Shown here: positions 1 to 64,000 of the stretch, piece after piece | Position numbering within the stretch: position 1 is the first letter of the stretch | Layout of the letters: the number at the start of each line of letters is the position of its first letter | Assembly (NCBI RefSeq): GCF_001434895.1 | Contig: NZ_AZEE01000027.1 | Coordinates: forward strand, 446,538-510,537 | Direction: 5' to 3' | Length of the DNA: 64,000 nucleotides | Source: Secundilactobacillus odoratitofui DSM 19909 = JCM 15043 | GTDB taxonomy: Bacteria > Bacillota > Bacilli > Lactobacillales > Lactobacillaceae | Notes under the pieces: model-generated | The model's input: only the letters and a program-made list of their open reading frames with translations | Database searches by the model: none | Told to the model about the DNA's origin: nothing | Position numbers and translations under genes: made by a program

Positions 1-2
1 CT

Positions 3-341
3 GTTCCTTGGGGGCTAAAGCGTTACCTGGATGATGTTTTAGCCAAGCACCGCTTTTATGACGCAGACCAACAAGGCAGACCAGTACCGCTAATGATGGG
101 TAAACACTTTGGCTACGTTACAACGCTAGCAGCCGTTGAGGCGACTTACCAACCGGGTAATCCACTCACTAACGGTCTAAGCGTTGCAGATTTACTCCAA
201 CCGCTCACGGTTACATTTCGCTACTGTGGCATCGACCAACACCCGAATTTTTCAAACTGTGTGTTTTATGACGTTTATACGCCGAAGCATGTCGAAGATG
301 CTAAATTAGCGTTGACCCACGCGTTACATCAGCTAGATTGA
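3..341 (+). CDS. NAD(P)H-dependent oxidoreductase, flavodoxin-like fold (3' part only)
   Basis: The reading frame is open from the window edge, so the N-terminal half and start lie outside; about 112 C-terminal residues are visible. The sequence PWGLKRYLDDVL near the visible start, followed by PLMMGKHFGYVTTLA, resembles the C-terminal half of small flavin quinone/NAD(P)H oxidoreductases of the KefF/MdaB type, which pass two electrons from NAD(P)H through FMN to quinones in the cytoplasm. The last part (TFRYCGIDQHPNFSNCVFYDVY) fits the final strand and helix of that fold. No cofactor-binding loop can be inspected because the N-terminus is missing, so the family call rests on overall resemblance. 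A structured repeat follows directly. Confidence 0.55.
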   Translation, partial: VPWGLKRYLDDVLAKHRFYDADQQGRPVPLMMGKHFGYVTTLAAVEATYQPGNPLTNGLSVADLLQPLTVTFRYCGIDQHPNFSNCVFYDVYTPKHVEDAKLALTHALHQLD

Positions 342-351
342 GTGAAACAAA

Positions 352-566
352 GAGGCTGGAAAAAATTATATTGATAAGCATCGAATTAATTTCTTAACTC
401 GAAGTGAGTTAAACATTTCACTTTATCTCAAGTCTGTTATCTAGCCTAATCGTGCACCAAAACTCAGGTCCCGGCCATATAAAACAACGGCCCGTAGATT
501 CCAAAACCAGGAATCCACGGGCCGTTGTTTTATATTCTGGGACCTAAACGAGTTTTTGCCCACTCT
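352..566 (+). repeat. Dispersed structured element, family 1, copy 1
   Basis: About 215 bases between two convergent genes. The core is a long hairpin. Basal strands AAAACTC-AGGTCCC (459-472) pair with GGGACCT (539-545) and GAGTTTT (550-556), leaving AAAC (546-549) as a bulge on the 3' side only. Above an interior loop (CGGCCAT opposite ATTCTG) sits a stem of about 24 bp ending in a GATTCC/GGAATC apex. The 5' part holds a smaller hairpin, TTAACTC/GAGTTAA. The same loop, bulge and flank words recur at 4936, 27744 and 60041 with different stems. Confidence 0.85.
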
Positions 567-585
567 CTCCACTTGCATTAAACCG

Positions 586-1641
586 CTAAATCGTATTTTC
601 ACCTGGCTGCCACTCGTTCTTTTCATCAAATGGCCGTGCAGTCTGTTTTGAAATAAAACTAAAGTACCGAATATCTGAACCCCAGTCAGCTGGATCACCA
701 TACGAGAGTGACCGCAGATCTCGGTTATCGTAAGTAAAGGCGTACAACATCTTTTGTTTGATATCATAGCCAGCTGTGTACTGTGTCCAAGCAACCAACG
801 TGTCATCACCTTCGCCAATTCGAAGTGACCCTTTTGGCGTATTCACCGCCGTTAATAATTGGTAGGCCTGATTTAATGCTTCATCATCATTGACTTCAAC
901 GGACATTAGCTTCGACATGGCGGCGCGCAGAAATCTTGACTCCGGCTTGTAATCGGCTGGTATTCCAACGAGGCCACTGGTTGGCTCACTTAACTTAATT
1001 TGAGCAATTGGTTCAGCAACGTCGTATGAATAGGTCCGTTTGGTTGTCCGTTCCAGCCACGTTTTCAAATTGTTCAGGTGCCAATCGAAAGTAGGCGCAT
1101 TGGTGAAGACACCAAGTGGATTTTCAAAAATTTGAAAGCCGTTTTCCACGGACGGTTCAATCACAATTGACCGGCCAGTTTCGTCATGCATCACACAATG
1201 TTGCGGTACGGACATGCCCATCATCGGTCCGGGCTCGGTTGTGATACCAATATCACGACCCAGATTGACTTTAATATCATCTAAGGACTTGTAGTGGGTC
1301 AAAATCCAAGTACACAGTTCTTCACCACGAATCGCCGTTTTGCCACTTGCCTTAATCACTTCAGTTGGGACGTAACGATAGAAATGATCAAAGTAAAAGG
1401 TGCCGCCGCACAAGCCGTACTCGTTAATACCGTCTAAAAACACAGGGGCGTGATGAATATCCTTGGCCCAAACAATGCCCATCACATTTCGTTCACTCGC
1501 AAACGGTGTGTAAGCATTTACGAAGGTATATCCCTTCGGCAGTTTTACACCGGCATACTCAAAGTGCTGTTCAAAGTCCTGCGTCCGAGCCCAATAGGGG
1601 TTGCCCTGCCGACTAATAAGTTCAATTCCTGTACAAGCCAT
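586..1641 (-). CDS. Choloylglycine hydrolase / penicillin V acylase family Ntn hydrolase
   Basis: A 351-residue cytoplasmic C-N hydrolase of the linear-amide family (bile salt hydrolases, penicillin V acylases), which cleaves amide bonds using an N-terminal cysteine. Expected active-site features are all visible: Cys3, the Arg19-x-x-Asp22 pair in ARTQDF, the INEYGL asparagine segment, the Asn of VFTNAP and the Arg of SRFLRAAM. It begins Met-Ala-Cys instead of Met-Cys, so two residues must be removed to expose the nucleophile. It is the last gene of a minus-strand operon, 23 bases after a YdcZ-type transporter. The true substrate (bile salt, acyl-homoserine lactone, N-acyl amino acid) cannot be read from sequence. 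A second, divergent member is at 15561. Confidence 0.85.
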   Translation of the reverse strand: MACTGIELISRQGNPYWARTQDFEQHFEYAGVKLPKGYTFVNAYTPFASERNVMGIVWAKDIHHAPVFLDGINEYGLCGGTFYFDHFYRYVPTEVIKASGKTAIRGEELCTWILTHYKSLDDIKVNLGRDIGITTEPGPMMGMSVPQHCVMHDETGRSIVIEPSVENGFQIFENPLGVFTNAPTFDWHLNNLKTWLERTTKRTYSYDVAEPIAQIKLSEPTSGLVGIPADYKPESRFLRAAMSKLMSVEVNDDEALNQAYQLLTAVNTPKGSLRIGEGDDTLVAWTQYTAGYDIKQKMLYAFTYDNRDLRSLSYGDPADWGSDIRYFSFISKQTARPFDEKNEWQPGENTI

Positions 1642-1664
1642 TTGGAAGCTCCTTTCAAGTTCAG

Positions 1665-2651
1665 TTAATTACTGAGTTCATTCACGTCAATGCGTTTTTT
1701 GGCTGATGGAATCATGGCAACACCGGCACCAATCAATGCAACCAACGCACCAAGAATGGTGACCATGTATACTTGAGCGCCTAATTGCGGAATCAATAAA
1801 TCAATTAAAATCGAACCAATCAACTGGCCAGCGGTTGAGGCTAGCCCGAGCAAGAGTAGCCCCAAGCCACGTACTAATAATGCCATCAAAGCAATTGAAA
1901 GTAGTCCGAGCGGTCCACCTAAGTACATCCACCAAACTGTTGGTAAGTGGAAGGTTGCCGTTCCCATCATAATTCGAACAATTAACATAATACCTAAAAT
2001 CGAGAAGCCGACAATAAAGTTCCAGGTAATTGACACTAGCATTGAACCCGTCTCTTCAGCGACTGCTGAGTTACCAGCGGGTTGCCAACCGGCTAACAAG
2101 CCGCCTAGGAATGGTAATACCGCTAACACGATAACTTTTGGTGCCGACCAGTTTGGCAGCACAACCAATACCGTGGCTGCGATTGCCAACAGTGCACCCA
2201 TAATTCGAGCAAAGTTGAACGGCTGCTTAACCGGTACACCGATCCCTAATCGATCACAAATCAAACCGGAAATTACCATCCCAGAAATTAACGTGGTTTG
2301 GAAAGTTGCCACACCAAGAATCGAAGCTGTTGCCCCTTCTGAAAAAACAATCACTGCCCCACAACAACCAGCGAACCAGTTCCACCAAGGTAACCGGTGG
2401 GCCTTCATCTTACGAGGAATAGCGGCAAATTGTTCCCGTGTCGAACGTCGTGCCAAAATAATAATCGCCATGACAACTAACCCGGATCCGAATGAAACAA
2501 CTGCCGAGGCATTCCCATCACCTAGGAGCTTACCGACCTGACCGTTAACAGCCGATTGCATCGGTCCAAGCATACCAGCCAACACCGTTGCCAAAACAAG
2601 TAATGGAATCACAACCGTTTTTTCAGTTTTTGAAGTTTGTGGATTACTCAT
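1665..2651 (-). CDS. DMT-superfamily transporter, YdcZ/DUF606 type (tandem)
   Basis: A 328-residue integral membrane protein with about ten hydrophobic helices. It is built as two homologous halves: the first has GPMQSAVNGQVGKLLG early and a WWNWFAGCCGAV segment, and the second repeats the pattern after the central FLGGLLAGWQPAGNSAVAE. This doubled arrangement is the DUF606/YdcZ pattern in the drug/metabolite transporter superfamily, whose substrates are mostly unknown. It sits between an amidotransferase-like gene and an Ntn hydrolase in one operon, so the inferred role is moving the hydrolase's substrate or product across the membrane. The start is an ATG preceded by an AAAAGGAGA binding site. 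Confidence 0.8.
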   Translation of the reverse strand: MSNPQTSKTEKTVVIPLLVLATVLAGMLGPMQSAVNGQVGKLLGDGNASAVVSFGSGLVVMAIIILARRSTREQFAAIPRKMKAHRLPWWNWFAGCCGAVIVFSEGATASILGVATFQTTLISGMVISGLICDRLGIGVPVKQPFNFARIMGALLAIAATVLVVLPNWSAPKVIVLAVLPFLGGLLAGWQPAGNSAVAEETGSMLVSITWNFIVGFSILGIMLIVRIMMGTATFHLPTVWWMYLGGPLGLLSIALMALLVRGLGLLLLGLASTAGQLIGSILIDLLIPQLGAQVYMVTILGALVALIGAGVAMIPSAKKRIDVNELSN

Positions 2652-2703
2652 ACATAATCTCCTTTTTAGCCAAGTGTCGCAATCACTTACGTTTCGCTTA
2701 CTT

Positions 2704-3450
2704 CTAGTCCAACTCGCCGGCTAACCAATTCAAGCACCTTGAGAAGAACTCACCGTAGTTTTCCCAAGCCATGAACGCCTGTGAGGCCCAATGCGGTGCG
2801 ATGTCCGTTCCGTAAGCTAGGGTTCGACCCTTCCCAATTTTCTGGGTAACGAGTAACGGTGCATCATCGGCGGTCATCAAGACTGAGCTCTCAGGTTTCG
2901 GAGTAATCTCTTGATAACCCAAAATAACCGGAAATTCACCTAGATCACGGGTAATGACGTTGGGCGTTGTCTCAACCGGTTGAACACCCTGTGGCGCTTC
3001 AATACGATCATCATACGGTAAAACAGTTACGGGTAAGACCGCCTCGATTGGCGAACCGTGATAATGAGCTTTACCTTCAAAACCACCGAACGATAAGTAA
3101 CCACCAGCCATCATCAAGGCCCCGCCATTTAGCACCCAATCCTTCAATAGGGCTAAACGATTTACCGCGGGATTACCGCCCGCAAAAACACCGTTTGATA
3201 ACGTAAACGAATTGAGCCCAATATCTGACAAAATAATGACATCATATTGATCTAATGCCTCAATTGTCCAAGGAAATTGTTCTGGCACATCGTGGGCGCG
3301 CAGATGCGTTACGTCATGGCCACGACTTCGTAGCGCCTTTAATAACGCTTCACAACCAATTTCTAATTTAGTACTTGTAAATGAATCATATCCCTTATAC
3401 TCCGTGGTCGTTGATATCCACGATTCACCTGCTAACAAAACTTTTGCCAT
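2704..3450 (-). CDS. Glutamine amidotransferase-like (class I GATase fold) cytoplasmic protein
   Basis: A 248-residue soluble protein. I chose the internal ATG at 3450 (MAKVLLAGESW) because GGAGG lies just upstream; an extended frame adds 21 hydrophobic residues with no binding site. It resembles the family annotated as putative glutamine amidotransferase or ThuA-like: VLLAGESW at the N-terminus, a YDVIILSDIG strand, GGALMMAGGYLSFGG at the nucleophile-elbow position, and a C-terminal GRTLAYGTDIAPHW segment. No Cys is seen at the elbow (the loop reads MAGGYLSF), so glutaminase chemistry is doubtful. It is the first gene of an operon with the transporter and Ntn hydrolase, facing a LacI regulator with an operator between them. 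Function unknown. Confidence 0.65.
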   Translation of the reverse strand: MAKVLLAGESWISTTTEYKGYDSFTSTKLEIGCEALLKALRSRGHDVTHLRAHDVPEQFPWTIEALDQYDVIILSDIGLNSFTLSNGVFAGGNPAVNRLALLKDWVLNGGALMMAGGYLSFGGFEGKAHYHGSPIEAVLPVTVLPYDDRIEAPQGVQPVETTPNVITRDLGEFPVILGYQEITPKPESSVLMTADDAPLLVTQKIGKGRTLAYGTDIAPHWASQAFMAWENYGEFFSRCLNWLAGELD

Positions 3451-3588
3451 GTGCTGCCTCCAAGATCTCGTCTTAATAAAGGTATATATCAAAATAATAA
3501 TGAAAATACTCAATGGTCGTTTTCAAAATTGACAAATGCATGCGTGAAATTAGAAATGATTGCAAAACTAAAATGTTGTTTTATAGTT

Positions 3589-3606
3589 TGCTAAACCGGT
3601 TTATCA
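3589..3606. promoter_or_regulatory. Probable LacI-family operator
   Basis: TAAACCGGTTTA (3592-3603) is a perfect palindrome inside a near-symmetric 18-base site, TG-N-TAAACCGGTTTA-N-CA. The central CG pair and flanking A/T are typical of LacI/GalR operators. It lies between the minus-strand operon and the divergent LacI gene at 3852. A weaker related half (GTAAACGGTTTC) lies at 3641-3652. The inference is control of the operon, and perhaps autoregulation, by the neighbouring regulator. Confidence 0.65.
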
Positions 3607-3851
3607 TTTCACCGAAATAGTATCACAAAGTTTTCGCGAAGTAAACGGTTTCTTTTTAACTCACTCGCCTACCCTTTTAATTGGTATAGCTAAAATCGGT
3701 AGCTTATCACGCAATCAACGGGCTTTATCACCAGTGCCGTTATTTTAAAAATCGACCAAAAATAATTTATTCAATGATTAAATTAAAAGCTCACGTCGAA
3801 ATAATACGTTATAATGGAAAACAGCACTCAACGTAGAAAGGAGCCCTCACC

Positions 3852-4859
3852 ATGAAACTCACAATGCGAGAAATTGCTAAAATGGCGGGTGTCTCAGTGA
3901 CCACTGTTTCTTTAGTCCTCAACGATAAAGAAGCCAGAATCTCACAGAAGCAACGTACTAAAATCAAAGAAATTGCCCGGAAGAATAACTATGTACCAAA
4001 TTCATCGGCTGTTTCACTCGCCAAAAACGAATCGAATACCATTGGTGTGGTCGTTCCTAACATTAGCAACCCTTTTTATTCATCGTTAATCAAGGCCATC
4101 AGTAACGAGCTATCTAAGCGTGGCTACTATTCATTGATTATCAATTCAAATGACAATCACGAAAACGAAGCTAAGCAGGTTGCTAAATTGGTCAGTCGTG
4201 GTGTTGATGGTATCTTGTTAGTGCCATCAAACGACCTATACGCCCAGGGTACGGATAAAGTGAATACCTTTTTAAACAGCATCGATATTCCCTTTGTCCT
4301 CGTCAATGCCGACAGTGATTTAGACATCAACCAGGTGAATCTTGATAGCTTTGAGGGCGGCTATCTTGCAACCCAACTTCTCATCGATAATGGCCACACT
4401 GATATCGCCATCGTCACCGGTAACAAGGGATTCGTAAATGCTGAAACCCGTTTACTGGGCTACCAAAAAGCACTGGCCGACAACGGTTTGACCATCGACC
4501 CCAACCTGGTTTTTCGTGCGCCCTATGATCTCAATGGCGGATACGAACGTATTCAACAAATTCAACAGACGCCAGCAACCGCTATCTTTTTCTGTAGCGA
4601 CTTAATGCTGTATGGTGCCGTCAAACAATTTAACGAGTCAAAGCGAAACTTGTTTGATCACTACTCAATCATTGGTTACGACGATACGTTCATCAACGAA
4701 ATCTTCAATCCCACCATTACCTCCGTCAAACAAAACGTGTCACAACTCGGCAGCGAGGCCGTCAGAGTGTTATACACGGCCCTTTCAAGTAAACTGACAA
4801 TCAATGTCAAACTGGATGTGACACTCAATGTTCGTGACTCAGTTAAGGCGTTAGATTAG
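3852..4859 (+). CDS. LacI/GalR family transcriptional regulator
   Basis: A 335-residue regulator. The N-terminal helix-turn-helix MREIAKMAGVSVTTVSLVLND is followed by the hinge helix and by a periplasmic-binding-protein-like effector domain that starts at NTIGVVVPNISNPFYSSL and contains GVDGILLVPSND and FFCSDLMLYGAV. An AAAGGAGCCC binding site precedes the ATG. It is transcribed divergently from the amidotransferase/transporter/Ntn-hydrolase operon with an 18-base palindromic operator in between, so it most likely represses that operon in response to a metabolite. Because the operon lacks sugar genes, the effector may not be a sugar. Confidence 0.88.
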   Translation: MKLTMREIAKMAGVSVTTVSLVLNDKEARISQKQRTKIKEIARKNNYVPNSSAVSLAKNESNTIGVVVPNISNPFYSSLIKAISNELSKRGYYSLIINSNDNHENEAKQVAKLVSRGVDGILLVPSNDLYAQGTDKVNTFLNSIDIPFVLVNADSDLDINQVNLDSFEGGYLATQLLIDNGHTDIAIVTGNKGFVNAETRLLGYQKALADNGLTIDPNLVFRAPYDLNGGYERIQQIQQTPATAIFFCSDLMLYGAVKQFNESKRNLFDHYSIIGYDDTFINEIFNPTITSVKQNVSQLGSEAVRVLYTALSSKLTINVKLDVTLNVRDSVKALD

Positions 4860-4935
4860 CATTGCAAATAATCTGAGTAACGGCGGTTAATTAAGTGCCA
4901 ATGATTGCCTCAACACCCAAAAAAGCAACTAAAAA

Positions 4936-5158
4936 GAGTGGCTGGGAACAAAGTCCATTTTGACAAAAATCAAACTCGATTCTCAACTCAAAAACAATTA
5001 AGAATTGTATTTACTTTCAAGACTGCTATCTAGCCTTAACGTGTGCCAGAACTCAAGTCCCGGCCATAGAAACAAGAAAACGCGTGGATTCCTACAAATC
5101 AGGAATCCACGCGTTTTCTCGCTTCTATTCTGGGACTTAAACGAGTTCTGTCCCACTC
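4936..5158 (+). repeat. Dispersed structured element, family 1, copy 2
   Basis: About 223 bases between convergent genes (LacI regulator and aminotransferase). Basal strands AGAACTC-AAGTCCC pair with GGGACTT and GAGTTCT, again with AAAC bulged on the 3' side. Compared with copy 1, A-T and G-C swaps occur on both sides so pairing is kept. The apical stem has its own sequence (GAAACAAGAAAACGCGTGG side) but keeps GATTCCT/AGGAATC near the top. The element starts with GAGTGG and ends with CCCACTC. It may also act as a bidirectional terminator. Confidence 0.85.
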
Positions 5159-5171
5159 ACATTTAATATCA

Positions 5172-6374
5172 CTATGCTTGTTGCTTGTCGGCAGCCATGA
5201 CTTCTTCAATCGCTTCGGCAAGTCGCTTCACGCCATCCTCGATTTTATCTTCCGGTGTGTTCGAGTAATTCATCCGGAAAGTTCCGGGAATGGTTTCATT
5301 ACCAAAGAATGGATCGCCAGGTACGATGGCAACGTTACGTTTCAACGCGGCATCAAATAACTTTTGCGAGTCCTTAACCCCTGGTACCATCACCCACAAG
5401 AACATCCCACCTTCTGGATTACTGTGCGTAACACCAGCCGGGAAGTACTTATCTACGGCGTTAACCATCAATTGTTCCCGTTTGTGATAGAGCGCCGTAA
5501 TTTTAGCAATGTGCTCATTAATGTCATTTTCAGCAAAGTATTCTGCTGCTACGTACTGCGCTAAACTATCCGTGTGCAAGTCGGCAGACTGCTTCATCAT
5601 CGTATACTTCTTAATGAGTTTTGGATCAGCGACGACCCAACCTAAACGAAGGCCTGGTGCGAAAATTTTCGACATGGTCCCCATATAGATCACATGATTA
5701 CTCTTATCAAATGACTTCAGTGCAGGTAAGTGTTCGCCTTCCCACCGAATTGCACCATATGGGTTATCTTCAAGCACTAACACATCGTACTTTTCAGCTA
5801 ACTCAACTAACTTCTTCCGACGTGCCAACGTCATCGTCCGACCAGTTGGGTTTTGGAAAGTTGGCACCGTATAAATCAGTCGGGTATCCGGATTGTTTTT
5901 GAGGGCTTCTTCAAGCGAGTCCATCCGCATCCCATCTTCATCCATATCAACACCCACAAAGTGCGCGCCATATGAACGGAAGACATCAATGGCAGTCAAA
6001 TAAGTTGGGTCTTCAACGATGACTGTACTTCCTTCATCGATAAACATTTTACCCGTTAAATCAATGGATTGCTGAGAACCAGTTGCCACCATCACGTGAT
6101 CGGCATCGGTATCAATACCTTCAACTTTTAAACGATCTAAGATAACGTTACGGAGCTCCGGTACCCCTTGAGATGAGCCGTACTGCAATGCCGCACGACC
6201 CTTTTCTTCTAGCACTTTATCAGTGGCCTTCTTCACCTGCTCAACGGGAAAAAGTTCTGGCGCTGGCAAGCCACCGGCAAACGACATGACTTTGGGATCA
6301 CCAGCAACCTTCAAAATATCGCCAACAGCATCTACGTCTGATTGAGGGACTCGCTTCGAGAAATGATAGGTCAT
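5172..6374 (-). CDS. PLP-dependent class I/II aminotransferase
   Basis: A 400-residue cytoplasmic fold-type I aminotransferase. Features in order: MSFAGGLPAPELFP near the start, ATGSQQSIDL around the cofactor phosphate site, YTVPTFQNPTG, LEDNPYG with the cofactor-ring Asp, and the Schiff-base lysine in GTMSKIFAPGLRLGW. This pattern matches the broad-specificity group (2-aminoadipate, aromatic or branched-chain amino acids) rather than aspartate aminotransferase. In lactobacilli such enzymes act in amino acid catabolism with 2-oxoglutarate. The exact substrate is not decidable here. It is monocistronic, with TTAAGGAG before the ATG and a 300-base upstream region. Confidence 0.85.
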   Translation of the reverse strand: MTYHFSKRVPQSDVDAVGDILKVAGDPKVMSFAGGLPAPELFPVEQVKKATDKVLEEKGRAALQYGSSQGVPELRNVILDRLKVEGIDTDADHVMVATGSQQSIDLTGKMFIDEGSTVIVEDPTYLTAIDVFRSYGAHFVGVDMDEDGMRMDSLEEALKNNPDTRLIYTVPTFQNPTGRTMTLARRKKLVELAEKYDVLVLEDNPYGAIRWEGEHLPALKSFDKSNHVIYMGTMSKIFAPGLRLGWVVADPKLIKKYTMMKQSADLHTDSLAQYVAAEYFAENDINEHIAKITALYHKREQLMVNAVDKYFPAGVTHSNPEGGMFLWVMVPGVKDSQKLFDAALKRNVAIVPGDPFFGNETIPGTFRMNYSNTPEDKIEDGVKRLAEAIEEVMAADKQQA

Positions 6375-6684
6375 AATAAAACACTCCTTAATATGTATGG
6401 AATTAGTTGCTTTATGTAAACATCAAACAGTTCATGTTCATTGAGTAACATGGCTTGTCTGGCATTATTATAACATAACGATGAGAGGTTGATTAAAAGT
6501 ATTTTTTAAAGACTCCGAATGGTACGCCTGAATACTTTACTGATACGCCGTTAAGTACCATTTGGGGATTTACTCGCATACCGAAAATATACCGAAAAAG
6601 ATTGCCATTCTCACCAAAGTAAAAAAATAAAACGCCGACAGCTCAGCGCTTTACTCATCCGTATTAACTTACGTTACTCATAAC
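6375..6684. other. Gene-free spacer between aminotransferase and tRNA-Arg
   Basis: About 310 bases without a coding frame. The part next to the aminotransferase start must hold its minus-strand promoter. The far end contains the tRNA terminator described separately. I see no conserved regulatory RNA. Confidence 0.5.
6622..6653 (-). terminator. Terminator after tRNA-Arg
   Basis: Read on the minus strand, CGCTGA-GCTG-TCGGCG forms a short hairpin (one G-U pair) followed by TTTTATTTTTTT. It lies about 35 bases after the tRNA 3' end. Confidence 0.6.
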
Positions 6685-6756
6685 TGCGCCCCCCGAGAGT
6701 CGAACTCGGATCATGAGGACCGAAATCTCATGTGCTATCCATTACACTAAGGGCGC
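6685..6756 (-). tRNA. tRNA-Arg (anticodon TCG)
   Basis: A 72-base cloverleaf on the minus strand. Acceptor GCGCCCT pairs with GGGGCGC (one T-G pair) and the discriminator is A. The D arm is GTG-TAATGGATAG-CAC and the T arm is CCGAG-TTCGACT-CTCGG. The anticodon loop TTTCGGT places TCG at positions 34-36, decoding CGA/CGG arginine codons. The base of the anticodon stem has one A-C mismatch. CCA is not encoded; the next bases are GTT. Confidence 0.9.
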
Positions 6757-6814
6757 CTAACACCTTAATGATAGTGGTGTTAGCAAAATTTTTCAAGTTA
6801 AATACTCGAAATGA

Positions 6815-7141
6815 TTAGCGAATGCCAGCAACCTTTTCGGCAGCATCTTGCAGATAAAAGAAAACAGCGTCCGGACTCCGCTTGAAGTCTGCCGTAAAAC
6901 TCTCACCCTGTGGTTCAACGGTATAGATGACCGTCTTCATAATGTCAGTCACCACGATGTTATCGCCGTCCCACTTGCCTGAGTCGTAATGTCCCTCTTC
7001 TGAATACTCAAGATAAGCTTGAAAGGAGGCCAATACGGTTTCCTTAATCACGTCATCAATAGTTGCTTGTTTACCATCAGCTTGCCGCTTCGCCACTTCT
7101 TTTTCGACTTCTGCCATGTTTTCGGGTACATCAATTTCCAA
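6815..7141 (-). CDS. Small hypothetical protein
   Basis: A 108-residue acidic soluble protein that I do not recognise. No signal peptide, membrane segment or known motif is visible. The N-terminal third (EIDVPENMAEVEKEVAKRQADGKQATIDDVIKE, split by helix breaks) is predicted helical. The C-terminal half (NIVVTDIMKTVIYTVEPQG...) looks like mixed strands. The start is taken as TTG at 7141 because AGAGGAA lies eight bases upstream; an ATG eight codons in is the alternative. It stands alone between the tRNA and threonine synthase, transcribed away from the latter. Confidence 0.55.
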   Translation of the reverse strand: MEIDVPENMAEVEKEVAKRQADGKQATIDDVIKETVLASFQAYLEYSEEGHYDSGKWDGDNIVVTDIMKTVIYTVEPQGESFTADFKRSPDAVFFYLQDAAEKVAGIR

Positions 7142-7316
7142 CGGAGATTCCTCTTTTCGTCATAGTCTACCTATGTATTCTATCATGTTCAGCTAAAAAG
7201 CGCGGTATTTACCATTCACGATTAACTTTTTGCGAAACTTCTCTTTAAAATCACATTTTTTCAGGTACACTAGAGAGTAACAATACTGACTATTACCGAT
7301 TACAAGGAGGACCAAC

Positions 7317-8813
7317 ATGACACTCTTATACCGGAGTACTCGCGGTACCCAAGCTGACGCGTTAACCGCATCAGCTGCCATTTTACAAGGCTTAAGCCCG
7401 GACGGTGGCTTGTACGTGCCAACGCAAGCACCCCAACTTGACTTAGACTTAACCCAGTTACCTGAACTCTCCTACCAAGAAGTGGCCTTCAAAGTTCTGA
7501 AAGCTTTCTTAACGGACTTTACTGATGACGAAATTCGAGACTGTGTGAATGCAGCCTATGATGATAAATTTGATGATCCGCTCATTGCGCCAGTCAGCCA
7601 CCATGGCGATGACTTTTACCTGGAACTCTTCCATGGTGCAACGATTGCCTTTAAAGATTTAGCACTATCAATCTTGCCACACTTGATGACGACCGCCGCC
7701 AAAAAGAACCATTTTAACAAAGAAATCGTGATTTTAACGGCAACTTCCGGTGACACTGGTAAGGCCGCTATGGCTGGATTTGCTGACGTTCCTGGCACTA
7801 AGATTATCGTCTTCTACCCAAGCCAAGGGGTCAGTGCAATCCAGAAACAACAAATGATTACCCAGGTCGGCGAAAACACCTACGTGGTTGCAATCAACGG
7901 TAATTTCGACCAAGCCCAGACCAACGTCAAGACGATTTTTAACGATCAAGACTTTCTGGCTGAACTAGCTGAAAACGGCTATCAGTTCTCATCAGCTAAT
8001 TCAATTAACATTGGCCGCTTGGTGCCACAAGTTGCTTACTACTTTTACGCATACGGCCAATTGGTCAAACAGGGCGCGATTAAAAACGGCGATAAAATTA
8101 ACTTTAGTGTCCCGACCGGTAACTTTGGGGACATTTTAGCTGGCTACTACGCCAAAAATCTTGGACTACCAGTTAACCAGTTGATTTGTGCGTCTAACCA
8201 AAACAACGTCTTAACCGACTTTTTCGAAACCGGGTATTACGATCGCGTTCGACCATTCTTCACCACCACGTCGCCATCGATGGATATTCTCGTTTCTAGC
8301 AACCTAGAACGGCTGATCTTCCACGCTACCGGCGATGACGCTGACCAAACGGCTGCATACATGCATGATTTGGAAACCACCGGTCACTACCAAATTAAGC
8401 CTGACGAACTCAAGCAACTCCAAAATACGTTCTCAGCTGGTTTCGCAACGGCCGATGCAGACCGTGAAGCGATTGCCAAAGTTTATCAATCAACTCAATT
8501 TGCCATTGACCCGCATACAGCAATTGCCAAAGCAGTCGCGGATGCTTACCGTGAAAAAACTGATGATCAACACCCCATGGTAATTGTCTCAACGGCTAGT
8601 CCATACAAGTTCCCTAACGCCGTCCTTACAGCCATTGAAGGCCAAGAAGTGACCGCTGACGGACTCGCCGCCGTAGCCCAATTACAAGATCACATTCACG
8701 TTCCACTGCCACAAGCTATCCAGACTTTATTTGATGCCCAAGTTCGTCACACCATGATGGTCCAACCTGACGAAATGCATCAAGCGATTACAAAAATCCT
8801 TAAAATTGACTAG
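7317..8813 (+). CDS. thrC: Threonine synthase
   Basis: A 498-residue PLP enzyme that converts O-phosphohomoserine to threonine and phosphate, the last step of threonine synthesis. Family marks are the N-terminal YRSTRG and LSPDGGLYVP, the cofactor lysine in FHGATIAFKDLA (Lys113), the phosphate-binding TATSGDTGKAAM, FYPSQGVSAIQKQQM, and NSINIGRLVPQVAYYFYAY. Length is normal for the long bacterial form. An AAGGAGGACC site precedes the ATG. No hom or thrB genes are adjacent, so the pathway genes are scattered. A MarR regulator follows 76 bases downstream on the same strand. Confidence 0.95.
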   Translation: MTLLYRSTRGTQADALTASAAILQGLSPDGGLYVPTQAPQLDLDLTQLPELSYQEVAFKVLKAFLTDFTDDEIRDCVNAAYDDKFDDPLIAPVSHHGDDFYLELFHGATIAFKDLALSILPHLMTTAAKKNHFNKEIVILTATSGDTGKAAMAGFADVPGTKIIVFYPSQGVSAIQKQQMITQVGENTYVVAINGNFDQAQTNVKTIFNDQDFLAELAENGYQFSSANSINIGRLVPQVAYYFYAYGQLVKQGAIKNGDKINFSVPTGNFGDILAGYYAKNLGLPVNQLICASNQNNVLTDFFETGYYDRVRPFFTTTSPSMDILVSSNLERLIFHATGDDADQTAAYMHDLETTGHYQIKPDELKQLQNTFSAGFATADADREAIAKVYQSTQFAIDPHTAIAKAVADAYREKTDDQHPMVIVSTASPYKFPNAVLTAIEGQEVTADGLAAVAQLQDHIHVPLPQAIQTLFDAQVRHTMMVQPDEMHQAITKILKID

Positions 8814-8889
8814 GTTAAGCTATTCAAACAACCAAAAGACGGTTATACTTTAATAGTCAACAAATAGTAAGTAACCGAGGTGAAAGTTC

Positions 8890-9375
8890 GTGGCAGAAAC
8901 TAAAAAAGATTATTTAACACTCTCAACTTATAACGCAATTCTGCATCGTCAGCTTCAGCGTGACATGAATCAGTTGTTAATTAAAGACAAGTTACCCGTT
9001 AATATCACTGAAATGTACCTGATGGTTTTGATTCTTGAAAGTCAACCAATCAGCCAGCGTCGCGCTTCAACGACACTGGCCGTGGATGAAGGCTTGATGA
9101 CACGGATGGTCAAACATTTAACTGCCTTAGGGCTCATTCATAAACAGGCTGCTGAGCGCGATAAGCGTGTAAAGGAACTAACTTTAACCGCTGATGGCAA
9201 GGAATTGCTCGACTACGGGTTATCACAATTCAACGAATGGTGGGAGTCTTTTGAAGCCGATTTAGGCGATATCGACATTAACCACCTGGGTCGTGAACTC
9301 TATGACATTTCAAAAGTCGTCCTGTCCGATCGTCACCAGACCCCCTTGCGCAACGATCGCGTTGACGCCGAGTAA
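8890..9375 (+). CDS. MarR family transcriptional regulator
   Basis: A 161-residue winged-helix protein. The segment PISQRRASTTLAVDEGLMTRMVKHL is the recognition helix region, and AAERDKRVKELTLTADGKELL is the wing plus the start of the C-terminal dimerisation helix. The start is GTG, supported by ACCGAGGTGA nine bases upstream. It follows threonine synthase in the same direction and may be cotranscribed with it; an intrinsic terminator follows. No operator or target is evident, so its effector and regulon are unknown. Confidence 0.8.
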   Translation: MAETKKDYLTLSTYNAILHRQLQRDMNQLLIKDKLPVNITEMYLMVLILESQPISQRRASTTLAVDEGLMTRMVKHLTALGLIHKQAAERDKRVKELTLTADGKELLDYGLSQFNEWWESFEADLGDIDINHLGRELYDISKVVLSDRHQTPLRNDRVDAE

Positions 9376-9405
9376 GCTGGTCAATCAATTTATTAATCAC
9401 AATCA

Positions 9406-9434
9406 CAGTCAGTCGCTTGCGGCTGGCTTTTTTG
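9406..9434 (+). terminator. Intrinsic terminator after MarR gene
   Basis: GTCAGTC-GCTTGC-GGCTGGC (with G-U pairs) followed by TTTTTTG. Confidence 0.75.
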
Positions 9435-9488
9435 TTGCACAGCGCTTAGGATAAAGGTGACTAAAATGAATGATAAGGAGTGGTAAAG

Positions 9489-10127
9489 ATGACAAAATCT
9501 GTCACCATTGCACAAGCAAGACAAGCTGATCAACACACAATTAAAACGATTGGCATTCCATCACTTGTTCTTATGGAACGCGCCGCACTGGGTGCTACAG
9601 CCCGTTTACAACCAGACACATTCGATTTAACGCACGTTTTAGTATTTGCCGGAACTGGTAATAACGGTGGTGATGGCCTGGCCATCGCTCGAATGCTACA
9701 CGTTCGTGGCATCGACGTCACCGTCATGCTTACTGGCGACGCACACAAAACCTCCGTTGAGACTGGCCAGCAGCTTGCAATTTTAAGCTATTATCACATT
9801 CCCATTATACCTGCTAGCACTGATTTAACTGGTTACACCACCATCGTTGACGCCATTTTTGGTATTGGGCTTGATCGACCCGTTTCCGGTAAGTTCGCCG
9901 ACTGGGTCAATGCCATTAACGCGAGTTCAGCGCCGGTACTGAGCGTCGATGTACCATCTGGTCTCAACGCTGACACCGGCGAACCACAAGGCGCTACTGT
10001 TCAGGCCACTGCAACTAGCACTTTTGCGTATGCTAAACAGGGATTTCTCACTGATTCTGGCCAGCAGTATACTGGTCAATTATTTGTAGAAGATATCGGT
10101 GTTTACTTAAATGACCGCGCTGATTAG
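9489..10127 (+). CDS. NAD(P)H-hydrate epimerase (YjeF N-terminal domain)
   Basis: A 212-residue single-domain enzyme that interconverts R and S forms of hydrated NAD(P)H so that the partner dehydratase can repair the cofactor. Key features are the GTGNNGGDGLAIARML nucleotide-binding loop, DAIFGIGLDRPVSG, and SVDVPSGLNADTG, all typical of the YjeF_N/NnrE family. The ATP/ADP-dependent dehydratase domain, fused in E. coli, is absent and should be a separate gene. The ATG at 9489 is preferred because AAGGAG sits eight bases before it; an in-frame GTG at 9480 overlaps that site. Confidence 0.88.
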   Translation: MTKSVTIAQARQADQHTIKTIGIPSLVLMERAALGATARLQPDTFDLTHVLVFAGTGNNGGDGLAIARMLHVRGIDVTVMLTGDAHKTSVETGQQLAILSYYHIPIIPASTDLTGYTTIVDAIFGIGLDRPVSGKFADWVNAINASSAPVLSVDVPSGLNADTGEPQGATVQATATSTFAYAKQGFLTDSGQQYTGQLFVEDIGVYLNDRAD

Positions 10128-10247
10128 CATTTAGCCACGTTATATGAATTTAATACCTACTCATCTGACCGATAACATTTGATTAGATCAATATTCAGAA
10201 TACTCTGCCGCTATTCTTTTCCCACCATGTTAGCCGTAGTGCCAGAA

Positions 10248-10407
10248 GTCAATTTTTTGACGGGTGGCAGTGACTAGTACCACTTTGCGCGGTAGTGCTT
10301 AGTGGTACTGGACGCTTCTGAGACTCGTGGGTTTCGAGTCTCAGAAACGAGACGGAAAACGCAAAGCGGTTGCAGTCGGTCCCACAGCTACCCGTCAAAA
10401 AATTGAC
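10248..10407 (-). repeat. Dispersed structured element, family 2, copy A
   Basis: A 160-base element between two convergent genes. The closing stem is 18 bp perfect: GTCAATTTTTTGACGGGT (10248-10265) with its complement at 10390-10407. Inside are AGTACCACT/AGTGGTACT (10276-10284, 10301-10309) and TTCTGAGACTCG/CGAGTCTCAGAA (10316-10327, 10335-10346), arranged around a multi-branch junction. The complement aligns with the element at 35380. Unpaired words such as GCTGTGGGACCG, CAACCGCT, GCGTTTTCC, CGTCCAGT and GTCACTGC are shared, whereas the stems differ. Confidence 0.8.
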
Positions 10408-10446
10408 TGGCAGCCGAAGGCGGACTACTCCCGCATATCTACAGTT

Positions 10447-10487
10447 AAAAACAGGATAATTGCCGAAGTGGCAGTCATCCTGTTTTT
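10447..10487. terminator. Bidirectional terminator between epimerase gene and pepV
   Basis: AAAAACAGGAT / ATCCTGTTTTT with inner TGCC/GGCA. A and T tracts on both sides suit both converging transcripts. Confidence 0.85.
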
Positions 10488-10521
10488 CTAAAGTCTATTA
10501 AATGTGTTTAAGTCTGATCAT

Positions 10522-11856
10522 TTATTCAGTGGTCAAGCGTTTAATCGCTTCAGCATAAATCGTCATGGCTTTAAACATCTTATCAAGTTCCCACTGTTCA
10601 TCAACCTGATGCATGTAATCAGGCACACCTGGCAGCATGGCACCAAAGGCAACACACTGGTTCATCGTCCGGGCGTACGTTGCACCGCCTGATACTTGCG
10701 GTTCTGTGGTGTCACCCGTCACATCTCGATAAGTTGCCATGAGTTTTTGAACAAGGTCACTGTCCGTTGGTACGTAAAGTGGTGCCAAATAATCGAAGTC
10801 TTCATACTGATAACCATACTCAGCAATTCGTTGACTTAATTGGTCAATCAATTGATCATGATCAACCGTAACCGGAATCCGCATATCCACTTGCATCCGA
10901 GTTTCTTTTTCGCTGACTTCAATGTTAGAGATGTTGATGGTTAAATGCCCAGAGGCTTCATCTTCCACGTTGCCGAGAAGGTTTACCCCAGTGGCGTCTT
11001 CTTTGAAACACTGACCAATTAAACTCATCGGCCCATCCGGGAAGACTTTATCAAGCGCCATTGCCAAACGTAACACCGCGTTAGTCCCGGTTGGCGCTAG
11101 CATAGCGTGCACAGATTTACCAGTCACCGTGATACCATCGTCACTAGTCTCAAAGGCAAAACCAAAGTCACTGAGGGCTTGCTTGACTTCAGCTAATTTT
11201 GGCCCATTATAGCTTGCTTTGGCGGGCACCGCATTAAAGGCGTTTGTCATCTTCAAAGTAAAGTCTGAGGTACCAGGACCAACAAAGTAAGATTGTTGTA
11301 GTCCCTTTTCAGCATAAGTCACCGGGAACTCTGAATCAGGCGCGATACCGTGAGTAATTGGCGCTTCCTTTTCTTGATAAACCTTAATGCCACGCCAAAG
11401 TGTCTCTTCGTCGGTTCCAAAAATAAACCGAATGCGTTCTTTAAACGTGACGCCAGCGTCCATCAACGCCTTAACCGCATAGAGTGCTGCCACAGAAGGC
11501 CCTTTATCATCTTGAACGCCACGGCCATAAATAACACCATCCTTTACCGTTGCATTAAATGGGTCCGTCGACCAATCGGCAACGTCACCAGCAGGAACTA
11601 CATCAACGTGTCCGATGATGCCAAAAATTTTGTCACCACTGCCAACTTCCGCATAACCATAGTTACCATCTGGATCCGTGTAGGTCTTAAACCCAAGCTC
11701 ACTGCAAAGGGCCATCATCTCGTCCAATGCGGCTCGAATCGGTTTACCAAACGGCGCACCTGGTGCAGCTGCCTCTAGATTAGACGGATGGGCAACCAAT
11801 CGTTTTAAAGCAGCTACTGCAGCTTGTTGATGCTCAGAAGTAATATAAGTTTTCAT
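10522..11856 (-). CDS. pepV: Dipeptidase PepV (M20 family)
   Basis: A 444-residue cytoplasmic zinc dipeptidase that cleaves dipeptides released during casein or peptide breakdown. Metal and catalytic motifs of M20 are present: GHVDVVPAG (His83, Asp85), GRGVQDDKGPS with the bridging Asp, the GTDEETLW glutamate pair and PDSEFP; the C-terminal His falls in a DYMHQVDE segment. The lid domain is the long insertion typical of PepV (FVGPGTSDFTLKM onward). An AAGGGAGG site precedes the ATG. It lies 120 bases downstream of a YfcC-type carrier on the same strand, which suggests peptide or amino acid uptake followed by hydrolysis. Confidence 0.93.
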   Translation of the reverse strand: MKTYITSEHQQAAVAALKRLVAHPSNLEAAAPGAPFGKPIRAALDEMMALCSELGFKTYTDPDGNYGYAEVGSGDKIFGIIGHVDVVPAGDVADWSTDPFNATVKDGVIYGRGVQDDKGPSVAALYAVKALMDAGVTFKERIRFIFGTDEETLWRGIKVYQEKEAPITHGIAPDSEFPVTYAEKGLQQSYFVGPGTSDFTLKMTNAFNAVPAKASYNGPKLAEVKQALSDFGFAFETSDDGITVTGKSVHAMLAPTGTNAVLRLAMALDKVFPDGPMSLIGQCFKEDATGVNLLGNVEDEASGHLTINISNIEVSEKETRMQVDMRIPVTVDHDQLIDQLSQRIAEYGYQYEDFDYLAPLYVPTDSDLVQKLMATYRDVTGDTTEPQVSGGATYARTMNQCVAFGAMLPGVPDYMHQVDEQWELDKMFKAMTIYAEAIKRLTTE

Positions 11857-11976
11857 CTTTGAAAGCCTCCCTTGTTAAAATACTCATACGCTAATTATCG
11901 CATAGTTTCTATACGAAAAGGCGTTTCGTCAAAATGAAACACTTCTGACAATCCGCCTATTCATGACTTCAAGTTG

Positions 11977-13494
11977 CTACAGAATTGCGAGGACACCCAA
12001 GAAGACGCAGGTGACAATGAAGAGATAAATCATCAATTTCGCAATCCATTTCCACCAAGTACTAATGTTGATGTGGGCAATTGCTAAGGCCCCCATCACA
12101 ACACCAGAAGTTGGTGTGATTAAGTTAACCCAGCCAGAAGCCGCTTGGTAAGCAGTAATTACGACACTACCATCAACGCCAGCGAATTTACCCATCGGAC
12201 CAATAATACCCATGGTAGCTGATGCTAAACCAGAAGTAGATGGAATCAAGAATGACATTGGAATGTAGAAAATGTAGGTGATGATAATGAAGACACTCTG
12301 TGACAAGCCTTTGAGTCCTAACTCGCCCCAATGTAACACTGTATCGGTAATCATACCGTCATTCATGACTACTTGAATTCCACGAGCAACTGCCACGATA
12401 ATGGCAACGCTTAAGAATTCAGCCATACCACCCATGAAGGCGTTGATAAAGTCAGTTTCCTTCATCTTGTAAACAAACATAATCACAACTGCCATTAATA
12501 AGAACAGCATCGTAATTTCAGAGAAGTACCAGTCACCCAGTGGCACCATATCACTACCAATTAGGTTACCAAGTACTGGAATCTTAGCGAGCCACTTCGT
12601 TGCGCTTTCAAAGAAGGTCCATTTTTCGTTGATCGTACTCCATGGAATTAGGCCAACGATCATCAGCACGAAAGTACCACCAAATAGCCATAAGACTGCT
12701 TTTTGACGTCCTGTCATGGTACCCGCTTCATCCGTATCACTAACGGAGAACCGATCCAAATCTTCTTGGCGTTGTTCGTAAATAGCCGATTTGCTTGGAT
12801 CCTTTTCGATCTTAGAGGCGTAATGATAAACGTACCAGATGCCTAATACTAATACGATAATGAGTAGGATAAACCGTGGAATCAAGCCATCCCCCATCGA
12901 AAGGTTCATGGTTTGAGACGCAACACCAGTCGCAAACGGGTTAACGGTTGAAGCCAAACAGCCAATTTGAGAACCAACCAGCACAATTGCCACCGCTGTT
13001 AATGAGTCGAACCCGACACCAATCATCACTGGGATTAAAAGTGGGTAAAAGGCAATGGTTTCTTCCGCCATACCATATGTTGAACCACCTAACGCGAACA
13101 GGATCATTAAAATTGGAATCAGGCGTTTTTCTTTGCCCTTATACTTACGAACCACTGCACCGATACCATCATCAAGTGCCTTGGTCTTATTAACAACCCC
13201 TAAGAAACCACCAATTACGAGAATAAATAGTGAGATAGAAATGGCGCCTTCAGTATGTTCGTTACCAACCATCCCAAAAACCGGGGCCATAAAGATATCC
13301 CAAATACCCTGAGGATTTGCCGTTACAGATTTGTACGTATGAGCGATAATGTTGCCCGCTTTATCCGTATTGTACGCACCTGCTGGAATAATCCAGGTGA
13401 GAATTGCAACTAAGCCAATAATGATGAATAAAATCGTAAACGCTGACGGCATTTTAAACCGTCGCTTCTTTGGTTGAACTTTAGGTGCTTGCAT
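11977..13494 (-). CDS. YfcC-type membrane transporter (C4-dicarboxylate / amino acid carrier superfamily)
   Basis: A 505-residue protein with about twelve membrane helices. The start was set to the ATG at 13494 (MQAPKVQPKKRRFKMPSAF) because TAAGGAG precedes it at good distance; two earlier ATGs lie within or before that site. The N-terminal KKRRFKMPSAFTILFIIIG, LTWIIPAGAY, the hairpin segment GGSTYGMAEETIAFYPLLIPVM, and SQIGCLASTVNPFATGVAS match YfcC proteins, which are related to arginine/ornithine and dicarboxylate carriers. IPSTSGLASATMGI and NLITPTSGVVMGAL are the second hairpin region. The substrate is not known, but linkage with pepV points to peptide-derived amino acids or short peptides. 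Confidence 0.8.
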   Translation of the reverse strand: MQAPKVQPKKRRFKMPSAFTILFIIIGLVAILTWIIPAGAYNTDKAGNIIAHTYKSVTANPQGIWDIFMAPVFGMVGNEHTEGAISISLFILVIGGFLGVVNKTKALDDGIGAVVRKYKGKEKRLIPILMILFALGGSTYGMAEETIAFYPLLIPVMIGVGFDSLTAVAIVLVGSQIGCLASTVNPFATGVASQTMNLSMGDGLIPRFILLIIVLVLGIWYVYHYASKIEKDPSKSAIYEQRQEDLDRFSVSDTDEAGTMTGRQKAVLWLFGGTFVLMIVGLIPWSTINEKWTFFESATKWLAKIPVLGNLIGSDMVPLGDWYFSEITMLFLLMAVVIMFVYKMKETDFINAFMGGMAEFLSVAIIVAVARGIQVVMNDGMITDTVLHWGELGLKGLSQSVFIIITYIFYIPMSFLIPSTSGLASATMGIIGPMGKFAGVDGSVVITAYQAASGWVNLITPTSGVVMGALAIAHINISTWWKWIAKLMIYLFIVTCVFLGVLAIL

Positions 13495-13527
13495 TTTTCT
13501 CATCTCCTTACTATTATTCTTTAACAA

Positions 13528-14026
13528 TTTTAGTTTATCGAAGAGAAGTAACTAAATTATGACTATTTTCCGAAGTTTTTGTATTAAAAATTTCTTAATA
13601 CTGAGCATTAAAGTTGCCTAATGTATAAATGTATATCACATCATGATTCTATCATGTGGATTTATTCACTACAAATGATAAATCAATAATAAAGCGCTAT
13701 CATTTTGCTGATAATTTCAGTCATATTCCCGGTACTATCGTATTCATCACTATTTTTCAATGTTTTCATTCAGTTACCTTACGCTTAAGTTTTAACACTT
13801 AATCCCATCAGGTATCAGTTGGTGTTTTTTACCCATATTGAACAATTTACTACCTATTGTATAATAACTAAAACATCAATATATCTTTCAATACGCACAC
13901 TATTTTAGACACCATTTGTCCTGAGAATCACTTATATTTAAAATCTTTAGGCATCCATCACCGTTTGTCTTTTAGTCAGTCCATGCTATAATCAGCGTAA
14001 ATTATCAACACCATGGAGGTAACTGT
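13528..14026. other. Long A+T-rich spacer with divergent promoters
   Basis: About 500 bases upstream of both the YfcC-type gene and the VanX-like gene. CATGAT-TCT-ATCATG (near 13642-13657) is a perfect small palindrome that could be an operator. I see no coding frame with a binding site and no riboswitch signature. Confidence 0.5.
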
Positions 14027-14581
14027 ATGACTGACACTGGTTTTATGAATATTCAAGATGCAGATCCCGATATTATTGTTGACCTGAAGTACGCCACAAC
14101 TGACAACTTTACTGGTAAGGTGATTTACGATTTCACAACGGCGATTGCTCGCACTGGCACCGCTCAAAAATTAGGCGCTGCTAGCCGACTGCTTAAGCAA
14201 AAGGGCTACCGTCTTAAAGTTTGGGATGCCTTTCGACCAGTCACGGCACAGGCAAAACTGTTTGATGTCGTTTCTGATCCGACTTGGGTTGCCAAGCCCA
14301 ACCCCAATTATTCACACCAAAAAGGGGTTACATTTGACCTAACTTTAACTGATATGGCCGGACATGAAGTTGAGATGCAGTCTGGATTTGACGATTTCAC
14401 CGGTAAGGCAGTTCGCGATTATCCACGAACCGCTACCCAAGAGGCCAATTACCAAACTTTACTCCAAGCCATGACCGAGGCTGGCTTTGTCGGGTACGAA
14501 AACGAGTGGTGGGATTACCGCGACACCGAAATGGATAGTTACGGTCCGTTACAAGCTGACCCTAATGACTACGCTCACTAA
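14027..14581 (+). CDS. VanX-like D-alanyl-D-alanine dipeptidase (M15D), variant zinc ligand
   Basis: A 184-residue cytoplasmic protein of the VanX/DdpX family that hydrolyses D-Ala-D-Ala. Visible features are DAFRP with the substrate Arg70, SHQKGVTFDL supplying zinc ligands His97 and Asp104, and YENEWWDY supplying the catalytic Glu160. In VanX the third zinc ligand is the His of EWWH; here it is Asp163. Asp can bind zinc, so activity is possible but not certain. No vanH/vanA-type genes are nearby, so this is a housekeeping peptidoglycan or dipeptide recycling enzyme, not a resistance cluster. An ATGGAGGTA site precedes the ATG. Confidence 0.85.
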   Translation: MTDTGFMNIQDADPDIIVDLKYATTDNFTGKVIYDFTTAIARTGTAQKLGAASRLLKQKGYRLKVWDAFRPVTAQAKLFDVVSDPTWVAKPNPNYSHQKGVTFDLTLTDMAGHEVEMQSGFDDFTGKAVRDYPRTATQEANYQTLLQAMTEAGFVGYENEWWDYRDTEMDSYGPLQADPNDYAH

Positions 14582-14618
14582 GCCAATGACTAACCATTTA
14601 GGGATAAACTGACTATAC

Positions 14619-14766
14619 TGGTCTATGGTTGTTACCTCCTCCAAACAATTTTCACTCAGTGTTCTGAAGTGAACACCATGGTAATAACCGTTATTGATCA
14701 ATCCCGGTTAACGCAATTGACCAACCCAAAAACGACGCCTCTGATAAAACAGAGACGCCGTTTTTT
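14619..14766 (+). ncRNA. Possible small RNA with anti-Shine-Dalgarno loop (candidate)
   Basis: A structured spacer after the VanX-like gene. GGTTGTTACC and GGTAATAACC enclose an inner hairpin (GTGTTC/GAACAC), with CCTCCTCC exposed between, and a strong terminator closes the region. TATACT at 14613 could be a -10 box. The word TTAC-(C)-TCCTCCAAA recurs in the candidate at 21259. It could equally be just the 3' untranslated end of the upstream gene. Confidence 0.3.
14728..14766. terminator. Bidirectional terminator
   Basis: AAAACG-A-CGCCTCTG / CAGAGACG-CCG-TTTTTT, a hairpin with two mismatches. It serves the VanX-like gene on one strand and the 14782 gene on the other. Confidence 0.8.
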
Positions 14767-14781
14767 AGTCATCATTGACGT

Positions 14782-15426
14782 TTATTGTTGATTTGATTGG
14801 TTCGCTTGCTTAATAAATGAATGGTCTGGGACTCGAATTAACGTGAAACGGTTGGCTAACCGGCCAGCATGTAACCCGATCCCGTTGAGGAAGGTCTTCT
14901 TATAGGTAGTTTCTTCAACACCGATCCAGGCCTTTTGATGTTGCTTTTCCATCTGCTTAACCTTCGATTGATTCCAGGTGTACGCAGAAGCAACCACATT
15001 TATCGGATGAGTGCCGCTGGAAACCGTGGCATTTTCGCTAGAGACCATATCCTTCTCACCCGCAGTGTAGAAGGTATAGTATTGAACCGGTTTCGTACCG
15101 TTACCGTTCTTAATTGTCACGTATGCCGAACTACCAACCGAACTTGTATCCAAAACCAGTGGCTTGTATTGATAAGCAACCGTCACCCGTTTTGAATTAA
15201 CAGCATTAACGTCTTGGAAAAGTGTCGTGTAACTCATTCCCCAAAACGCCAACAGAAAAATGACTAATTCAATGGATGACTTTGTGATGTTTTGCCAAGA
15301 CCACGATCGTTTTTCGGTAACCAATAACTTTAAGCGGCGGACGCGCATATCGTGCACCATCCAGACTAAGTAGATTACCAACAGTAGCCATAGCCCCATG
15401 CCTACTAAATTCCACGCCGATTTCAT
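14782..15426 (-). CDS. Membrane-anchored protein, LVIS_2131-like family
   Basis: A 214-residue protein with two N-terminal membrane helices (WNLVGMGLWLLLVIYLVWMV and IELVIFLLAFWGMSYTTLF) separated by a basic cytoplasmic loop. An outside domain of about 140 residues follows, rich in Tyr, Ser and Thr. The ATG at 15426 is preferred because GAAGGAG is eight bases before it; the TTG two codons earlier is too close. The layout recalls the lactobacillar LVIS_2131 family, which has no assigned function; this match is from memory of sequence style, not a search. It is monocistronic. Confidence 0.55.
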   Translation of the reverse strand: MKSAWNLVGMGLWLLLVIYLVWMVHDMRVRRLKLLVTEKRSWSWQNITKSSIELVIFLLAFWGMSYTTLFQDVNAVNSKRVTVAYQYKPLVLDTSSVGSSAYVTIKNGNGTKPVQYYTFYTAGEKDMVSSENATVSSGTHPINVVASAYTWNQSKVKQMEKQHQKAWIGVEETTYKKTFLNGIGLHAGRLANRFTLIRVPDHSFIKQANQSNQQ

Positions 15427-15560
15427 ACCCAATTCTCCTTCTTCACAATAAGCGACGATGCGCTAATTTATCGAAAAATACGGCCTCAAACAAGTTCTTA
15501 CCTGGAACTGTCTAGCTGACCTATAATAACATTATACTACATTCTTTGGAGGCTTTTCAG

Positions 15561-16448
15561 ATGTGTACAAGTCTAACACTCACCGCAGTAGATGGCGCAA
15601 CTATCCTAGCTAGAACAATGGATTTTCCAAATATTGATCCCTGGTTGCCCACAACGCTGCCGGCAGGTACAGCTTGGCAGCCATTTTTCGGTTCAACCCA
15701 AACAACGCAATACAAGCTGGTCGGCGCAGCCCGTCACCTTGATGACCACTACTTATTTGGTGATGGCCTAAATAGCGCTGGTTTAAGCTGCGCCGAACTT
15801 TATTTTCCAAATCGTGTCCACTACTATGATGCACCGCAAAATGGTCGCATTAATCTCACGCCGCAAGACTTCATCTTGTGGGTCTTAGGTAGCCACCGCT
15901 CCATTGCGGATGTCGCAGCCGACCTTGCTAACGTGGCGTTAGTCGCACACACTTGGTTCGTTGAAAATAAGGTTTACCCCTTTCACTGGATATTAGCGGA
16001 TGCTACTGGCCAAACTGCAGTCCTTGAACCCACAACGCAATCTCTTCATCTAATAGATGATCCCGTTCGTGTTCTAACTAACACGCCAGAATTAAGCGAT
16101 CACTTGTCACGTTTGCAAGCGTACCTTGGCAATCCTTCTGATTTATCGGCTGCAGCCAGCGCTCAAATTGGACAACATTCCGAATTACCGACAGGTGCCA
16201 TTCCAACCAACCGTTTCATTCGGACCGCGATTAACGTCATGGGCCACCGCCAACCTCAAAATCAAGCAGAGGCCCAAACGGCAGCGCAAACCTATCTCTC
16301 ACAAGTCATCATTCCGGACCAACAAGACGGCCATCCGACGGCCAATCATAACTTTACCCACTACATTAGCCTATTAAATGTGACTGATCTTACCTATACT
16401 TTTGTGCCAGTCAGCCAACAAGGTGCCACTAAAACCTACCAAATCTAA
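15561..16448 (+). CDS. Choloylglycine hydrolase family Ntn hydrolase (second copy)
   Basis: A 295-residue linear-amide C-N hydrolase. The start is the ATG at 15561 with TTTGGAGG seven bases upstream, giving Met-Cys, so removal of Met leaves the nucleophile Cys2. Arg18-x-x-Asp21 in ARTMDF, the LNSAGL asparagine, VLTNTPE and TNRFIRTAI supply the other conserved residues. Only the catalytic frame is shared with the gene at 586, so they are distinct paralogues, probably with different acyl substrates. No signal peptide is present. It is monocistronic with a very strong terminator. Confidence 0.87.
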   Translation: MCTSLTLTAVDGATILARTMDFPNIDPWLPTTLPAGTAWQPFFGSTQTTQYKLVGAARHLDDHYLFGDGLNSAGLSCAELYFPNRVHYYDAPQNGRINLTPQDFILWVLGSHRSIADVAADLANVALVAHTWFVENKVYPFHWILADATGQTAVLEPTTQSLHLIDDPVRVLTNTPELSDHLSRLQAYLGNPSDLSAAASAQIGQHSELPTGAIPTNRFIRTAINVMGHRQPQNQAEAQTAAQTYLSQVIIPDQQDGHPTANHNFTHYISLLNVTDLTYTFVPVSQQGATKTYQI

Positions 16449-16460
16449 TCAAAATAAGCT

Positions 16461-16510
16461 CGGTAAAATCACTTTTTACAGCATTGCAAGTGATTTTACC
16501 GACTTTTTTT
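16461..16510 (+). terminator. Intrinsic terminator
   Basis: CGGTAAAATCACTT (16461-16474) pairs perfectly with AAGTGATTTTACCG (16488-16501), followed by a T tract. Confidence 0.9.
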
Positions 16511-16766
16511 ATCAAAATAACCCTAGTTTTCCCTGCTTTGTTACAATTTTGAAATATTTTCCTAAAGACTGTTATAACGGGCTTTCACGTAATCATTCAC
16601 AAGTGAAATCTAGCTAAAGTTACATACAAGTGATATTCGTTAATCGAATCGATAATTCACTGCAACACTCTTGTAACTTGCAGTTGGTACACTAAGTCTC
16701 GTTAAGTTGATAGAGAGATTATTAATATTTAAAAAAGAAAAGTCAATTAAGGGGAAATTTAAAATT
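16511..16766 (+). promoter_or_regulatory. Upstream region of NlpC/P60 gene with possible WalR-like box
   Basis: TGTTAC-AATTT-TGAAAT (starting near 16539) resembles the WalR direct repeat TGTWAH-N5-TGTWAH with one mismatch in the second half. Peptidoglycan hydrolases are common WalR targets. No coding frame is supported here. Confidence 0.3.
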
Positions 16767-17237
16767 ATGAAAAAATGGTTTATCCGACTCGCATTAACTG
16801 CAGTTGCAGTTTTAGGTTTTACAATCGCTACTAATATGACTCAACCTACAACTGCCAGTGCCGCTACTAAGTCATACTCAAAGGTTTACAAAGTTGCCAA
16901 AGCTCAACTTGGGAAGCGTTACGGTTGGGGTTCAACTGGTCCTTCATCATTTGACTGTTCAGGTTTAACGTCATACGTTTACAAGAAGGGTGCTTCAATC
17001 AAGATTCCTCGTACCGCCCAAGCACAATACAACAAGTACAAGCACGTTAAGTACGCTCACGCCAAGAAGGGTGATTTGGTCTTCTTCGGTAGCAGCGTTT
17101 GGGGCATTAGCCACGTCGGCATGTACATTGGTGGCGGCAAGATGATTGATTCTCAAAACCGCGGTGTGATTACTGAAGCCGTTAAAGCACCATGGTGGCA
17201 CTATGTTGGTACCGCACGTGTTACGACCTTGTCATAA
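16767..17237 (+). CDS. Secreted NlpC/P60 peptidoglycan endopeptidase
   Basis: A 156-residue exported cysteine peptidase expected to cut gamma-D-Glu to diamino acid links in peptidoglycan. The start at 16767 gives a classic signal peptide (MKKWFIRLALTAVAVLGF..., cleavage after ASA near residue 33); a longer frame has no purpose upstream. The catalytic domain begins at YSKVYKVAKAQLGKRYGWG and contains the nucleophile in FDCSGLTSYVY, the general-base His in ISHVGMYIG, and the polar third residue region after VITEAV. No LysM or SH3 wall-binding domain is present, so it is a minimal enzyme. The spacing of the AAGGGGAAA binding site is long. Confidence 0.9.
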   Translation: MKKWFIRLALTAVAVLGFTIATNMTQPTTASAATKSYSKVYKVAKAQLGKRYGWGSTGPSSFDCSGLTSYVYKKGASIKIPRTAQAQYNKYKHVKYAHAKKGDLVFFGSSVWGISHVGMYIGGGKMIDSQNRGVITEAVKAPWWHYVGTARVTTLS

Positions 17238-17277
17238 TCGCTAGACCACACAATTTCATAACTTTATAATTGACCTT

Positions 17278-17313
17278 TGAAAAACACTTGCCTGAACTGG
17301 CAGGTGTTTTTTT
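17278..17313 (+). terminator. Intrinsic terminator after NlpC/P60 gene
   Basis: AAAACACTTGCC-TGAACT-GGCAGGTGTTTTTTT. Confidence 0.85.
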
Positions 17314-17539
17314 GATATCATGAGAAATTTGATTCGCGCTGACGACATTTAAGGCAGCCTTTCCAACTAAAGTTGCAGTCACAGATAGTTAACACAAATT
17401 TTAATCTAACGCACTGTTAGACAAGTAATGTTATCCTACCCCATATCTAGTATATTTTTCAGAAAGTTCAGCTATATATTGTTGCTTTTTTCAAACGGAT
17501 GTTCTAGGATTAACATATCGATAAAAAGGAGAATTAGCC

Positions 17540-17872
17540 GTGAACAAACAAAAACCGCAACAATCACATATTCAAATTACGGTTCGCTTTGTAGAGAAGC
17601 AGAACGGGAAAAAGGCCGTTTTTGACGCGCGTAAGATCTTAACCAGTCTTAATCACCTGACTCACGACGACCGGCTTATCCGTCGCATTAACGCCCTCGT
17701 GCTTGCTCAAATCGCTGGCTATGCTCAGATCGATACCGCAACGATTCGACAATTAATTATTTCGACGTTGATTCAGTTAGATCATCCAGAACTGGCCAAG
17801 CGTTACGATGAATACCGACCATCCGCTACTAAGAAGGCCCAGTTCCAACAACTTTCGTTTTTTAACTTATGA
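17540..17872 (+). CDS. Stand-alone ATP-cone domain protein
   Basis: A 110-residue protein made of a single ATP-cone-like domain. The pattern fits the regulatory ATP-cone of NrdR and ribonucleotide reductases: an ITVRFVEKQNGKKAVFD strand pair, RKILTSLNHL helix, then IRQLIISTLIQLDHPELAKRYDEYRP at the end (compare the family ending ELAKxYxxYR). It lacks the zinc finger of NrdR and any catalytic domain. An AAAGGAG site precedes a GTG start. It is monocistronic with its own terminator. A nucleotide-sensing role is inferred from the fold only. Confidence 0.6.
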   Translation: MNKQKPQQSHIQITVRFVEKQNGKKAVFDARKILTSLNHLTHDDRLIRRINALVLAQIAGYAQIDTATIRQLIISTLIQLDHPELAKRYDEYRPSATKKAQFQQLSFFNL

Positions 17873-17879
17873 GATTGCC

Positions 17880-17909
17880 AAGCCATGTCATGTTGACATG
17901 GCTTTTTTG
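17880..17909 (+). terminator. Intrinsic terminator
   Basis: AAGCCATGTCA-TGT-TGACATGGCTT followed by TTTT; perfect stem. Confidence 0.9.
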
Positions 17910-17983
17910 TCCGGTGAATTTAGAACTCCCCACAAAAAAACGCAGCTACCATCACTGGTAACTGCGCCATAAACATTCAATTA

Positions 17984-18382
17984 TTATGAGCTCAATTGTG
18001 ATTCAAGATCACGTAGTTCTGCAACACGCACATCACGTGGTAAGAAACGACGGATCTCTTCTTCGTTATACCCAACTTCCAAGCGCTTATCATCAAAGAT
18101 AATTGGTCGCTTGATGAGGTCTGGATACTTCACAACCAAGTCGACAAGCTGACTAACAGCCAAATCGTCTAAATCGACGTGAAGTTCCTTAAAGATGTTT
18201 GAACGTGTTGAGATAATATCTTCACTACCGTTCTCAGTTAAGCGTAAAATCTGCTTAATCTCATCCGCGTTAAGTGGGTTAGACTTAATGTTTCGTTCTT
18301 TGAACGGAATGTGGTGATCTTCTAACCACGCACGAGCCTTACGACTAGATGCACTACTTGGTGCAACATATAAGTTAATCAT
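17984..18382 (-). CDS. Spx/ArsC-family regulator lacking both redox cysteines
   Basis: A 132-residue Spx paralogue; Spx binds the RNA polymerase alpha C-terminal domain and redirects transcription during thiol stress. The core is clear: RKARAWLEDHHIPFKERNI, ISTRSNIF, RPIIFDDKRLEVGYNEEEIRRFLPR. The N-terminal motif that normally reads PSCTSCRKA reads PSSASSRKA, so both Cys10 and Cys13 are Ser; codons AGT and AGT confirm it. The disulfide switch is therefore absent, and control must be through abundance, for example proteolysis. The start at 18382 (MINLYVAP) has AAGGAAG nine bases before; upstream in-frame ATGs would add residues foreign to the family. Confidence 0.88.
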   Translation of the reverse strand: MINLYVAPSSASSRKARAWLEDHHIPFKERNIKSNPLNADEIKQILRLTENGSEDIISTRSNIFKELHVDLDDLAVSQLVDLVVKYPDLIKRPIIFDDKRLEVGYNEEEIRRFLPRDVRVAELRDLESQLSS

Positions 18383-18421
18383 AGTAAGCACTTCCTTCAT
18401 TTCGCTTTCCCCTAGCGACAA

Positions 18422-18981
18422 ACGTGAATGACTCGGTATCTACACCGAGTTTCTAGAAATATCGCCAACTTGTGTATCACCCAATATGATGCACAGCGGT
18501 CCAAGCGATTAACTATGGGTCATCCGAACCCGCCAAAAGTTGCAAGTCATTCTTGCTGGTAAACATAAAACTAAACCAAAAGCAAAGGTCTAACTAAACC
18601 CATTCATCAATCAGTCCCCAACACTTCATCATGAACATCCTAATCATATCATCATTATTAAAAAAATTCAAGGCAATTTTTATAGTTTTTTGCTTGTGAA
18701 AAAAGATTTATTCAAGCGAGCGCAATCGCGTACGAAGATTGTAACAACAGTGTTTTAAGTCGTATTCATTTGTGTTCATTTATAAAATAAAATTATCTGC
18801 ATAAATGGTCAAATCCTAGATAAGTAGGCTTTTTGCTTGCAATTTCCACTAACTTTTTGTAATTAACGTTTAGCGATGATCATTTTTTCATCCTATTAAA
18901 ATAGTTATTACAAAGTTAGCTATCTATTTGGTCCCCAATTGCGTTACAATTCTAGTAATTTATTCGGGGGAGTGACTCAAA
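18422..18981. other. Long spacer between spx-like gene and antiporter
   Basis: About 560 bases, strongly A+T rich. ACTCGG-TATCTACA-CCGAGT (18432-18452) is a hairpin upstream of the spx-like start and may lie in its leader. The right part must contain the antiporter promoter. No supported coding frame or known RNA element. Confidence 0.5.
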
Positions 18982-21165
18982 GTGACATCTTTTTTTACTG
19001 TTCTATTACTGGTGATTGCGGCGATTGGGGCTAACATTGTTTACGCCATCTATCCCAAAATTCCACTCGCATTTTATGAAATTGGGGCCGGGGTCTTACT
19101 ATCACTAGTACCTATCTTCAACAATTTTCACATCGAACCAGAAGTCTTCATGCTGATCATCATTGCACCACTCATGTTTAACGATGGGCAGTCAACGGAT
19201 TTTCACACGTTAAAAAAACACTTCAATTCAACCTTATCACTTGCTGTGGTGCTCGCACTGGTGACTATTTTAGTCGGCGGGCTGCTGACTCACGCGATTT
19301 GGTCCGTATTGCCACTCACGCTGTGCTTCGCGCTGGCCGCAATCGTTACACCAACCGATGCTGTAGCGGTCTCTTCCATCACAACGAACATCGACGTGCC
19401 AGAACACGTCATGGGGTCGTTGGAAAACGAATCGCTGTTTAATGATGCATCCGGCATCGTTGCCTTAGACCTAGCCTTAACCGCCTTTACGACTGGTAAA
19501 TTTTCACTTAGTCAGGGCATTGAACACTTCGTCGTTGTCTTTTTCGGTGGCATCATCGTTGGAATTATTTTGGGGATGGCGATCGTGTTCATTCGGATCT
19601 TATTCCAACGGCGTGCACTAGACACCATTGCGGTTATCTTACCTTTCAACTTACTCACACCGTTCATCGTGTATCTGGCAGCTGAACACCTTCACCTATC
19701 GGGCATTTTGGCCGTAGTTGCGGCTGGACTGGTCCACGGTATTCAGCAAAGTCGGTTACGTCTAACATCAACGCAAACTCAAGTTGTCACCAAAACTACT
19801 TGGGAGGTCGTCGCCAATTTACTAAACGGGTTTGTGTTCGTGTTGCTAGGTGCTTCCGGACCAAGCGTTTGGAATGATCTATCGGCCTCCGAAGCTGCCC
19901 ACCTGCCCATTTTGGTGATCATTGCAGTGTCACTCTACCTCTTGATGGGGTTGTTACGCTTCCTTTGGTGCATGCTAAACTTAGTGACCTTAGCTGGCCG
20001 AGAAACGCGCTTAAAAGACGCATTTATTCTGTCACTTAGTGGTGTGCACGGCACCATTACGTTGGCGATGGCCTTCTCATTACCATTAGTCGTTGCCGGC
20101 CAAGCTTTCCCATATCGCAGCGCAATTATCCTGGTCGCTGGTATGATCATTTTACTCAGCTTAATTATACCAACCTTGATTTTGCCAATTGTGCTGCCAA
20201 CTAAGCAGGCTGCCTTCACTCCCGAAGAATTCAGCGATCAAATGGTTCGGATGGTCAACTTCGCCATTGAGCAACTGCGGCATACTGGCCAAAATACAGC
20301 GGCCTTGCCAGCTGTTATTGAAGTGCTCAACGGTCAAAAAAATGAAAGTAAGAAAAATGCCGATTCAAGACTGGTTCACCAACTTCTCGAGCAAGCTGAA
20401 CAGGCTGAACACGTTGCCGTTAACGAACTGATTGAAAATGGGGAATTACAGCCGCAAATTGGTTGGCAGTATAACCGAGCGGCCATGTTTCAAACTCAAT
20501 TCGCATTTTTAAGTCCCTGGGCACGTGTTAAAATGTGGGTCCGCTTAGTTGAATTTAGATTATTCCCACACCGTGCACGAAATCATTACCAAAAGAAAGT
20601 GCAACGGTCACGTGAAGCCAAACAAGCTTGGTTAAAGGAACATGGTTACCTAGATCGGCATCAACATCATGAAAATCCAGAGCATCCCGCCAACGTTAAT
20701 CACCACCAGCAACGAGAAATTCAATTAGCTAAAATAACAGGCGCACAATTGCCAGCCAACCAATCTCCCCGTCAGTCGAGAGAGCGTCCGACCTTCCAGC
20801 AGCGTCGGGAATTACGCCGCCAAACGCGCAATCGTCAGCTTAGTGAAGAAAACCGCGCTGCCTTTACCAAAGCAGGTAACGCCGGTTATAACGGTGTCAT
20901 TAGTTTCTTGGACTCAATTGAAACCGATGATAATCGTCAAGAAGTTGACGTTGTGCGACATTACTACAATGTTCGTCATCAACGCTTCAATTTAACTGAA
21001 TCAACCAGTGATGCGGAAAACGAACTCTTCATTATGGCCTTCCAGTTTGAATATTCATATGTCCAAACAGCCGGTAAGCAAGAGCATCTCTCCGATGAAC
21101 TCATTGCCGAATTACACAAGAAAATCTCAATGGATCAACTGGTTTATATGCAAAATGGCAATTAG
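18982..21165 (+). CDS. Na+/H+ antiporter, CPA1 (NhaP) family
   Basis: A 727-residue membrane antiporter exchanging Na+ (or K+) for H+, supporting pH and salt homeostasis. The first 415 residues form about twelve membrane helices. Ion-site motifs are TPTDAVAV (123-130) with its Asp and FNDASG (153-158) with the Asn-Asp pair of CPA1 proteins; LSGVHGTITLAMAFSLP is a later conserved helix. The remaining 310 residues are a hydrophilic, basic and Gln-rich cytoplasmic tail, longer than in most NhaP proteins and probably regulatory. The start is GTG, preceded by GGGGGAGTGA. It stands alone. Confidence 0.9.
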   Translation: MTSFFTVLLLVIAAIGANIVYAIYPKIPLAFYEIGAGVLLSLVPIFNNFHIEPEVFMLIIIAPLMFNDGQSTDFHTLKKHFNSTLSLAVVLALVTILVGGLLTHAIWSVLPLTLCFALAAIVTPTDAVAVSSITTNIDVPEHVMGSLENESLFNDASGIVALDLALTAFTTGKFSLSQGIEHFVVVFFGGIIVGIILGMAIVFIRILFQRRALDTIAVILPFNLLTPFIVYLAAEHLHLSGILAVVAAGLVHGIQQSRLRLTSTQTQVVTKTTWEVVANLLNGFVFVLLGASGPSVWNDLSASEAAHLPILVIIAVSLYLLMGLLRFLWCMLNLVTLAGRETRLKDAFILSLSGVHGTITLAMAFSLPLVVAGQAFPYRSAIILVAGMIILLSLIIPTLILPIVLPTKQAAFTPEEFSDQMVRMVNFAIEQLRHTGQNTAALPAVIEVLNGQKNESKKNADSRLVHQLLEQAEQAEHVAVNELIENGELQPQIGWQYNRAAMFQTQFAFLSPWARVKMWVRLVEFRLFPHRARNHYQKKVQRSREAKQAWLKEHGYLDRHQHHENPEHPANVNHHQQREIQLAKITGAQLPANQSPRQSRERPTFQQRRELRRQTRNRQLSEENRAAFTKAGNAGYNGVISFLDSIETDDNRQEVDVVRHYYNVRHQRFNLTESTSDAENELFIMAFQFEYSYVQTAGKQEHLSDELIAELHKKISMDQLVYMQNGN

Positions 21166-21258
21166 ATAACACTGTTAACTATTAAAAATTTCAATTTGGT
21201 TACGTAACTGTTATGCTAACTTCACACTTTCTTCACATTTCAGCTTTATATTACAGAC

Positions 21259-21398
21259 ATAGCCTAATATTTGAAGAAATATTAAGTAAGCTTTTTCATT
21301 TTACTCCTCCAAAGTAAAATCAAAATTTCCGTGAACCCCATCACGAAAATGCCTACTCCTATGTGAAACCACACCCTCCCCCGGGTGTGGTTTTTTTA
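21259..21398 (+). ncRNA. Candidate small RNA with C-rich loops
   Basis: A gene-free stretch folds into consecutive hairpins: ATTTTACT-CCTCCAA-AGTAAAAT (21298-21320), CGTGA-ACCCCA-TCACG (about 21330-21345), and terminator AACCACACCC-TCCCCC-GGGTGTGGTT (21367-21392) plus T tract. All three loops are C-rich; CCTCC is a perfect anti-Shine-Dalgarno word, as in trans-acting RNAs of other Firmicutes. TATATT at 21247 could be a -10 box, but no good -35 is seen. The alternative is a plain 3' untranslated region of the antiporter. Confidence 0.35.
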
Positions 21399-21399
21399 T
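21367..21399 (+). terminator. Intrinsic terminator
   Basis: AACCACACCC / GGGTGTGGTT with TTTTTTT; perfect 10-bp stem. Confidence 0.9.
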
Positions 21400-21531
21400 A
21401 TTTCGTCTGGTTTAAAATTGGCTGTCACAATTGATTTATTTTGTTTTACAGCGTCAATCATCACCTTGCACCAAAACCATAAAAAATCTATAATTCTTAT
21501 AAATCATGATCCGCATTTGGAGGAAAACAAA

Positions 21532-23112
21532 ATGCTGACACTTACGATTCTTTCGACCAGCGATACACACGGTTTCATTTTTCCAACCAATTACGTGAAA
21601 CCACGCGCACACATGCCCTTTGGCCTGATTCGTGCCGCTAGTGTTCTCGCTGCTGAACAGCAAGCTGCACCTGGTCCCGTTATTACCATTGATGACGGCG
21701 ACTTTTTAGCTGGTTCTCCGTTAGCCTACTACGTCGCACAGGTGCAGACCCCACCTGATCCGATGCCGTTAACGCGCATCTATAACCAAATCCACTACGA
21801 CGCTGCCATACTAGGCAATCACGAGTTCGACTATGGCACCGACTACCTTGAGCGGGCAATCAATACTACTGACCGACCAGTCATCAACGCTAACTTATTA
21901 GATGGCGACGGCCGGCCCTTGTTTGGCCAGCGTTATCGCATCATCGAAAAAGATGGCGTGAAGGTTGCGATTCTTGGGCTAACCACGCGCGCAGTGATGC
22001 AGTGGAAAAATCACGCCAACGTTACTGACGACGTTCATTTTCATACAGCGGTTTCAATTGCTAAAGAACTTGTGCCCTTCCTTAAAAAGATTGCGGATGT
22101 GGTCATTGTGGCTTACCACGGTGGTTTCGAGCGTAGTCTCAAAACCGGCAAACTGATTGAATCACTCAGCAACGGCGAAAACGAGGCCTATCAACTCCTT
22201 AAAGAGGTCAAAGGCATCGATGCACTGATCACCGGTCACCAACACCGCAAAATTGCGACTAACGTGTTTGACGTACCAGTTACTCAACCTGGATACCGGG
22301 GTGAAGCAGTTGGTAAAATTACGTTAGACCTGGTTCCTGCAGATGGTGGCGGGTATGTGGTCAGCTCATCTACGGCCCGCGTCATTGAAACTAAAGACGC
22401 TGTTTTCGACGAAGACGTCGCCGTGAATAGCCATCAACTGGATAAAACGGTCGATTACTGGCTGGCTGAACCACTCGCACAGATTGATGGCGACCTCACT
22501 TTTAAAAGCGCTCAACGGGCTAGAATGGACGAAACAGCCTATACTGAGTTCATCCAACGGGTGCAACTTACCACGATGGCGGCTGATATCTCTGCAACTT
22601 CACTCTTTAACAATGAGGGACATGGTTTCGAAAATCCCATTACGATGCGTAACATCATGACAAACTACGTCTATCCAGACGGCTTAGCGTTGGAATTGAT
22701 CAACGGCAAAGATCTCAAAGCCGCACTTGAAAAAAGTGCCACCTATTTTTCGCTATCAGCTGATCAACAGATTATCGTTAATCCGGCCTTTTATTCCCCT
22801 AAGTTACGCCATTATAATTATGATATGTACGAAGGCATTGACTACCGTATCAACGTTGCAATGCCAATTGGTAAACGAATTGAAGCACTGACGTATCAAG
22901 GCCAGCCAGTCACTGACGATCAAATGTTTAAACTTGCCCTGAATCGCTATCGTGCCGGTGGTGGCGGCCACTATGATATGTTTAGCGCCGATAAAATTAT
23001 TGCAGAAAACAAAACACCAATGAGTCAGCTTATCGCCGATTATTTGCGCCAACATCCGGTGGTAACCGCAACGGTCAACCACAATTTCGAAGTTATCAAC
23101 GAACCACGTTAA
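21532..23112 (+). CDS. Bifunctional metallophosphatase / 5'-nucleotidase (UshA-like), cytoplasmic form
   Basis: A 526-residue calcineurin-like phosphoesterase with a 5'-nucleotidase C-terminal domain; the family hydrolyses nucleotides or nucleotide sugars. The start at 21532 is set by TTGGAGGAAAA; the open frame upstream is unrelated. Metal ligands appear in STSDTHG, IDDGDF, LGNHEFDYG, VAYHGG and GHQHRK. The C-terminal domain starts near residue 350 and includes the substrate loop around FALNRYRAGGGGHY, read here as KLALNRYRAGGGG. There is no signal peptide, so unlike exported UshA it acts in the cytoplasm. It is monocistronic. Confidence 0.88.
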   Translation: MLTLTILSTSDTHGFIFPTNYVKPRAHMPFGLIRAASVLAAEQQAAPGPVITIDDGDFLAGSPLAYYVAQVQTPPDPMPLTRIYNQIHYDAAILGNHEFDYGTDYLERAINTTDRPVINANLLDGDGRPLFGQRYRIIEKDGVKVAILGLTTRAVMQWKNHANVTDDVHFHTAVSIAKELVPFLKKIADVVIVAYHGGFERSLKTGKLIESLSNGENEAYQLLKEVKGIDALITGHQHRKIATNVFDVPVTQPGYRGEAVGKITLDLVPADGGGYVVSSSTARVIETKDAVFDEDVAVNSHQLDKTVDYWLAEPLAQIDGDLTFKSAQRARMDETAYTEFIQRVQLTTMAADISATSLFNNEGHGFENPITMRNIMTNYVYPDGLALELINGKDLKAALEKSATYFSLSADQQIIVNPAFYSPKLRHYNYDMYEGIDYRINVAMPIGKRIEALTYQGQPVTDDQMFKLALNRYRAGGGGHYDMFSADKIIAENKTPMSQLIADYLRQHPVVTATVNHNFEVINEPR

Positions 23113-23131
23113 TTGCTATTATATTTGATTT

Positions 23132-23177
23132 AAATAAGACACACATTCAATCCCGTTATTGAATGTGTGTCTTATTT
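23132..23177. terminator. Long hairpin terminator
   Basis: AAATAAGACACACATTCAA (23132-23150) with its exact complement at 23159-23177: a 19-bp perfect stem, A-rich before and T-rich after, usable on both strands. Confidence 0.75.
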
Positions 23178-23274
23178 ATTACTATTTAACTTACGCTGCG
23201 CCTTCGGCTCCCGGTTTGGGGCGTTACAAATAATTCATAACTTCAGTCGTCGTTCGAATTGTGCAAAACGAAGT

Positions 23275-23320
23275 AAAGCACCCCCGCAATCGCCAAATTA
23301 CGGCGTTACGAAGGTGCTTT
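23275..23320. terminator. Stem-loop before RNase Y 3' end
   Basis: AAAGCACC / GGTGCTTT enclose a GC-rich inner region between convergent genes. The T tract is short, so its strength is uncertain. Confidence 0.5.
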
Positions 23321-23347
23321 GTTTCTCTAAACTTACTTATTCACACA

Positions 23348-24943
23348 TTAAGCACGTTTTTTCTTTTTCTTCTTAGCTGCTGGTTTATCGCCAACGTATT
23401 CAACCGCTCTTAGTTCACGAATCGTGGTAACTTTGATCTTACCAGGATACGTTAAATCACGCTCAATCTGATCCTTAACGTTTTCAGTTAACTGCGCACT
23501 GGCCTTATCGTCCAAGACTTTCGGTTGAACGACGATTCGAATCTCACGGCCAGCTTGGATAGCGTAACTCTCCTGAACCCCGTGTTGATCATTAGCGATC
23601 TTTTCGAGACTGTGTAGTCGATTAATGTACTCTTCGACTGACTCGCTCCGTGCCCCAGGTCGAGAACCTGAAACCGCATCAGCCACTGCGACCAAGGTTG
23701 AAATTGGCGAAGTCACTTCAACGTCACCGTGATGAGCAGCAATGGCGTTGATCACCACTGGATCCTCACCAAAGGCCGTTGCAAGTGCAACCCCAATCTC
23801 AACGTGAGTGCCTTCAATCTCATGATCAATAGCTTTCCCAATATCATGGAGCAGACCCGCACGTTTGGCGAGTCGAACGTCTTCACCCAGTTCAGCTGCT
23901 AACACACCAGTCATTTGGGCAACCTCAATTGAATGGTTTAAAACGTTTTGGCCGTAGGAAGTTCGATACTTCAAGCGACCAATAATCTTCATGAAATCAG
24001 GATGCATAAAGCCAATCTTCAAAAGACTGACCGCCCGCTCACCAGTTTGACGCAAATCTTTCAAGACGTCATTTTGAGCAGTTTGAACCTGTTTTTCAAT
24101 GGCAGCCGCCGTAATTTTGCGCGATGCCAATAAACTTTCAATCGCAATCCGCGCTGTTTCTCGCCGGACTGGATCGTGGGTACTGATTACTAAGAGATTC
24201 GGTTGATCTGGATCAAAAATCAAGTCAGTACCAGTCAACGACTCCAGCAAACGAATGTGCTGACCTTCTCGGCCAATCAGCTTGCTTTTAGTATCGTTCG
24301 TTGGTACCAGCACGGTGTGTTCCGCATGTTCACGTGGCCAATCAACTGGTCCTCGCTGAATAGCTTCCACAATCAGGTTCCGGGCAGCCTTATCGGCAGA
24401 TGCTTCCGCATTATCAGTTAATTCGCGCACGGTTACATCAGCTTCTTGTTGCAACTGGGCAGCCGTTTGATTACGAATCTGATCCTTCGCATCATTAACT
24501 GTCAGTTCAGCTCGGTTAGCAACTTCGGTTTGTCGATCAGTAAACAATTGGCGGGCTTGGCTCCGAGTTTGATTTAACTGATCACGGTTTTCATCCAACC
24601 CCGTTTGTGCGTCTTCAAGACCTTTTTGTCGTTGATCCAATCGGCTACCCATTTGTTCCAAAGTGGTTTGCCGTTGTTCTACGCGGCGCTGACGGCTCTC
24701 AATATCGGTTTGTTGATCCGCTAATTCCAACTCAGTGGCACGACGATCAGATTGAATCTCAGTTTTAGCTTTCGCCAAGTACTTTTCAGCTTGTTTAACT
24801 GCATCTTGATGGGCAGCCTGCTGAAGTGCCGTTGCTTTTTGGTTGGCTACTTCAAGTTCATGCCGACTCTGTTGGCGATGAAACAAACTACCAGCCAATA
24901 AGCCCACGACCAACGTTACAATGGTTATTATTGTCGTAATCAA
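23348..24943 (-). CDS. rny: Ribonuclease Y (probable second paralogue)
   Basis: A 531-residue membrane-anchored endoribonuclease that starts decay of many mRNAs. Domain order: N-terminal membrane helix (ITIVTLVVGLLAGSLF), a coiled coil of about 160 residues rich in Gln, Glu and Arg, a KH domain with KLIGREGQHIRLLESLTG, an HD domain with LLHDIGKAIDHE and AAHHGDVE, and SGSRPGARSESVEEYINRL. The KH segment departs from the usual GREGRNIRALE, and the end is poly-lysine (AAKKKKKKRA). This suggests the second RNase Y found in some lactobacilli rather than the canonical one. The TTG start is set by AAGGAG seven bases upstream. Confidence 0.9.
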   Translation of the reverse strand: MITTIITIVTLVVGLLAGSLFHRQQSRHELEVANQKATALQQAAHQDAVKQAEKYLAKAKTEIQSDRRATELELADQQTDIESRQRRVEQRQTTLEQMGSRLDQRQKGLEDAQTGLDENRDQLNQTRSQARQLFTDRQTEVANRAELTVNDAKDQIRNQTAAQLQQEADVTVRELTDNAEASADKAARNLIVEAIQRGPVDWPREHAEHTVLVPTNDTKSKLIGREGQHIRLLESLTGTDLIFDPDQPNLLVISTHDPVRRETARIAIESLLASRKITAAAIEKQVQTAQNDVLKDLRQTGERAVSLLKIGFMHPDFMKIIGRLKYRTSYGQNVLNHSIEVAQMTGVLAAELGEDVRLAKRAGLLHDIGKAIDHEIEGTHVEIGVALATAFGEDPVVINAIAAHHGDVEVTSPISTLVAVADAVSGSRPGARSESVEEYINRLHSLEKIANDQHGVQESYAIQAGREIRIVVQPKVLDDKASAQLTENVKDQIERDLTYPGKIKVTTIRELRAVEYVGDKPAAKKKKKKRA

Positions 24944-25170
24944 TTCTGCACTCCTTTCCTTTAAGTATGTGTCTCAGACAAAAGTTACACGACCTCAGAT
25001 TACGCTGCTCGCTGAGTCAAAAGCCGACTTTTATCATCTATTTATCTCACGGTTAAATTTTTAAATTATCGTTAGCCAAATCCTCTTCGTCTAACCTCTC
25101 TATTATACGCTACTGAACGCGATTTCTAAAGAGGCTGTCCTCATTACGACAGACGCAACAAATTCGACTG

Positions 25171-26115
25171 CTAGTTAAAATACTTTGCCAGAAAAGCCTT
25201 CACAGTTTGACGATAAAGCTTAGGGGAATGCGCAAACGATTTTGCGTGTGCCGCGCCCTTAACCAACAAGAGTTGCTTTGGCCCCTTATCAGCTTGATAC
25301 AGTGGGTAAACCATCTTTGTTGGTACAAACGTATCGTTCGTGCCGTGAATAAAGAGCATTGGTTTCCGGTTCTTAGCGACCTGATTGAGTGAGCTAGCTT
25401 GCTTAAAGCTGTAGCCGTTCTTAAGGTGATTAATACCACTTACCACTGGGACTAACGGGTATTCAGGGATGTTATACATTGACTTAGCCTGATACTTAAT
25501 TTCATCATAAAGGCTCGTGTAGCCACAATCTTCGATAAACGCCTTCACTTGAGTGGGCGTTTTTTCACCGCTGACCATCATGGTCGTGGCACCACCCATA
25601 CTCGTTCCAAACATCACGATTTGCGACTGTTTGCCGTTGCGTTGAATCACTTGGTGTATCCACTTCAGGTAGTCTAATCGATCTGGCCAGCCGTAACCAA
25701 TGTAATTACCTTGGCTCTTACCGGCACCACGGTCATCTGGTAGTAAAACATTATAACCCAGCTCGTGGAAAAGACCGGCATACGCACCCATCGTGGCACT
25801 GCTGCCTGCAAACCCATGCGCAATCACAATTGTTTTGTTAGTCTGCTTGCTGGCCGGTACGTAATTCGCCACTAACTTGAAGTGACCGGTTGCGGACTGT
25901 TCATGCCAGACGTACTTCTTAGCGCTTTGATACCACGTTTTTTCGTGATAAAGCGGGTCGTTCTTCTTGACGACAGTACTGCTATTGATGAACGACTTCT
26001 TCCCCCGAGCCACTGCCATATTGTAAAAATAATACCCAGCAGACCCAATGCCAATACAAACCACACCGACAACGATTAATATCCCAATTAGCCAGTGCTT
26101 TAAACGCTTATTCAC
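25171..26115 (-). CDS. Membrane-anchored alpha/beta hydrolase
   Basis: A 314-residue hydrolase with one N-terminal helix (HWLIGILIVVGVVCIGIGSA) anchoring it with the catalytic domain outside. The catalytic triad is visible: nucleophile Ser in VMFGTSMGGATTM, Asp in IHGTNDTFVP and His in VKGAAHAKS; the oxyanion region is IAHGFAGSS. This is the pattern of BAAT/acyl-ester or peptidase S9-like hydrolases common in Firmicutes (YqkD type). The substrate is unknown. It is transcribed toward RNase Y, with no clear terminator between. Confidence 0.85.
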   Translation of the reverse strand: MNKRLKHWLIGILIVVGVVCIGIGSAGYYFYNMAVARGKKSFINSSTVVKKNDPLYHEKTWYQSAKKYVWHEQSATGHFKLVANYVPASKQTNKTIVIAHGFAGSSATMGAYAGLFHELGYNVLLPDDRGAGKSQGNYIGYGWPDRLDYLKWIHQVIQRNGKQSQIVMFGTSMGGATTMMVSGEKTPTQVKAFIEDCGYTSLYDEIKYQAKSMYNIPEYPLVPVVSGINHLKNGYSFKQASSLNQVAKNRKPMLFIHGTNDTFVPTKMVYPLYQADKGPKQLLLVKGAAHAKSFAHSPKLYRQTVKAFLAKYFN

Positions 26116-26328
26116 TTGTTACACCTCATTTTATTTGTTGTTAATGGGATATATCATACCACATCATGACAACCCCCTTACGCAATACAGGCACCGCTTT
26201 TACCACACAACCCAATCAATCTAACAAAACGATAGCTTGCTTTACCGCTATTTCACCATCAAAACGACAAATAAATTACTCACAAAACAGAGTGTTAGGT
26301 ATACAATAGTAGCAAAGAGGTGACCTGC

Positions 26329-26784
26329 ATGTTTTCCGAACGACTTCGAGTACTGCGCCGTGGTCAGAATTTAACATTGGACCAATTAGCGATGGCACTC
26401 AACGAATTATTTAAACCAGACGATGACCACCTGAACACTGGTGCTCAAATCGGTAACTGGGAGCGTGGCATCCGTATCCCGTCCTACATGGAGGTCCGCA
26501 AACTGGCGGAATTTTTTGATGTCACGATGGATTATTTGGCGGGAAAGGCTGAACGTGATGAGTACGACCTTAACCGGCTCTTCTTATCCGGCAAGGAGTT
26601 ACGCTTCGACCACCAATTGCTTTCGTCAGACGACCGTTATGCGCTCTATCAGCTCATGGATGGTTACCTGCATGGCAAGTTACGACGCACCACAGCTCCC
26701 GAACCCGATGACACACCCATTACACATCAAGAATCCCTTGAACTTGACTTGGGACTCGATATTGACTCTACGACAACCGATTAA
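26329..26784 (+). CDS. XRE family transcriptional regulator
   Basis: A 151-residue DNA-binding protein. The helix-turn-helix spans about residues 4-65: SERLRVLRRGQNLTLDQLA, then an insertion rich in Asp, QIGNWERGIRIPSYMEV, and LAEFFDVTMDYLAGK. The C-terminal 80 residues are acidic and have no known domain. The ATG at 26329 is used with AGAGGTG six bases upstream; the GTG at 26320 lies in that site. It is followed 62 bases later by a methyltransferase-like gene on the same strand, probably cotranscribed. Confidence 0.83.
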   Translation: MFSERLRVLRRGQNLTLDQLAMALNELFKPDDDHLNTGAQIGNWERGIRIPSYMEVRKLAEFFDVTMDYLAGKAERDEYDLNRLFLSGKELRFDHQLLSSDDRYALYQLMDGYLHGKLRRTTAPEPDDTPITHQESLELDLGLDIDSTTTD

Positions 26785-26846
26785 CCAAACAACGCGTCAT
26801 TTTGACTTAAACAGCCAAATGGCGCGTTTGTGTATGGAGGATACTG

Positions 26847-27695
26847 ATGAACCCAAAGCAAAAGAAAAAGTTACTTAAAAAAGCACGCCAACAACATACC
26901 ATTCGCCCAAGCGGTTATATTGAAACGCTCCAGCGATACAACGTCTTGTTTAATGATTTTCCAACGATTAAGGTATTGATCAACAATGCGTTACAAGCGG
27001 ATCGTTTATTAAAACAGGGCTTATTGCCACAAACTTTACCTGAAATGTTGTTGCCAGATGATACCCAAGACGTGATTTTCAAGGCCCTCAATCAACAATA
27101 TCCCGCGGGTGATTCAGCTGGTGATCAACGCTGGAACCAGCTTTCTGATGCATTACCAGATTTAGACACAAAACTCCGTAACTTTCGAGACTACTTGGAA
27201 GAAACGTATGGCATGTGGGCGTACATCTCTGCGCCCTTCGTTAAGGACTTAGCTGATTTTATCGATGGCCGGCCTACCCTTGAAGTCATGGCAGGTAATG
27301 GTTACGTCTCAAAGGGTTTGCGTGACAACCACCAGATGGTTTACGCCACCGACAGTCTTGATTGGAAAAAAGAAAACCAAACTGGTCGACACCCCGTCAC
27401 TGAAGTTGAACAACTCAGTGCCAGTGACGCGTTTACCAAATACCAAGACCAAGTCGAAGTGATCGTCATGGTCTGGTCGCCAGACGGTCTCGAAATTGAC
27501 TGGCAGCTCCTGCAACAAATTCGCGCTGCAAAGAAGGACTATGACTTCATCGTAATTGGTGAGCAAAACGGTGCGACCGATTCTAAAGCTTTTTGGCAAA
27601 ACGCTGAATTGATCAACTCACCCGCAGTAACACAGCTGAATCGCCATTTTCAATCCTTCGACCTGATTCATGATCAAGTTTTCCTCGTTAAGTAA
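26847..27695 (+). CDS. SAM-dependent methyltransferase-like protein
   Basis: A 282-residue soluble protein. The basic N-terminus (NPKQKKKLLKKARQ) leads into a helical region of about 120 residues, then a Rossmann-like methyltransferase core with TLEVMAGNGYVSKGL as motif I, VYATDSLDW as motif II and VIVMVWSPDG in the motif IV position. Motif I reads MAGNG, close to the usual GxGxG, so SAM binding is plausible. The substrate is unknown; the basic tail could contact nucleic acid. GGAGG lies eight bases before the ATG. The 62-base gap from the XRE gene contains an inverted repeat (CGCGTCATTT/AAATGGCGCG) without a T tract. Confidence 0.7.
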   Translation: MNPKQKKKLLKKARQQHTIRPSGYIETLQRYNVLFNDFPTIKVLINNALQADRLLKQGLLPQTLPEMLLPDDTQDVIFKALNQQYPAGDSAGDQRWNQLSDALPDLDTKLRNFRDYLEETYGMWAYISAPFVKDLADFIDGRPTLEVMAGNGYVSKGLRDNHQMVYATDSLDWKKENQTGRHPVTEVEQLSASDAFTKYQDQVEVIVMVWSPDGLEIDWQLLQQIRAAKKDYDFIVIGEQNGATDSKAFWQNAELINSPAVTQLNRHFQSFDLIHDQVFLVK

Positions 27696-27743
27696 ACCTA
27701 CGCAGTACTATTCGCAACTGTTTTAGACAATAAATGACGAAGA

Positions 27744-27963
27744 GAGTGGGCAAAAACTCGGTTAGGTCCCAGAATAGAAGTGAGAAAATCGTGGATTCCT
27801 GATTTGTAGGAATCCACGATTTTTTCGCTTCTATGGCCGGGGCCTGAGTTTTGGCGCATGTTTAGACTAGATAACAGTCCTGAGATAAAGTGAAATGTTT
27901 AACTCACTTCGAGTTAACAAATTAATTCGATGCTTACCAATAAGGACTTTTCCCCAACCTCTT
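27744..27963 (-). repeat. Dispersed structured element, family 1, copy 3
   Basis: About 220 bases between convergent genes, in the opposite orientation to copies 1 and 2. On the minus strand it repeats the 5' module of copy 1 almost exactly (AAGCATCGAATTAATTT, TTAACTCGAAGTGAGTTAA). The core follows: CCAAAACTCAGGCCCCGGCCAT, an apical stem with GTGGATTCCT/AGGAATCCAC, and ATTCTGGGACCTAACCGAG, split here by the stem. The basal helix tolerates a G-U pair. Confidence 0.85.
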
Positions 27964-27996
27964 CGCCATTTTCAATTCAAGCTCATTACGCGTTTA

Positions 27997-28827
27997 TCAG
28001 TCTGTTTCATGATCGATTGCGTATTGCTTACGACCACCTGGTTTAGGAATCTGGTCACCCATCATCATATTGAAACCACCATCAACCGGTAAAGCCGCGC
28101 CGTTCACGTAACTTGCACGGTCACTAGCTAGAAATAACACGCCATCGGCGATATCTTGAACAGTGCCAATTCGCTTATTGGCGGTCAGTTTCTTACGACC
28201 ATTTTCTACTTCTGGATCAGCATAAAATGGCATCGACATTGGTGTTTTGACCAGACATGGCATCAAGACGTTACTACGGACGCCATACTGTCCCCACTCA
28301 GCGGCAATCTGCTTAGAGAGCATGTTGACACCCGCCTTACTTGTACTGTACGCACCACTATACGTTTCTGGCGCTAATGACGCCACCGTTGAGATGTGTA
28401 CCATACTACCATGTCCCTGAGCCTTCATGACTTTACCAAAAGTCTGGGCCGTCAAGAAGTAGCCGTCCAAGTTCACCTTCAACACTTGTTGCCAAGTCTC
28501 ATACTTCAAGTCTTCTAGTGGTGCAAATTTTAAAATACCGGCTGTATTCACCAAGACATCAATGCGGCCAGCCTCTGCTACGATTGAACGACTCGCCGCT
28601 TCAACAGCCGCTGGATCCGTCACATCGCAGTTTTCAACGTACACCGTAGCACCGGTTTCAGTTTCGAGTTTCTGCTTCAAAGCGGCCAAGGCCGCCGCTT
28701 TGATATCGATCAAAACAACCACCGCACCCTGTTTAGCAAATTCAAAACAAATTTTTTCACCCATACCACCAGTAGCACCTGTGACAACACAGACCTGATT
28801 CGTTAATTTTAACCAAGATTCACTCAT
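27997..28827 (-). CDS. Short-chain dehydrogenase/reductase (SDR)
   Basis: A classical SDR of about 276 residues using NAD(P)H for carbonyl/alcohol conversion. Seen in order: cofactor loop VVTGATGGMGEKI, acidic DIKAAAL after strand 2 (favours NAD), CDVTD, LVNTAGILKF, the catalytic Ser in VHISTVASLAPE, YSGAYSTSKAG with Tyr-x-x-x-Lys, and a C-terminal PVDGGFNMMMG. Three consecutive ATGs occur at the start; the third (28827) is used because spacing from AGGGGTGG is best, but the others cannot be excluded. The substrate is not deducible. It is monocistronic. Confidence 0.85.
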   Translation of the reverse strand: MSESWLKLTNQVCVVTGATGGMGEKICFEFAKQGAVVVLIDIKAAALAALKQKLETETGATVYVENCDVTDPAAVEAASRSIVAEAGRIDVLVNTAGILKFAPLEDLKYETWQQVLKVNLDGYFLTAQTFGKVMKAQGHGSMVHISTVASLAPETYSGAYSTSKAGVNMLSKQIAAEWGQYGVRSNVLMPCLVKTPMSMPFYADPEVENGRKKLTANKRIGTVQDIADGVLFLASDRASYVNGAALPVDGGFNMMMGDQIPKPGGRKQYAIDHETD

Positions 28828-28865
28828 CATCATCCACCCCTATCTCTTTACTTATATCATATGCC

Positions 28866-28914
28866 AAAAACGGCCCCTTGGAAGCAATCATTTGATTGCT
28901 CAGGGGGGCCGTTT
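28866..28914 (-). terminator. Terminator after flavin reductase gene
   Basis: Read on the minus strand: AAACGGCCCC, inner GCAATCA/TGATTGC, GGGGCCGTTT, then T residues. Confidence 0.9.
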
Positions 28915-28941
28915 ACTTCAGAATCCCTCTAGGGCGTCCGA

Positions 28942-31239
28942 TTATTTGGCTAATTCTAAATCTTCACTATTAATGAATGTCAGGAAGCGACCGAAGCATA
29001 ACTTCAAGAAGCTGACACTACCGGCATCAGTGATTTGATTGTTTTCATTAATGTTGGCACCGCCTTGTGGCAACATAAATTCGTTACCTGGCATAACTTG
29101 CGCATCAACCCCTGGTGCATCCAGAATTTGACGTAAGTTCATTTGTGCACGGACAGTCCCTTGAATCCCAAGTGATGTCCCAACAATCATGACTGGCTTG
29201 TTCTTGAATGGGTGGGTTGCACATGATAACCATTCAATCGCACTCTTCAAGGCAGCTGGCACAGCGTGATCGTACTCTGGCACTGCGATGATCACACCAT
29301 CAGCGTCTTCAATTTTTTCTGTTAATTCGTTAACACAGTCTGGCGCATCTGCTACTAAGTCTTCATTGAACATTGGCAAATCTTTAATTTCGCAAATATC
29401 AATGTTAGCTTGGGCACTAAACATGTCCTTCATCGCATATAACAATTGACGGTTGTACGATTTTGAAGCGTTAGTCCCAACCAAGGCAACCAAGTTCACA
29501 TCATCGGCACCCTTTTGCTTTAATTCATCAGCGTTTTCGGCAGCCTTTGCGCCAGCAAAGTACCCAGATGAAATGCCCCAACTGTTCATCATACTTGGCA
29601 TTGAATCATGACCGTTGGCACCACCAGCAACTTCACCAGCAGCGAAGTAGTTGGCGACGTCCTTGTCTTGACGGTCAACTAACTGCATGGTCTTAGTATC
29701 GACACTGAAACCACCAAGTGTCGTAGCGAAACGACCGCGTTGTTCAACAATGTAGTAAGTGTCGCCTTCAAAGTCGTGTAAGAATTTCTTATCACGACCA
29801 AATTCAGTGTCATCACCAGTGGCGACAGCTTGCTTATAGCTAGCAAGGGTTTCCTTCAAACCATCTAAATCAACACCAGCTTGGGCGGCAACTTCTGATA
29901 AGCTACCTTTAGCAAAGACCGGCTTCTTGTCCTTTTCATCGAAGAACTGCTTGATTTCTTTTTCGGTGAAGTCATGTAATACCAGTAACTTATAGACTTC
30001 TTTCCAAGTCCGTTCGTCCATCAACATGTAGGCAATTTTGTCAGGTTGTGCCAAAATTGCATCTCTGAATTCGGTGTATACGTCGGATTCGTTGACGATC
30101 CGCTTCCCCTTTGTGTTGACGTAAAGGGCACCCATATCAGTTGCTTGCTTAGAAGCATAGGTGGTTAACTTGGCAATTCCTGGTTCAGTTTCAACACCAT
30201 GAGGATAAACCTTGTACCAGTCCAGATTGTGAGTCTTCAAGTTCAAGTCAGCGTTGAACAAGTAAGCATCACCAGTCGCAGTCATTGGACCGTAGTAATC
30301 AATGCCTTCGCTTTCAGGGCCACGCATCTTCTGGTTGGCACCAAAACCACCAGCAGCTAAGACGATTGAATGGGCCTTGATTTTAACCGTTTCGTTTTGG
30401 GCTTCAGCAACTAAACCGTTGACTTCACCGGCACGGTTAAAGGTCAAAGATTCAACTCGTGTACCAAGTAATACCTTACCGCCACGATTCTTGAAGGCTT
30501 TCGTTACTTTATCAATGAATTCGTAACTACTTGCAGATGGTAATTCAATTTGACGTTCTACAGAATGTTCTGGTGTTTGAGTTTGGGCCTTTTGGTAATG
30601 TAGGTCAGCAAATTCACTGATAAAATCAATTGCAGGGCCAATGTTATCGGCCATCAATTGTGTCATATCAGGTAAGTTCGTGTTTTTACTTTCACGTGCA
30701 ACGTCATCAGCTAACCGTTGTGGGGTATCGTCGTTTTGACCGAGTGCATTAGTCGAAGTCCGTGAACCAGTACCAACCACGTTAGATCCGTTTAAAATCG
30801 TGGCACCACCCATATAACCGTTCTTTTCAACTAAAATAACTTTTTGGCCCATTGCGAGCGCACGGCTACCAGCAACCAAGCCGGCTTCACCACCACCGAT
30901 AATAACAACGTCAGCTTTTAAACGAGTTGTTTGGTGAGCAGTTTCCTTTTGAGGTACTGGTGTCAGTGCAACATCTTCAGCCGCAACTGCTTCCTTGGCA
31001 GAATCCAAAATTGCTTGGGTCATCACCGTTGCACCACTCACAGCATCCACGTCAAATGATTGTTGTGAAATCACGTTATCTTTTAACTTATCAATGACTT
31101 GGTTAAAAATACCTGATGTTTCAGAATGCTTCAAAATCTTCAAATCTTCAATTTTGTTGTCATTCACATCAACTTCATACTTAATAATGCCGTTATGGCC
31201 GGTGGCTTCACCTTGGATGTGCTTTTCTTGATCACTCAT
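28942..31239 (-). CDS. Three-domain flavoprotein reductase (FMN-bind / FAD fumarate-reductase-like / NADPH-FMN reductase)
   Basis: A 765-residue soluble flavoprotein. Domain 1 (about 10-90) is an FMN-binding domain with the flavinylation motif DAVSGAT (65-71), where ApbE would attach FMN to Thr71. Domain 2 (about 108-575) is the FAD-dependent fumarate-reductase/urocanate-reductase fold, with VVIIGGGEAGLVAGSRAL, a GGFGAN loop and YFAAGEVAGGANG. Domain 3 (about 583-765) is an NAD(P)H:FMN reductase with LVGTNASKSYN and VPEYDHAVPAALKSAIEW. The fused reductase means electrons can come from NAD(P)H to an organic acceptor. Fumarate-binding His/Arg in the GGVHGxNRLGGN segment are replaced (GGANGHDSMPSMMN), so the acceptor is probably not fumarate. 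It is last in the shikimate operon. Confidence 0.87.
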   Translation of the reverse strand: MSDQEKHIQGEATGHNGIIKYEVDVNDNKIEDLKILKHSETSGIFNQVIDKLKDNVISQQSFDVDAVSGATVMTQAILDSAKEAVAAEDVALTPVPQKETAHQTTRLKADVVIIGGGEAGLVAGSRALAMGQKVILVEKNGYMGGATILNGSNVVGTGSRTSTNALGQNDDTPQRLADDVARESKNTNLPDMTQLMADNIGPAIDFISEFADLHYQKAQTQTPEHSVERQIELPSASSYEFIDKVTKAFKNRGGKVLLGTRVESLTFNRAGEVNGLVAEAQNETVKIKAHSIVLAAGGFGANQKMRGPESEGIDYYGPMTATGDAYLFNADLNLKTHNLDWYKVYPHGVETEPGIAKLTTYASKQATDMGALYVNTKGKRIVNESDVYTEFRDAILAQPDKIAYMLMDERTWKEVYKLLVLHDFTEKEIKQFFDEKDKKPVFAKGSLSEVAAQAGVDLDGLKETLASYKQAVATGDDTEFGRDKKFLHDFEGDTYYIVEQRGRFATTLGGFSVDTKTMQLVDRQDKDVANYFAAGEVAGGANGHDSMPSMMNSWGISSGYFAGAKAAENADELKQKGADDVNLVALVGTNASKSYNRQLLYAMKDMFSAQANIDICEIKDLPMFNEDLVADAPDCVNELTEKIEDADGVIIAVPEYDHAVPAALKSAIEWLSCATHPFKNKPVMIVGTSLGIQGTVRAQMNLRQILDAPGVDAQVMPGNEFMLPQGGANINENNQITDAGSVSFLKLCFGRFLTFINSEDLELAK

Positions 31240-31384
31240 TTAAGTTCGCTCCTTTACTGGGCCTTTGTTATAGAAATAATCTATATGTGTTTAGAAAACA
31301 ATCATTTTTATCTATCATTTAAGTAAAGCTAAGGGCCAAGCGTCCCATTGGTCAAAGGACGGTGTCGGCCTCAGCTAGTTGCAA

Positions 31385-32149
31385 TTAGTCTGTCAGTTTC
31401 AAATCTTGTAAATCATTTTTCATGTGAGTCAGTGGAATTTGGCCTGGCGCTGAAGCAGCACCAACCGTACCGAAGCTAACGGCTGAACCGAAGACTTCAC
31501 CGGCAATTCGGGAAACTTTACCCAAATCAGCCATTGACATGGTAATGACCGGTTGACTCAAAGCAACGTCCGCTTGGCGAGTTGCAGTCAATAAAGTCAA
31601 AACGTCTTCAACAGATTGTGGCATTACAGCCATCTTAGGAACATCTGCTCCGAACTCTGCCATGCTGGTTAAACGACCAACAATGTCATCTGCAGATGGT
31701 GTTTTATCAAAGTCATGGTTACTCATCACAACAACGACATTTGCATCATGTGCTTTCTTAACAAGGCCCTTAACGCTAGCCTCATCGTGGAAACGTTCAA
31801 CATCTAAGGCATCGGTGTAACCACCAGCAACCACGTTTTCGCAAATTGCAAAGTAGGTTTCATCGTCTAAGGCAAGCTCGCCACCTTCGCCCTTTGTCCG
31901 GAAGGTTGTTAATAATGCAAGATCTCCCAGAGTATCGCGAAGCTTTTTACCAGTTTCAGTCAACTTGGCAGCGTCCGTAACGCCTTCGTAGTAATCGATT
32001 CGCCATTCAACTAAATCCGGTTCAGCTGCTTTAACAGCAGCAGCTTGTTCTAAGATAGCTTCTTGCGTTGAACCCGTGACTGGCACGGCAATCTTTGGCC
32101 GGCCACTACCCAAAACGGTGTTTCCTAATTTAACTGTTTGCTTTGCCAA
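31385..32149 (-). CDS. aroD: Type I 3-dehydroquinate dehydratase
   Basis: A 254-residue type I dehydroquinase that interconverts 3-dehydroquinate and 3-dehydroshikimate through a Schiff base. Features are KIAVPVTGST at the start, VEWRIDYYEG, the general-base His in VMSNHDFDKTP, the Schiff-base Lys in VPKMAVMPQS, and the closing AASAPGQIPL. It starts with TTG inside the end of the upstream MFS carrier gene (20-base overlap), so translation is coupled. Linkage with transporters, an NAD-type shikimate dehydrogenase and a reductase indicates a catabolic role in quinate or shikimate use rather than biosynthesis. Confidence 0.92.
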   Translation of the reverse strand: MAKQTVKLGNTVLGSGRPKIAVPVTGSTQEAILEQAAAVKAAEPDLVEWRIDYYEGVTDAAKLTETGKKLRDTLGDLALLTTFRTKGEGGELALDDETYFAICENVVAGGYTDALDVERFHDEASVKGLVKKAHDANVVVVMSNHDFDKTPSADDIVGRLTSMAEFGADVPKMAVMPQSVEDVLTLLTATRQADVALSQPVITMSMADLGKVSRIAGEVFGSAVSFGTVGAASAPGQIPLTHMKNDLQDLKLTD

Positions 32150-33359
32150 TTTCAGCAGCCCCTTTATCTGATTTAAATAAGTGACGGTAACGAATCGTGA
32201 TCAACACTGCAAGTACGAAACCAATCAAGGCGATGACAACGTCGAAGAGGAAAATGTTGGCTAAGTTGCTGGCCATCATCCCAGTGAACAATGGAATCGT
32301 AAATGAAGCAATCGATCCTGCGGTGTAAAAGGCACCCGTGATGGCCCCTTTGCCCTTTGGGAAGAAGGATGACATAACAGTCAAACCAAGTTGCATAACC
32401 CCACCAGCGGCAGAGAAACCAACTACGAAGGACATAATCGAGCAAATTAATGCGGTTGGGAACAGGTACATCAACAGAAGTGACAAGAATGATAAGCAAG
32501 TATATACGCCTAAGAAGGAAATTTCCTTAACAGCCTTCTTGGCTAAGACGGCCGTTACCAGCACACAGACGATTGAACCTAAACTGTAGTAACTGATTAA
32601 GGCACGTGAACTGGTATCACCCATTTTGGCAATTGAAGCACCGTATTGGCTCAACCATTGACTAACCAAGTAGAACGTTGCTTGAGAAATGTAGCCGTAA
32701 AGAACAAATAGCGTTCCATCTAACCATAAGTTACCAGGTGTTTTTTCTTCTTTACCGTCTTCAGTAACAACTTCTTCTTCAACTGGTGCGTCTGAGTTAG
32801 GTGCTGGGAATTTACCAGCAGTGATGATGAAGATCACACTGAGCAACAGGATGGCGATACATACAACGAATGACCAACCATACCAAATCTTGCTAGCAAC
32901 TAAGAAACTAACGAACAATGGGAGTAAGAATTGACCACCTGAGATAAAGGCTTTCAAAACGACGTTGGCCGTCCCTTTTTCCTTTGGGAACATTTCCATC
33001 AAGGCTGGATAAGTCCCTGAATCAAGGAAGGAGTTAGCCATCCCGGCTAATATCCCGAAAATGTACGCGATGACAATTGTCTTACTCAACATGATGCCCG
33101 CAAAGAACAGGATGTAGGTGAAGACCCCTAAGACAACGAATGGCTTACGACCAAACTTATCAGAAAGCATCCCTGAAACAAGCAGGACGATCAAACGACC
33201 AATCCCAAGTGAACTGATAACAACAGCGACACCGCCAGCATTAGTTCCCCACTGCTTAGCTAAAGCAGCCATGTTTTGCGCAAGAATGATAACACCCATA
33301 CCATGAACGAAGTAGTTCATGTAAAGACTAATGGCCGTGGGCATGTACTTGTTTTTCAT
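32130..33359 (-). CDS. MFS transporter, probable shikimate/quinate carrier (copy 1)
   Basis: A 409-residue major facilitator protein with twelve helices. The loop 2-3 signature is GMLSDKFGRKPFVV. Helix 4-5 carries FGILAGMANSFLDSGTYPALMEMFP, shared almost word for word with the carriers at 35629 and 37988. The central loop is acidic. It sits between an NAD-type shikimate dehydrogenase and dehydroquinase in one operon, so uptake of quinate, shikimate or a related hydroxy-acid is the natural inference; the sequence alone does not show the substrate. GAGGGG precedes the ATG. Confidence 0.83.
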   Translation of the reverse strand: MKNKYMPTAISLYMNYFVHGMGVIILAQNMAALAKQWGTNAGGVAVVISSLGIGRLIVLLVSGMLSDKFGRKPFVVLGVFTYILFFAGIMLSKTIVIAYIFGILAGMANSFLDSGTYPALMEMFPKEKGTANVVLKAFISGGQFLLPLFVSFLVASKIWYGWSFVVCIAILLLSVIFIITAGKFPAPNSDAPVEEEVVTEDGKEEKTPGNLWLDGTLFVLYGYISQATFYLVSQWLSQYGASIAKMGDTSSRALISYYSLGSIVCVLVTAVLAKKAVKEISFLGVYTCLSFLSLLLMYLFPTALICSIMSFVVGFSAAGGVMQLGLTVMSSFFPKGKGAITGAFYTAGSIASFTIPLFTGMMASNLANIFLFDVVIALIGFVLAVLITIRYRHLFKSDKGAAEIGKANS

Positions 33360-33386
33360 AATGATTCCCCTCGTCTATTAAACAAC

Positions 33387-34277
33387 CTATTTAGTGGCAG
33401 CAGCGTCTTCGTCAAATAAGATGTGACGAATGTAGTCAACTGGCATATCTTCCCCAGTCCAAAGCTTGAAGGCAGCAGCACCTTGTTCGAGCATCATACC
33501 CAAACCATTGAAGACGTGTTCAACACCGGCTTCTTCGGCAACTTCCATCAACTTAGTGGTCCGTGGTGCGTAAACTGTATCAAAGACAACGAGGTCTTTA
33601 CGTAACCATGAAGGGTCACTAACTAAAGTTTGACCTTCAAGTGGGTTCATCCCAACACTAGTTGCATCGGCATAGATAAAGGCACTGTCGATTTCCTTCT
33701 TGAAGTCATCTTGGTCTTCAAGGTGGTGTAAGGTTGCCTTGCAATCAGTCTTTTCGTTGATCAAATCAACGTTACGCTGTGCTTGTGCTAAAAATTCATC
33801 ATCACGGTTAAAGATTGAAATTTCTTTAACGCCGTCTAGGGCACATTGGATTGCAATGGCAGTACCGGCACCACCGGCACCAGCTAAGGTCATCTTCTTA
33901 CCGCGAATATCGATACCTTCGTCATCAAGTGACTTGATCATACCAATTCCGTCAGTCGTATAACCGGTCAAAACACCGTGATCGTTAACAACGGTGTTAA
34001 CGGCACCAATCATTTCAGTAGCAGGATCCAATTTGTCTAATAGTGGAATAACTTTTTGCTTGTTAGGCATTGAAATGTTTGACCCGCGCATGTCCAAAGT
34101 CCGGATGGCGTTAATCGCATCTGGCAATCCATCATTTGTGATTTCGAATGCAAGATATGCAAAGTTCAAACCTAACTTATCAAAAGCGTGGTTGTGCATA
34201 GTTGGTGACATTGAATGACGAATAGGATAAGCCATCAGGCCGATTAAGATTGTGTGTCCATCTAGTTGATTTAACAT
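33387..34277 (-). CDS. Quinate/shikimate dehydrogenase paralogue (copy 1)
   Basis: A 296-residue AroE-family oxidoreductase. The substrate site has SMSPTMHN and catalytic Lys in NISMPNK, plus Asp in YTTDGIG; the nucleotide loop is LAGAGGAGTAI. After strand 2 the typical NADP-binding NRT-x-x-R/K is replaced by NRDDE, acidic where NADP enzymes are basic, which suggests NAD. This fits a dissimilatory enzyme that oxidises shikimate or quinate. It is first in the operon aroE-like, MFS, aroD, flavin reductase, with AGGAGGAA before the ATG, and is controlled by the divergent LysR gene. Confidence 0.88.
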   Translation of the reverse strand: MLNQLDGHTILIGLMAYPIRHSMSPTMHNHAFDKLGLNFAYLAFEITNDGLPDAINAIRTLDMRGSNISMPNKQKVIPLLDKLDPATEMIGAVNTVVNDHGVLTGYTTDGIGMIKSLDDEGIDIRGKKMTLAGAGGAGTAIAIQCALDGVKEISIFNRDDEFLAQAQRNVDLINEKTDCKATLHHLEDQDDFKKEIDSAFIYADATSVGMNPLEGQTLVSDPSWLRKDLVVFDTVYAPRTTKLMEVAEEAGVEHVFNGLGMMLEQGAAAFKLWTGEDMPVDYIRHILFDEDAAATK

Positions 34278-34392
34278 GAGAAATTCCTCCTACGAGATTT
34301 AGATTTAAAAATAATTGCTAATTGTTACTCAATTCACTTGTCATGTTAGCACTTACATTTGATATAATAAATAATAAGGAGTAGAGATATTG

Positions 34393-34407
34393 ATAGAATA
34401 ATTCTAT
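34393..34407. promoter_or_regulatory. Inverted repeat, possible LysR operator
   Basis: ATAGAAT-A-ATTCTAT lies between the LysR gene and the divergent shikimate operon, just before the LysR start. The T-N11-A spacing fits LysR-type sites. Confidence 0.5.
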
Positions 34408-34429
34408 TTATGAACAGGAGTGCCTGAAT

Positions 34430-35359
34430 ATGAACCTTCGCCATCTTGAATTTTTTAAAGTTCTTGCCCATACGCAACACATGTCTAAAGCGGCAGAACA
34501 GTTAGGAATATCCCAGCCTTCACTGAGTTACGCCATCAAAAAACTAGAAGAAGAACTGGGTGTACCACTTTTTGAACCAGACGGTCGTAACATTAAATTG
34601 ACCCATCTAGGCAAAGAATACCTCAAGTACATTAATGCCGGTCTTAACAGCCTAGATCAAGGCAATGCAATCATTCACCAGCTCAATAACCCGAATGAAG
34701 GTCACGTTAACTTGGGCTTTACCTACACAATGGGTCAACAACTTGCCCCGGAATTGATGCACGGCTTCAGCCAACAACCCGATAATGAAAAGATCACCTT
34801 TACACTTGGCCAAAGCAATACACACCATTTATTGGAAGATTTACTCACTGATCGGTACGATGTAGTGCTCTCATCATACGTTGATCGCATTAACGACATT
34901 GAATCAGACAGTCTATTTGATTTCATTCCCATCGTTCGTCAAGAAATTAAAGCCGCTTTACCGATCAACCATCCGTTGGCTGATAAAGAAGACCTACAAC
35001 TCACTGACCTTGCACCCTTTGACATCATCATGTTCTCAAAACGAAGTGGCTTACGACCTCTGATGGATCAGTTCTTCAATCAAGCTGGCTTTAGACCTAA
35101 GATCAAGTATGAGATTGAGGAGGATCACACCATCATTGGCTTAGTTCAATATGGTATGGGCGTCGCACTCGTGCCTAACCTACCACAACTGGATCAAAGT
35201 CAGGTGGTACTGCGTCACTTACTGGGGATGAATCTTGATCATCAGTTGTACTTGGTCACTCGAAAGAACCATTTTTTGACACCATCCGTTCAACGTTTCA
35301 ATCAATTTGTCCGCACTTATTGCCGACAAAACTTTGCTGGTCAGCATCGGTTACTTTAG
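34430..35359 (+). CDS. LysR family transcriptional regulator
   Basis: A 309-residue regulator. The N-terminal winged helix LRHLEFFKVLAHTQHMSKAAEQLGISQPSLSYAI is textbook LysR; the rest is the periplasmic-binding-like effector domain (VNLGFTYTMGQQLAPELM, LIIMFSKRSGLRPLMD read as DIIMFSKRSG). An ACAGGAG site precedes the ATG. It is divergent from the shikimate/quinate operon with a 152-base shared control region, the usual arrangement for activating an adjacent catabolic operon in response to its substrate. It is closest in style to CynR/YwbI regulators. Confidence 0.88.
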   Translation: MNLRHLEFFKVLAHTQHMSKAAEQLGISQPSLSYAIKKLEEELGVPLFEPDGRNIKLTHLGKEYLKYINAGLNSLDQGNAIIHQLNNPNEGHVNLGFTYTMGQQLAPELMHGFSQQPDNEKITFTLGQSNTHHLLEDLLTDRYDVVLSSYVDRINDIESDSLFDFIPIVRQEIKAALPINHPLADKEDLQLTDLAPFDIIMFSKRSGLRPLMDQFFNQAGFRPKIKYEIEEDHTIIGLVQYGMGVALVPNLPQLDQSQVVLRHLLGMNLDHQLYLVTRKNHFLTPSVQRFNQFVRTYCRQNFAGQHRLL

Positions 35360-35379
35360 TCACTACCACTACGTGAAAG

Positions 35380-35525
35380 CGGTGCTGCGGTTGCTGTGGG
35401 ACCGTTTCCAACCGCTCCGCGTTTTCCAACTCGGTTTTGAGCCTCAAACAACGAGTCTCAAAACCGTCCAGTGTCAGTAAGCGCTAAAGCGCCAACTGAC
35501 ACTTGTCACTGCAACCGCAGCACCG
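35380..35525 (+). repeat. Dispersed structured element, family 2, copy B
   Basis: A 146-base element between convergent genes. The closing stem is 15 bp perfect: CGGTGCTGCGGTTGC (35380-35394) with 35511-35525. Inner stems are GGTTTTGAG/CTCAAAACC (35433-35441, 35457-35465) and AGTGTCAGT/ACTGACACT (35470-35478, 35495-35503), the latter capped by GCGCT/AGCGC. Stem positions match copy A at 10248 although the paired sequences differ. Confidence 0.8.
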
Positions 35526-35580
35526 TTTTGCCTCCGTTATCGTTACAAAATGACGTAATGGAAATCAATGGTAATAGTAC

Positions 35581-35620
35581 TTAAAAAGCCTGTCCTCGTA
35601 CTTGAGGACAGGCTTTTTAA
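35581..35620. terminator. Bidirectional terminator
   Basis: TTAAAAAGCCTGTCCTC and its exact complement around GTACTT; a 17-bp perfect stem between the LysR gene and the MFS gene. Confidence 0.92.
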
Positions 35621-35628
35621 GTAACATG

Positions 35629-36867
35629 TTAAACCATCTGTTCGGTCTGACTTGTCGTTTTAGGCTGGTGTTTCAGCATCGTCATGACCGTGACGCTGCA
35701 AATAATACCAACCAAGGCAATCAAGACATCAAACCACATAATGTTGTGGATGCTCGTTTTAGAAATAATCGCTGTAAAAACTGGAATTGAAAATGAGGCG
35801 ATTGCGCCCGCAGTATTGTAAATACCAGTGATTTTTCCCTTTGCTCGAGGGAAAACGGTCCCCATAATCGTCAAACCAATTTGCATGACTCCGCTGGCCG
35901 CTGAGCAGCCGATAATGAATGAACCAATCATCATTAAGGCTAAGTTCGGGAACATTGCCATGACAAGTAAGGTTACAAACGAGATAATGGTGTCCACCAA
36001 CATAAACCAAACCGGTTTAATGACTCGTTCGACCAACGAGACGGTAAAGATCACACCCAGAATCGAACCGACGCTATAGACACTGACCAGAAGTCGAGCA
36101 TGCACCATGTTCAAGCCAACGACACTATAACCATATTGGGTTAGCCACTGGCTAATGAGATAAAAGGTCGCCATTGAGATGTAACCAAACACCGTTAACA
36201 CGGTGCCTAAAATCCACTGATGAGCAGTGATTCGGGGCTTTTTAGTCGCCGTTTTATCCTCAGCAACCGTCATCGTGCTCTCAACTTCTGGTGCTGGCAC
36301 AGTATTCATTGGTGGGAATTCTCGGTGCCATAAGAAAACGAAGTTCACTAACATGGCAACTGCACAAAAGATAAACGACCAGCCATACCACAAATTGAAA
36401 TTTTCCAAAGTTGCCACAAAAATAGGCAAGATCAATTCACCAATCGAGGCAAACGCCTTGATTAAAATATTGGCCGCCGCTTGTTTGTTTGGATAAAGTT
36501 CCATCAACGCCGGATAGGTCCCAGTATCAAGAAACGAATTTGCCATTCCTGCTAAAATACCGAAGAAATAGGCCGTGTAAACATTTCGGGAACCCACAAT
36601 TCCAACGAAGAAACAAACGTAAGTCACGATACCAATCTTAACGAATAACCGTCGACCGAATCGATCAGACAAACTACCGGCAATGTATAGCACTAAAAGC
36701 CGGCCAATACCAAGTGACGAAATTACCATAGAAACGCCCGCATCGCCAACGTGCCACTGGCGACCGAGAACCGTCATGTTTTGCGCTAAAATCACGATTG
36801 CCATCCCGTGAACTAAGTAGTCCAAATAGAGGCAAATCGTTGTCTTCATCCGCTCTGCTCGAGACAT
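35629..36867 (-). CDS. MFS transporter, shikimate/quinate type (copy 2)
   Basis: A 412-residue twelve-helix carrier. The start is the ATG at 36867 with CAGGTGA upstream; the GTG three codons earlier overlaps that site. Signature SLSDRFGRRLFVKIG and FGILAGMANSFLDTGTYPALMELYP are shared with copies at 32130 and 37988, and it resembles the latter more (AERMKTTICLYLDYLVHGM against EHLKTTICLYLNYLVHGM). It forms a minus-strand series MFS, dehydrogenase, MFS. Three paralogous carriers may differ in substrate among quinate, shikimate and dihydroshikimate or work as importer and exporter. Confidence 0.82.
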   Translation of the reverse strand: MSRAERMKTTICLYLDYLVHGMAIVILAQNMTVLGRQWHVGDAGVSMVISSLGIGRLLVLYIAGSLSDRFGRRLFVKIGIVTYVCFFVGIVGSRNVYTAYFFGILAGMANSFLDTGTYPALMELYPNKQAAANILIKAFASIGELILPIFVATLENFNLWYGWSFIFCAVAMLVNFVFLWHREFPPMNTVPAPEVESTMTVAEDKTATKKPRITAHQWILGTVLTVFGYISMATFYLISQWLTQYGYSVVGLNMVHARLLVSVYSVGSILGVIFTVSLVERVIKPVWFMLVDTIISFVTLLVMAMFPNLALMMIGSFIIGCSAASGVMQIGLTIMGTVFPRAKGKITGIYNTAGAIASFSIPVFTAIISKTSIHNIMWFDVLIALVGIICSVTVMTMLKHQPKTTSQTEQMV

Positions 36868-37071
36868 CGCTATCACCTGTACCCTGATTAGAATTTGAAT
36901 TGAGTAACAAAGTACAAATGTTCAAAGCTTAACAATATTAACTACATTAAAGGCTGTTTAACCTACTTTGTCAAGATACCAAAAAGTTGCCTCCCGTTCA
37001 GTCACGTCATAACCGTAACCGATTGGAGACAACCAAATACTGCTACCAATGAACTTTAAATCAATTTAGGC

Positions 37072-37950
37072 CTAATTATCCGCTTCAAACAAAACTTCGC
37101 GAATATAATCTACAGGCATATCTTCACCCGTCCAAAGTTTAAAGGCAGCTGCCCCTTGTTCCAGCATCATACCAAGACCATTGAAGACATGGGTCACACC
37201 ACCACGTTGCGCGACTTTCATTAGTTCAGTCGTCCGTGGGGCATAAACGGTATCATACACAATCAAATCCTTGCGGAACCAGCTTGGATCAGTAACCAGC
37301 GTCACGTCTTCTTGTGGTTTCATACCAGCACTGGTCGAATCGCAGTAGATAAATGAATCAGCTAATTGCGCCTTGAAGTCTGCTTGGTCTTCCAAATGGT
37401 GCAAAGTGGCATGACAACTCGTCTTCTCATTGATGATGTCAACATTGCGCTTGGCGTTGTCGAGAAATTCATCATCACGGTTAAAGATCGCCATCTCTTT
37501 GACACCATCAAATGCAGCCTGAATCGCAATGGCTGTTCCAGCACCACCAGCACCAGCCAACGTCATCTTTTGCCCGCGAATATTGAGACCTTCATCATCT
37601 AATGACTTCACAAAGCCGACGCCATCCGTGGTATATCCCGTCAACACGCCGTGATCATTCACAATCGTGTTCACGGCCCCAATCATCTCAGCAGTTGGAT
37701 CCATCTTATCAAGTAACGGAATCACTGCCTGCTTGTTTGGCATCGACAAGTTCGACCCACGCATGTCCAGCGCCCGAATGGATTCAATTGCTTTGGGCAG
37801 TGTCTCGTTGCCCACTTCAAAGGCAAGGTAAGCGTAGTTCAGGCCCAATTTTTTAAAAGCATGGTTGTGCATAGTGGGTGACATTGAATGGCGAATTGGG
37901 TATGCCATTAGCCCAATCAAAATGGTGTGTCCGTCTAATTCATTTAACAT
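37072..37950 (-). CDS. Quinate/shikimate dehydrogenase paralogue (copy 2)
   Basis: A 292-residue AroE-family enzyme, highly similar to the one at 33387: the same MLN-LDGHTILIGLMAYPIRHSMSP start, NLSMPNK with the catalytic Lys, YTTDGVG, LAGAGGAGTAI and FNRDDEFL. The acidic RDDE again suggests NAD rather than NADP. It lies 37 bases after an MFS carrier on the same strand, so the MFS-dehydrogenase pair is a duplication of the pair at 32130-34277 with gene order inverted. TAGGGGAG precedes the ATG. Confidence 0.87.
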   Translation of the reverse strand: MLNELDGHTILIGLMAYPIRHSMSPTMHNHAFKKLGLNYAYLAFEVGNETLPKAIESIRALDMRGSNLSMPNKQAVIPLLDKMDPTAEMIGAVNTIVNDHGVLTGYTTDGVGFVKSLDDEGLNIRGQKMTLAGAGGAGTAIAIQAAFDGVKEMAIFNRDDEFLDNAKRNVDIINEKTSCHATLHHLEDQADFKAQLADSFIYCDSTSAGMKPQEDVTLVTDPSWFRKDLIVYDTVYAPRTTELMKVAQRGGVTHVFNGLGMMLEQGAAAFKLWTGEDMPVDYIREVLFEADN

Positions 37951-37987
37951 AGTTGTAACTCCCCTAAAAAATTATTTTAAACCCTGA

Positions 37988-39205
37988 TTACGCAATTTCT
38001 TCGGTTAATACCAAGTCGCGCCGTTTTAAAATCACCAGTGTCAGTGCACTGCAGACGATACCAGCGGCAGCAATACCGACGTCAAACCACATGATGTTAT
38101 GAATACTGGTGGTTGAAATGATCCCGGTGAAAATTGGAATAGTAAACGATGACAGCGCCCCAGCCGTATTGTAAATACCGGTGATCCGTCCTTTGGCCTT
38201 TGGAAACACATTGCCCATTATGGTCAAGCCAATCTGCATGACACCACTAGCCGCTGAAGCACCGATAACAAAGGCACCAACGGTCATCACTGACCAGACT
38301 GGCACGCTAGCCATCAAAAACAAGGTGATAAACGAAATGGTGGTGTCAATCAGCATCAACCAAGCAGGCTTTACAAACCGTTCAACAATCGCAACCGTTA
38401 ACAATACCCCGCTGATTGACCCGACGCTGTAGATGCTAACCAGTAATCTTGCGTGCGTCATGTCCAAGTGCACAACGCTTTGACCGTACTGGGTCAACCA
38501 CTGACTAATCAAGTAGAAAGTCGACATTGAAATGTAACCGAAAATGGTCAGCACAATGCCAAGTGACCACTGTGAACCGTTGAGACGGTGTTTGGTCTTA
38601 GCTTCCTTGGTTTTCCGAACTTTAACGCGCTCTTCGTGGTGTGCCATGTCCGGAAACTCTCGGTGCCAGAGGAAGACGAAGTTCCCCGCCAACAAGATAG
38701 CACAGGTCGCAAAGGACCAGCCATACCACATCTGCGCATTTTCCAAACTCGCCACAAAGATTGGCAAGATCAATTCACCAACGGATACGAAAGCTTTAAT
38801 TAAAATGTTAGCTGCCGCTTGTTTGCGTGGAAACAATTCCATCAGTGCTGGATATGTGCCAGTATCTAAGAACGAGTTCGCCATGCCAGCTAAGATACCA
38901 AAGAAGTACGCCTCGTACATGTTATGAGAGATCAGAATCCCAATGAAGAACAGCGCATACGTGACGACCCCCAACTTGACCATAAATCGCCGGCCCATCC
39001 GGTCTGACAACTCACCACCTAGATACAAGACGATCAGACGTCCAATCCCCAGTGAGGAAATCACGTAAGCAACGCCGGCATCCCCAACGTGCCAGGCCTT
39101 ACCAAGTACCAACATATTTTGTGCTAAAATCACGATTGCCATGCCGTGCACTAAGTAGTTCAAGTACAGACAAATCGTCGTCTTCAAATGTTCCCCTCGA
39201 GACAT
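37988..39205 (-). CDS. MFS transporter, shikimate/quinate type (copy 3)
   Basis: A 405-residue twelve-helix carrier. The start is the ATG at 39205 with AGGGTGA before it. Motifs ELSDRMGRRFMVKLG and FGILAGMANSFLDTGTYPALMELFP match the other two carriers in this region. It is first in a transcript with the second dehydrogenase and carrier copy 2. Its neighbours upstream are the aromatic biosynthesis genes, transcribed in the same direction from a separate promoter. The substrate is inferred from context only. Confidence 0.82.
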   Translation of the reverse strand: MSRGEHLKTTICLYLNYLVHGMAIVILAQNMLVLGKAWHVGDAGVAYVISSLGIGRLIVLYLGGELSDRMGRRFMVKLGVVTYALFFIGILISHNMYEAYFFGILAGMANSFLDTGTYPALMELFPRKQAAANILIKAFVSVGELILPIFVASLENAQMWYGWSFATCAILLAGNFVFLWHREFPDMAHHEERVKVRKTKEAKTKHRLNGSQWSLGIVLTIFGYISMSTFYLISQWLTQYGQSVVHLDMTHARLLVSIYSVGSISGVLLTVAIVERFVKPAWLMLIDTTISFITLFLMASVPVWSVMTVGAFVIGASAASGVMQIGLTIMGNVFPKAKGRITGIYNTAGALSSFTIPIFTGIISTTSIHNIMWFDVGIAAAGIVCSALTLVILKRRDLVLTEEIA

Positions 39206-39448
39206 CGCGCTCACCCTGCTTTCTTTATCCGATTCTCATCCTCGTTAACTAACAGCCGCCTTTACCTGTGATGATGTCTAAACCTGCGATACGCCAGCGT
39301 TTTGCCAAATCACCAGCGTTATCACGAGCCTTATGTAACAAGAATCCCAAGATCACTCCCAGAATTCATGCAAACTATTTCAAATCCTTACAAACCATTC
39401 GCTTCAACTTGCATGCCTTCCCAAACATGCCGGTTGTCACAACAACTC

Positions 39449-40525
39449 TTAGTCATGAGTTGTGAGTTGCAAAAATGACGCAATGTCGTCACTTGGTACT
39501 GACTTGATAGCCGGTTTCCCGATGGCCGTCAGATAAACCAGGTTCAAGTGACCGTGCCGGTTTTTCTTATCGTTTTTAACCTTCGTCAACACTTTTGGCG
39601 AGGTTAATAGTGGATCCGTAACCGGCAGCCCCACAGCACTAAAGCGATCACGTAGTTGCGCCGTGATGCCCTTTTCCGCCAAATCAGCGTTTTCAAATAC
39701 CGTCATAATGGCGACGGTGCCGATGCTGACGGCTTCACCATGTCTTAACGCACCGTCGGCTAACGCCTCAACCGCGTGACCAATGGTATGCCCAAAGTTC
39801 AACAGTTGACGAGAACCGCTCTCTGTTTCATCCGCCATCACAACCGACGCCTTGTAGTGAATCGAGCGTGCACTCAGTTCAGGCGCGTGGGTCATAATAT
39901 CAGCAGGTGCGTTGATGGTTTCGATCAGTTGCCAGAATTCACCACCTTCCAAGGCCGCTGTTTTGACAATTTCGCCATAGCCTTCCACCAAATCACGTTG
40001 GGTTAAAGTCTGTAGTGTGTTGGGATCAATAATGACTAAGTCGGGCTCGTAAAACGCCCCGATAATATTTTTAATACTGTCCAGGTCCACTGCAGTTTTA
40101 CCACCCACCGAGCTATCCACTTGGGCAAGCAACGAAGTCGGCATCTGAATAAACGCGATACCTCGCATATAGGTGGCTGCCAACAACCCAGCTAAGTCAC
40201 CGGTGACCCCACCGCCAAGCGCAATCACACCATCATCACGATTAAAGGCATCGGCCGCCATCTGACGGGCTAAATTGGCCAATACCGTGAGTGACTTGGA
40301 GGCCTCTCCAGCTGCAAATACATAGCAATGCACTTCAAAGCCAGCAGCGGTTAAAACATCTTTGACCTGAGCCTGGTAAAGTGGCGCGACGTTGTCATCG
40401 CTAACTAAAGCGATTTTTCGTGGTGACCACTGTTTGGCAACTAACTGACCGGTTTGGTCGAGCAACCCACGTTCAATCAAAACGTCATACTGTTTATCCG
40501 GTAAAGAAACTGTAACGGTCGTCAT
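39449..40525 (-). CDS. aroB: 3-dehydroquinate synthase
   Basis: A 358-residue NAD- and zinc-dependent cyclase making 3-dehydroquinate from DAHP, the second shikimate-pathway step. Family motifs are GGGVTGDLAGLLAATYMRG, PTSLLAQVDSSVGGKTAVDL, the zinc-ligand region EGYGEIVKTA, and NFGHTIGHAVE with RHGEAVSIG (zinc His residues). It is the third gene of aroE-aroF-aroB, starting one base after the aroF stop, so it is translationally coupled. The whole operon is under the leader attenuator at 42454-42790. Confidence 0.95.
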   Translation of the reverse strand: MTTVTVSLPDKQYDVLIERGLLDQTGQLVAKQWSPRKIALVSDDNVAPLYQAQVKDVLTAAGFEVHCYVFAAGEASKSLTVLANLARQMAADAFNRDDGVIALGGGVTGDLAGLLAATYMRGIAFIQMPTSLLAQVDSSVGGKTAVDLDSIKNIIGAFYEPDLVIIDPNTLQTLTQRDLVEGYGEIVKTAALEGGEFWQLIETINAPADIMTHAPELSARSIHYKASVVMADETESGSRQLLNFGHTIGHAVEALADGALRHGEAVSIGTVAIMTVFENADLAEKGITAQLRDRFSAVGLPVTDPLLTSPKVLTKVKNDKKNRHGHLNLVYLTAIGKPAIKSVPSDDIASFLQLTTHD

Positions 40526-40526
40526 C

Positions 40527-41543
40527 TTAGCGCCCCGCTTTCTCTTGTTGAACGGGTTGGCTTGCTAACAGTTCACGAATCGCAAAAGCTTTATCCGCTA
40601 AAGTCTTGAATTCATCAGGTTTGAGCGCTTGGGCACCATCAGAAAAAGCGTGAGCCGGATCATCGTGAATTTCAACCACCAAACCTGAAGCCCCAGCCGC
40701 TACACCGGCTAATCCGAGTGGTGTGACAAACTCTGTATGCCCAGCTGCGTGACTTGGGTCAATGATTACTGGGTAGTGCGTCAACTTTTGAAGCACTGGC
40801 ACAACGCCAACGTCCATCGTGTTTCGCGTGTATTTATTATCGAAGGTTCGAATACCGCGTTCTGCAATCATGATATTGTGGTTACCGCCAGCTGCGATGT
40901 ACTCCGTCGCGTTTAAAACGTCGTCCACCGTAGCGGACATACCGCGCTTCAACATTACTGGAATGTTGGTTTTCCCAACTGCCTTTAGTAGTGAGAAGTT
41001 TTGCATGTTCCGCGCGCCAATTTGGAAAATATCGGTGTACTTCGCAACCATTTCAACGTGTTCATCATCCATAACTTCAGTTAATACATCCATATCATAC
41101 TTATCGGCCGCTTGGCGTAAGTACTTCAAGCCGTCTTCGCCTAACCCTTGAAAGGAGTATGGACTCGTCCGTGGCTTGAAGGCGCCGCCACGTAATACCG
41201 TAGCGCCATTGGCCTTCGCAACTGACGCCATCTTCGTCACGTGAGCCAGTGATTCAACTGAACATGGTCCGGCCATCATGGAGAAGTTTGCGCCACCAAT
41301 CAAGCTGTGTTTAGTCTTGATCACCGTATCCTCGGGATGAAAGAGCCGGCTACCTTGAACAGCGGCAGGCACTTGATCAATCAGTTCAACTGCTGCTTGA
41401 CGTTCTGCGTCATCTAAGTCTTCAGCAGTGATACCTTGAACGGCCACCCGATTTTGATGCACAAAAACGTCGTGGTCAGCACCAAAGTGGCGCTTTAAGT
41501 TTTCAATTGTGGTTTGATCGTTTTGGTTTAATACAATAATCAT
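40527..41543 (-). CDS. aroF: DAHP synthase, type I-beta with N-terminal regulatory domain
   Basis: A 338-residue 3-deoxy-D-arabino-heptulosonate-7-phosphate synthase joining PEP and erythrose 4-phosphate, the entry to aromatic synthesis. The N-terminal 75 residues (MIIVLNQNDQTTIENLKRHF...) are a ferredoxin-like domain as in Thermotoga DAHPS, which binds Phe/Tyr for feedback control. The barrel has MMAGPCSVES with the metal Cys, LRGGAFKPRTSPYSFQG, QIGARNMQNF, PVMLKRG and DPSHAAGH. The ATG at 41543 is used with AAGGATGA before it. It is the middle gene of the aro operon. Confidence 0.95.
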   Translation of the reverse strand: MIIVLNQNDQTTIENLKRHFGADHDVFVHQNRVAVQGITAEDLDDAERQAAVELIDQVPAAVQGSRLFHPEDTVIKTKHSLIGGANFSMMAGPCSVESLAHVTKMASVAKANGATVLRGGAFKPRTSPYSFQGLGEDGLKYLRQAADKYDMDVLTEVMDDEHVEMVAKYTDIFQIGARNMQNFSLLKAVGKTNIPVMLKRGMSATVDDVLNATEYIAAGGNHNIMIAERGIRTFDNKYTRNTMDVGVVPVLQKLTHYPVIIDPSHAAGHTEFVTPLGLAGVAAGASGLVVEIHDDPAHAFSDGAQALKPDEFKTLADKAFAIRELLASQPVQQEKAGR

Positions 41544-41554
41544 AGTTATCATCC

Positions 41555-42421
41555 TTACTTTCTTTGATTGATAAGTTCTTGTTTAATCGCTGTTTTAACT
41601 GTTTCAATCGGCATCGTTTGCTTCGTCCACCGGTAAAATGACCCAGCAGCTTGTTGGACCAACATATTAATGCCGTTCATGGTCGAACATCCCCGTTGAC
41701 GCGCTTGTTTCAAAAAAGCTGTTTCAAGCGGTGCATAAATGACATCCATCACCATCTGACCTGGGTGCAAAGCCGTGACAACTGACAATGGAATCGGTGA
41801 ACTTTGGTCATCGCCCATGCCAATGTTGGTTGTGTTGACCACGACATCTGCTGTTGTTAAAACCTGTGCCATTAATTTTTCATCCTCGTACGGCAGGACC
41901 TCAATTTGCTGCGACCATTTTGATAACCGTTGCGACGTGGCTTCAAAAGTTGCATTATGTCGTTTGAAGACGGATACCTGAGCACCTTCATTAGCCGCGG
42001 CCGCAATGACAGCCCGACCAGCGCCACCAGCACCTAGGACGACGACGTGCTTACCGTTTACTGACACGTGTTCATCTAGTAACGCATTGATAAAGCCTTC
42101 GCCGTCAGTACTATCACCTATTAAATGGCCGTCATGATTAATCACTGTATTCACAGCTCCGAGTTGCTGTGCGATTGGCGTCAATTCATCTAGGTAGTTA
42201 ATGATGTGTTCCTTATACGGCATTGACACATTGATTCCTTTGATTGGCAACGCCCGCATGGCCCTGATCACATCGCTAAAGTGTTTATGATCAACATCAA
42301 AAGCCAAGTAAACACTGTTGATATTTAACGTTTGGAAACTTGTATTATGAATCAATGGTGACAAACTGTGTCCTGCTGGTTCAGCAATTAATTCATATAG
42401 GCTTGTATGTGCATCGACCAA
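41555..42421 (-). CDS. aroE: Shikimate dehydrogenase (biosynthetic)
   Basis: A 288-residue enzyme reducing 3-dehydroshikimate to shikimate. It has HSLSPLIHN, catalytic Lys in NVSMPYKEH, DSTDGEGF, LGAGGAGRAV and NTTNIGMG. The start is TTG at 42421: GGGAGGTGA lies seven bases upstream, and earlier ATGs fall in the attenuator terminator or that binding site. The acidic NRDDE of the two catabolic paralogues is absent (FKRHNAT, basic), consistent with NADPH and biosynthesis. It is first in aroE-aroF-aroB, with the stop 12 bases before aroF. Expression is governed by the aromatic leader peptide upstream. Confidence 0.92.
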   Translation of the reverse strand: MVDAHTSLYELIAEPAGHSLSPLIHNTSFQTLNINSVYLAFDVDHKHFSDVIRAMRALPIKGINVSMPYKEHIINYLDELTPIAQQLGAVNTVINHDGHLIGDSTDGEGFINALLDEHVSVNGKHVVVLGAGGAGRAVIAAAANEGAQVSVFKRHNATFEATSQRLSKWSQQIEVLPYEDEKLMAQVLTTADVVVNTTNIGMGDDQSSPIPLSVVTALHPGQMVMDVIYAPLETAFLKQARQRGCSTMNGINMLVQQAAGSFYRWTKQTMPIETVKTAIKQELINQRK

Positions 42422-42453
42422 TTCGTCACCTCCCTCTCTCATGCTAAGACAAT

Positions 42454-42495
42454 AAAAAATCCCACATTGCTTTGTTTTCACAAAACACTGTGGGA
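42454..42495 (-). terminator. Attenuator terminator of the aro operon
   Basis: On the minus strand TCCCACA (42489-42495) pairs with TGTGGGA (42460-42466), the inner TTTGT/ACAAA extends it, and six T follow (42454-42459). It ends 33 bases before the aroE start. Its 5' arm (CACAGTGTTTTG, 42481-42492) can instead pair with 42536-42547. Confidence 0.85.
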
Positions 42496-42566
42496 CGATT
42501 AATCGTCAAATTATGAACGGAAGTTGTCCGTGTCACACAGTGTTTTGAACTTCTTAACTGTGTGAC
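42481..42566 (-). promoter_or_regulatory. Competing antiterminator and anti-antiterminator helices
   Basis: Segment 42536-42547 (minus strand CAAAACACTGTG) is an exact 12-base complement of 42481-42492, part of the terminator stem: the antiterminator. The same segment also pairs in a 10-bp perfect hairpin (42532-42541 with 42557-42566, GTCACACAGT/ACTGTGTGAC on the plus strand), which would release the terminator. These mutually exclusive pairings are the mark of transcription attenuation. Confidence 0.8.
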
Positions 42567-42641
42567 CGGCTGAATTGATGCTGAAAAACTATTGGCCGCA
42601 CAGATTGCAGATGCGTGTCTGCAACCTGTCCGGTGTAGACA

Positions 42642-42707
42642 CTACTTTGACCAATAGTAGCTAAATCGATTTAATTGTCGGTTTAATGCCTGTAATTTCA
42701 GATTCAT
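42642..42707 (-). CDS. Aromatic leader peptide of the aroEFB operon
   Basis: A 21-codon ORF on the minus strand with GAGGAG eight bases before its ATG. It starts Met-Asn-Leu-Lys and ends Phe-Ser-Tyr-Tyr-Trp-Ser-Lys-stop, so four of the last seven residues are aromatic and all three end products of the pathway are represented. The Tyr-Tyr-Trp codons (CTATTGG on the transcript) lie in a strand that pairs with CCAATAG downstream (near 42590-42596), enclosing an inner TTGCAGA/TCTGCAA hairpin. A ribosome stalled at these codons would change downstream folding. The peptide itself needs no further function. Confidence 0.8.
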   Translation of the reverse strand: MNLKLQALNRQLNRFSYYWSK

Positions 42708-42759
42708 ATTCAAAACTCCTCGACTTTTGTTTACAACTTTACTTAAATGATTGACTATG

Positions 42760-42788
42760 ACTTTAAACTATTAGATTTCTTCTGTCAA
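42760..42788 (-). promoter_or_regulatory. Promoter of the aro operon
   Basis: Minus strand TTGACA (42783-42788), 17-base spacer, TAAAGT (42760-42765). Transcription would begin near 42753, about 46 bases before the leader-peptide ATG. Confidence 0.65.
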
Positions 42789-43064
42789 GTCCTAATGTAA
42801 TTTTAATTTTAAACTTTGGCTCGAATTACGTCTCAAATATTTTCTTCTCGTGGTTTTTACAAATGTCGTTGACGACCGTTTTCAATTCAGTTAACGGGTC
42901 CTTTACCCGTGGTCAACTTCGTTCGAATCACTATCAAGTCACGAAAATAGGCCAAAAAATAAATTGTGAATTTTTCAATTTCAATCTGTCAAAACTTCTA
43001 TGAAAGGTCAAAAAAATTTTAACAAGCCACTTGAACTGTGTCGTCATTTTTTTCAACGGATTGC
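42789..43064. other. Spacer between divergent aro and trp promoters
   Basis: About 275 A+T-rich bases. Nothing coding is supported. CGACCG and GTCAAAA words occur, but no clear operator is visible. Confidence 0.5.
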
Positions 43065-43093
43065 TTGACAAGTTTTCTTTCTGTGAGTATTGT
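43065..43093 (+). promoter_or_regulatory. Promoter of trpEG
   Basis: TTGACA (43065-43070), 17-base spacer, TATTGT (43088-43093). The T-box leader starts about 20 bases later. Confidence 0.75.
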
Positions 43094-43112
43094 TAGAGCC
43101 AATTAAATACCG

Positions 43113-43402
43113 TCCATAAAAACCAACGATGTGGAGATCAAGATTATCGTGCACGTCAAGAGAGTCGCCGCTGCTGAGAGTGCGACCGAACGCAGATAGT
43201 TAAATGGACCACAGAGGGTTCCCTTGAAAGACTGATTGAGTATGGGGAAACGTACAGGCATACGTCAGTTGTCGGAAGTGTGAACACGCACTTCGCTAAG
43301 GGTGACGGGAGCAATCCCGTCAAATTAAGGTGGCACCGCGGAATAAACATCCGTCCTTAACAAAACGTCTATTAGACGTCATGTTATGGGCGGATTTTTT
43401 GT
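43113..43402 (+). ncRNA. T-box leader (Trp) of trpEG
   Basis: The conserved T-box sequence AAGGTGGCACCGCGG is at 43327-43341, ahead of a terminator (CCGTCC ... GGGCGG, TTTTTT) ending near 43400. Upstream stem I contains AGAGAG, GCTGAGAG and a specifier region reading GTTAAA-TGG-ACCACAGAG, so the specifier codon is UGG (43205-43207), read by tRNA-Trp. Uncharged tRNA-Trp would stabilise the antiterminator and turn on trpE and trpG. It is nearly the same as the leader at 45859. Confidence 0.92.
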
Positions 43403-43419
43403 GTTGCCAGAGCGTGGAA

Positions 43420-43513
43420 CAAAACGGTTTGAGACCGGAGTGTAAGGTACTTCAGTCAAAAATCCTGAACTTGGATTTTGGACTGAAGTACTTACATGCA
43501 GGTCTCAGTTTTG
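43420..43513 (-). repeat. Long palindromic element in trpE leader, divergent family 1 relative
   Basis: A 94-base imperfect palindrome inserted between the T-box and the mini-ORF; the twin leader lacks it. On the minus strand CAAAAC-TGAGACC pairs with GGTCTC-A and GTTTTG, with a 3'-side bulge of AACC, the same layout as the AAAC bulge in family 1. The apical stem (GTACTTCAGTC/GACTGAAGTAC, AAAATCC/GGATTTT) is long. Confidence 0.55.
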
Positions 43514-43554
43514 CTAAGCGCCTTTCAGCAATAACCAACAAGGAGAACTCAATC

Positions 43555-43584
43555 ATGACAAACCACAAACGATGGCAAAACTAA
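43555..43584 (+). CDS. Mini-ORF with Trp codon, trpE leader
   Basis: Nine codons, MTNHKRWQN, with AAGGAG nine bases before the ATG, ending 48 bases before trpE. The start and MTN-xx-RWQN pattern recur in the leader of trpD at 46206, so it is conserved. It could couple translation to charged tRNA-Trp supply after the T-box decision. Confidence 0.55.
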   Translation: MTNHKRWQN

Positions 43585-43632
43585 CAACTCGAAAAATAAC
43601 CATCACTTAACCATGCCAAAGGAGGCACTACC

Positions 43633-45111
43633 ATGTCATCACTTAACTCTCTCAAACAAGCTGCAGTCGGCTACCCAGCCGTACCGGTTACACTGCAATT
43701 TAGCATGCCCAACTTCGAGCCTGTGGCGTTATTTAACGCCCTCAAACAGGCTGACGAGCCCGGCTTTTTACTCACTGGTAAACCAAAGAAAACCGAAGAC
43801 GGCTACACCTTTATCGGTTTAACGCCGCAAGAAACGTTTACTTATCGCGACCACGTGTTAACAACAACGCTACCAAACGGGAACACAAACGTTGAGGAAA
43901 CCGACCTTAAACCCATTTTGGAACAACTGCTGGCTCAAAATAAAACGCCACGGTTACCAGAACTACCACCCTTTACTGGTGGTTTAATCGGTTATTTTAG
44001 TTACGATTACGCAAAGTACGCAACCACCGCACTCAAGCAACCCGTTGATGATCCAATGGGTCTCGACGATGCCGACTTGCTCTTAGTGGACCGTGTGATT
44101 GCTTATAATCACCGCAAGCAGCAAGTTACGTTGAGTCAAATTGTGCCAACTAATCATTTAGAACAGCTGTACGACGGTGTTTTGCGTGAACTATCCAAGC
44201 TCAAACAGATTATTATCAGTGCAGCCCCACAACCACTGCCACGTTTTGCGCTCACCAAACCATTTCACTTTCAGTTTAGTCTGAGTGAATTTACTGAAAA
44301 AGTTGCCACTGCACAACAACACATTGTGGATGGCGATATTTTCCAGCTGATTTTTTCTAACCCACAGCAAGCTGAGATGAGCGGTTCGCTACTCGGCGCC
44401 GCACCCACCCTGTTTCACGATAGTCCTTCACCATACCAGTTCTACTTCCACCACCGTGACTTTGAAACATTAGGTGCTTCACCTGAAACGTTGATTACTA
44501 AGCGTGGCGACACCTTGTTCACTTACCCGCTTGCTGGTACCCGGCGTCGTGGTAAGACACCTGAAGAAGACGCCAAGTTTGCACATGAATTGCAGACCTC
44601 CGAAAAGGAAAAATCCGAACACAACATGCTAATTGACCTTGGCAGAAATGATTTAGGTGCTGTCAGCAAATTTGGTTCTGTTGCCGTCACCCAAACCCGT
44701 AATTTACTTAAATTCGTTAACGTGATGCACCTCGGCTCCACCGTCGAAAGTACTGTGGCACCAAATGCAACTGCTATGGATGTCATTAATTCGGTACTAC
44801 CAGCTGGTACTTTATCGGGTGCACCAAAAGTGTCCGCCATGCAAATCATTGCCAAATTAGAAAATCGTAAACGGGGCGTTTATGGTGGCTGCCTCGGTTA
44901 CCTCGATTTCAGTGGTGACCTGGACCTTTGTATCGGCATCCGGCTCACCTATCGGAAAGGCAACCAAATCGTGGTTCACTCCGGAGCGGGTATCGTAGCT
45001 GACAGTGTTGCCAAATACGAGTACCAAGAATTTAATAACAAAGCTCGCGCCGTCGTTAACGCCATCAACACCGCAGACCAAGGAGGCATCGCCCATGCTC
45101 TATCTAATTGA
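43633..45111 (+). CDS. trpE: Anthranilate synthase component I
   Basis: A 492-residue enzyme that makes anthranilate from chorismate using ammonia from TrpG. The chorismate-binding C-terminal half is intact: DGDIFQLIFSNPQQ, GASPETLITKRGDTLFTYPLAGTRRRGKT (split), DLGRNDLGAVSKFG, PAGTLSGAPKVSAMQII, and YGGCLGYLDFSGD. In the N-terminal domain the usual Trp-feedback motif LLES reads LLTG (46-49), which may weaken feedback inhibition. AAAGGAGG precedes the ATG. The last 17 bases overlap trpG. Confidence 0.95.
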   Translation: MSSLNSLKQAAVGYPAVPVTLQFSMPNFEPVALFNALKQADEPGFLLTGKPKKTEDGYTFIGLTPQETFTYRDHVLTTTLPNGNTNVEETDLKPILEQLLAQNKTPRLPELPPFTGGLIGYFSYDYAKYATTALKQPVDDPMGLDDADLLLVDRVIAYNHRKQQVTLSQIVPTNHLEQLYDGVLRELSKLKQIIISAAPQPLPRFALTKPFHFQFSLSEFTEKVATAQQHIVDGDIFQLIFSNPQQAEMSGSLLGAAPTLFHDSPSPYQFYFHHRDFETLGASPETLITKRGDTLFTYPLAGTRRRGKTPEEDAKFAHELQTSEKEKSEHNMLIDLGRNDLGAVSKFGSVAVTQTRNLLKFVNVMHLGSTVESTVAPNATAMDVINSVLPAGTLSGAPKVSAMQIIAKLENRKRGVYGGCLGYLDFSGDLDLCIGIRLTYRKGNQIVVHSGAGIVADSVAKYEYQEFNNKARAVVNAINTADQGGIAHALSN

Positions 45112-45688
45112 TAACTATGATAGTTTCACCTATAACCTATACCAACTGATTGGAACGCTCACTGAAGAACCAATCACCGTCATCAAAAACGACGAACTAA
45201 CCGCTGATGAATTAATCGATAAACACCCCGCCGGAATCATTCTCTCACCAGGCCCTGGACGTCCTGAAAACGCCGGTCAAATGCCAGCAATTCTCAAGGC
45301 ATTTCTTGGCAAAGTACCAATTCTAGGCGTCTGCCTAGGCCATCAAGCTATTGGCGAAGCTTACGGTGCTCAAGTCATTCATGCACCACAACTCATGCAT
45401 GGTAAACCGTCTCTGATGACGCAGCAAAATCCCAATCAGTTATTTGCAAATTGTCCGCAACAGTTTGAAGCCGCCCGGTATCACTCATTGGTCATTGATC
45501 CTAACTCGGTACCTGCCGAACTCACGGTAACGGCAACCGCAAATGATGGTACGATCCAAGCCATTGAAGACGTTGATAATCAGGTGTACGGCGTTCAATT
45601 CCACCCTGAATCCATCATGACAGATCCAGCAGTTGGTGCTCAAATTATTAAAAACTACTTGGCCCTGATTCCAGCGACCGTAAAGTAA
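45095..45688 (+). CDS. trpG: Anthranilate synthase component II (glutamine amidotransferase)
   Basis: A 197-residue class I amidotransferase supplying ammonia to TrpE. It has LIDNYDSFTYNL at the start, LSPGPGRPENAG, the nucleophile Cys in LGVCLGHQAIGEAYG, and the His-Glu pair in VQFHPESIMT. AAGGAGG lies inside the end of trpE, and the ATG at 45095 overlaps trpE by 17 bases, so translation is coupled. In many Firmicutes this subunit is shared with folate synthesis, but its fusion to the trp operon here implies mainly a tryptophan role. The trpEG transcript ends before the second T-box. Confidence 0.95.
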   Translation: MLYLIDNYDSFTYNLYQLIGTLTEEPITVIKNDELTADELIDKHPAGIILSPGPGRPENAGQMPAILKAFLGKVPILGVCLGHQAIGEAYGAQVIHAPQLMHGKPSLMTQQNPNQLFANCPQQFEAARYHSLVIDPNSVPAELTVTATANDGTIQAIEDVDNQVYGVQFHPESIMTDPAVGAQIIKNYLALIPATVK

Positions 45689-45798
45689 CCAAACCTTGAA
45701 ATCTTGTTTCAGACTCGCTACACCCGCAAAAAAGCCTAAGCATTAACCTTGCGTGCTCACCGAAACAAAACAAAAATCAAAAAAATTATGAAAACCTA

Positions 45799-45827
45799 TT
45801 GACAAGCATTTAATAAAGTTTTAATCT
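45799..45827 (+). promoter_or_regulatory. Promoter of trpDCFBA
   Basis: TTGACA (45799-45804), 17-base spacer, TAATCT (45822-45827), ahead of the second T-box leader. Confidence 0.6.
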
Positions 45828-45858
45828 AATGCCAATCAAATAAATTCGCTCATACAAA

Positions 45859-46147
45859 CCTATGATGTGGAGATCAAGATTATTGTGCACGTAAAGAGAG
45901 TCGTCGTTGCTGAGAGTACGACCGAACGCAGATAGTTAAATGGACCACAGAGGGTTCCCCTGAAAGATCGATTGAGTACGGGGAAACGTACAGACATACG
46001 TCAGTTGTCGGAAGTGTGAATACGCACTTCGCTAAGGGTGATGCGAGGGAGCAGTCCCTGCATCAAATTAAGGTGGCACCGCGGAATAAACATCCGTCCT
46101 TAACTAAACGTCTTTTATGACGGTTCTAGTTATGGGCGGATTTTTTG
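45859..46147 (+). ncRNA. T-box leader (Trp) of trpDCFBA
   Basis: AAGGTGGCACCGCGG at 46070-46084, terminator CCGTCC...GGGCGG-TTTTTT ending near 46147, and specifier TGG at 45941-45943 in the same context as the first leader (GTTAAA-TGG-ACCACAGAG). Nearly all of stem I is identical to 43113-43402; differences are mostly paired swaps, for instance the hairpin before the T-box (GACGGGA/TCCCGTC there, GAGGGA/TCCCTGC here). So the two halves of the pathway have copies of one switch. Confidence 0.92.
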
Positions 46148-46205
46148 TTGTCAGAACGTAAAACAAAACACGTTTCGACAATATAAAAACGGGGAGATCT
46201 TAAAA

Positions 46206-46325
46206 ATGACAAACAACACACGATGGCAAAACCAGTTAGTTTCACCTTACTCACAGACAATCACAAACACTCAACTAACTGGAGGAATTTACCATGACCC
46301 AAACTACTATCGAAACTGCAATTGA
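46206..46325 (+). CDS. Mini-ORF with Trp codon, trpD leader, overlapping trpD start
   Basis: Begins [10 protein letters not shown] with GGGGAG about ten bases upstream; 39 codons, with TGA at 46325, which is 31 bases inside trpD. The first nine codons match the trpE mini-ORF in pattern. Overlap with the trpD start suggests translational coupling. The part after codon nine is probably not under protein-level selection. Confidence 0.4.
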
Positions 46326-47325
46326 AAAAGTCGCTAACCGAACAGACCTCAGCTTTAACGAAATGAACGACGTGATGAACGCCATCATGGAAGGCAAAGC
46401 TACTGACATTCAAATCTCAAGTTTACTCACCGCTTTAACCGTCAAACACGAAACCGTTGCTGAAATTGCCGGTGCGGCTGACGCAATGAGAGATCACGCC
46501 TTAACCTTCAAGGCTGGCGAACCGGTACTTGAAATTGTGGGCACTGGTGGCGACCACGCCAACTCATTTAACATTTCAACCACTTCATCGCTCGTCGTTG
46601 CCGCTGCTGGTACACCAGTTGCTAAGCACGGTAACCGAGCAGCTTCATCCAAGAGTGGTGCAGCGGATGTCCTCGAAGCATTAGGCGTTAACATCAATGT
46701 GACACCGGCAGCCAGTGAAGCCATTCTTAACCAAATCGGCATTTGCTTCCTCTTCGCTCAGGAATATCACACCGCCATGAAATACGTCGGCCCCGTTCGT
46801 AAGGCGCTAGGCATCCGTACCATTTTCAACGTGCTTGGACCGCTGGCAAACCCAGCTCACGCTGGCATGCAACTACTCGGTGTTTACGATGATGCCCTAC
46901 TGGAACCAATGGCGCACGTGCTCCACGAACTAGGTGTGAAAAACGCCTTGGTTATTCACGGCACTGATGGCTTAGATGAAGCTTCCATCTCAGCGCCAAC
47001 TAACGTGATTGAAGTTCGTGGTGATGATTTCAAATCTTACACGATCACACCTGAACAATTTGGATTAACCCGGGCACAAAAACAAGACATTGTCGGCGGT
47101 ACTCCTGCTGATAACGCGCAAATCACCCGCGACATTTTAGCTGGTAAGCAAGGTCCTAAGCGCGACATCGTCCTCTTAAACGCCGGCTTAGCGCTCTACA
47201 CTGCTCACCCAGAATTAACCATTGAAGAAGCCGTTCAACAAGCCGCTACCGTTATTGATAACGGCCAAGCACAAACTAAACTAGATGAATTGATCAACTT
47301 AACGAAGGGAGCCAACGTCGCATGA
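46294..47325 (+). CDS. trpD: Anthranilate phosphoribosyltransferase
   Basis: A 343-residue enzyme joining anthranilate to PRPP. It shows the glycine-rich PRPP loop [36 protein letters not shown], and [21 protein letters not shown], all standard for TrpD. GGAGG lies eight bases upstream of the ATG. The stop overlaps the trpC start by four bases. First gene of trpDCFBA, controlled by the second T-box. Confidence 0.96.
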
Positions 47326-48101
47326 TCTTAGACGACCTTGTGGCGGCCACAACACGCCGCCTAGAACGTGAACAGCAACTTGAATCATTGACAGACGTTA
47401 AAGCACGGGCAGCAAAAGCTGAGACCAAAAACCCACAACTCGTCTACGACCGCTTCAACGCACCTGGGATTCACCTGATTGGTGAAGTTAAAAAAGCCTC
47501 ACCTTCAAAGGGCTTGATTGCCAGTGACTTTCCTTATTTAGAGATTGCAAGAGACTACGATCAAAACGGTGTTTCGGCAATCTCAGTCCTAACCGAACCG
47601 GATTACTTCAAGGGCAATATTCACTACTTACAAGAAATTGCGGCAGCCGTTTCGGTCCCCGTTCTCCGCAAGGATTTCGTCATTAGTGACTACATGCTAT
47701 ACCAAGCTAAAGCAGCCGGTGCCAGCATCGTTCTCCTTATCGTTGCCATTTTGACAGATGAGCAGCTCCATGAATATTTAATGCTCGCCCATCAGTTAGG
47801 TTTGGCAGCTTTAGTAGAGGCCCACGACGAAAACGAAATCAAGCGGGCGTTAGCAGCCGGTGCCAAAATGATTGGTGTCAACAACCGCGATCTTAAGACT
47901 TTCACGGTTTCATTAGACAACAGCATACGACTACGCCAGCTCGTTCCCACAGACATCGCCTTCATTGCCGAAAGTGGCATTCATAACCGCAAAGATGTCC
48001 AAACCCTAGAGGCTCACCACGTCAATGGGATCCTCATTGGCGAAGCCTTAATGACCGCGCCAGACAAAGCTGACAAAATCGAACAATTACTAGGAGTGTG
48101 A
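47322..48101 (+). CDS. trpC: Indole-3-glycerol phosphate synthase
   Basis: A 259-residue TIM-barrel enzyme cyclising CdRP to indole-3-glycerol phosphate. Catalytic residues sit in [13 protein letters not shown] (Glu, Lys), [12 protein letters not shown] (Lys), [21 protein letters not shown] and FIAESGIHN. It overlaps trpD by four bases (ATGA) and is followed by trpF after five bases; the two are separate proteins here, not fused as in enteric bacteria. Confidence 0.96.
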
Positions 48102-48105
48102 TGAC

Positions 48106-48687
48106 ATGACGCAAATCAAAATCTGCGGCTTAATGCGAGAACAAGATACGCAGGTCGTTAATGAAGTGCAACCTGATTTTGCGGGTTTTGTGTTTGCGCC
48201 CAGCCGTCGTCAACTATCGCTAAAAACGGCATTACACTTCCGCAACCTGTTAGCAGATACAATTCCAACCGTTGGCGTTTTTGTGGATGAACCATTAGCC
48301 AACATGCTACAAATTTATCGAAGCGGTGCAATTTCCATCGTTCAATTACACGGCCACGAACCAGAATCTACGGTGCAAGCCCTTAAAGAGGCTGGTGCCA
48401 CAGTATTTCAAGTTTTCAAACCAAATGCCCCAATCACGCCAACGGCCGCTGATTACGTCATGTTGGATAGTGGCAACGGCTCGGGGGTCGCGCTTGATTG
48501 GACACGCGTACCAAAGGCACCACATCCGTTCATTCTTGCGGGTGGCTTAACACCGGCTAACGTGACCGAAGCGATCGACATTGTCCATCCCGACGTAGTT
48601 GACGTCTCAAGCGGCATTGAAACGAACGGCCAAAAAGATCCTGATAAAATTCGCGCTATCGTCAAAACAGCGCACGCTATTGAATAA
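48106..48687 (+). CDS. trpF: Phosphoribosylanthranilate isomerase
   Basis: A 193-residue TIM-barrel isomerase making CdRP. Catalytic Cys is in IKICGLMRE, catalytic Asp in [10 protein letters not shown]; the phosphate loop is [12 protein letters not shown] and [17 protein letters not shown] closes the barrel. Slightly shorter than average but complete. A TAGGAGTG site lies in the end of trpC. Expected position in trpDCFBA. Confidence 0.95.
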
Positions 48688-48701
48688 AAGGAGATAAACA
48701 C

Positions 48702-49916
48702 ATGACTGAAACCAACTTAAACTTAAATAAAAACACCACTGGTCGTTACGGCGAATATGGTGGTCAATACATTCCCGAAACCTTAATGAACGAACTTGAC
48801 CGCATGGCTAAAGCCTACGAGCATTTCAAAAACGACCCAGAATTTAAGACCGAACTGCACGACCTATTGGTAGACTACGCTAATCGACCATCACTGCTTT
48901 ATTATGCAGAACGGATGACTAAGGATCTCGGTGGTGCACAAATCTACCTTAAACGAGAAGATCTCAACCATACTGGTGCCCACAAAATCAATAACGTCAT
49001 TGGCCAAGCACTGCTCGCCAAGCACATGGGTAAAACTCGTTTGATTGCTGAAACTGGTGCTGGTCAACACGGTGTTGCGACCGCTACGATTGCTGCTTAC
49101 TTCGGCATGGAATGTGAAGTCTTCATGGGTAAAGAAGACACCGATCGTCAAAAGCTTAACGTTTACCGAATGGAATTGCTCGGCGCCAAGGTACACCCCG
49201 TTACCAGTGGTTCAATGGTCTTAAAAGACGCCATCAACGCGGCACTTCAAGACTGGACTAAACGCGTGGATGACACGTTCTACTGCATGGGCTCTGCTAC
49301 CGGCCCACACCCATACCCATTGATGGTCCGCGACTTCCAAAGCATCATCAGCCAAGAATCAAAGGCCCAATTGAAGGATCAAACTGGCAAGTTACCTGAT
49401 ATGGTTGTTGCCTGTGTCGGTGGTGGTTCAAACGCGATTGGTTCATTTGCCAATTACATCGAAGACCCTAGCGTTCAATTAGTTGGTGCAGAAGCTGCTG
49501 GTAAGGGGGTCGAAACTAACTTGACCGCCGCTACGGTTGAGCGTGGTTCCGACGGTATTTTCCACGGGATGAAGTCAATGTTCCTGCAAAACAAGACTGG
49601 CCAAATCAACCCGGTTTACTCAATTTCAGCTGGGCTTGATTACCCTGGCGTCGGTCCAGAACACGCCTACTTAGCTAAAACCGGTCGTGCTCAATACGTG
49701 GGCATCACAGATGACGAAGCCGTACAAGCCTTCGAATACATTGCTAAAACGGAAGGTATCGTCGCTGCCATTGAAAGCTGTCACGCCGTCGCATACGTCC
49801 AAAAAATCGCACCAACCATGCGTAAGGACCAAATTATTATCTGCACATTATCAGGCCGTGGTGACAAGGACGTTGCCTCAATCGCTAAATACAAGGGAGT
49901 CGATATTGATGAGTAA
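48702..49916 (+). CDS. trpB: Tryptophan synthase beta subunit
   Basis: A 404-residue PLP enzyme condensing indole and serine. It has [27 protein letters not shown] with the Schiff-base Lys, [28 protein letters not shown] for the PLP phosphate, and [14 protein letters not shown]. It forms the alpha2-beta2 complex with TrpA, whose start overlaps the trpB stop by eight bases. Confidence 0.97.
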
Positions 49917-50700
49917 GTTAAAAGCAGTTTTCGCAAAACAAAAAGCCTTCATTCCATTTGTGGTTGCTAATGATCCTGACTTTGAGGGCACCGTTAACAA
50001 CGTTGTTGCACTAGCTGAAGGTGGCGCTGACATTGTCGAAATTGGAATTCCATTTTCCGATCCAGTTGCCGATGGCCCCGTTATTCAGGCTGCTGATATT
50101 CGTGCCCTAAAGGCTGATCCGGATTTACCAATGGATACCATCTTTGATATTGTTGCTGAAATTCGTAAGCAAACTGACGTGCCACTGGCCTTTTTAACTT
50201 ACTTAAACATCGTCTTCCAATATGGTTACGAAGCCTTTACCGCGCGTTGCGCCGAACTGGGCGTCAATGGCCTTGTGATTCCGGATATGCCATATGAAGA
50301 ACACGACGAACTCGCACCGATCGCTGAGAAAAACGGGGTTGACCTGATTCCGTTGATTACACCAGTTTCAGCCGATCGAATCGAGAAAATCGCTAAGGCT
50401 GCCACCGGTTTCATCTACGTGGTTTCGTCACTGGGTGTTACGGGTGAACGAAGCGAATTCGCTAATGATCTAGGTGACTTAATCACTCGTATTCGTAAGG
50501 TCACTGACGTCCCAACAGCCATCGGTTTTGGGATCCATACCGCTGAACAGGCTGCCGAAATGACCCAGCTTGCTGACGGTGCCATTGTTGGTAGTGCTTG
50601 CGTCAATATTGTGGCAGAGTATGGTGCTCAAGCACCGGCCAAACTAAAGGACTACACGCAACAAATGAAAGCTGCGATTTCAGCCAATCCGGTTGGATAA
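49909..50700 (+). CDS. trpA: Tryptophan synthase alpha subunit
   Basis: A 263-residue TIM barrel cleaving indole-3-glycerol phosphate to indole. Catalytic Glu is in [15 protein letters not shown] and catalytic Asp follows in it; other marks are [23 protein letters not shown] and GFGIHTAEQ. The ATG at 49909 is set by AAGGGAG in trpB and by the family start ([14 protein letters not shown]); a longer frame has no support. It ends the operon, with a strong terminator 30 bases later. Confidence 0.96.
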
Positions 50701-50727
50701 GCAACTTCAGTAGCAGACTAAACTATC

Positions 50728-50768
50728 AAAAACGGACTTCAGGATAGTCATCCTGAAGTCCGTTTTTT
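50728..50768 (+). terminator. Terminator of trpDCFBA
   Basis: AAAACGGACTTCAGGAT and its complement ATCCTGAAGTCCGTTTT around a short loop, then T residues; the reverse reading also serves the amidase gene. Confidence 0.92.
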
Positions 50769-50781
50769 ATGATGTGATGCT

Positions 50782-51708
50782 TTATTTTATTGTTCGGTTC
50801 GCAATTGCTTCAATGTAACCCTTTGAGATTTGATCCAAGTGCTTATTTAACTTAGCATAATCACTCTTGTTATCAATAAAAGCTGTTTCAATCAAACTGT
50901 AATCGATCCCACGTTTACGCAGAACATTACAATTCTTCAAGTTCGTCCGATAACTGTAACCGTGATAAGCTGGATTCAACCCGATATATTTCTTAATCAC
51001 GCCAGCTAATCGTCTGTCCCGAGCGGTTGGTGTCTTGGCATGAATGATGACGTGACCACCATGACCGCCAGCAGCGTCCAAGTGGAACATGATAACCTTA
51101 GTCTTCTTGTTAATATCATACGAACCCTTATGATACGTCAACGTATCCTTCACAATATCATGTTTTGGATTATAGAAACTGATTTTCACATTTGTGACTT
51201 TGGCCGCGTACTTTCTCAACTTCGGCAACATCTTATTTCGCAGATAAGTCGCTTCGGTAGTCCCATTACCACGCGCACCGGCATCACCGGCACCGTGCCC
51301 CATAACGAGCAGATACTGCGTCTTTACCTTAGGCGCTGGTTTAGTCTGTAGATCTCGCCACCAAACCCAACCTTTGACGGACTTGCTAGCGTTGTAGATG
51401 TATCGATACTGCGCCGTTTTGCCGTCTGTTTTCAACACCGTCGCCTTTTCGGTCGAATACCAGGTGGTGTTAGGATAATTGGCTAACTTATGTTGATAAC
51501 TCTTAAGATAACGGGAAGTATAAACATTGCCACCCGTTAAATTAAACTTGGTGTAATACTTCGTCGCTTTGTATGTCTGAACCGATTTAACTTTAGATGT
51601 TTGAATCTTTGAGCTGGTCGTCTTGGCACTGACGTTTGAATTAACTACGCCAAGTCCCATGACGGTCACCATTGCCCCTGCAATGATTGACTTTAGTAAT
51701 TGCTTCAT
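50782..51708 (-). CDS. Secreted N-acetylmuramoyl-L-alanine amidase (Amidase_3) with SH3-like N-terminus
   Basis: A 308-residue exported wall hydrolase. The start at 51708 gives a signal peptide (MKQLLKSIIAGAMVTVMGLG..., cleavage after VSA), with GGGGAG eight bases upstream. A GW/SH3-like segment follows (YYTKFNLTGGNVYTSRYL, VKGWVWWRDL). The zinc amidase domain begins at LLVMGHGAGDAGARGNGTTEATY (His and Glu ligands), continues with VIMFHLDAAGGHGGH, and ends with catalytic Glu in DYSLIETAFIDN. The HLDAAGG loop departs from the usual HxNA form. It removes stem peptides from glycan, probably in growth or separation. Confidence 0.87.
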   Translation of the reverse strand: MKQLLKSIIAGAMVTVMGLGVVNSNVSAKTTSSKIQTSKVKSVQTYKATKYYTKFNLTGGNVYTSRYLKSYQHKLANYPNTTWYSTEKATVLKTDGKTAQYRYIYNASKSVKGWVWWRDLQTKPAPKVKTQYLLVMGHGAGDAGARGNGTTEATYLRNKMLPKLRKYAAKVTNVKISFYNPKHDIVKDTLTYHKGSYDINKKTKVIMFHLDAAGGHGGHVIIHAKTPTARDRRLAGVIKKYIGLNPAYHGYSYRTNLKNCNVLRKRGIDYSLIETAFIDNKSDYAKLNKHLDQISKGYIEAIANRTIK

Positions 51709-51850
51709 GTTGTTTTCTCCCCTAATTTTATCCACTAATCTAGTCTTGAATGGTAACAGTACACTAATTAATTTTGAATACCCATGAAATCACAATATTG
51801 CACCTTAATTTTCATCAAAACTAACATGACAAAAACTCGACAATTTTAAT

Positions 51851-53095
51851 TTATTGACCGTAAACTGTAGCAACCGTTCGGTAATGAAGCCCATCATCAC
51901 TTTGAACTTGCAGATAACCTTTTCCGTTTATTCTAAATGTCCCAATTCTTGGTGTTGAACTTGGATCTGCACCAGCATCTTTCATATTTTGGGTGCTATG
52001 GTTCTCTCGAACATCGATCACTAAATTACCATCGTTATCTTTTGCCATATCGAAATAATAATCACTTTCTTCAAAACCATTATTGTTTTTACCAATAATA
52101 GTGTCATCCATGTGTTGCCAAACCCAATCCTTAACATCAGACTTAGAAAGATGTGTAGTATCTGAACCATTACTCTTCGATGTCTCTGACGAGCTAGTTT
52201 GCGAATTATACTGCTTTGAATATTCAGAATCTGCATTTTTTTCTACAGAAGAATACGGATGTAAGGTCTCAGACTCTGGATAATCGTAGACTTTTAATTT
52301 ACCACTATTCAATACTTTGACTTGATAAATCATTGGTGTGCTATTAGGTTGGTCATCATTTCCCAGATAAGACTTCAACACATACTTATTATTACCAATT
52401 TTTTTGTAAGATAAACCAGAATTGATGCCAACATTTGCGCCCTCCGCTGTCATTTTATATTGCGCATTATACATGTCATTTGACTCGCCAATACTACTAC
52501 CATCAATATTCAGCGTCGTTTTTACATACGGTGAATCTTTGAATGAACTGCTCCTATAAAAATCTGTCGACCACTTACCTTGTACATCATCCGGCGCACC
52601 AGTGATCCATTTACCACTTGTTGCCGTATCACAGGTCAAGTAATTTCCACTAATGCTCAAATAATCGGTTTTAACAGAATAACCTACACCTGAAAAATCT
52701 AGATATTTCAGCGAAAGTTCGTACTTTTTTCCTGATCCATCTTTCATGCTCAAAGAGTACGCTGGTAATTCGGCTTTAGACTTACTCGTAGGTACAACTG
52801 AAATTACCCTTCCAGTTGCAATTGTTCCACGGGCACTCGAAGAAAGTTTCCAATTCCAATGGCCACTTTTTTTAAAGAATTGTGAATATGTGGTTTCACC
52901 ACCATTTGTGCGCGTTCCAGCATCTTCAGAAACTTTTTTACTAAACTTGTTCAATAATCGATCGGTTTTAGTTACTTTCTTTACCGTTTTTGTTTGACCG
53001 TTGGTATCGCTCTTTGTAGCCGTCTTCCCATTACAAGCACTGAGAGGTATCAACAATAACAAAGCACCAATTATGAACACTAATTTATTTTTCAT
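51851..53095 (-). CDS. Lipoprotein with WxxGxP...GxW domain
   Basis: A 414-residue lipoprotein: signal MKNKLVFIIGALLLLIPLSAC with lipobox LSAC. The start at 53095 has AAGGAG upstream. The middle contains a domain, WITGAPDDVQGKWSTDFYRS then YKKIGNNKYVLKSYLGN, which aligns with the small secreted proteins at 54007 and 54468. A Ser/Thr-rich linker leads to a C-terminal domain (SDVKDWVWQHMDD ... VIDVRENHSTQNM ... ADPSSTPRIGTFRING) that I know only as an unassigned lactobacillar type. It follows a zinc-ribbon membrane gene by 26 bases. Function unknown. Confidence 0.7.
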   Translation of the reverse strand: MKNKLVFIIGALLLLIPLSACNGKTATKSDTNGQTKTVKKVTKTDRLLNKFSKKVSEDAGTRTNGGETTYSQFFKKSGHWNWKLSSSARGTIATGRVISVVPTSKSKAELPAYSLSMKDGSGKKYELSLKYLDFSGVGYSVKTDYLSISGNYLTCDTATSGKWITGAPDDVQGKWSTDFYRSSSFKDSPYVKTTLNIDGSSIGESNDMYNAQYKMTAEGANVGINSGLSYKKIGNNKYVLKSYLGNDDQPNSTPMIYQVKVLNSGKLKVYDYPESETLHPYSSVEKNADSEYSKQYNSQTSSSETSKSNGSDTTHLSKSDVKDWVWQHMDDTIIGKNNNGFEESDYYFDMAKDNDGNLVIDVRENHSTQNMKDAGADPSSTPRIGTFRINGKGYLQVQSDDGLHYRTVATVYGQ

Positions 53096-53121
53096 TAGCA
53101 GTTTCTCCTTAGGTGATAATA

Positions 53122-53769
53122 TTATTTTTGATACACTAACCAATCACCATCACCATCCGTACTATCATCAGCTGAAATCAAATAGCCAGCATATTCTTTA
53201 TTGTTTAACGTTCCAGACGTTATTTGCTTTAATTTCCAAGTATGTGTACCACCATTATTTTTACCAAGAGAGAGTTTGAGAGATCCATTATTAATTTTAT
53301 ATTTAGCATTTATGCTGACATCACTACTGGCCCAAATGGTTACTTTACCATTCGTCCTAAAATTGAATTTCATAATCCCGTTCTCCACATCCGGTTTCCA
53401 TTTGAAGTCTTGTCTCAAGCGAGGGTCCATCAAGTAGTATGAATGTTTTGACAAAACAACATTGGGTTGCGACTCATACCAGGAGTAGCCACCGATTAAC
53501 AAGATAACAAAGACAATTACACCAACTATCCACATCATTCTTCGAGAAGATTGTTTTACGTTCACGTCTTGACTAGTCATATTTGGACTTTGTGAATAAT
53601 TATAGTTAGATTGCTGGTTCTGATTAAACGAAGATGGTTGAAATTGCTGCTCAGGTTGTTGCATTTGTTGGTTAACCTGGCCAGGTATAACTGGTAACTT
53701 AGCACCACAACTCGTACAGTATATAGCTGATTCGCTTATTTTTGCTCCACAATTTGGACAATGTCTCAT
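53122..53769 (-). CDS. Zinc-ribbon membrane protein
   Basis: A 215-residue protein with an N-terminal zinc ribbon (CPNCGAKISESAIYCTSCGAKLP, two CxxC pairs), a Gln/Asn-rich linker, one membrane helix (MMWIVGVIVFVILLIGGY) and an outside domain of about 110 residues starting at NVVLSKHSYYLMD. Cytoplasmic zinc ribbons of this form occur in many lactobacillar membrane proteins of unknown function. The outside part is strand-rich and of the YIxS-like style common to the neighbouring lipoprotein. It is cotranscribed with that lipoprotein. Function unknown. Confidence 0.72.
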   Translation of the reverse strand: MRHCPNCGAKISESAIYCTSCGAKLPVIPGQVNQQMQQPEQQFQPSSFNQNQQSNYNYSQSPNMTSQDVNVKQSSRRMMWIVGVIVFVILLIGGYSWYESQPNVVLSKHSYYLMDPRLRQDFKWKPDVENGIMKFNFRTNGKVTIWASSDVSINAKYKINNGSLKLSLGKNNGGTHTWKLKQITSGTLNNKEYAGYLISADDSTDGDGDWLVYQK

Positions 53770-54006
53770 TTCCGTCGCCGCCTTAATTAACTAGTTTGCT
53801 AAATCACTCATAAACACAGATACTCATCTATCAATTTGTCGATAACATTTTTCAAATTTACTTGATTCGAGTGTGCTTCTGATGTCATCCTGATAATATT
53901 TCGTTACTGCTACATTTTTTGACTGCTCAAGTGCACCCTAAAAAACGGTACATTTACAATGCTCCCTGAACATCTTTATGCACACTTTAATCTCTCAAAT
54001 AATCTG

Positions 54007-54447
54007 TTATTTTTTTATTTTAGTAAACATTACACTAGTCCCAGTGTTACTAATGGTGGCTTTATGGCCATGTAATTTAACTGTATGGTAGTCTTTTGAC
54101 TTTCCAAAATAATCTACGAGCTGGTACTTTGTCTTACTCAACTTTCGGTAATGCAACTTATTATTAATTCCCCAGCCACAGCCACTACTAATTAGCTTCT
54201 TATGTTTATTATAAAATTGATTGATACCAAAGGTACTTTTATTATCAATTCCAAAATACACACGAGTATATGCAAAATTAGAAAAATCTTTACTATGGAA
54301 ATATGTTGACCGCCATGTCCCTTTTAGTACTTTCGGCGCTCCTTTATGCCATGAAGAAGCCTTTGCTTGTGGCGTTGCCATTAGGCCAATGCCAAGAGAG
54401 AGCCCCATAATAACCCCTAACGATATTATCCATTTATGAAGTTTCAT
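54007..54447 (-). CDS. Small secreted protein, WHxGxP family (copy 1)
   Basis: A 146-residue exported protein: signal peptide ending ATPQAKAS, then SWHKGAPKVLKGTWRSTYF and a strand-rich body with LHYRKLSKTKYQLVDYFGKS. The body aligns with residues of the lipoprotein at 51851 and, at its N-terminus, with the proteins at 54468 and 54996. No catalytic motif is visible. GGGAGG precedes the ATG. Function unknown. Confidence 0.65.
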   Translation of the reverse strand: MKLHKWIISLGVIMGLSLGIGLMATPQAKASSWHKGAPKVLKGTWRSTYFHSKDFSNFAYTRVYFGIDNKSTFGINQFYNKHKKLISSGCGWGINNKLHYRKLSKTKYQLVDYFGKSKDYHTVKLHGHKATISNTGTSVMFTKIKK

Positions 54448-54467
54448 TATAATTTATCCTCCCAAAA

Positions 54468-54896
54468 TTATTTAACACGATAAAATGATTTTTTGAACGG
54501 TGTTTGAGAAACGATATTTTTGCCATTGTAATATCCATATACACGCGAGCTAGAAATTCGTTTTACCGTAAATCTTCCATTACCGTACATTGTCTTTCCC
54601 TTAATGGTATAACTACCTTTGCCAAGATATCTCCACTTGGGATGGCGAATTATCGTATCCACCGACTGCCCAATATGTATATCGACAGTTTTTTTTGAAA
54701 TCGTAAATGACATATGAGCGTACTTAATTTCATTATGAAATAACTTGCCAACATAAACATCTTGATCTTCCCAATGACCCCGAATCTTACTTGGCGTGCC
54801 ATTATGCCATGTCGCTGCATTTGCTGATAACGATGATGAACCCATAGAAAACATCAATACAATCCCTGTCAGACAAAGACATTTCTTTTTATTCAT
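54468..54896 (-). CDS. Small secreted protein, WHxGxP family (copy 2)
   Basis: A 142-residue exported protein: signal peptide MNKKKCLCLTGIVLMF... cleaved after SANA, then ATWHNGTPSKIRGHWEDQDV and a basic strand-rich domain (FTVKRISSSRVYGYYNGKN). The start at 54896 has AGGGGG upstream. It lies 20 bases from copy 1 on the same strand, so it is probably one transcript. No enzyme motif is seen. Function unknown. Confidence 0.62.
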   Translation of the reverse strand: MNKKKCLCLTGIVLMFSMGSSSLSANAATWHNGTPSKIRGHWEDQDVYVGKLFHNEIKYAHMSFTISKKTVDIHIGQSVDTIIRHPKWRYLGKGSYTIKGKTMYGNGRFTVKRISSSRVYGYYNGKNIVSQTPFKKSFYRVK

Positions 54897-54995
54897 AATC
54901 AAATCCCCCTATTTTAATAATCCGTATTATTAAGTACATCAATTATTCTAAAAATTGTGATGATGCAAATGAAATATTTATTCCAATTTCAATAA

Positions 54996-55463
54996 TTAGT
55001 AATACGCTTTTACATTAATAAAGTAAGGCTTTTTTTGCTTAAAATGCGTATATATCCCCCACTGCAGCGTTCCTTGCTGCGGTGATAACAATACTCTATG
55101 ATACTTACCGTTTATTTTTAGTTTATACGGAACAAAGGATGGATGATCTCCAGTCAAATTGATTAACCTATACATTCTAACCGACTGTTTCTTATGGCCT
55201 CTAACCTTAATTTTGATTTTATTACTGTGTGAAGTTACCTGATGACCACTATATTTGACGCCATATTCTTTCACAGTCGTCTTTTTAACTTGCATCATAG
55301 TACTGTGATCACTATACTTTGCGCCATAAAAATACCAATTTCCTCTAATCGCAGTTGTTATTGTTGCTGCGTATGACACCGTTGGCTTTATAGTTAACAT
55401 TCCGGTACCAAGTACCAGGCAACTCATACTGGTTAATGCAACGTGTTTAACTAGCTTATTCAT
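54996..55463 (-). CDS. Small secreted protein, related to WHxGxP family (copy 3)
   Basis: A 155-residue exported protein. The start at 55463 (MNKLVKHVALTSMSCLVLG) has TAGGGGAG upstream; cleavage is predicted after SYAA. The mature part begins TITTAIRGNWYFYGAKYSD, keeping the RGxW core but not the WHxG part. It is a basic, tyrosine-rich strand protein. It is first in the row of three. The gene is A+T-richer than its neighbours. Function unknown. Confidence 0.58.
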   Translation of the reverse strand: MNKLVKHVALTSMSCLVLGTGMLTIKPTVSYAATITTAIRGNWYFYGAKYSDHSTMMQVKKTTVKEYGVKYSGHQVTSHSNKIKIKVRGHKKQSVRMYRLINLTGDHPSFVPYKLKINGKYHRVLLSPQQGTLQWGIYTHFKQKKPYFINVKAYY

Positions 55464-55499
55464 GTTTAATTTCTCCCCTATTTTCCAAATGTCGTTCAC

Positions 55500-55895
55500 A
55501 ATCCCCTTTTACCATATAAAGACCCAGCACAACTCTCAAAAGTCATACTAGGCTTTAAATCACGTGATGCTTTTCAATTTAATACTCTTCACTACCATGT
55601 CGTTATGTCAGATTCGTATTTTCTATGAATATTACGCATTCGATCATCACTAAATAAATCTATATTCCAAAGTTGCCTTAGACACTTTAGTTAATTTCCA
55701 TATTTATAAGTGATTTTTGATACGAGGTCTTTCCACTAATAATAGTTAAAGCAAATAATGAATTGCCAATATACATATCATACTATAATATTTTGCTTCA
55801 AAAAAGACGTTCTATAAAAAATGTTTGACACAGTTAACGACTGAAATACTCAACAAATTAATCATTGGTTTCAGGATGACAAAACAATTCAATCA
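55500..55895. other. A+T-rich spacer
   Basis: About 400 bases with very low G+C and no supported gene, upstream of the secreted-protein row. Promoters for that row must be here; no single clear one stands out. Nothing else visible. Confidence 0.5.
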
Positions 55896-55946
55896 TTCAA
55901 AAAAATACTCTAGAACTTCATTTAAAACAGTCGTTCTAGAGTATTT
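55896..55946 (-). terminator. Terminator after D-cysteine desulfhydrase-like gene
   Basis: AAATACTCTAGAAC (55903-55916) with GTTCTAGAGTATTT (55933-55946); T tract on the minus strand. Confidence 0.88.
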
Positions 55947-55963
55947 CTTTAATATCCTATTCG

Positions 55964-56989
55964 CTAATACAGTTTCCCCACCATTGCCGGTTCCGCAAAC
56001 AACGCAGATACACCACCGGTATGCCAGAAAACCACGTTACTACCCGGCGCAATTTTGCCAGTCTTTACGTAGTCAAATAACCCGGCTAGCGCCTTCCCTG
56101 TATATACAGGATCTGTCAAAATGCCCTCGGCTTGAGCAAGTCGCTTAATGGCCTGCGTCGCTGAATCACTTGGAATCTCATACCCCTCGCCAAAATAACT
56201 TTGATCAAAATGAGTATCAGCTAAGCTCACAGTTTGTGGTAAACCTAATAGGTGTAACGCATCGTTGGCCAAATTCACCACTTTTTGGTAGTGTTCTTCT
56301 GGTTTGGGACTCACGTTCATCGATAAAATTTGCGTAGGATGCCCCGCCTTCGAGAAGGCTTTAGCCCCGGCAATGAGCCCCGCAGCAGTGCCACCAGTCC
56401 CGCTACCATGAACTACATAGTCAACGTTGATATCCGGCAGCTGATCCATGAGTTCTTTAAAACCGAGGACGACGCCAGTCGACCCGGTTGGCGTCGCACC
56501 ACCAACCGGAATAATGTAGGCCTTGTGCCCTTGTTTCGCTAATTCAGCAGCCTCTGCCTCTGCCTGTGTCATCGCAATGGCATCCGCTTCAGCTTCTGTA
56601 CGATCAACCATCGACACATAGTGAATCGTGGCACCCAGCACCTTATCCACCAGAATGTTTGCGCGATCGTCGCCAGCTTGATTAGGGGTGATCGTTTCTA
56701 GATATAAAATCACATCTAGTCCTGCTTGTCGCGCTGCTACGGCTGTTTCCATCGCGTGGTTGGACTGCGTAGCGCCAAATGTAATCAGAGTATCAGCTCC
56801 CTGAGCGATTGCGTCACCAACTAAGTATTCCAGCTTACGGATCTTATTGCCGCCGAATAAATTGGGGCCAGTGAGGTCATCACGTTTTAAATACAAATTA
56901 ACGCCTAACTCGTCCGATAATCGTTGCAACTTATGAACCGGGGTGGGGAAAAAACCAAGCGCTACTTTCGGTAATTGGTTGATTGTCAT
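55964..56989 (-). CDS. D-cysteine desulfhydrase / ACC deaminase family PLP enzyme
   Basis: A 341-residue fold-type II PLP enzyme. It has FFPTPVHKLQRLS, LYLKRDDLTGPNLFGGNKIRKLEY with the cofactor Lys, TFGATQSNHAMETA and VHGSGTGGTAAGL. The family splits D-cysteine into pyruvate, ammonia and sulfide, or ACC to oxobutyrate; desulfhydrase is more likely in a lactobacillus. The start is uncertain between 57001 and 56989; the latter better fits spacing and the family start. It is divergent from a MarR gene with a palindromic site between, so likely under its control. Confidence 0.85.
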   Translation of the reverse strand: MTINQLPKVALGFFPTPVHKLQRLSDELGVNLYLKRDDLTGPNLFGGNKIRKLEYLVGDAIAQGADTLITFGATQSNHAMETAVAARQAGLDVILYLETITPNQAGDDRANILVDKVLGATIHYVSMVDRTEAEADAIAMTQAEAEAAELAKQGHKAYIIPVGGATPTGSTGVVLGFKELMDQLPDINVDYVVHGSGTGGTAAGLIAGAKAFSKAGHPTQILSMNVSPKPEEHYQKVVNLANDALHLLGLPQTVSLADTHFDQSYFGEGYEIPSDSATQAIKRLAQAEGILTDPVYTGKALAGLFDYVKTGKIAPGSNVVFWHTGGVSALFAEPAMVGKLY

Positions 56990-57100
56990 TTTGCTTACCA
57001 TCCTTTAATCTTTTTTTAATTATAAATAGTATACCGCGGTTCACTTTTTAATGGGAGCACCGACTCATTTAAAAAAGTTGTGAAAGTCAAGTCTTTTCAC

Positions 57101-57112
57101 TTGTAATTACAA
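57101..57112. promoter_or_regulatory. Palindromic operator for the MarR regulator
   Basis: TTGTAATTACAA is a perfect 12-base palindrome in the divergent region between the desulfhydrase-like gene and the MarR gene. Confidence 0.65.
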
Positions 57113-57161
57113 CCGTGAGCTGTTATGCTACCGGTACATTGAACTAATAGGAGGAAGTATT

Positions 57162-57587
57162 GTGAATGAGAAAACGACGACCAGCCTGATCCACCAGATT
57201 GCGAGTTTTGAGACCCAGTACCTGAATCACGCGCTTAAAAGTCTCAATTTGAATAGCGATCAAGGCCGCGCAATTAACTTTATCGCCCATCACCCCAATA
57301 GCATGCAACGCGATATTGCGCGTTACCTCAACCGTCAAGAAGCTAGTGTAACCAATCTGCTCAAAGGCTTGGTTGCCCGTCAACTGATTGTCCGCACGAT
57401 TCCAGAGGAAAACGAACGAACTAAAATTCTGTCACTCACACAAGCTGGCGAGGATATCGTTGCTGATATTCAGCGTGCCTTCGACCAATTAACCGAACTC
57501 CTCGAGGCCCCACTATCAGATAGTGAAGCCACTAAGTTGACGCAACTTCTCAATACTATTCAACTCCACCTTAAAAAAGACGAATAA
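57162..57587 (+). CDS. MarR family transcriptional regulator
   Basis: A 141-residue winged-helix regulator. It shows HPNSMQRDIARYLNRQEASVTNLLKGLVARQLIVRTIPEENERTKILSLTQAG (split): recognition helix and wing. The start is GTG at 57162, with AGGAGG seven bases upstream. Divergent from the D-cysteine desulfhydrase-like gene; the palindrome TTGTAATTACAA between them is a likely operator, so repression of both genes is inferred. Confidence 0.86.
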   Translation: MNEKTTTSLIHQIASFETQYLNHALKSLNLNSDQGRAINFIAHHPNSMQRDIARYLNRQEASVTNLLKGLVARQLIVRTIPEENERTKILSLTQAGEDIVADIQRAFDQLTELLEAPLSDSEATKLTQLLNTIQLHLKKDE

Positions 57588-57619
57588 GTATGCCACTCAT
57601 GATGTTTCAAAAATGACGT

Positions 57620-57654
57620 TAGCCACCATGTAATTGACTGGTGGCTATTTTTTT
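57620..57654 (+). terminator. Terminator after MarR gene
   Basis: TAGCCACC / GGTGGCTA followed by TTTTTTT. Confidence 0.9.
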
Positions 57655-57685
57655 ATACCTATCTTTCAATTCAGCTATCACCGTA

Positions 57686-57722
57686 CAAAAAAAACAACTC
57701 AACCATAGTGGCTAAGTTGCTT
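57686..57722 (-). terminator. Terminator after maltose phosphorylase gene
   Basis: On the minus strand GCAACTTAGCC... and its partner GAGTTG close a hairpin, followed by TTTTTTTT. Confidence 0.7.
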
Positions 57723-57734
57723 ATTTTAAACCAA

Positions 57735-59987
57735 TTAGAGTTGCACAGTCTGACCATCAAGATCAACGGCCAATGGTTCACCCGACAATAGGGTCAATTT
57801 TGCCCCAGTTTGATCAACGTGAACTTGAATCGAGCGACCACGGAAGAGTACCCGGAATTGATAACTGGTCCACTTCTTAGGTAGGAATGGTGCAAAGTGC
57901 AATTGGTCGTCACGGACACGCATGCCTGCAAAGCCTTGCACGATTGCCAGCCAGCTCCCGGTCATCGACGTAATGTGGAGACCATCGTTGGTATCGTTGT
58001 TGTAGTTATCTAGATCCAAACGGGCCGTCCGTTCGTACATCTCAACGGCCTTGTCTTCATAGTGAAGATCAGCTGCCAAGATTGAGTGAATAGCCGCTGA
58101 AAGACTTGATTCATGTACCGTCAGTGGTTCGTAGAAGTCAAAGTTAGCCTTCTTTTGAGCTGGTGTGAAGTCATCGATAAAGTCCCAAACCCCTTGGAGA
58201 ACATCACCTTGTTTGATATAAGGTGAACGTAAGATCTTATCCCACGACCAGTTTTGATTGATTGGTAGTTGATCAGCTGGAATACTTGAAACCGGCTGAA
58301 TATCTTTATCTAAGAACCCATCGTGTTGAACAAAGATGCCTAGCTCTTTATCTTCAGGCAGATACATCCGGTCAACAATATCTTGCCAGTGCTTCTTTTC
58401 TGCGTCAGAGACATTTAAGTCCTTGGCAACATCTTCAGAAACGTCATTCAAAATAGCCAAAGTGTATTTCAACGTCCACTGGGCCAAGTAGTTGGTATAC
58501 CAGTTGTTATCGACGTTGTTCTCATACTCATCGGGACCAGTGACACCATGGATCATGTAGGTCTGGTTGCGTTCACTGAAGTGTACCCGATCAGCCCAGA
58601 AGCGTGAAATTTCGGTCAGCACCTTGCTACCTTCGTTGAGCACGTAGCTCTTGTCGCCCGTGTATCGGGTGTAGTTATAGATAGCAAAAGCAATATCGCC
58701 ATTCCGGTGGATTTCTTCAAAGGTAATTTCCCATTCGTTATGGCATTCGATACCGTCAAAGGTCACCATTGGGAACAATGCGCCTTTCAAGCCCTGTTCC
58801 TTGGCGTTGTGATAGGCACCATCCAATTGTTGATAACGGTACATCAACAGATTGCGGGTCACTTGTGGATCAGTAATGCCAAGGTAAACTGGTACCGCAA
58901 AGGCCTCGGTATCCCAGTAGGTGGCACCACCGTACTTTTCACCAGTGAAGCCCTTTGGCCCGATATTCAAGCGACTATCCTCACCGTAATAAGTGGAGAA
59001 TAACTGATAAAGGTTGAAGCGAATTCCTTGCTGGGCGCCGGTATCGCCTTCAATTTCAACATCGGACTTCTCCCAACGTTCTGCCCAGATTTTAGCGTGG
59101 GCTTCAAACAAATCATCGTACGAAATACCTGTGACTTGTTCACTCAATGAAGCCATTGCAGCTTCCAGCTTAGCCTGCGTCTCATAATCACGGGAAGTGA
59201 CGACAACCACGCGCTTAATCAGTTGGGTACTTTGGTTAGGGTCAAGGTCACCACTAAACTGGTTAACGACTTCGGTCTCGCTTGGTTGTGCAACGTCTTC
59301 TGATGGGAAGACTGCCGCATTGGTCATCTTCATCCCAACGGTGAACCGCGGTGTGCCAAAGGGATTTTCCTTTGTGATCGCCACAATCGACCCATCATTA
59401 GCGTTTTGGCTGGTCTTTAAAACGTTCCAGAAATGCTCATCGTAATTAGCATCCTCGTTTTGAACGTTGGCATCCAGTGCAGATTTAAAGGTAACGTGAA
59501 CTTTATCAGTTCCCTTGTTCGTCACCGTCAAACGGATTGCAGATAATTCTTTTTGCGCTGCACTAATGAACCGTTCAAACTTGAACGCAATCTGTTGGCC
59601 GCCCTTTGTTAGGGTAAAGGAACGGGTCAACTGGGACTGCTTCATATCGAGGTCTAAGTCGAAGTCGCTAAACCGATCTTGAGCTAAATCAATGGCTTCG
59701 CCGTTAATTAAAACGTTGAGTTTAATGAAATTGATGGCATTGATGACTTTTCCAAAATACTTTGGATAGCCATTTTTCCACCAACCCACTCGGGTCTTGT
59801 CTGGAAACCAGACACCACCAAGGTAGATGCCCTGTAAGGTATCGCCTGAATAATCTTCTTCAAAGAAGCCGCGCATCCCCATGTTACCGTTACCAAGACT
59901 CGTCATTGATTCTTGGAGACGTTTATCTTCGGGGTTAAATTCGTGCGTGACGATGTGCCACGGTGTGATTTCAAATGTTCGCTTCAT
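57735..59987 (-). CDS. Maltose phosphorylase (GH65)
   Basis: A 750-residue cytoplasmic enzyme splitting maltose with phosphate into beta-glucose 1-phosphate and glucose. The start at 59987 (MKRTFEITPWHIVTHEF) has AAAGGAAC upstream; the open frame continues further but is a repeat element. The catalytic acid is Glu487 in TGPDEYENN, the same position as in the Levilactobacillus brevis enzyme; other marks are LGNGNMGMRG, FWDTEAF read as YWDTEAFAVP, and KGALFPMVTFDG. It works with the transporter at 60168. It saves ATP, since one glucose leaves already phosphorylated. Confidence 0.94.
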   Translation of the reverse strand: MKRTFEITPWHIVTHEFNPEDKRLQESMTSLGNGNMGMRGFFEEDYSGDTLQGIYLGGVWFPDKTRVGWWKNGYPKYFGKVINAINFIKLNVLINGEAIDLAQDRFSDFDLDLDMKQSQLTRSFTLTKGGQQIAFKFERFISAAQKELSAIRLTVTNKGTDKVHVTFKSALDANVQNEDANYDEHFWNVLKTSQNANDGSIVAITKENPFGTPRFTVGMKMTNAAVFPSEDVAQPSETEVVNQFSGDLDPNQSTQLIKRVVVVTSRDYETQAKLEAAMASLSEQVTGISYDDLFEAHAKIWAERWEKSDVEIEGDTGAQQGIRFNLYQLFSTYYGEDSRLNIGPKGFTGEKYGGATYWDTEAFAVPVYLGITDPQVTRNLLMYRYQQLDGAYHNAKEQGLKGALFPMVTFDGIECHNEWEITFEEIHRNGDIAFAIYNYTRYTGDKSYVLNEGSKVLTEISRFWADRVHFSERNQTYMIHGVTGPDEYENNVDNNWYTNYLAQWTLKYTLAILNDVSEDVAKDLNVSDAEKKHWQDIVDRMYLPEDKELGIFVQHDGFLDKDIQPVSSIPADQLPINQNWSWDKILRSPYIKQGDVLQGVWDFIDDFTPAQKKANFDFYEPLTVHESSLSAAIHSILAADLHYEDKAVEMYERTARLDLDNYNNDTNDGLHITSMTGSWLAIVQGFAGMRVRDDQLHFAPFLPKKWTSYQFRVLFRGRSIQVHVDQTGAKLTLLSGEPLAVDLDGQTVQL

Positions 59988-60040
59988 ATCTGTGTTCCTT
60001 TCTCTTTTAAATACGTATGTGATTAGCGTGAAACGATTCC

Positions 60041-60163
60041 CTAGTCTAAACCCGCGACCAAAGTCAACGTCCGGCCATGTGAGTCCCCGATTTAAATATT
60101 CAAAACTGGAATATCTAAATCGTGAACTTACATTCTGGGCGTTAAACGACTTTGGTCTCACTC
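60041..60163 (+). repeat. Dispersed structured element, family 1, copy 4 (short)
   Basis: A shortened copy lying inside the maltose operon. Basal strands CCAAAGTC pair with GACTTTGG, where copies 1-3 have AACTC/GAGTT: both sides changed together. Conserved words are CTAGTCTAAA, CCGGCCAT, ATTCTGG and TTAAACGA. The apical stem ATGT-AGT-CGATTTA-ATATTC has its own sequence. The 5' module present in copies 1-3 is missing. Confidence 0.8.
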
Positions 60164-60167
60164 TTAT

Positions 60168-61544
60168 TTATGCCTTACGAGCCCAAACTTCCTTGACGAT
60201 ACCGACTGAGGCGGCACCCAATGCCAAGAAGATACCTGACAATAACAGCATTGATGGCATGTGTGACCCAAGTAGTGGGAACAGCGCGAAACTTGCCAAC
60301 GAAGCCACGATTTGTGGTAGGCAGATTGAACTGTTGAACAAACCAAGGTAAGTCCCCATGTTGGCTGAATCGGTAATGGCGTTGGTTAAGAAAGTGAATG
60401 GGAAGGCGTTCATAGCAGCCCATGCACAACCAATCAAAGCAAAGGAAACGACTAACGTGTATTTGTCATGGATGAAGAAAATTGAACCAAAGCCCACAGC
60501 ACCCATGAGTAATGAAGCTGAATAGTATGCCTTGTGGTGATTGTTGTTGATCCGTGAAAGAACTAAAGCCCAAATGACGGCAGCAATTGATTGTACGGCT
60601 GACAGAACACCGAACCAGTTACCGGCAGCTTGATAACCGGCACTCGATGGATCTGATGCGTGCCAAACGTTAGCAGCAATCGCACCGGTTGCGTAGGTCC
60701 AGAGGTACTGGAAGCCCATCCAGCAGAAAAATTGAACAATGGAAACCGTCCAAAATACTTTTGGTGCCGACTTCAGTGCTTGCCAAAGCCCCTTATGTTC
60801 TTCGTTTTCATCAATACCATGATACTTAGCGTAGGTGACCGGATCGTATTCCTTAACCCGGAAAACGGTGAGCAAGCAACAAAGTAACAGAATAATTGCA
60901 CCGGCGTAGAAGGACCAAACAACCGAATTTGGCACTTTACCTTTTTCAGCGGTGTTGGCAATCCCAACTGCGGTTAACAGGAATGGGAACACACTGGCAA
61001 GTAAGGCACCAGCGTTTGATGAAAAGCTTTGGATCGAATATGCAAAACCCTTTTGCTTTTCGTTCACCATGTCACCAACCATCATCTTGAATGGTTGCAT
61101 GGCGATGTTTGATGATAGATCCATAAACAGTAGTGCAATTGCGCCGAACCATAATGCAGCTAGTGAGCCGAAGCCAAATCCGAAGCTCCCGGCATTTGGT
61201 AGCAACATCATAACGATCATCGCAATTACGGCGCCAATCAACAGGTACGGAATTCGACGACCCAATTTAGGCATCCAAGTCCGGTCTGAGAAGTACCCAA
61301 CTAACGGTTGAACAATCATTCCGGCAAGTGGTGGCAAAATGAAAAACCACCCTAATGAGTTAGGATCGGCCCCAATGGTTTGAAAGATCCGACCCATGTT
61401 AGTACTTTGTAATTGAAAGGCCATTTGAACCCCTAAGAAACCAAAGTTAATTAGGAAAATGGTCGATGACGGCAACGTAGGCAGTAGGTCTTTTTTAGGC
61501 GTTTCTGCGGTTGGTGTCGCTGACGCTGATGCACTTTCTGACAT
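60168..61544 (-). CDS. MFS/GPH-type maltose transporter
   Basis: A 458-residue twelve-helix transporter. The start at 61544 (MSESASASATPTAETPKKD) has AAGGAGGGG upstream. It has MAFQLQSTNMGRIFQTIGAD, QPLVGYFSDRTWMPKLGRRIPY and LFMDLSSNIAMQPFKMMVGDMV, as in the sucrose/maltose transporters of the GPH-SLC45 group. It precedes maltose phosphorylase on the same transcript, with family 1 copy 4 between them. Proton-linked maltose uptake is inferred from the operon. Confidence 0.87.
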   Translation of the reverse strand: MSESASASATPTAETPKKDLLPTLPSSTIFLINFGFLGVQMAFQLQSTNMGRIFQTIGADPNSLGWFFILPPLAGMIVQPLVGYFSDRTWMPKLGRRIPYLLIGAVIAMIVMMLLPNAGSFGFGFGSLAALWFGAIALLFMDLSSNIAMQPFKMMVGDMVNEKQKGFAYSIQSFSSNAGALLASVFPFLLTAVGIANTAEKGKVPNSVVWSFYAGAIILLLCCLLTVFRVKEYDPVTYAKYHGIDENEEHKGLWQALKSAPKVFWTVSIVQFFCWMGFQYLWTYATGAIAANVWHASDPSSAGYQAAGNWFGVLSAVQSIAAVIWALVLSRINNNHHKAYYSASLLMGAVGFGSIFFIHDKYTLVVSFALIGCAWAAMNAFPFTFLTNAITDSANMGTYLGLFNSSICLPQIVASLASFALFPLLGSHMPSMLLLSGIFLALGAASVGIVKEVWARKA

Positions 61545-61576
61545 GCAAAACCCCTCCTTGAAGGTTAAATAATCAT

Positions 61577-61637
61577 TGCAAACGCTTTCTACAAAAACTA
61601 TTATGCAACCGTTTGCAAAATAATGCAACCGGTTGCG
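61577..61637 (-). promoter_or_regulatory. Promoter and three LacI-type operators of the maltose operon
   Basis: Operators TGCAAACGCTTTCT (61577-61590), TGCAACCGTTTGCA (61604-61617) and TGCAACCGGTTGCG (61624-61637), the last two 20 bases apart, which puts them on one face of the helix. Minus-strand promoter TTGCAT (61623-61628), 17-base spacer, CATAAT (61600-61605) is covered by them. Repression by the 61717 regulator is likely; the first site also resembles a catabolite-response element. Confidence 0.8.
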
Positions 61638-61648
61638 CAAATTCTTTT

Positions 61649-61683
61649 AAAAAACGGGGCACAACATTTTGATTCAGCCCCGT
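61649..61683 (-). terminator. Terminator after the LacI gene
   Basis: Minus strand ACGGGGC / GCCCCGT followed by TTTTTT. Confidence 0.85.
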
Positions 61684-61716
61684 TATTAGTGGCTTTTACG
61701 CCCCAAAATTTATTTT

Positions 61717-62676
61717 TTAACGTTCAATTGTGAATGGGATGACTTCTGATAGCTTGCTCTCACCGTATAATACACGAACGGCTGCTTCGCCCATATGCTG
61801 TGGGTACAGTTCCACAAAGCGCACCTGCTCACCCATCAAAAAGCCTGACTTATTACGGTTAAAGCTAATCAACGGAACGTTAGTGTGCCCCAGTTGCCAC
61901 ATTAATTGATAAATCATTTGGCCAATTAAATCATCCGTCGTCACAATACCATCAATTGTCTGACGCGTCCGTAAAAATTGCGCAACGGCTTGATCCAAGT
62001 GTGTCTGGCTTTGCTTTGGCAACTTTAATACCTCAGTTGGCACACCCGCAGCACTCATTGCATCTTGAAACCCTAACCGTCGTTTTTGTTCAAACCGTAA
62101 TTCTGGTTCCGATTCCACAAACAGGGTTCTTTTGACACCAAACTTACGAATCAAATACTCGCCGGTCTTCACACCCGCTAAGCGATTATCATTGTTCACG
62201 TACCGTTCTGCTGCCTGATTGGGGTCACCAATCAAGACATAGCGGACATCTTGTTGACGCAACAGTTTCACCACTGGATCGTCCTTTTTGGAATACAGCA
62301 AAATAAAGTAGCGAATCAGTCCCTGACTGATTAAGGATGCCACGTTCTCAACGAGTTCCGTCGTAGTTTTGGCAATTGCTACCGATAAGACGCTATTGCG
62401 GGCCCGTAATTCCTGATTAATGCCCATTAAAAGATCCACGAAGAATGGATTAGCTGACGTACTCATTTCACCTGGTGGAAAGACAACACCAACGGCATTA
62501 GACACGCCATTCGTCAGCGTTTTAGCGTTATAGTTTGGCAAATAGCCCATCTCATCCGCTAACGCCTTGATTTTCTGACGCGTTTTGATGCTAATTCTAG
62601 GGTGATCATTCAACGCCCGTGACGCCGTTGACACTGATACCCCAGCCCGCTTCGCAATATCTCGAATCGTTACCAT
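61717..62676 (-). CDS. LacI family regulator of maltose genes (MalR-like)
   Basis: A 319-residue regulator: helix-turn-helix TIRDIAKRAGVSVSTASRALND, hinge, then an effector domain from NAVGVVFPPGEMSTSANPFF. The start at 62676 has AAAGGAA upstream; the longer frame is not supported. It lies upstream of, and on the same strand as, the maltose transporter and phosphorylase, with a terminator and three operators between. Role: repression relieved by maltose or a product. Confidence 0.88.
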   Translation of the reverse strand: MVTIRDIAKRAGVSVSTASRALNDHPRISIKTRQKIKALADEMGYLPNYNAKTLTNGVSNAVGVVFPPGEMSTSANPFFVDLLMGINQELRARNSVLSVAIAKTTTELVENVASLISQGLIRYFILLYSKKDDPVVKLLRQQDVRYVLIGDPNQAAERYVNNDNRLAGVKTGEYLIRKFGVKRTLFVESEPELRFEQKRRLGFQDAMSAAGVPTEVLKLPKQSQTHLDQAVAQFLRTRQTIDGIVTTDDLIGQMIYQLMWQLGHTNVPLISFNRNKSGFLMGEQVRFVELYPQHMGEAAVRVLYGESKLSEVIPFTIER

Positions 62677-62854
62677 AACGCTGTTTCCTTTCTCGTTTAC
62701 TGATATTTCCATTGTAAGCTAGTCTGCCTGAAAATGATATGCTGTTTCCGGTTTTTGTTTGACAGGACAGGCGTCGATTATCTAAAAGTGGCGCATGCGT
62801 GGTACGATGAATTCACATACAAAGTTGAAAGGATGACTTACAATCACAGTAGAG

Positions 62855-63502
62855 ATGCACTGGCTGTACCAGACTCTTCGCACTAACATGGGACCGTCTG
62901 GCTGGTGGCCCGCAGAAACTAAACGCGACATTATCGTTGGGGCCATCTTGGTCCAAAATACCGCTTGGCAAAATGCTGACGTGGGGTTACAACATTTAAA
63001 AAACCGCACCCAGTTAGATCCGGATGCGGTGCTAGCGTTAACTTCAGATGAACTGATTGATTTAATCCGTGCCAGCGGCTTCTACCGTAACAAGGCAAAG
63101 GCCATTCACGCAGTCTTTCAATGGTTTAATGATCGTAACTGGGACTACGACGGTATTTGGCGTGAAAATCAAGCGACCCTGCGTAAGCAACTACTGGCTT
63201 TACCTGGCGTCGGTAACGAAACTGCTGACGTGTTTATCGTTTATATCTTTGATCAACCTGCATTTATCGCTGACACGTACACGCGCCGTTTATTCACTCA
63301 TTTAGGTTACAATCGGACTGATACATACCAACACTTACAGTCCCAAGTCACCTTACCAGCCGATTTCACAGCCGAAATGGCGCAAGACTTTCACGGTCTA
63401 CTCGATAACTTTGGCAAGCAATATCTTCAACATGACGGTGATTTTGAGAAGAGTTTTTTAGCGACTGAGTTACTTAAAAATCAACAAGCTCAAAAAGGCT
63501 AA
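62855..63502 (+). CDS. HhH-GPD base-excision repair protein, endonuclease III-like
   Basis: A 215-residue DNA glycosylase-like protein. It has WWPAETKRDIIVGAILVQNT, helix-hairpin-helix LLALPGVGNETADVFIVYIF, and the catalytic Asp in FIADTYTRRLF; the usual Lys at the end of the hairpin region is not clear. No iron-sulfur cluster cysteines are present. The ATG at 62855 has no binding site at normal distance; AAAGGATGA is 18 bases upstream, and codons ACA-ATC-ACA-GTA-GAG precede the ATG in frame, so the true start could be a non-standard codon. The 3' end overlaps the opposite gene. Confidence 0.75.
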   Translation: MHWLYQTLRTNMGPSGWWPAETKRDIIVGAILVQNTAWQNADVGLQHLKNRTQLDPDAVLALTSDELIDLIRASGFYRNKAKAIHAVFQWFNDRNWDYDGIWRENQATLRKQLLALPGVGNETADVFIVYIFDQPAFIADTYTRRLFTHLGYNRTDTYQHLQSQVTLPADFTAEMAQDFHGLLDNFGKQYLQHDGDFEKSFLATELLKNQQAQKG

Positions 63503-63841
63503 TAATCCAGGTAATCCCTGCGTAAGCGCAATCTGACGGTTCGCCGTTAAGCCGCCGTAAATACCAGCCACAACAACGAAGCCAGTAAAGAATAGGCAAC
63601 CTGCTATTACAGCGTTACTTGGTAAGCCAAATCGCATAAACAATAAGCCTACGCCAACGAAACCATTGTATAACCCAATGTTGGCCAACGTGGTTTTCGT
63701 TTCTGGACGCTGCTGGTACTCGGGCGAGATGTCAAATGCCTGCCTGGCAGCAGCAGTCTGTGAGCCAAACATTTCTAAACCTAAGATACCCAGTGCTTCA
63801 ACTGCAACGATAATGATTAAAATTGTACTAATTAGTGACAT
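63470..63841 (-). CDS. DUF1304 family membrane protein
   Basis: A 123-residue protein with four membrane helices: MSLISTILIIIVAVEALGILGLEMFGS start, GLYNGFVGVGLLFMRFG, AGCLFFTGFVVVAGIYGG and ALTQGLPGLLAFLSLLIFK. The EMFG and LANIGLYNG motifs mark DUF1304, whose function is unknown. The start at 63841 is favoured, although AGGAG lies 14 bases upstream, rather far. Its 3' end overlaps the endonuclease III-like gene by 33 bases tail to tail. Confidence 0.82.
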   Translation of the reverse strand: MSLISTILIIIVAVEALGILGLEMFGSQTAAARQAFDISPEYQQRPETKTTLANIGLYNGFVGVGLLFMRFGLPSNAVIAGCLFFTGFVVVAGIYGGLTANRQIALTQGLPGLLAFLSLLIFK

Positions 63842-63883
63842 AATAAATTGTTTTACTCCTGAAATTTTCTCGAAAACGTTAGT

Positions 63884-64000
63884 GAATCGGACAACCACAA
63901 GCAGAGACTTGCATGTAAGGCACGAGCCACACCAACCCAAGATCGGGGTTGATGTGTGCACCACTATTTCATTGCCGAATCGGGCAACCACAAGCAGAGA
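63884..64000. repeat. Direct repeat with intervening hairpin at window edge
   Basis: GAATCGG-A/G-CAACCACAAGCAGAGA occurs at 63884-63907 and again at 63977-64000, 23 of 24 bases the same, a period of 93. Between them CACACCAACCC and GGGTTGATGTG form a hairpin. More units may lie past the window. Confidence 0.6.

Follow-up and report, generated by a model that had tools for sequence, protein, structure and literature searches.

A putative leader-peptide attenuator upstream of the shikimate genes of Secundilactobacillus odoratitofui and its codon-swapped relatives in the Lactobacillales

The window analysed here is a stretch of 64,000 nucleotides from the 2.75 Mb genome of Secundilactobacillus odoratitofui DSM 19909 = JCM 15043 (contig NZ_AZEE01000027.1). 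Its minus strand carries aroE, coding for shikimate dehydrogenase (41555-42421, TIGR00507), aroF, coding for DAHP synthase (40527-41552, TIGR01361), and aroB, coding for 3-dehydroquinate synthase (39449-40525, TIGR01357), all above the cutoffs of the NCBIfam models. The start of aroE is probably the TTG at 42421, because this codon and its Shine-Dalgarno (SD) sequence come after the terminator described below, in an arrangement that is similar in 9 of 13 sequences from the genus; it was preferred to the GTG at 42481, where a mechanical listing of open reading frames begins the gene. Two more aroE paralogues, at 33423-34265 and 37093-37938 on the minus strand, are 36% and 34% identical to the leader-linked aroE. 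Past aroB lies an MFS transporter gene (37988-39214, minus strand); since homologues of it stand directly behind aromatic leaders of their own at two other loci (L174 and L184), a role of this transporter in aromatic metabolism is predicted.

The first-pass annotation had read, in front of aroE, a promoter, a ribosome-binding site, a short open reading frame (ORF), competing helices and a terminator, and all of these are present on the minus strand. The promoter (42760-42788) is of the sigma-70 type, with TTGACA at 42788-42783, TAAAGT at 42765-42760 and 17 nt between them, and this block is similar throughout the genus alignment. An AGGAG motif (42716-42720) precedes a leader ORF of 21 codons, MNLKLQALNRQLNRFSYYWSK (42642-42707), whose C-terminus reads FSYYWSK-stop; the putative sensor codons, Phe-Ser-Tyr-Tyr-Trp, occupy 42651-42665. 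Segment L, ACTATTGG (42658-42651), is inside these codons, and its CTATTGG (42657-42651) is complementary to CCAATAG (42595-42589) in segment c. Segment a (GTGTCT, 42637-42642) overlaps the stop codon of the leader. Then come segment b (CCG..ACAGGTTGCAGACAC, 42615-42633), which can pair with a or c, segment c (TCTGCAATCTGTGCGGCCAATAGT, 42588-42611), which can pair with b, L or d, segment d (GGTCACACAG, 42558-42567), which can pair with c or e, and segment e (CAAAACACTGTGTGAC, 42532-42547), which can pair with d or f. Segments f (42481-42495) and g (42454-42474) are the two sides of the terminator, with arms at 42495-42481 and 42474-42460 and a run of six T at 42459-42454.

An exact 12-base helix (42481-42492 with 42536-42547) and a 10-base helix competing with it (42532-42541 with 42557-42566) had also been noted, and both exist as described, but neither bridges the gap between the codons and the antiterminator. 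The bridge is the c:d helix (42603-42594 with 42567-42558), which extends the arrangement into a relay. In the OFF state of this relay L:c, d:e and f:g would be formed, in the ON state c:d and e:f, and an extra choice between a:b and b:c lies just past the stop codon.

We consider it very probable that the aro leader is a ribosome-dependent transcription attenuator, which works by stalling on aromatic codons. A shortage of charged Phe-, Tyr- or Trp-tRNA would make the ribosome stall on FSYYW and mask segment L; segment c, no longer held by L, could then pair with d, which would free e to form the antiterminator with f, so that the f:g terminator would be blocked and aroE-aroF-aroB transcribed. 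When nothing holds the ribosome, L:c, d:e and f:g would form, and transcription would end before aroE. The three aromatic amino acids may be sensed jointly.

The peptide and the competing helices are both conserved in relatives within the Lactobacillaceae, so that the lack of conservation by which the first-pass reading would have been refuted is not observed. Within the genus, aroE has a match in 14 of 15 genomes, that of the window included (the exception is G008), and the leader lies immediately upstream of it in 13 of them; in the fourteenth (G006), the leader precedes a cluster of genes for chorismate synthase, EPSP synthase and prephenate dehydrogenase instead. Over the core of the leader, the mean column identity is 85% for 11 sequences from the genus. 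The covariance model R1, built on these 11 sequences, matches 61 of 397 genomes of the family, from 10 of its 40 genera. Every R1 locus was retrieved, which gave a set of 61 leaders (13 aroE leaders from the genus and 48 others). Each of the 61 contains an ORF of 13-24 codons with 4-7 aromatic residues within an eight-residue stretch, and each has aromatic-pathway genes downstream: aroF-aroB, aroE-aroF-aroB, transketolase followed by aroE-aroF or aroF, or aroC-aroA-tyrA. An SD motif is present in 59 (it is weak in L033, and L066 is cut by the end of a contig). Tyr is the most frequent sensor residue, and Trp occurs in 60 of the peptides, the exception (L074) reading SYYYYQPR-stop.

Of the 188 leaders in the wider collection described below, 186 have a hairpin with a T-run behind them, compared with 20 of 564 control regions shuffled by dinucleotide blocks. 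Together with the conservation, this excess indicates that the features of the leader are more than chance. Antisense matches of the covariance models (one in one search, five in another) were excluded as reverse-complement echoes of inverted repeats, and three of the 28 matches of a pattern search (L101, L115 and L123), which come from unrelated bacteria, were treated as chance.

Within a genus, the sequences are too similar for covariation to be informative (RNAalifold finds a two-sided change in 1 of 43 pairs), which is why tests across genera were used. We compared the duplex energy of each leader's own segments with that of its segments paired with those of other genera. For the 61 leaders, the means for own and cross pairs are -12.2 and -9.9 kcal/mol for L:c, -15.1 and -10.9 for a:b, -19.7 and -11.0 for b:c, -13.8 and -11.4 for c:d, -14.8 and -12.6 for d:e, and -18.0 and -12.3 for e:f. 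For these six adjacent helices, the own pairing is stronger than the mean cross pairing in 54-61 of the 61 leaders, with a mean gain of 2.2-8.7 kcal/mol; for eight non-adjacent control pairs, this is so in only 16-40 of 61, and the top gain is 0.6 kcal/mol (a:d). With a single locus per genus, five helices favor the own pairing in 10 of 10 cases; c:d, where the covariation is weakest, does so in 8 of 10. Segments d and e and the landmark of c were placed by sequence patterns that we wrote, while f and g were picked by complementarity, so that covariation of f:g is not independent evidence.

In the L:c helix, the codon before Trp and the base facing its third position in c are TAT and A in 46 of 61 leaders, TAC and G in 10 and TTT and A in 4, with one exception (in genus g6, to which L074 belongs). 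One codon upstream, where 57 loci can be compared, TAC with G is found in 41, TAT with A in 11 and other codons with G in 4, again with one exception. Synonymous changes in the third base of Tyr codons are thus matched by compensating changes in c, and the amino acid is mostly unchanged. The pairing and the coding for Tyr are maintained alike.

These data bear on whether the leader could be a metabolite riboswitch, or a binding site for a protein, in which the ORF is incidental. The sequence is strongly conserved at the level of the genus, including its non-coding parts, as such an element would have it; the mutually exclusive helices, however, account for the conserved parts, the ORF is there in 61 of 61 leaders with an SD motif in 59, and no riboswitch or T-box of Rfam is found on the strand of the aro leader, where a scan returned no family at the gathering score or at E-values up to 1. 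We regard this explanation as highly improbable. As regards a T-box (RF00230), which was considered for the aro leader and rejected, the sole match in the window is on the plus strand, before trpE.

If the leader is a ribosome-dependent attenuator, masking it as a stalled ribosome would do should favor the c:d helix. In transcripts ending at d, with the best of three stall positions, the expected number of c:d pairs increases by more than 0.5 in 59 of the 61 leaders and decreases in none. Masking by a ribosome at the stop codon gives on average 6.4 expected c:d pairs in the 61 leaders, which is about the same as stalling (3.8-7.1). In the window species itself, only 0.2-0.7 c:d pairs are expected with the ribosome at Tyr or Trp, because of the strong b:c hairpin, and 4.6 with the ribosome at the stop codon. 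When the transcript of the window ends at f, its minimum-energy fold contains e:f without a ribosome. A ribosome on the second Tyr codon or on the Trp codon gives d:e instead, and the first Tyr is the only stall position that gives e:f. The equilibrium folds at the second Tyr and Trp run against the attenuation model in the window species, and equilibrium folding does not support a simple thermodynamic switch there. Considering also that stop-codon masking is about equivalent to stalling, the switch, if real, must be kinetic, and it would be the time that the ribosome spends on the leader that matters, not its position alone.

Termination may also occur at more than one place in relatives from other genera. 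A run of at least 4 U follows the d:e hairpin in 33 of the 61 leaders (in 0 of 14 in the genus of the window), and at least two terminator-like hairpins are present in 53 of the 188 leaders, which suggests that part of the family has two terminators in series.

The 188 distinct loci come from searches that extend beyond R1. R2, a covariance model from 47 sequences, matches 126 of 397 genomes of the family (23 of 40 genera) and 42 of 395 genomes of the order. R3, a model from 60 sequences that was trained on R2 matches, so that drift is possible, matches 253 of 395 genomes of the order (64 of 80 genera), with rough E-values and part of the matches retrieved; it also matches 35 of 388 genomes of the class, 30 of which belong to the same order. 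Three loci were discarded because they repeat others (L233 repeats L213, L236 repeats L152 and L245 repeats L214), and a second match at L133 was left out. The R2 and R3 loci were selected by hand, with more weight on new families and genomes with several copies, and counts over the 188 loci are therefore not those of a random sample. With this reservation, the first recognised gene behind the leader is a TrpX-type transporter (52 loci), aroE (37), aroF (34), transketolase (27), an aminotransferase (18), pheA (3), LivJ (3), ilvE, ilvA, TrpY or MFS (2 each), and in single cases aroC, aroB, DH, a PTS-like gene, ilvB or none. The genes received their names from similar proteins encoded at these same loci, NCBIfam being applied to representatives only, and the assignments of LivJ, LivH, TrpX, pheA and aminotransferase score below the curated NCBIfam cutoffs. 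The three leaders of pheA (prephenate dehydratase) read TFFFSDFR-stop, with Phe only, and come from genomes that share the class but belong to other orders.

The genome of the window has a second copy of the leader on contig 11 (L193, matched by R3 only, E 0.0013), with the peptide MNVNAISQLNSRFYFWFFQS, upstream of an aminotransferase and a hydroxyacid dehydrogenase. Within the last 12 residues, the leaders of the 52 TrpX-type loci (for example L133, L142, L195, L214 and L230) contain Phe and Tyr but lack Trp, and it may be that the ABC transporters behind them carry Phe and Tyr rather than Trp. If the attenuator reading is true, it yields predictions for these poorly annotated genes: the TrpX-type transporters, the aminotransferase/hydroxyacid-dehydrogenase pair and the MFS protein. 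A membrane protein family is found under or beside an aromatic leader at L162, L175, L178, L182 and L192; the member from L162, the only one scanned, has no NCBIfam match at E-values up to 1e-10. At L181 (genome G177), a shortened second copy of the leader keeps its peptide intact, has lost most of segment c and has no recognised gene behind it.

Some members of the wider collection carry codons of branched-chain amino acids in place of the aromatic ones. In family f5, threonine ammonia-lyase is encoded behind leaders such as MKKQLLTTTQTVNIISIIR, and ilvE, acetolactate synthase or LivJ-like genes stand behind other leaders of this kind. A leader with at least 4 aromatics in its last 12 residues was classed as aromatic (179 leaders); 6 were classed as branched-chain and 3 as neither, the latter being L241, L251 (Phe) and L252 (branched-chain). 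For one of the 179, L247, the rule had taken an out-of-frame ORF, and the frame that starts with GTG reads VNQRTQLLLNIIISIIR, which is of the branched-chain type. With this one hand correction, 8 of 8 Ile/Leu/Val-type leaders, and no aromatic leader, stand before branched-chain genes (the table is 7/0/1/179 without the correction). The class of the codons thus tracks that of the gene, with a Fisher p-value of 5.6e-12 (188-locus table minus L181) that is only a guide, since the loci are related by descent and relatedness is uncorrected. The pairing strand differs accordingly: the branched-chain codons pair with their own c at -16.5 kcal/mol, compared with -10.5 kcal/mol for the c of the first 80 aromatic loci, and they prefer their own in 8 of 8 cases; conversely, the aromatic codons prefer their own c in 60 of 60 leaders sampled from the 179. 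The first Ile-type leader, L152, was matched by R2 (E 0.0048), whose training contained no such sequence.

That the codons change with the pathway, and the pairing strand with the codons, favors codon sensing on one scaffold, and the Ile-type leaders thus speak for it. A different mechanism would be an arrest peptide, the ribosome being stalled by the nascent chain, in response to a free aromatic metabolite, rather than by the codons. Some residues do recur beyond what codon sensing needs, namely N-R or N-S before the aromatic run and S or R in it and after it. Yet the Ile-type leaders mostly keep S and R while the aromatic residues swap together with the pathway, the AGATAG at the end of the ORF pairs with c in 7 of 8 Ile-type leaders, so that RNA pairing can explain R and the stop codon, and the length and N-terminus of the peptide are variable; we therefore find an arrest peptide improbable. 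This natural swap makes codon and nascent-peptide sensing, an old alternative, directly distinguishable by experiment on one scaffold.

The relatives also include an element that Rfam lists as "Gene; sRNA". RF02863 does not match the window, even at E-values up to 1, and matches 5 of the 32 relatives scanned, L214, L222, L224 and L142 in TrpX-type operons and L149 before aroE. It corresponds to sRNA_2410, reported as a 195-nt RNA of Enterococcus that gives two transcripts on Northern blots (PMC5593968); a term search of the main text of that article finds neither "leader peptide" nor "attenuation". These matches and the two transcripts would fit a free-standing small RNA, but a terminating attenuator also yields a short transcript, and all five matches are upstream of aroE or TrpX-type genes with a leader ORF inside. 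The small-RNA explanation has, in our opinion, very little chance of being right; the data on sRNA_2410 are consistent with terminated leaders, and if they are, RF02863 would have to be reassigned.

We think it likely that a single homologous scaffold acts as general regulator for aromatic amino acids in the order, that an exchange of its sensor codons (FSYFR-stop to ISIIR-stop), compensated in the pairing strand, retargeted it to branched-chain transport and biosynthesis genes, and that the Enterococcus RNA is its terminated product, the two sizes of which reflect two terminators in series.

The his attenuator of Salmonella and E. coli has a leader peptide containing the regulated amino acid and stems A:B, C:D and E:F that exclude B:C and D:E. 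The aro leader is similar in combining a leader peptide with a chain of alternative stems, and differs by the extra a:b/b:c choice past the stop codon and by the U-run behind d:e in some other genera. The RF01743 element of Lactococcus is likewise of the leader type and comes from the same order as the window species. It is the Leu/phe leader of Rfam (PMC2864571), and it matches neither the window nor the 32 loci scanned.

The first-pass annotation held that peptide attenuation is best documented in Proteobacteria and Actinobacteria, which needs qualifying. In the Firmicutes, the ilv-leu operon of S. aureus has a leader-peptide attenuator (PMC5794164), and leader peptides precede his and hisS genes (PMC2965389, PMC9413887). 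The S. aureus element resembles the aro leader in that codons for the regulated amino acid abound in its short ORF and in that a terminator competes with an antiterminator; it differs in that it concerns branched-chain amino acids only, and no comparable relay is described in the available part of the source (PMC5794164). Leader-peptide attenuation is thus already known in other Firmicutes. The annotation's reading of the locus as a leader-peptide attenuator is itself supported by the conservation of the peptide and helices and by the codons that track the downstream pathway. None of the literature matches listed describes the element as a leader peptide of the Lactobacillales.

T-boxes and regulator proteins are generally held responsible for controlling amino acid genes in lactic acid bacteria. 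If the proposal is true, an order-wide leader-peptide regulon would fill a gap in the regulation of the shikimate pathway. T-boxes read tRNA directly, without translation; as proposed for the aro leader, what they sense is tRNA charging. The swap of sensor codons described above would be the ribosome-reading counterpart of a change of specifier codon in a T-box.

Last, the window shows the two kinds of element side by side. A T-box (43117-43361, plus strand; 91.1 bits, just below the Rfam gathering score of 93) precedes the divergent trp operon, so that the back-to-back aro and trp operons appear to use two different sensors of tRNA charging. The interval between the terminator of this T-box and trpE contains a long inverted repeat (43419-43514, plus strand), which is the source of spurious matches to microRNA families. 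Between the T-box and trpE, there is also a short ORF with an SD sequence, MTNHKRWQN-stop (43555-43584, plus strand), and an ORF containing RWQ precedes trpE in all 5 Secundilactobacillus loci that reach this gene, among ten loci inspected.
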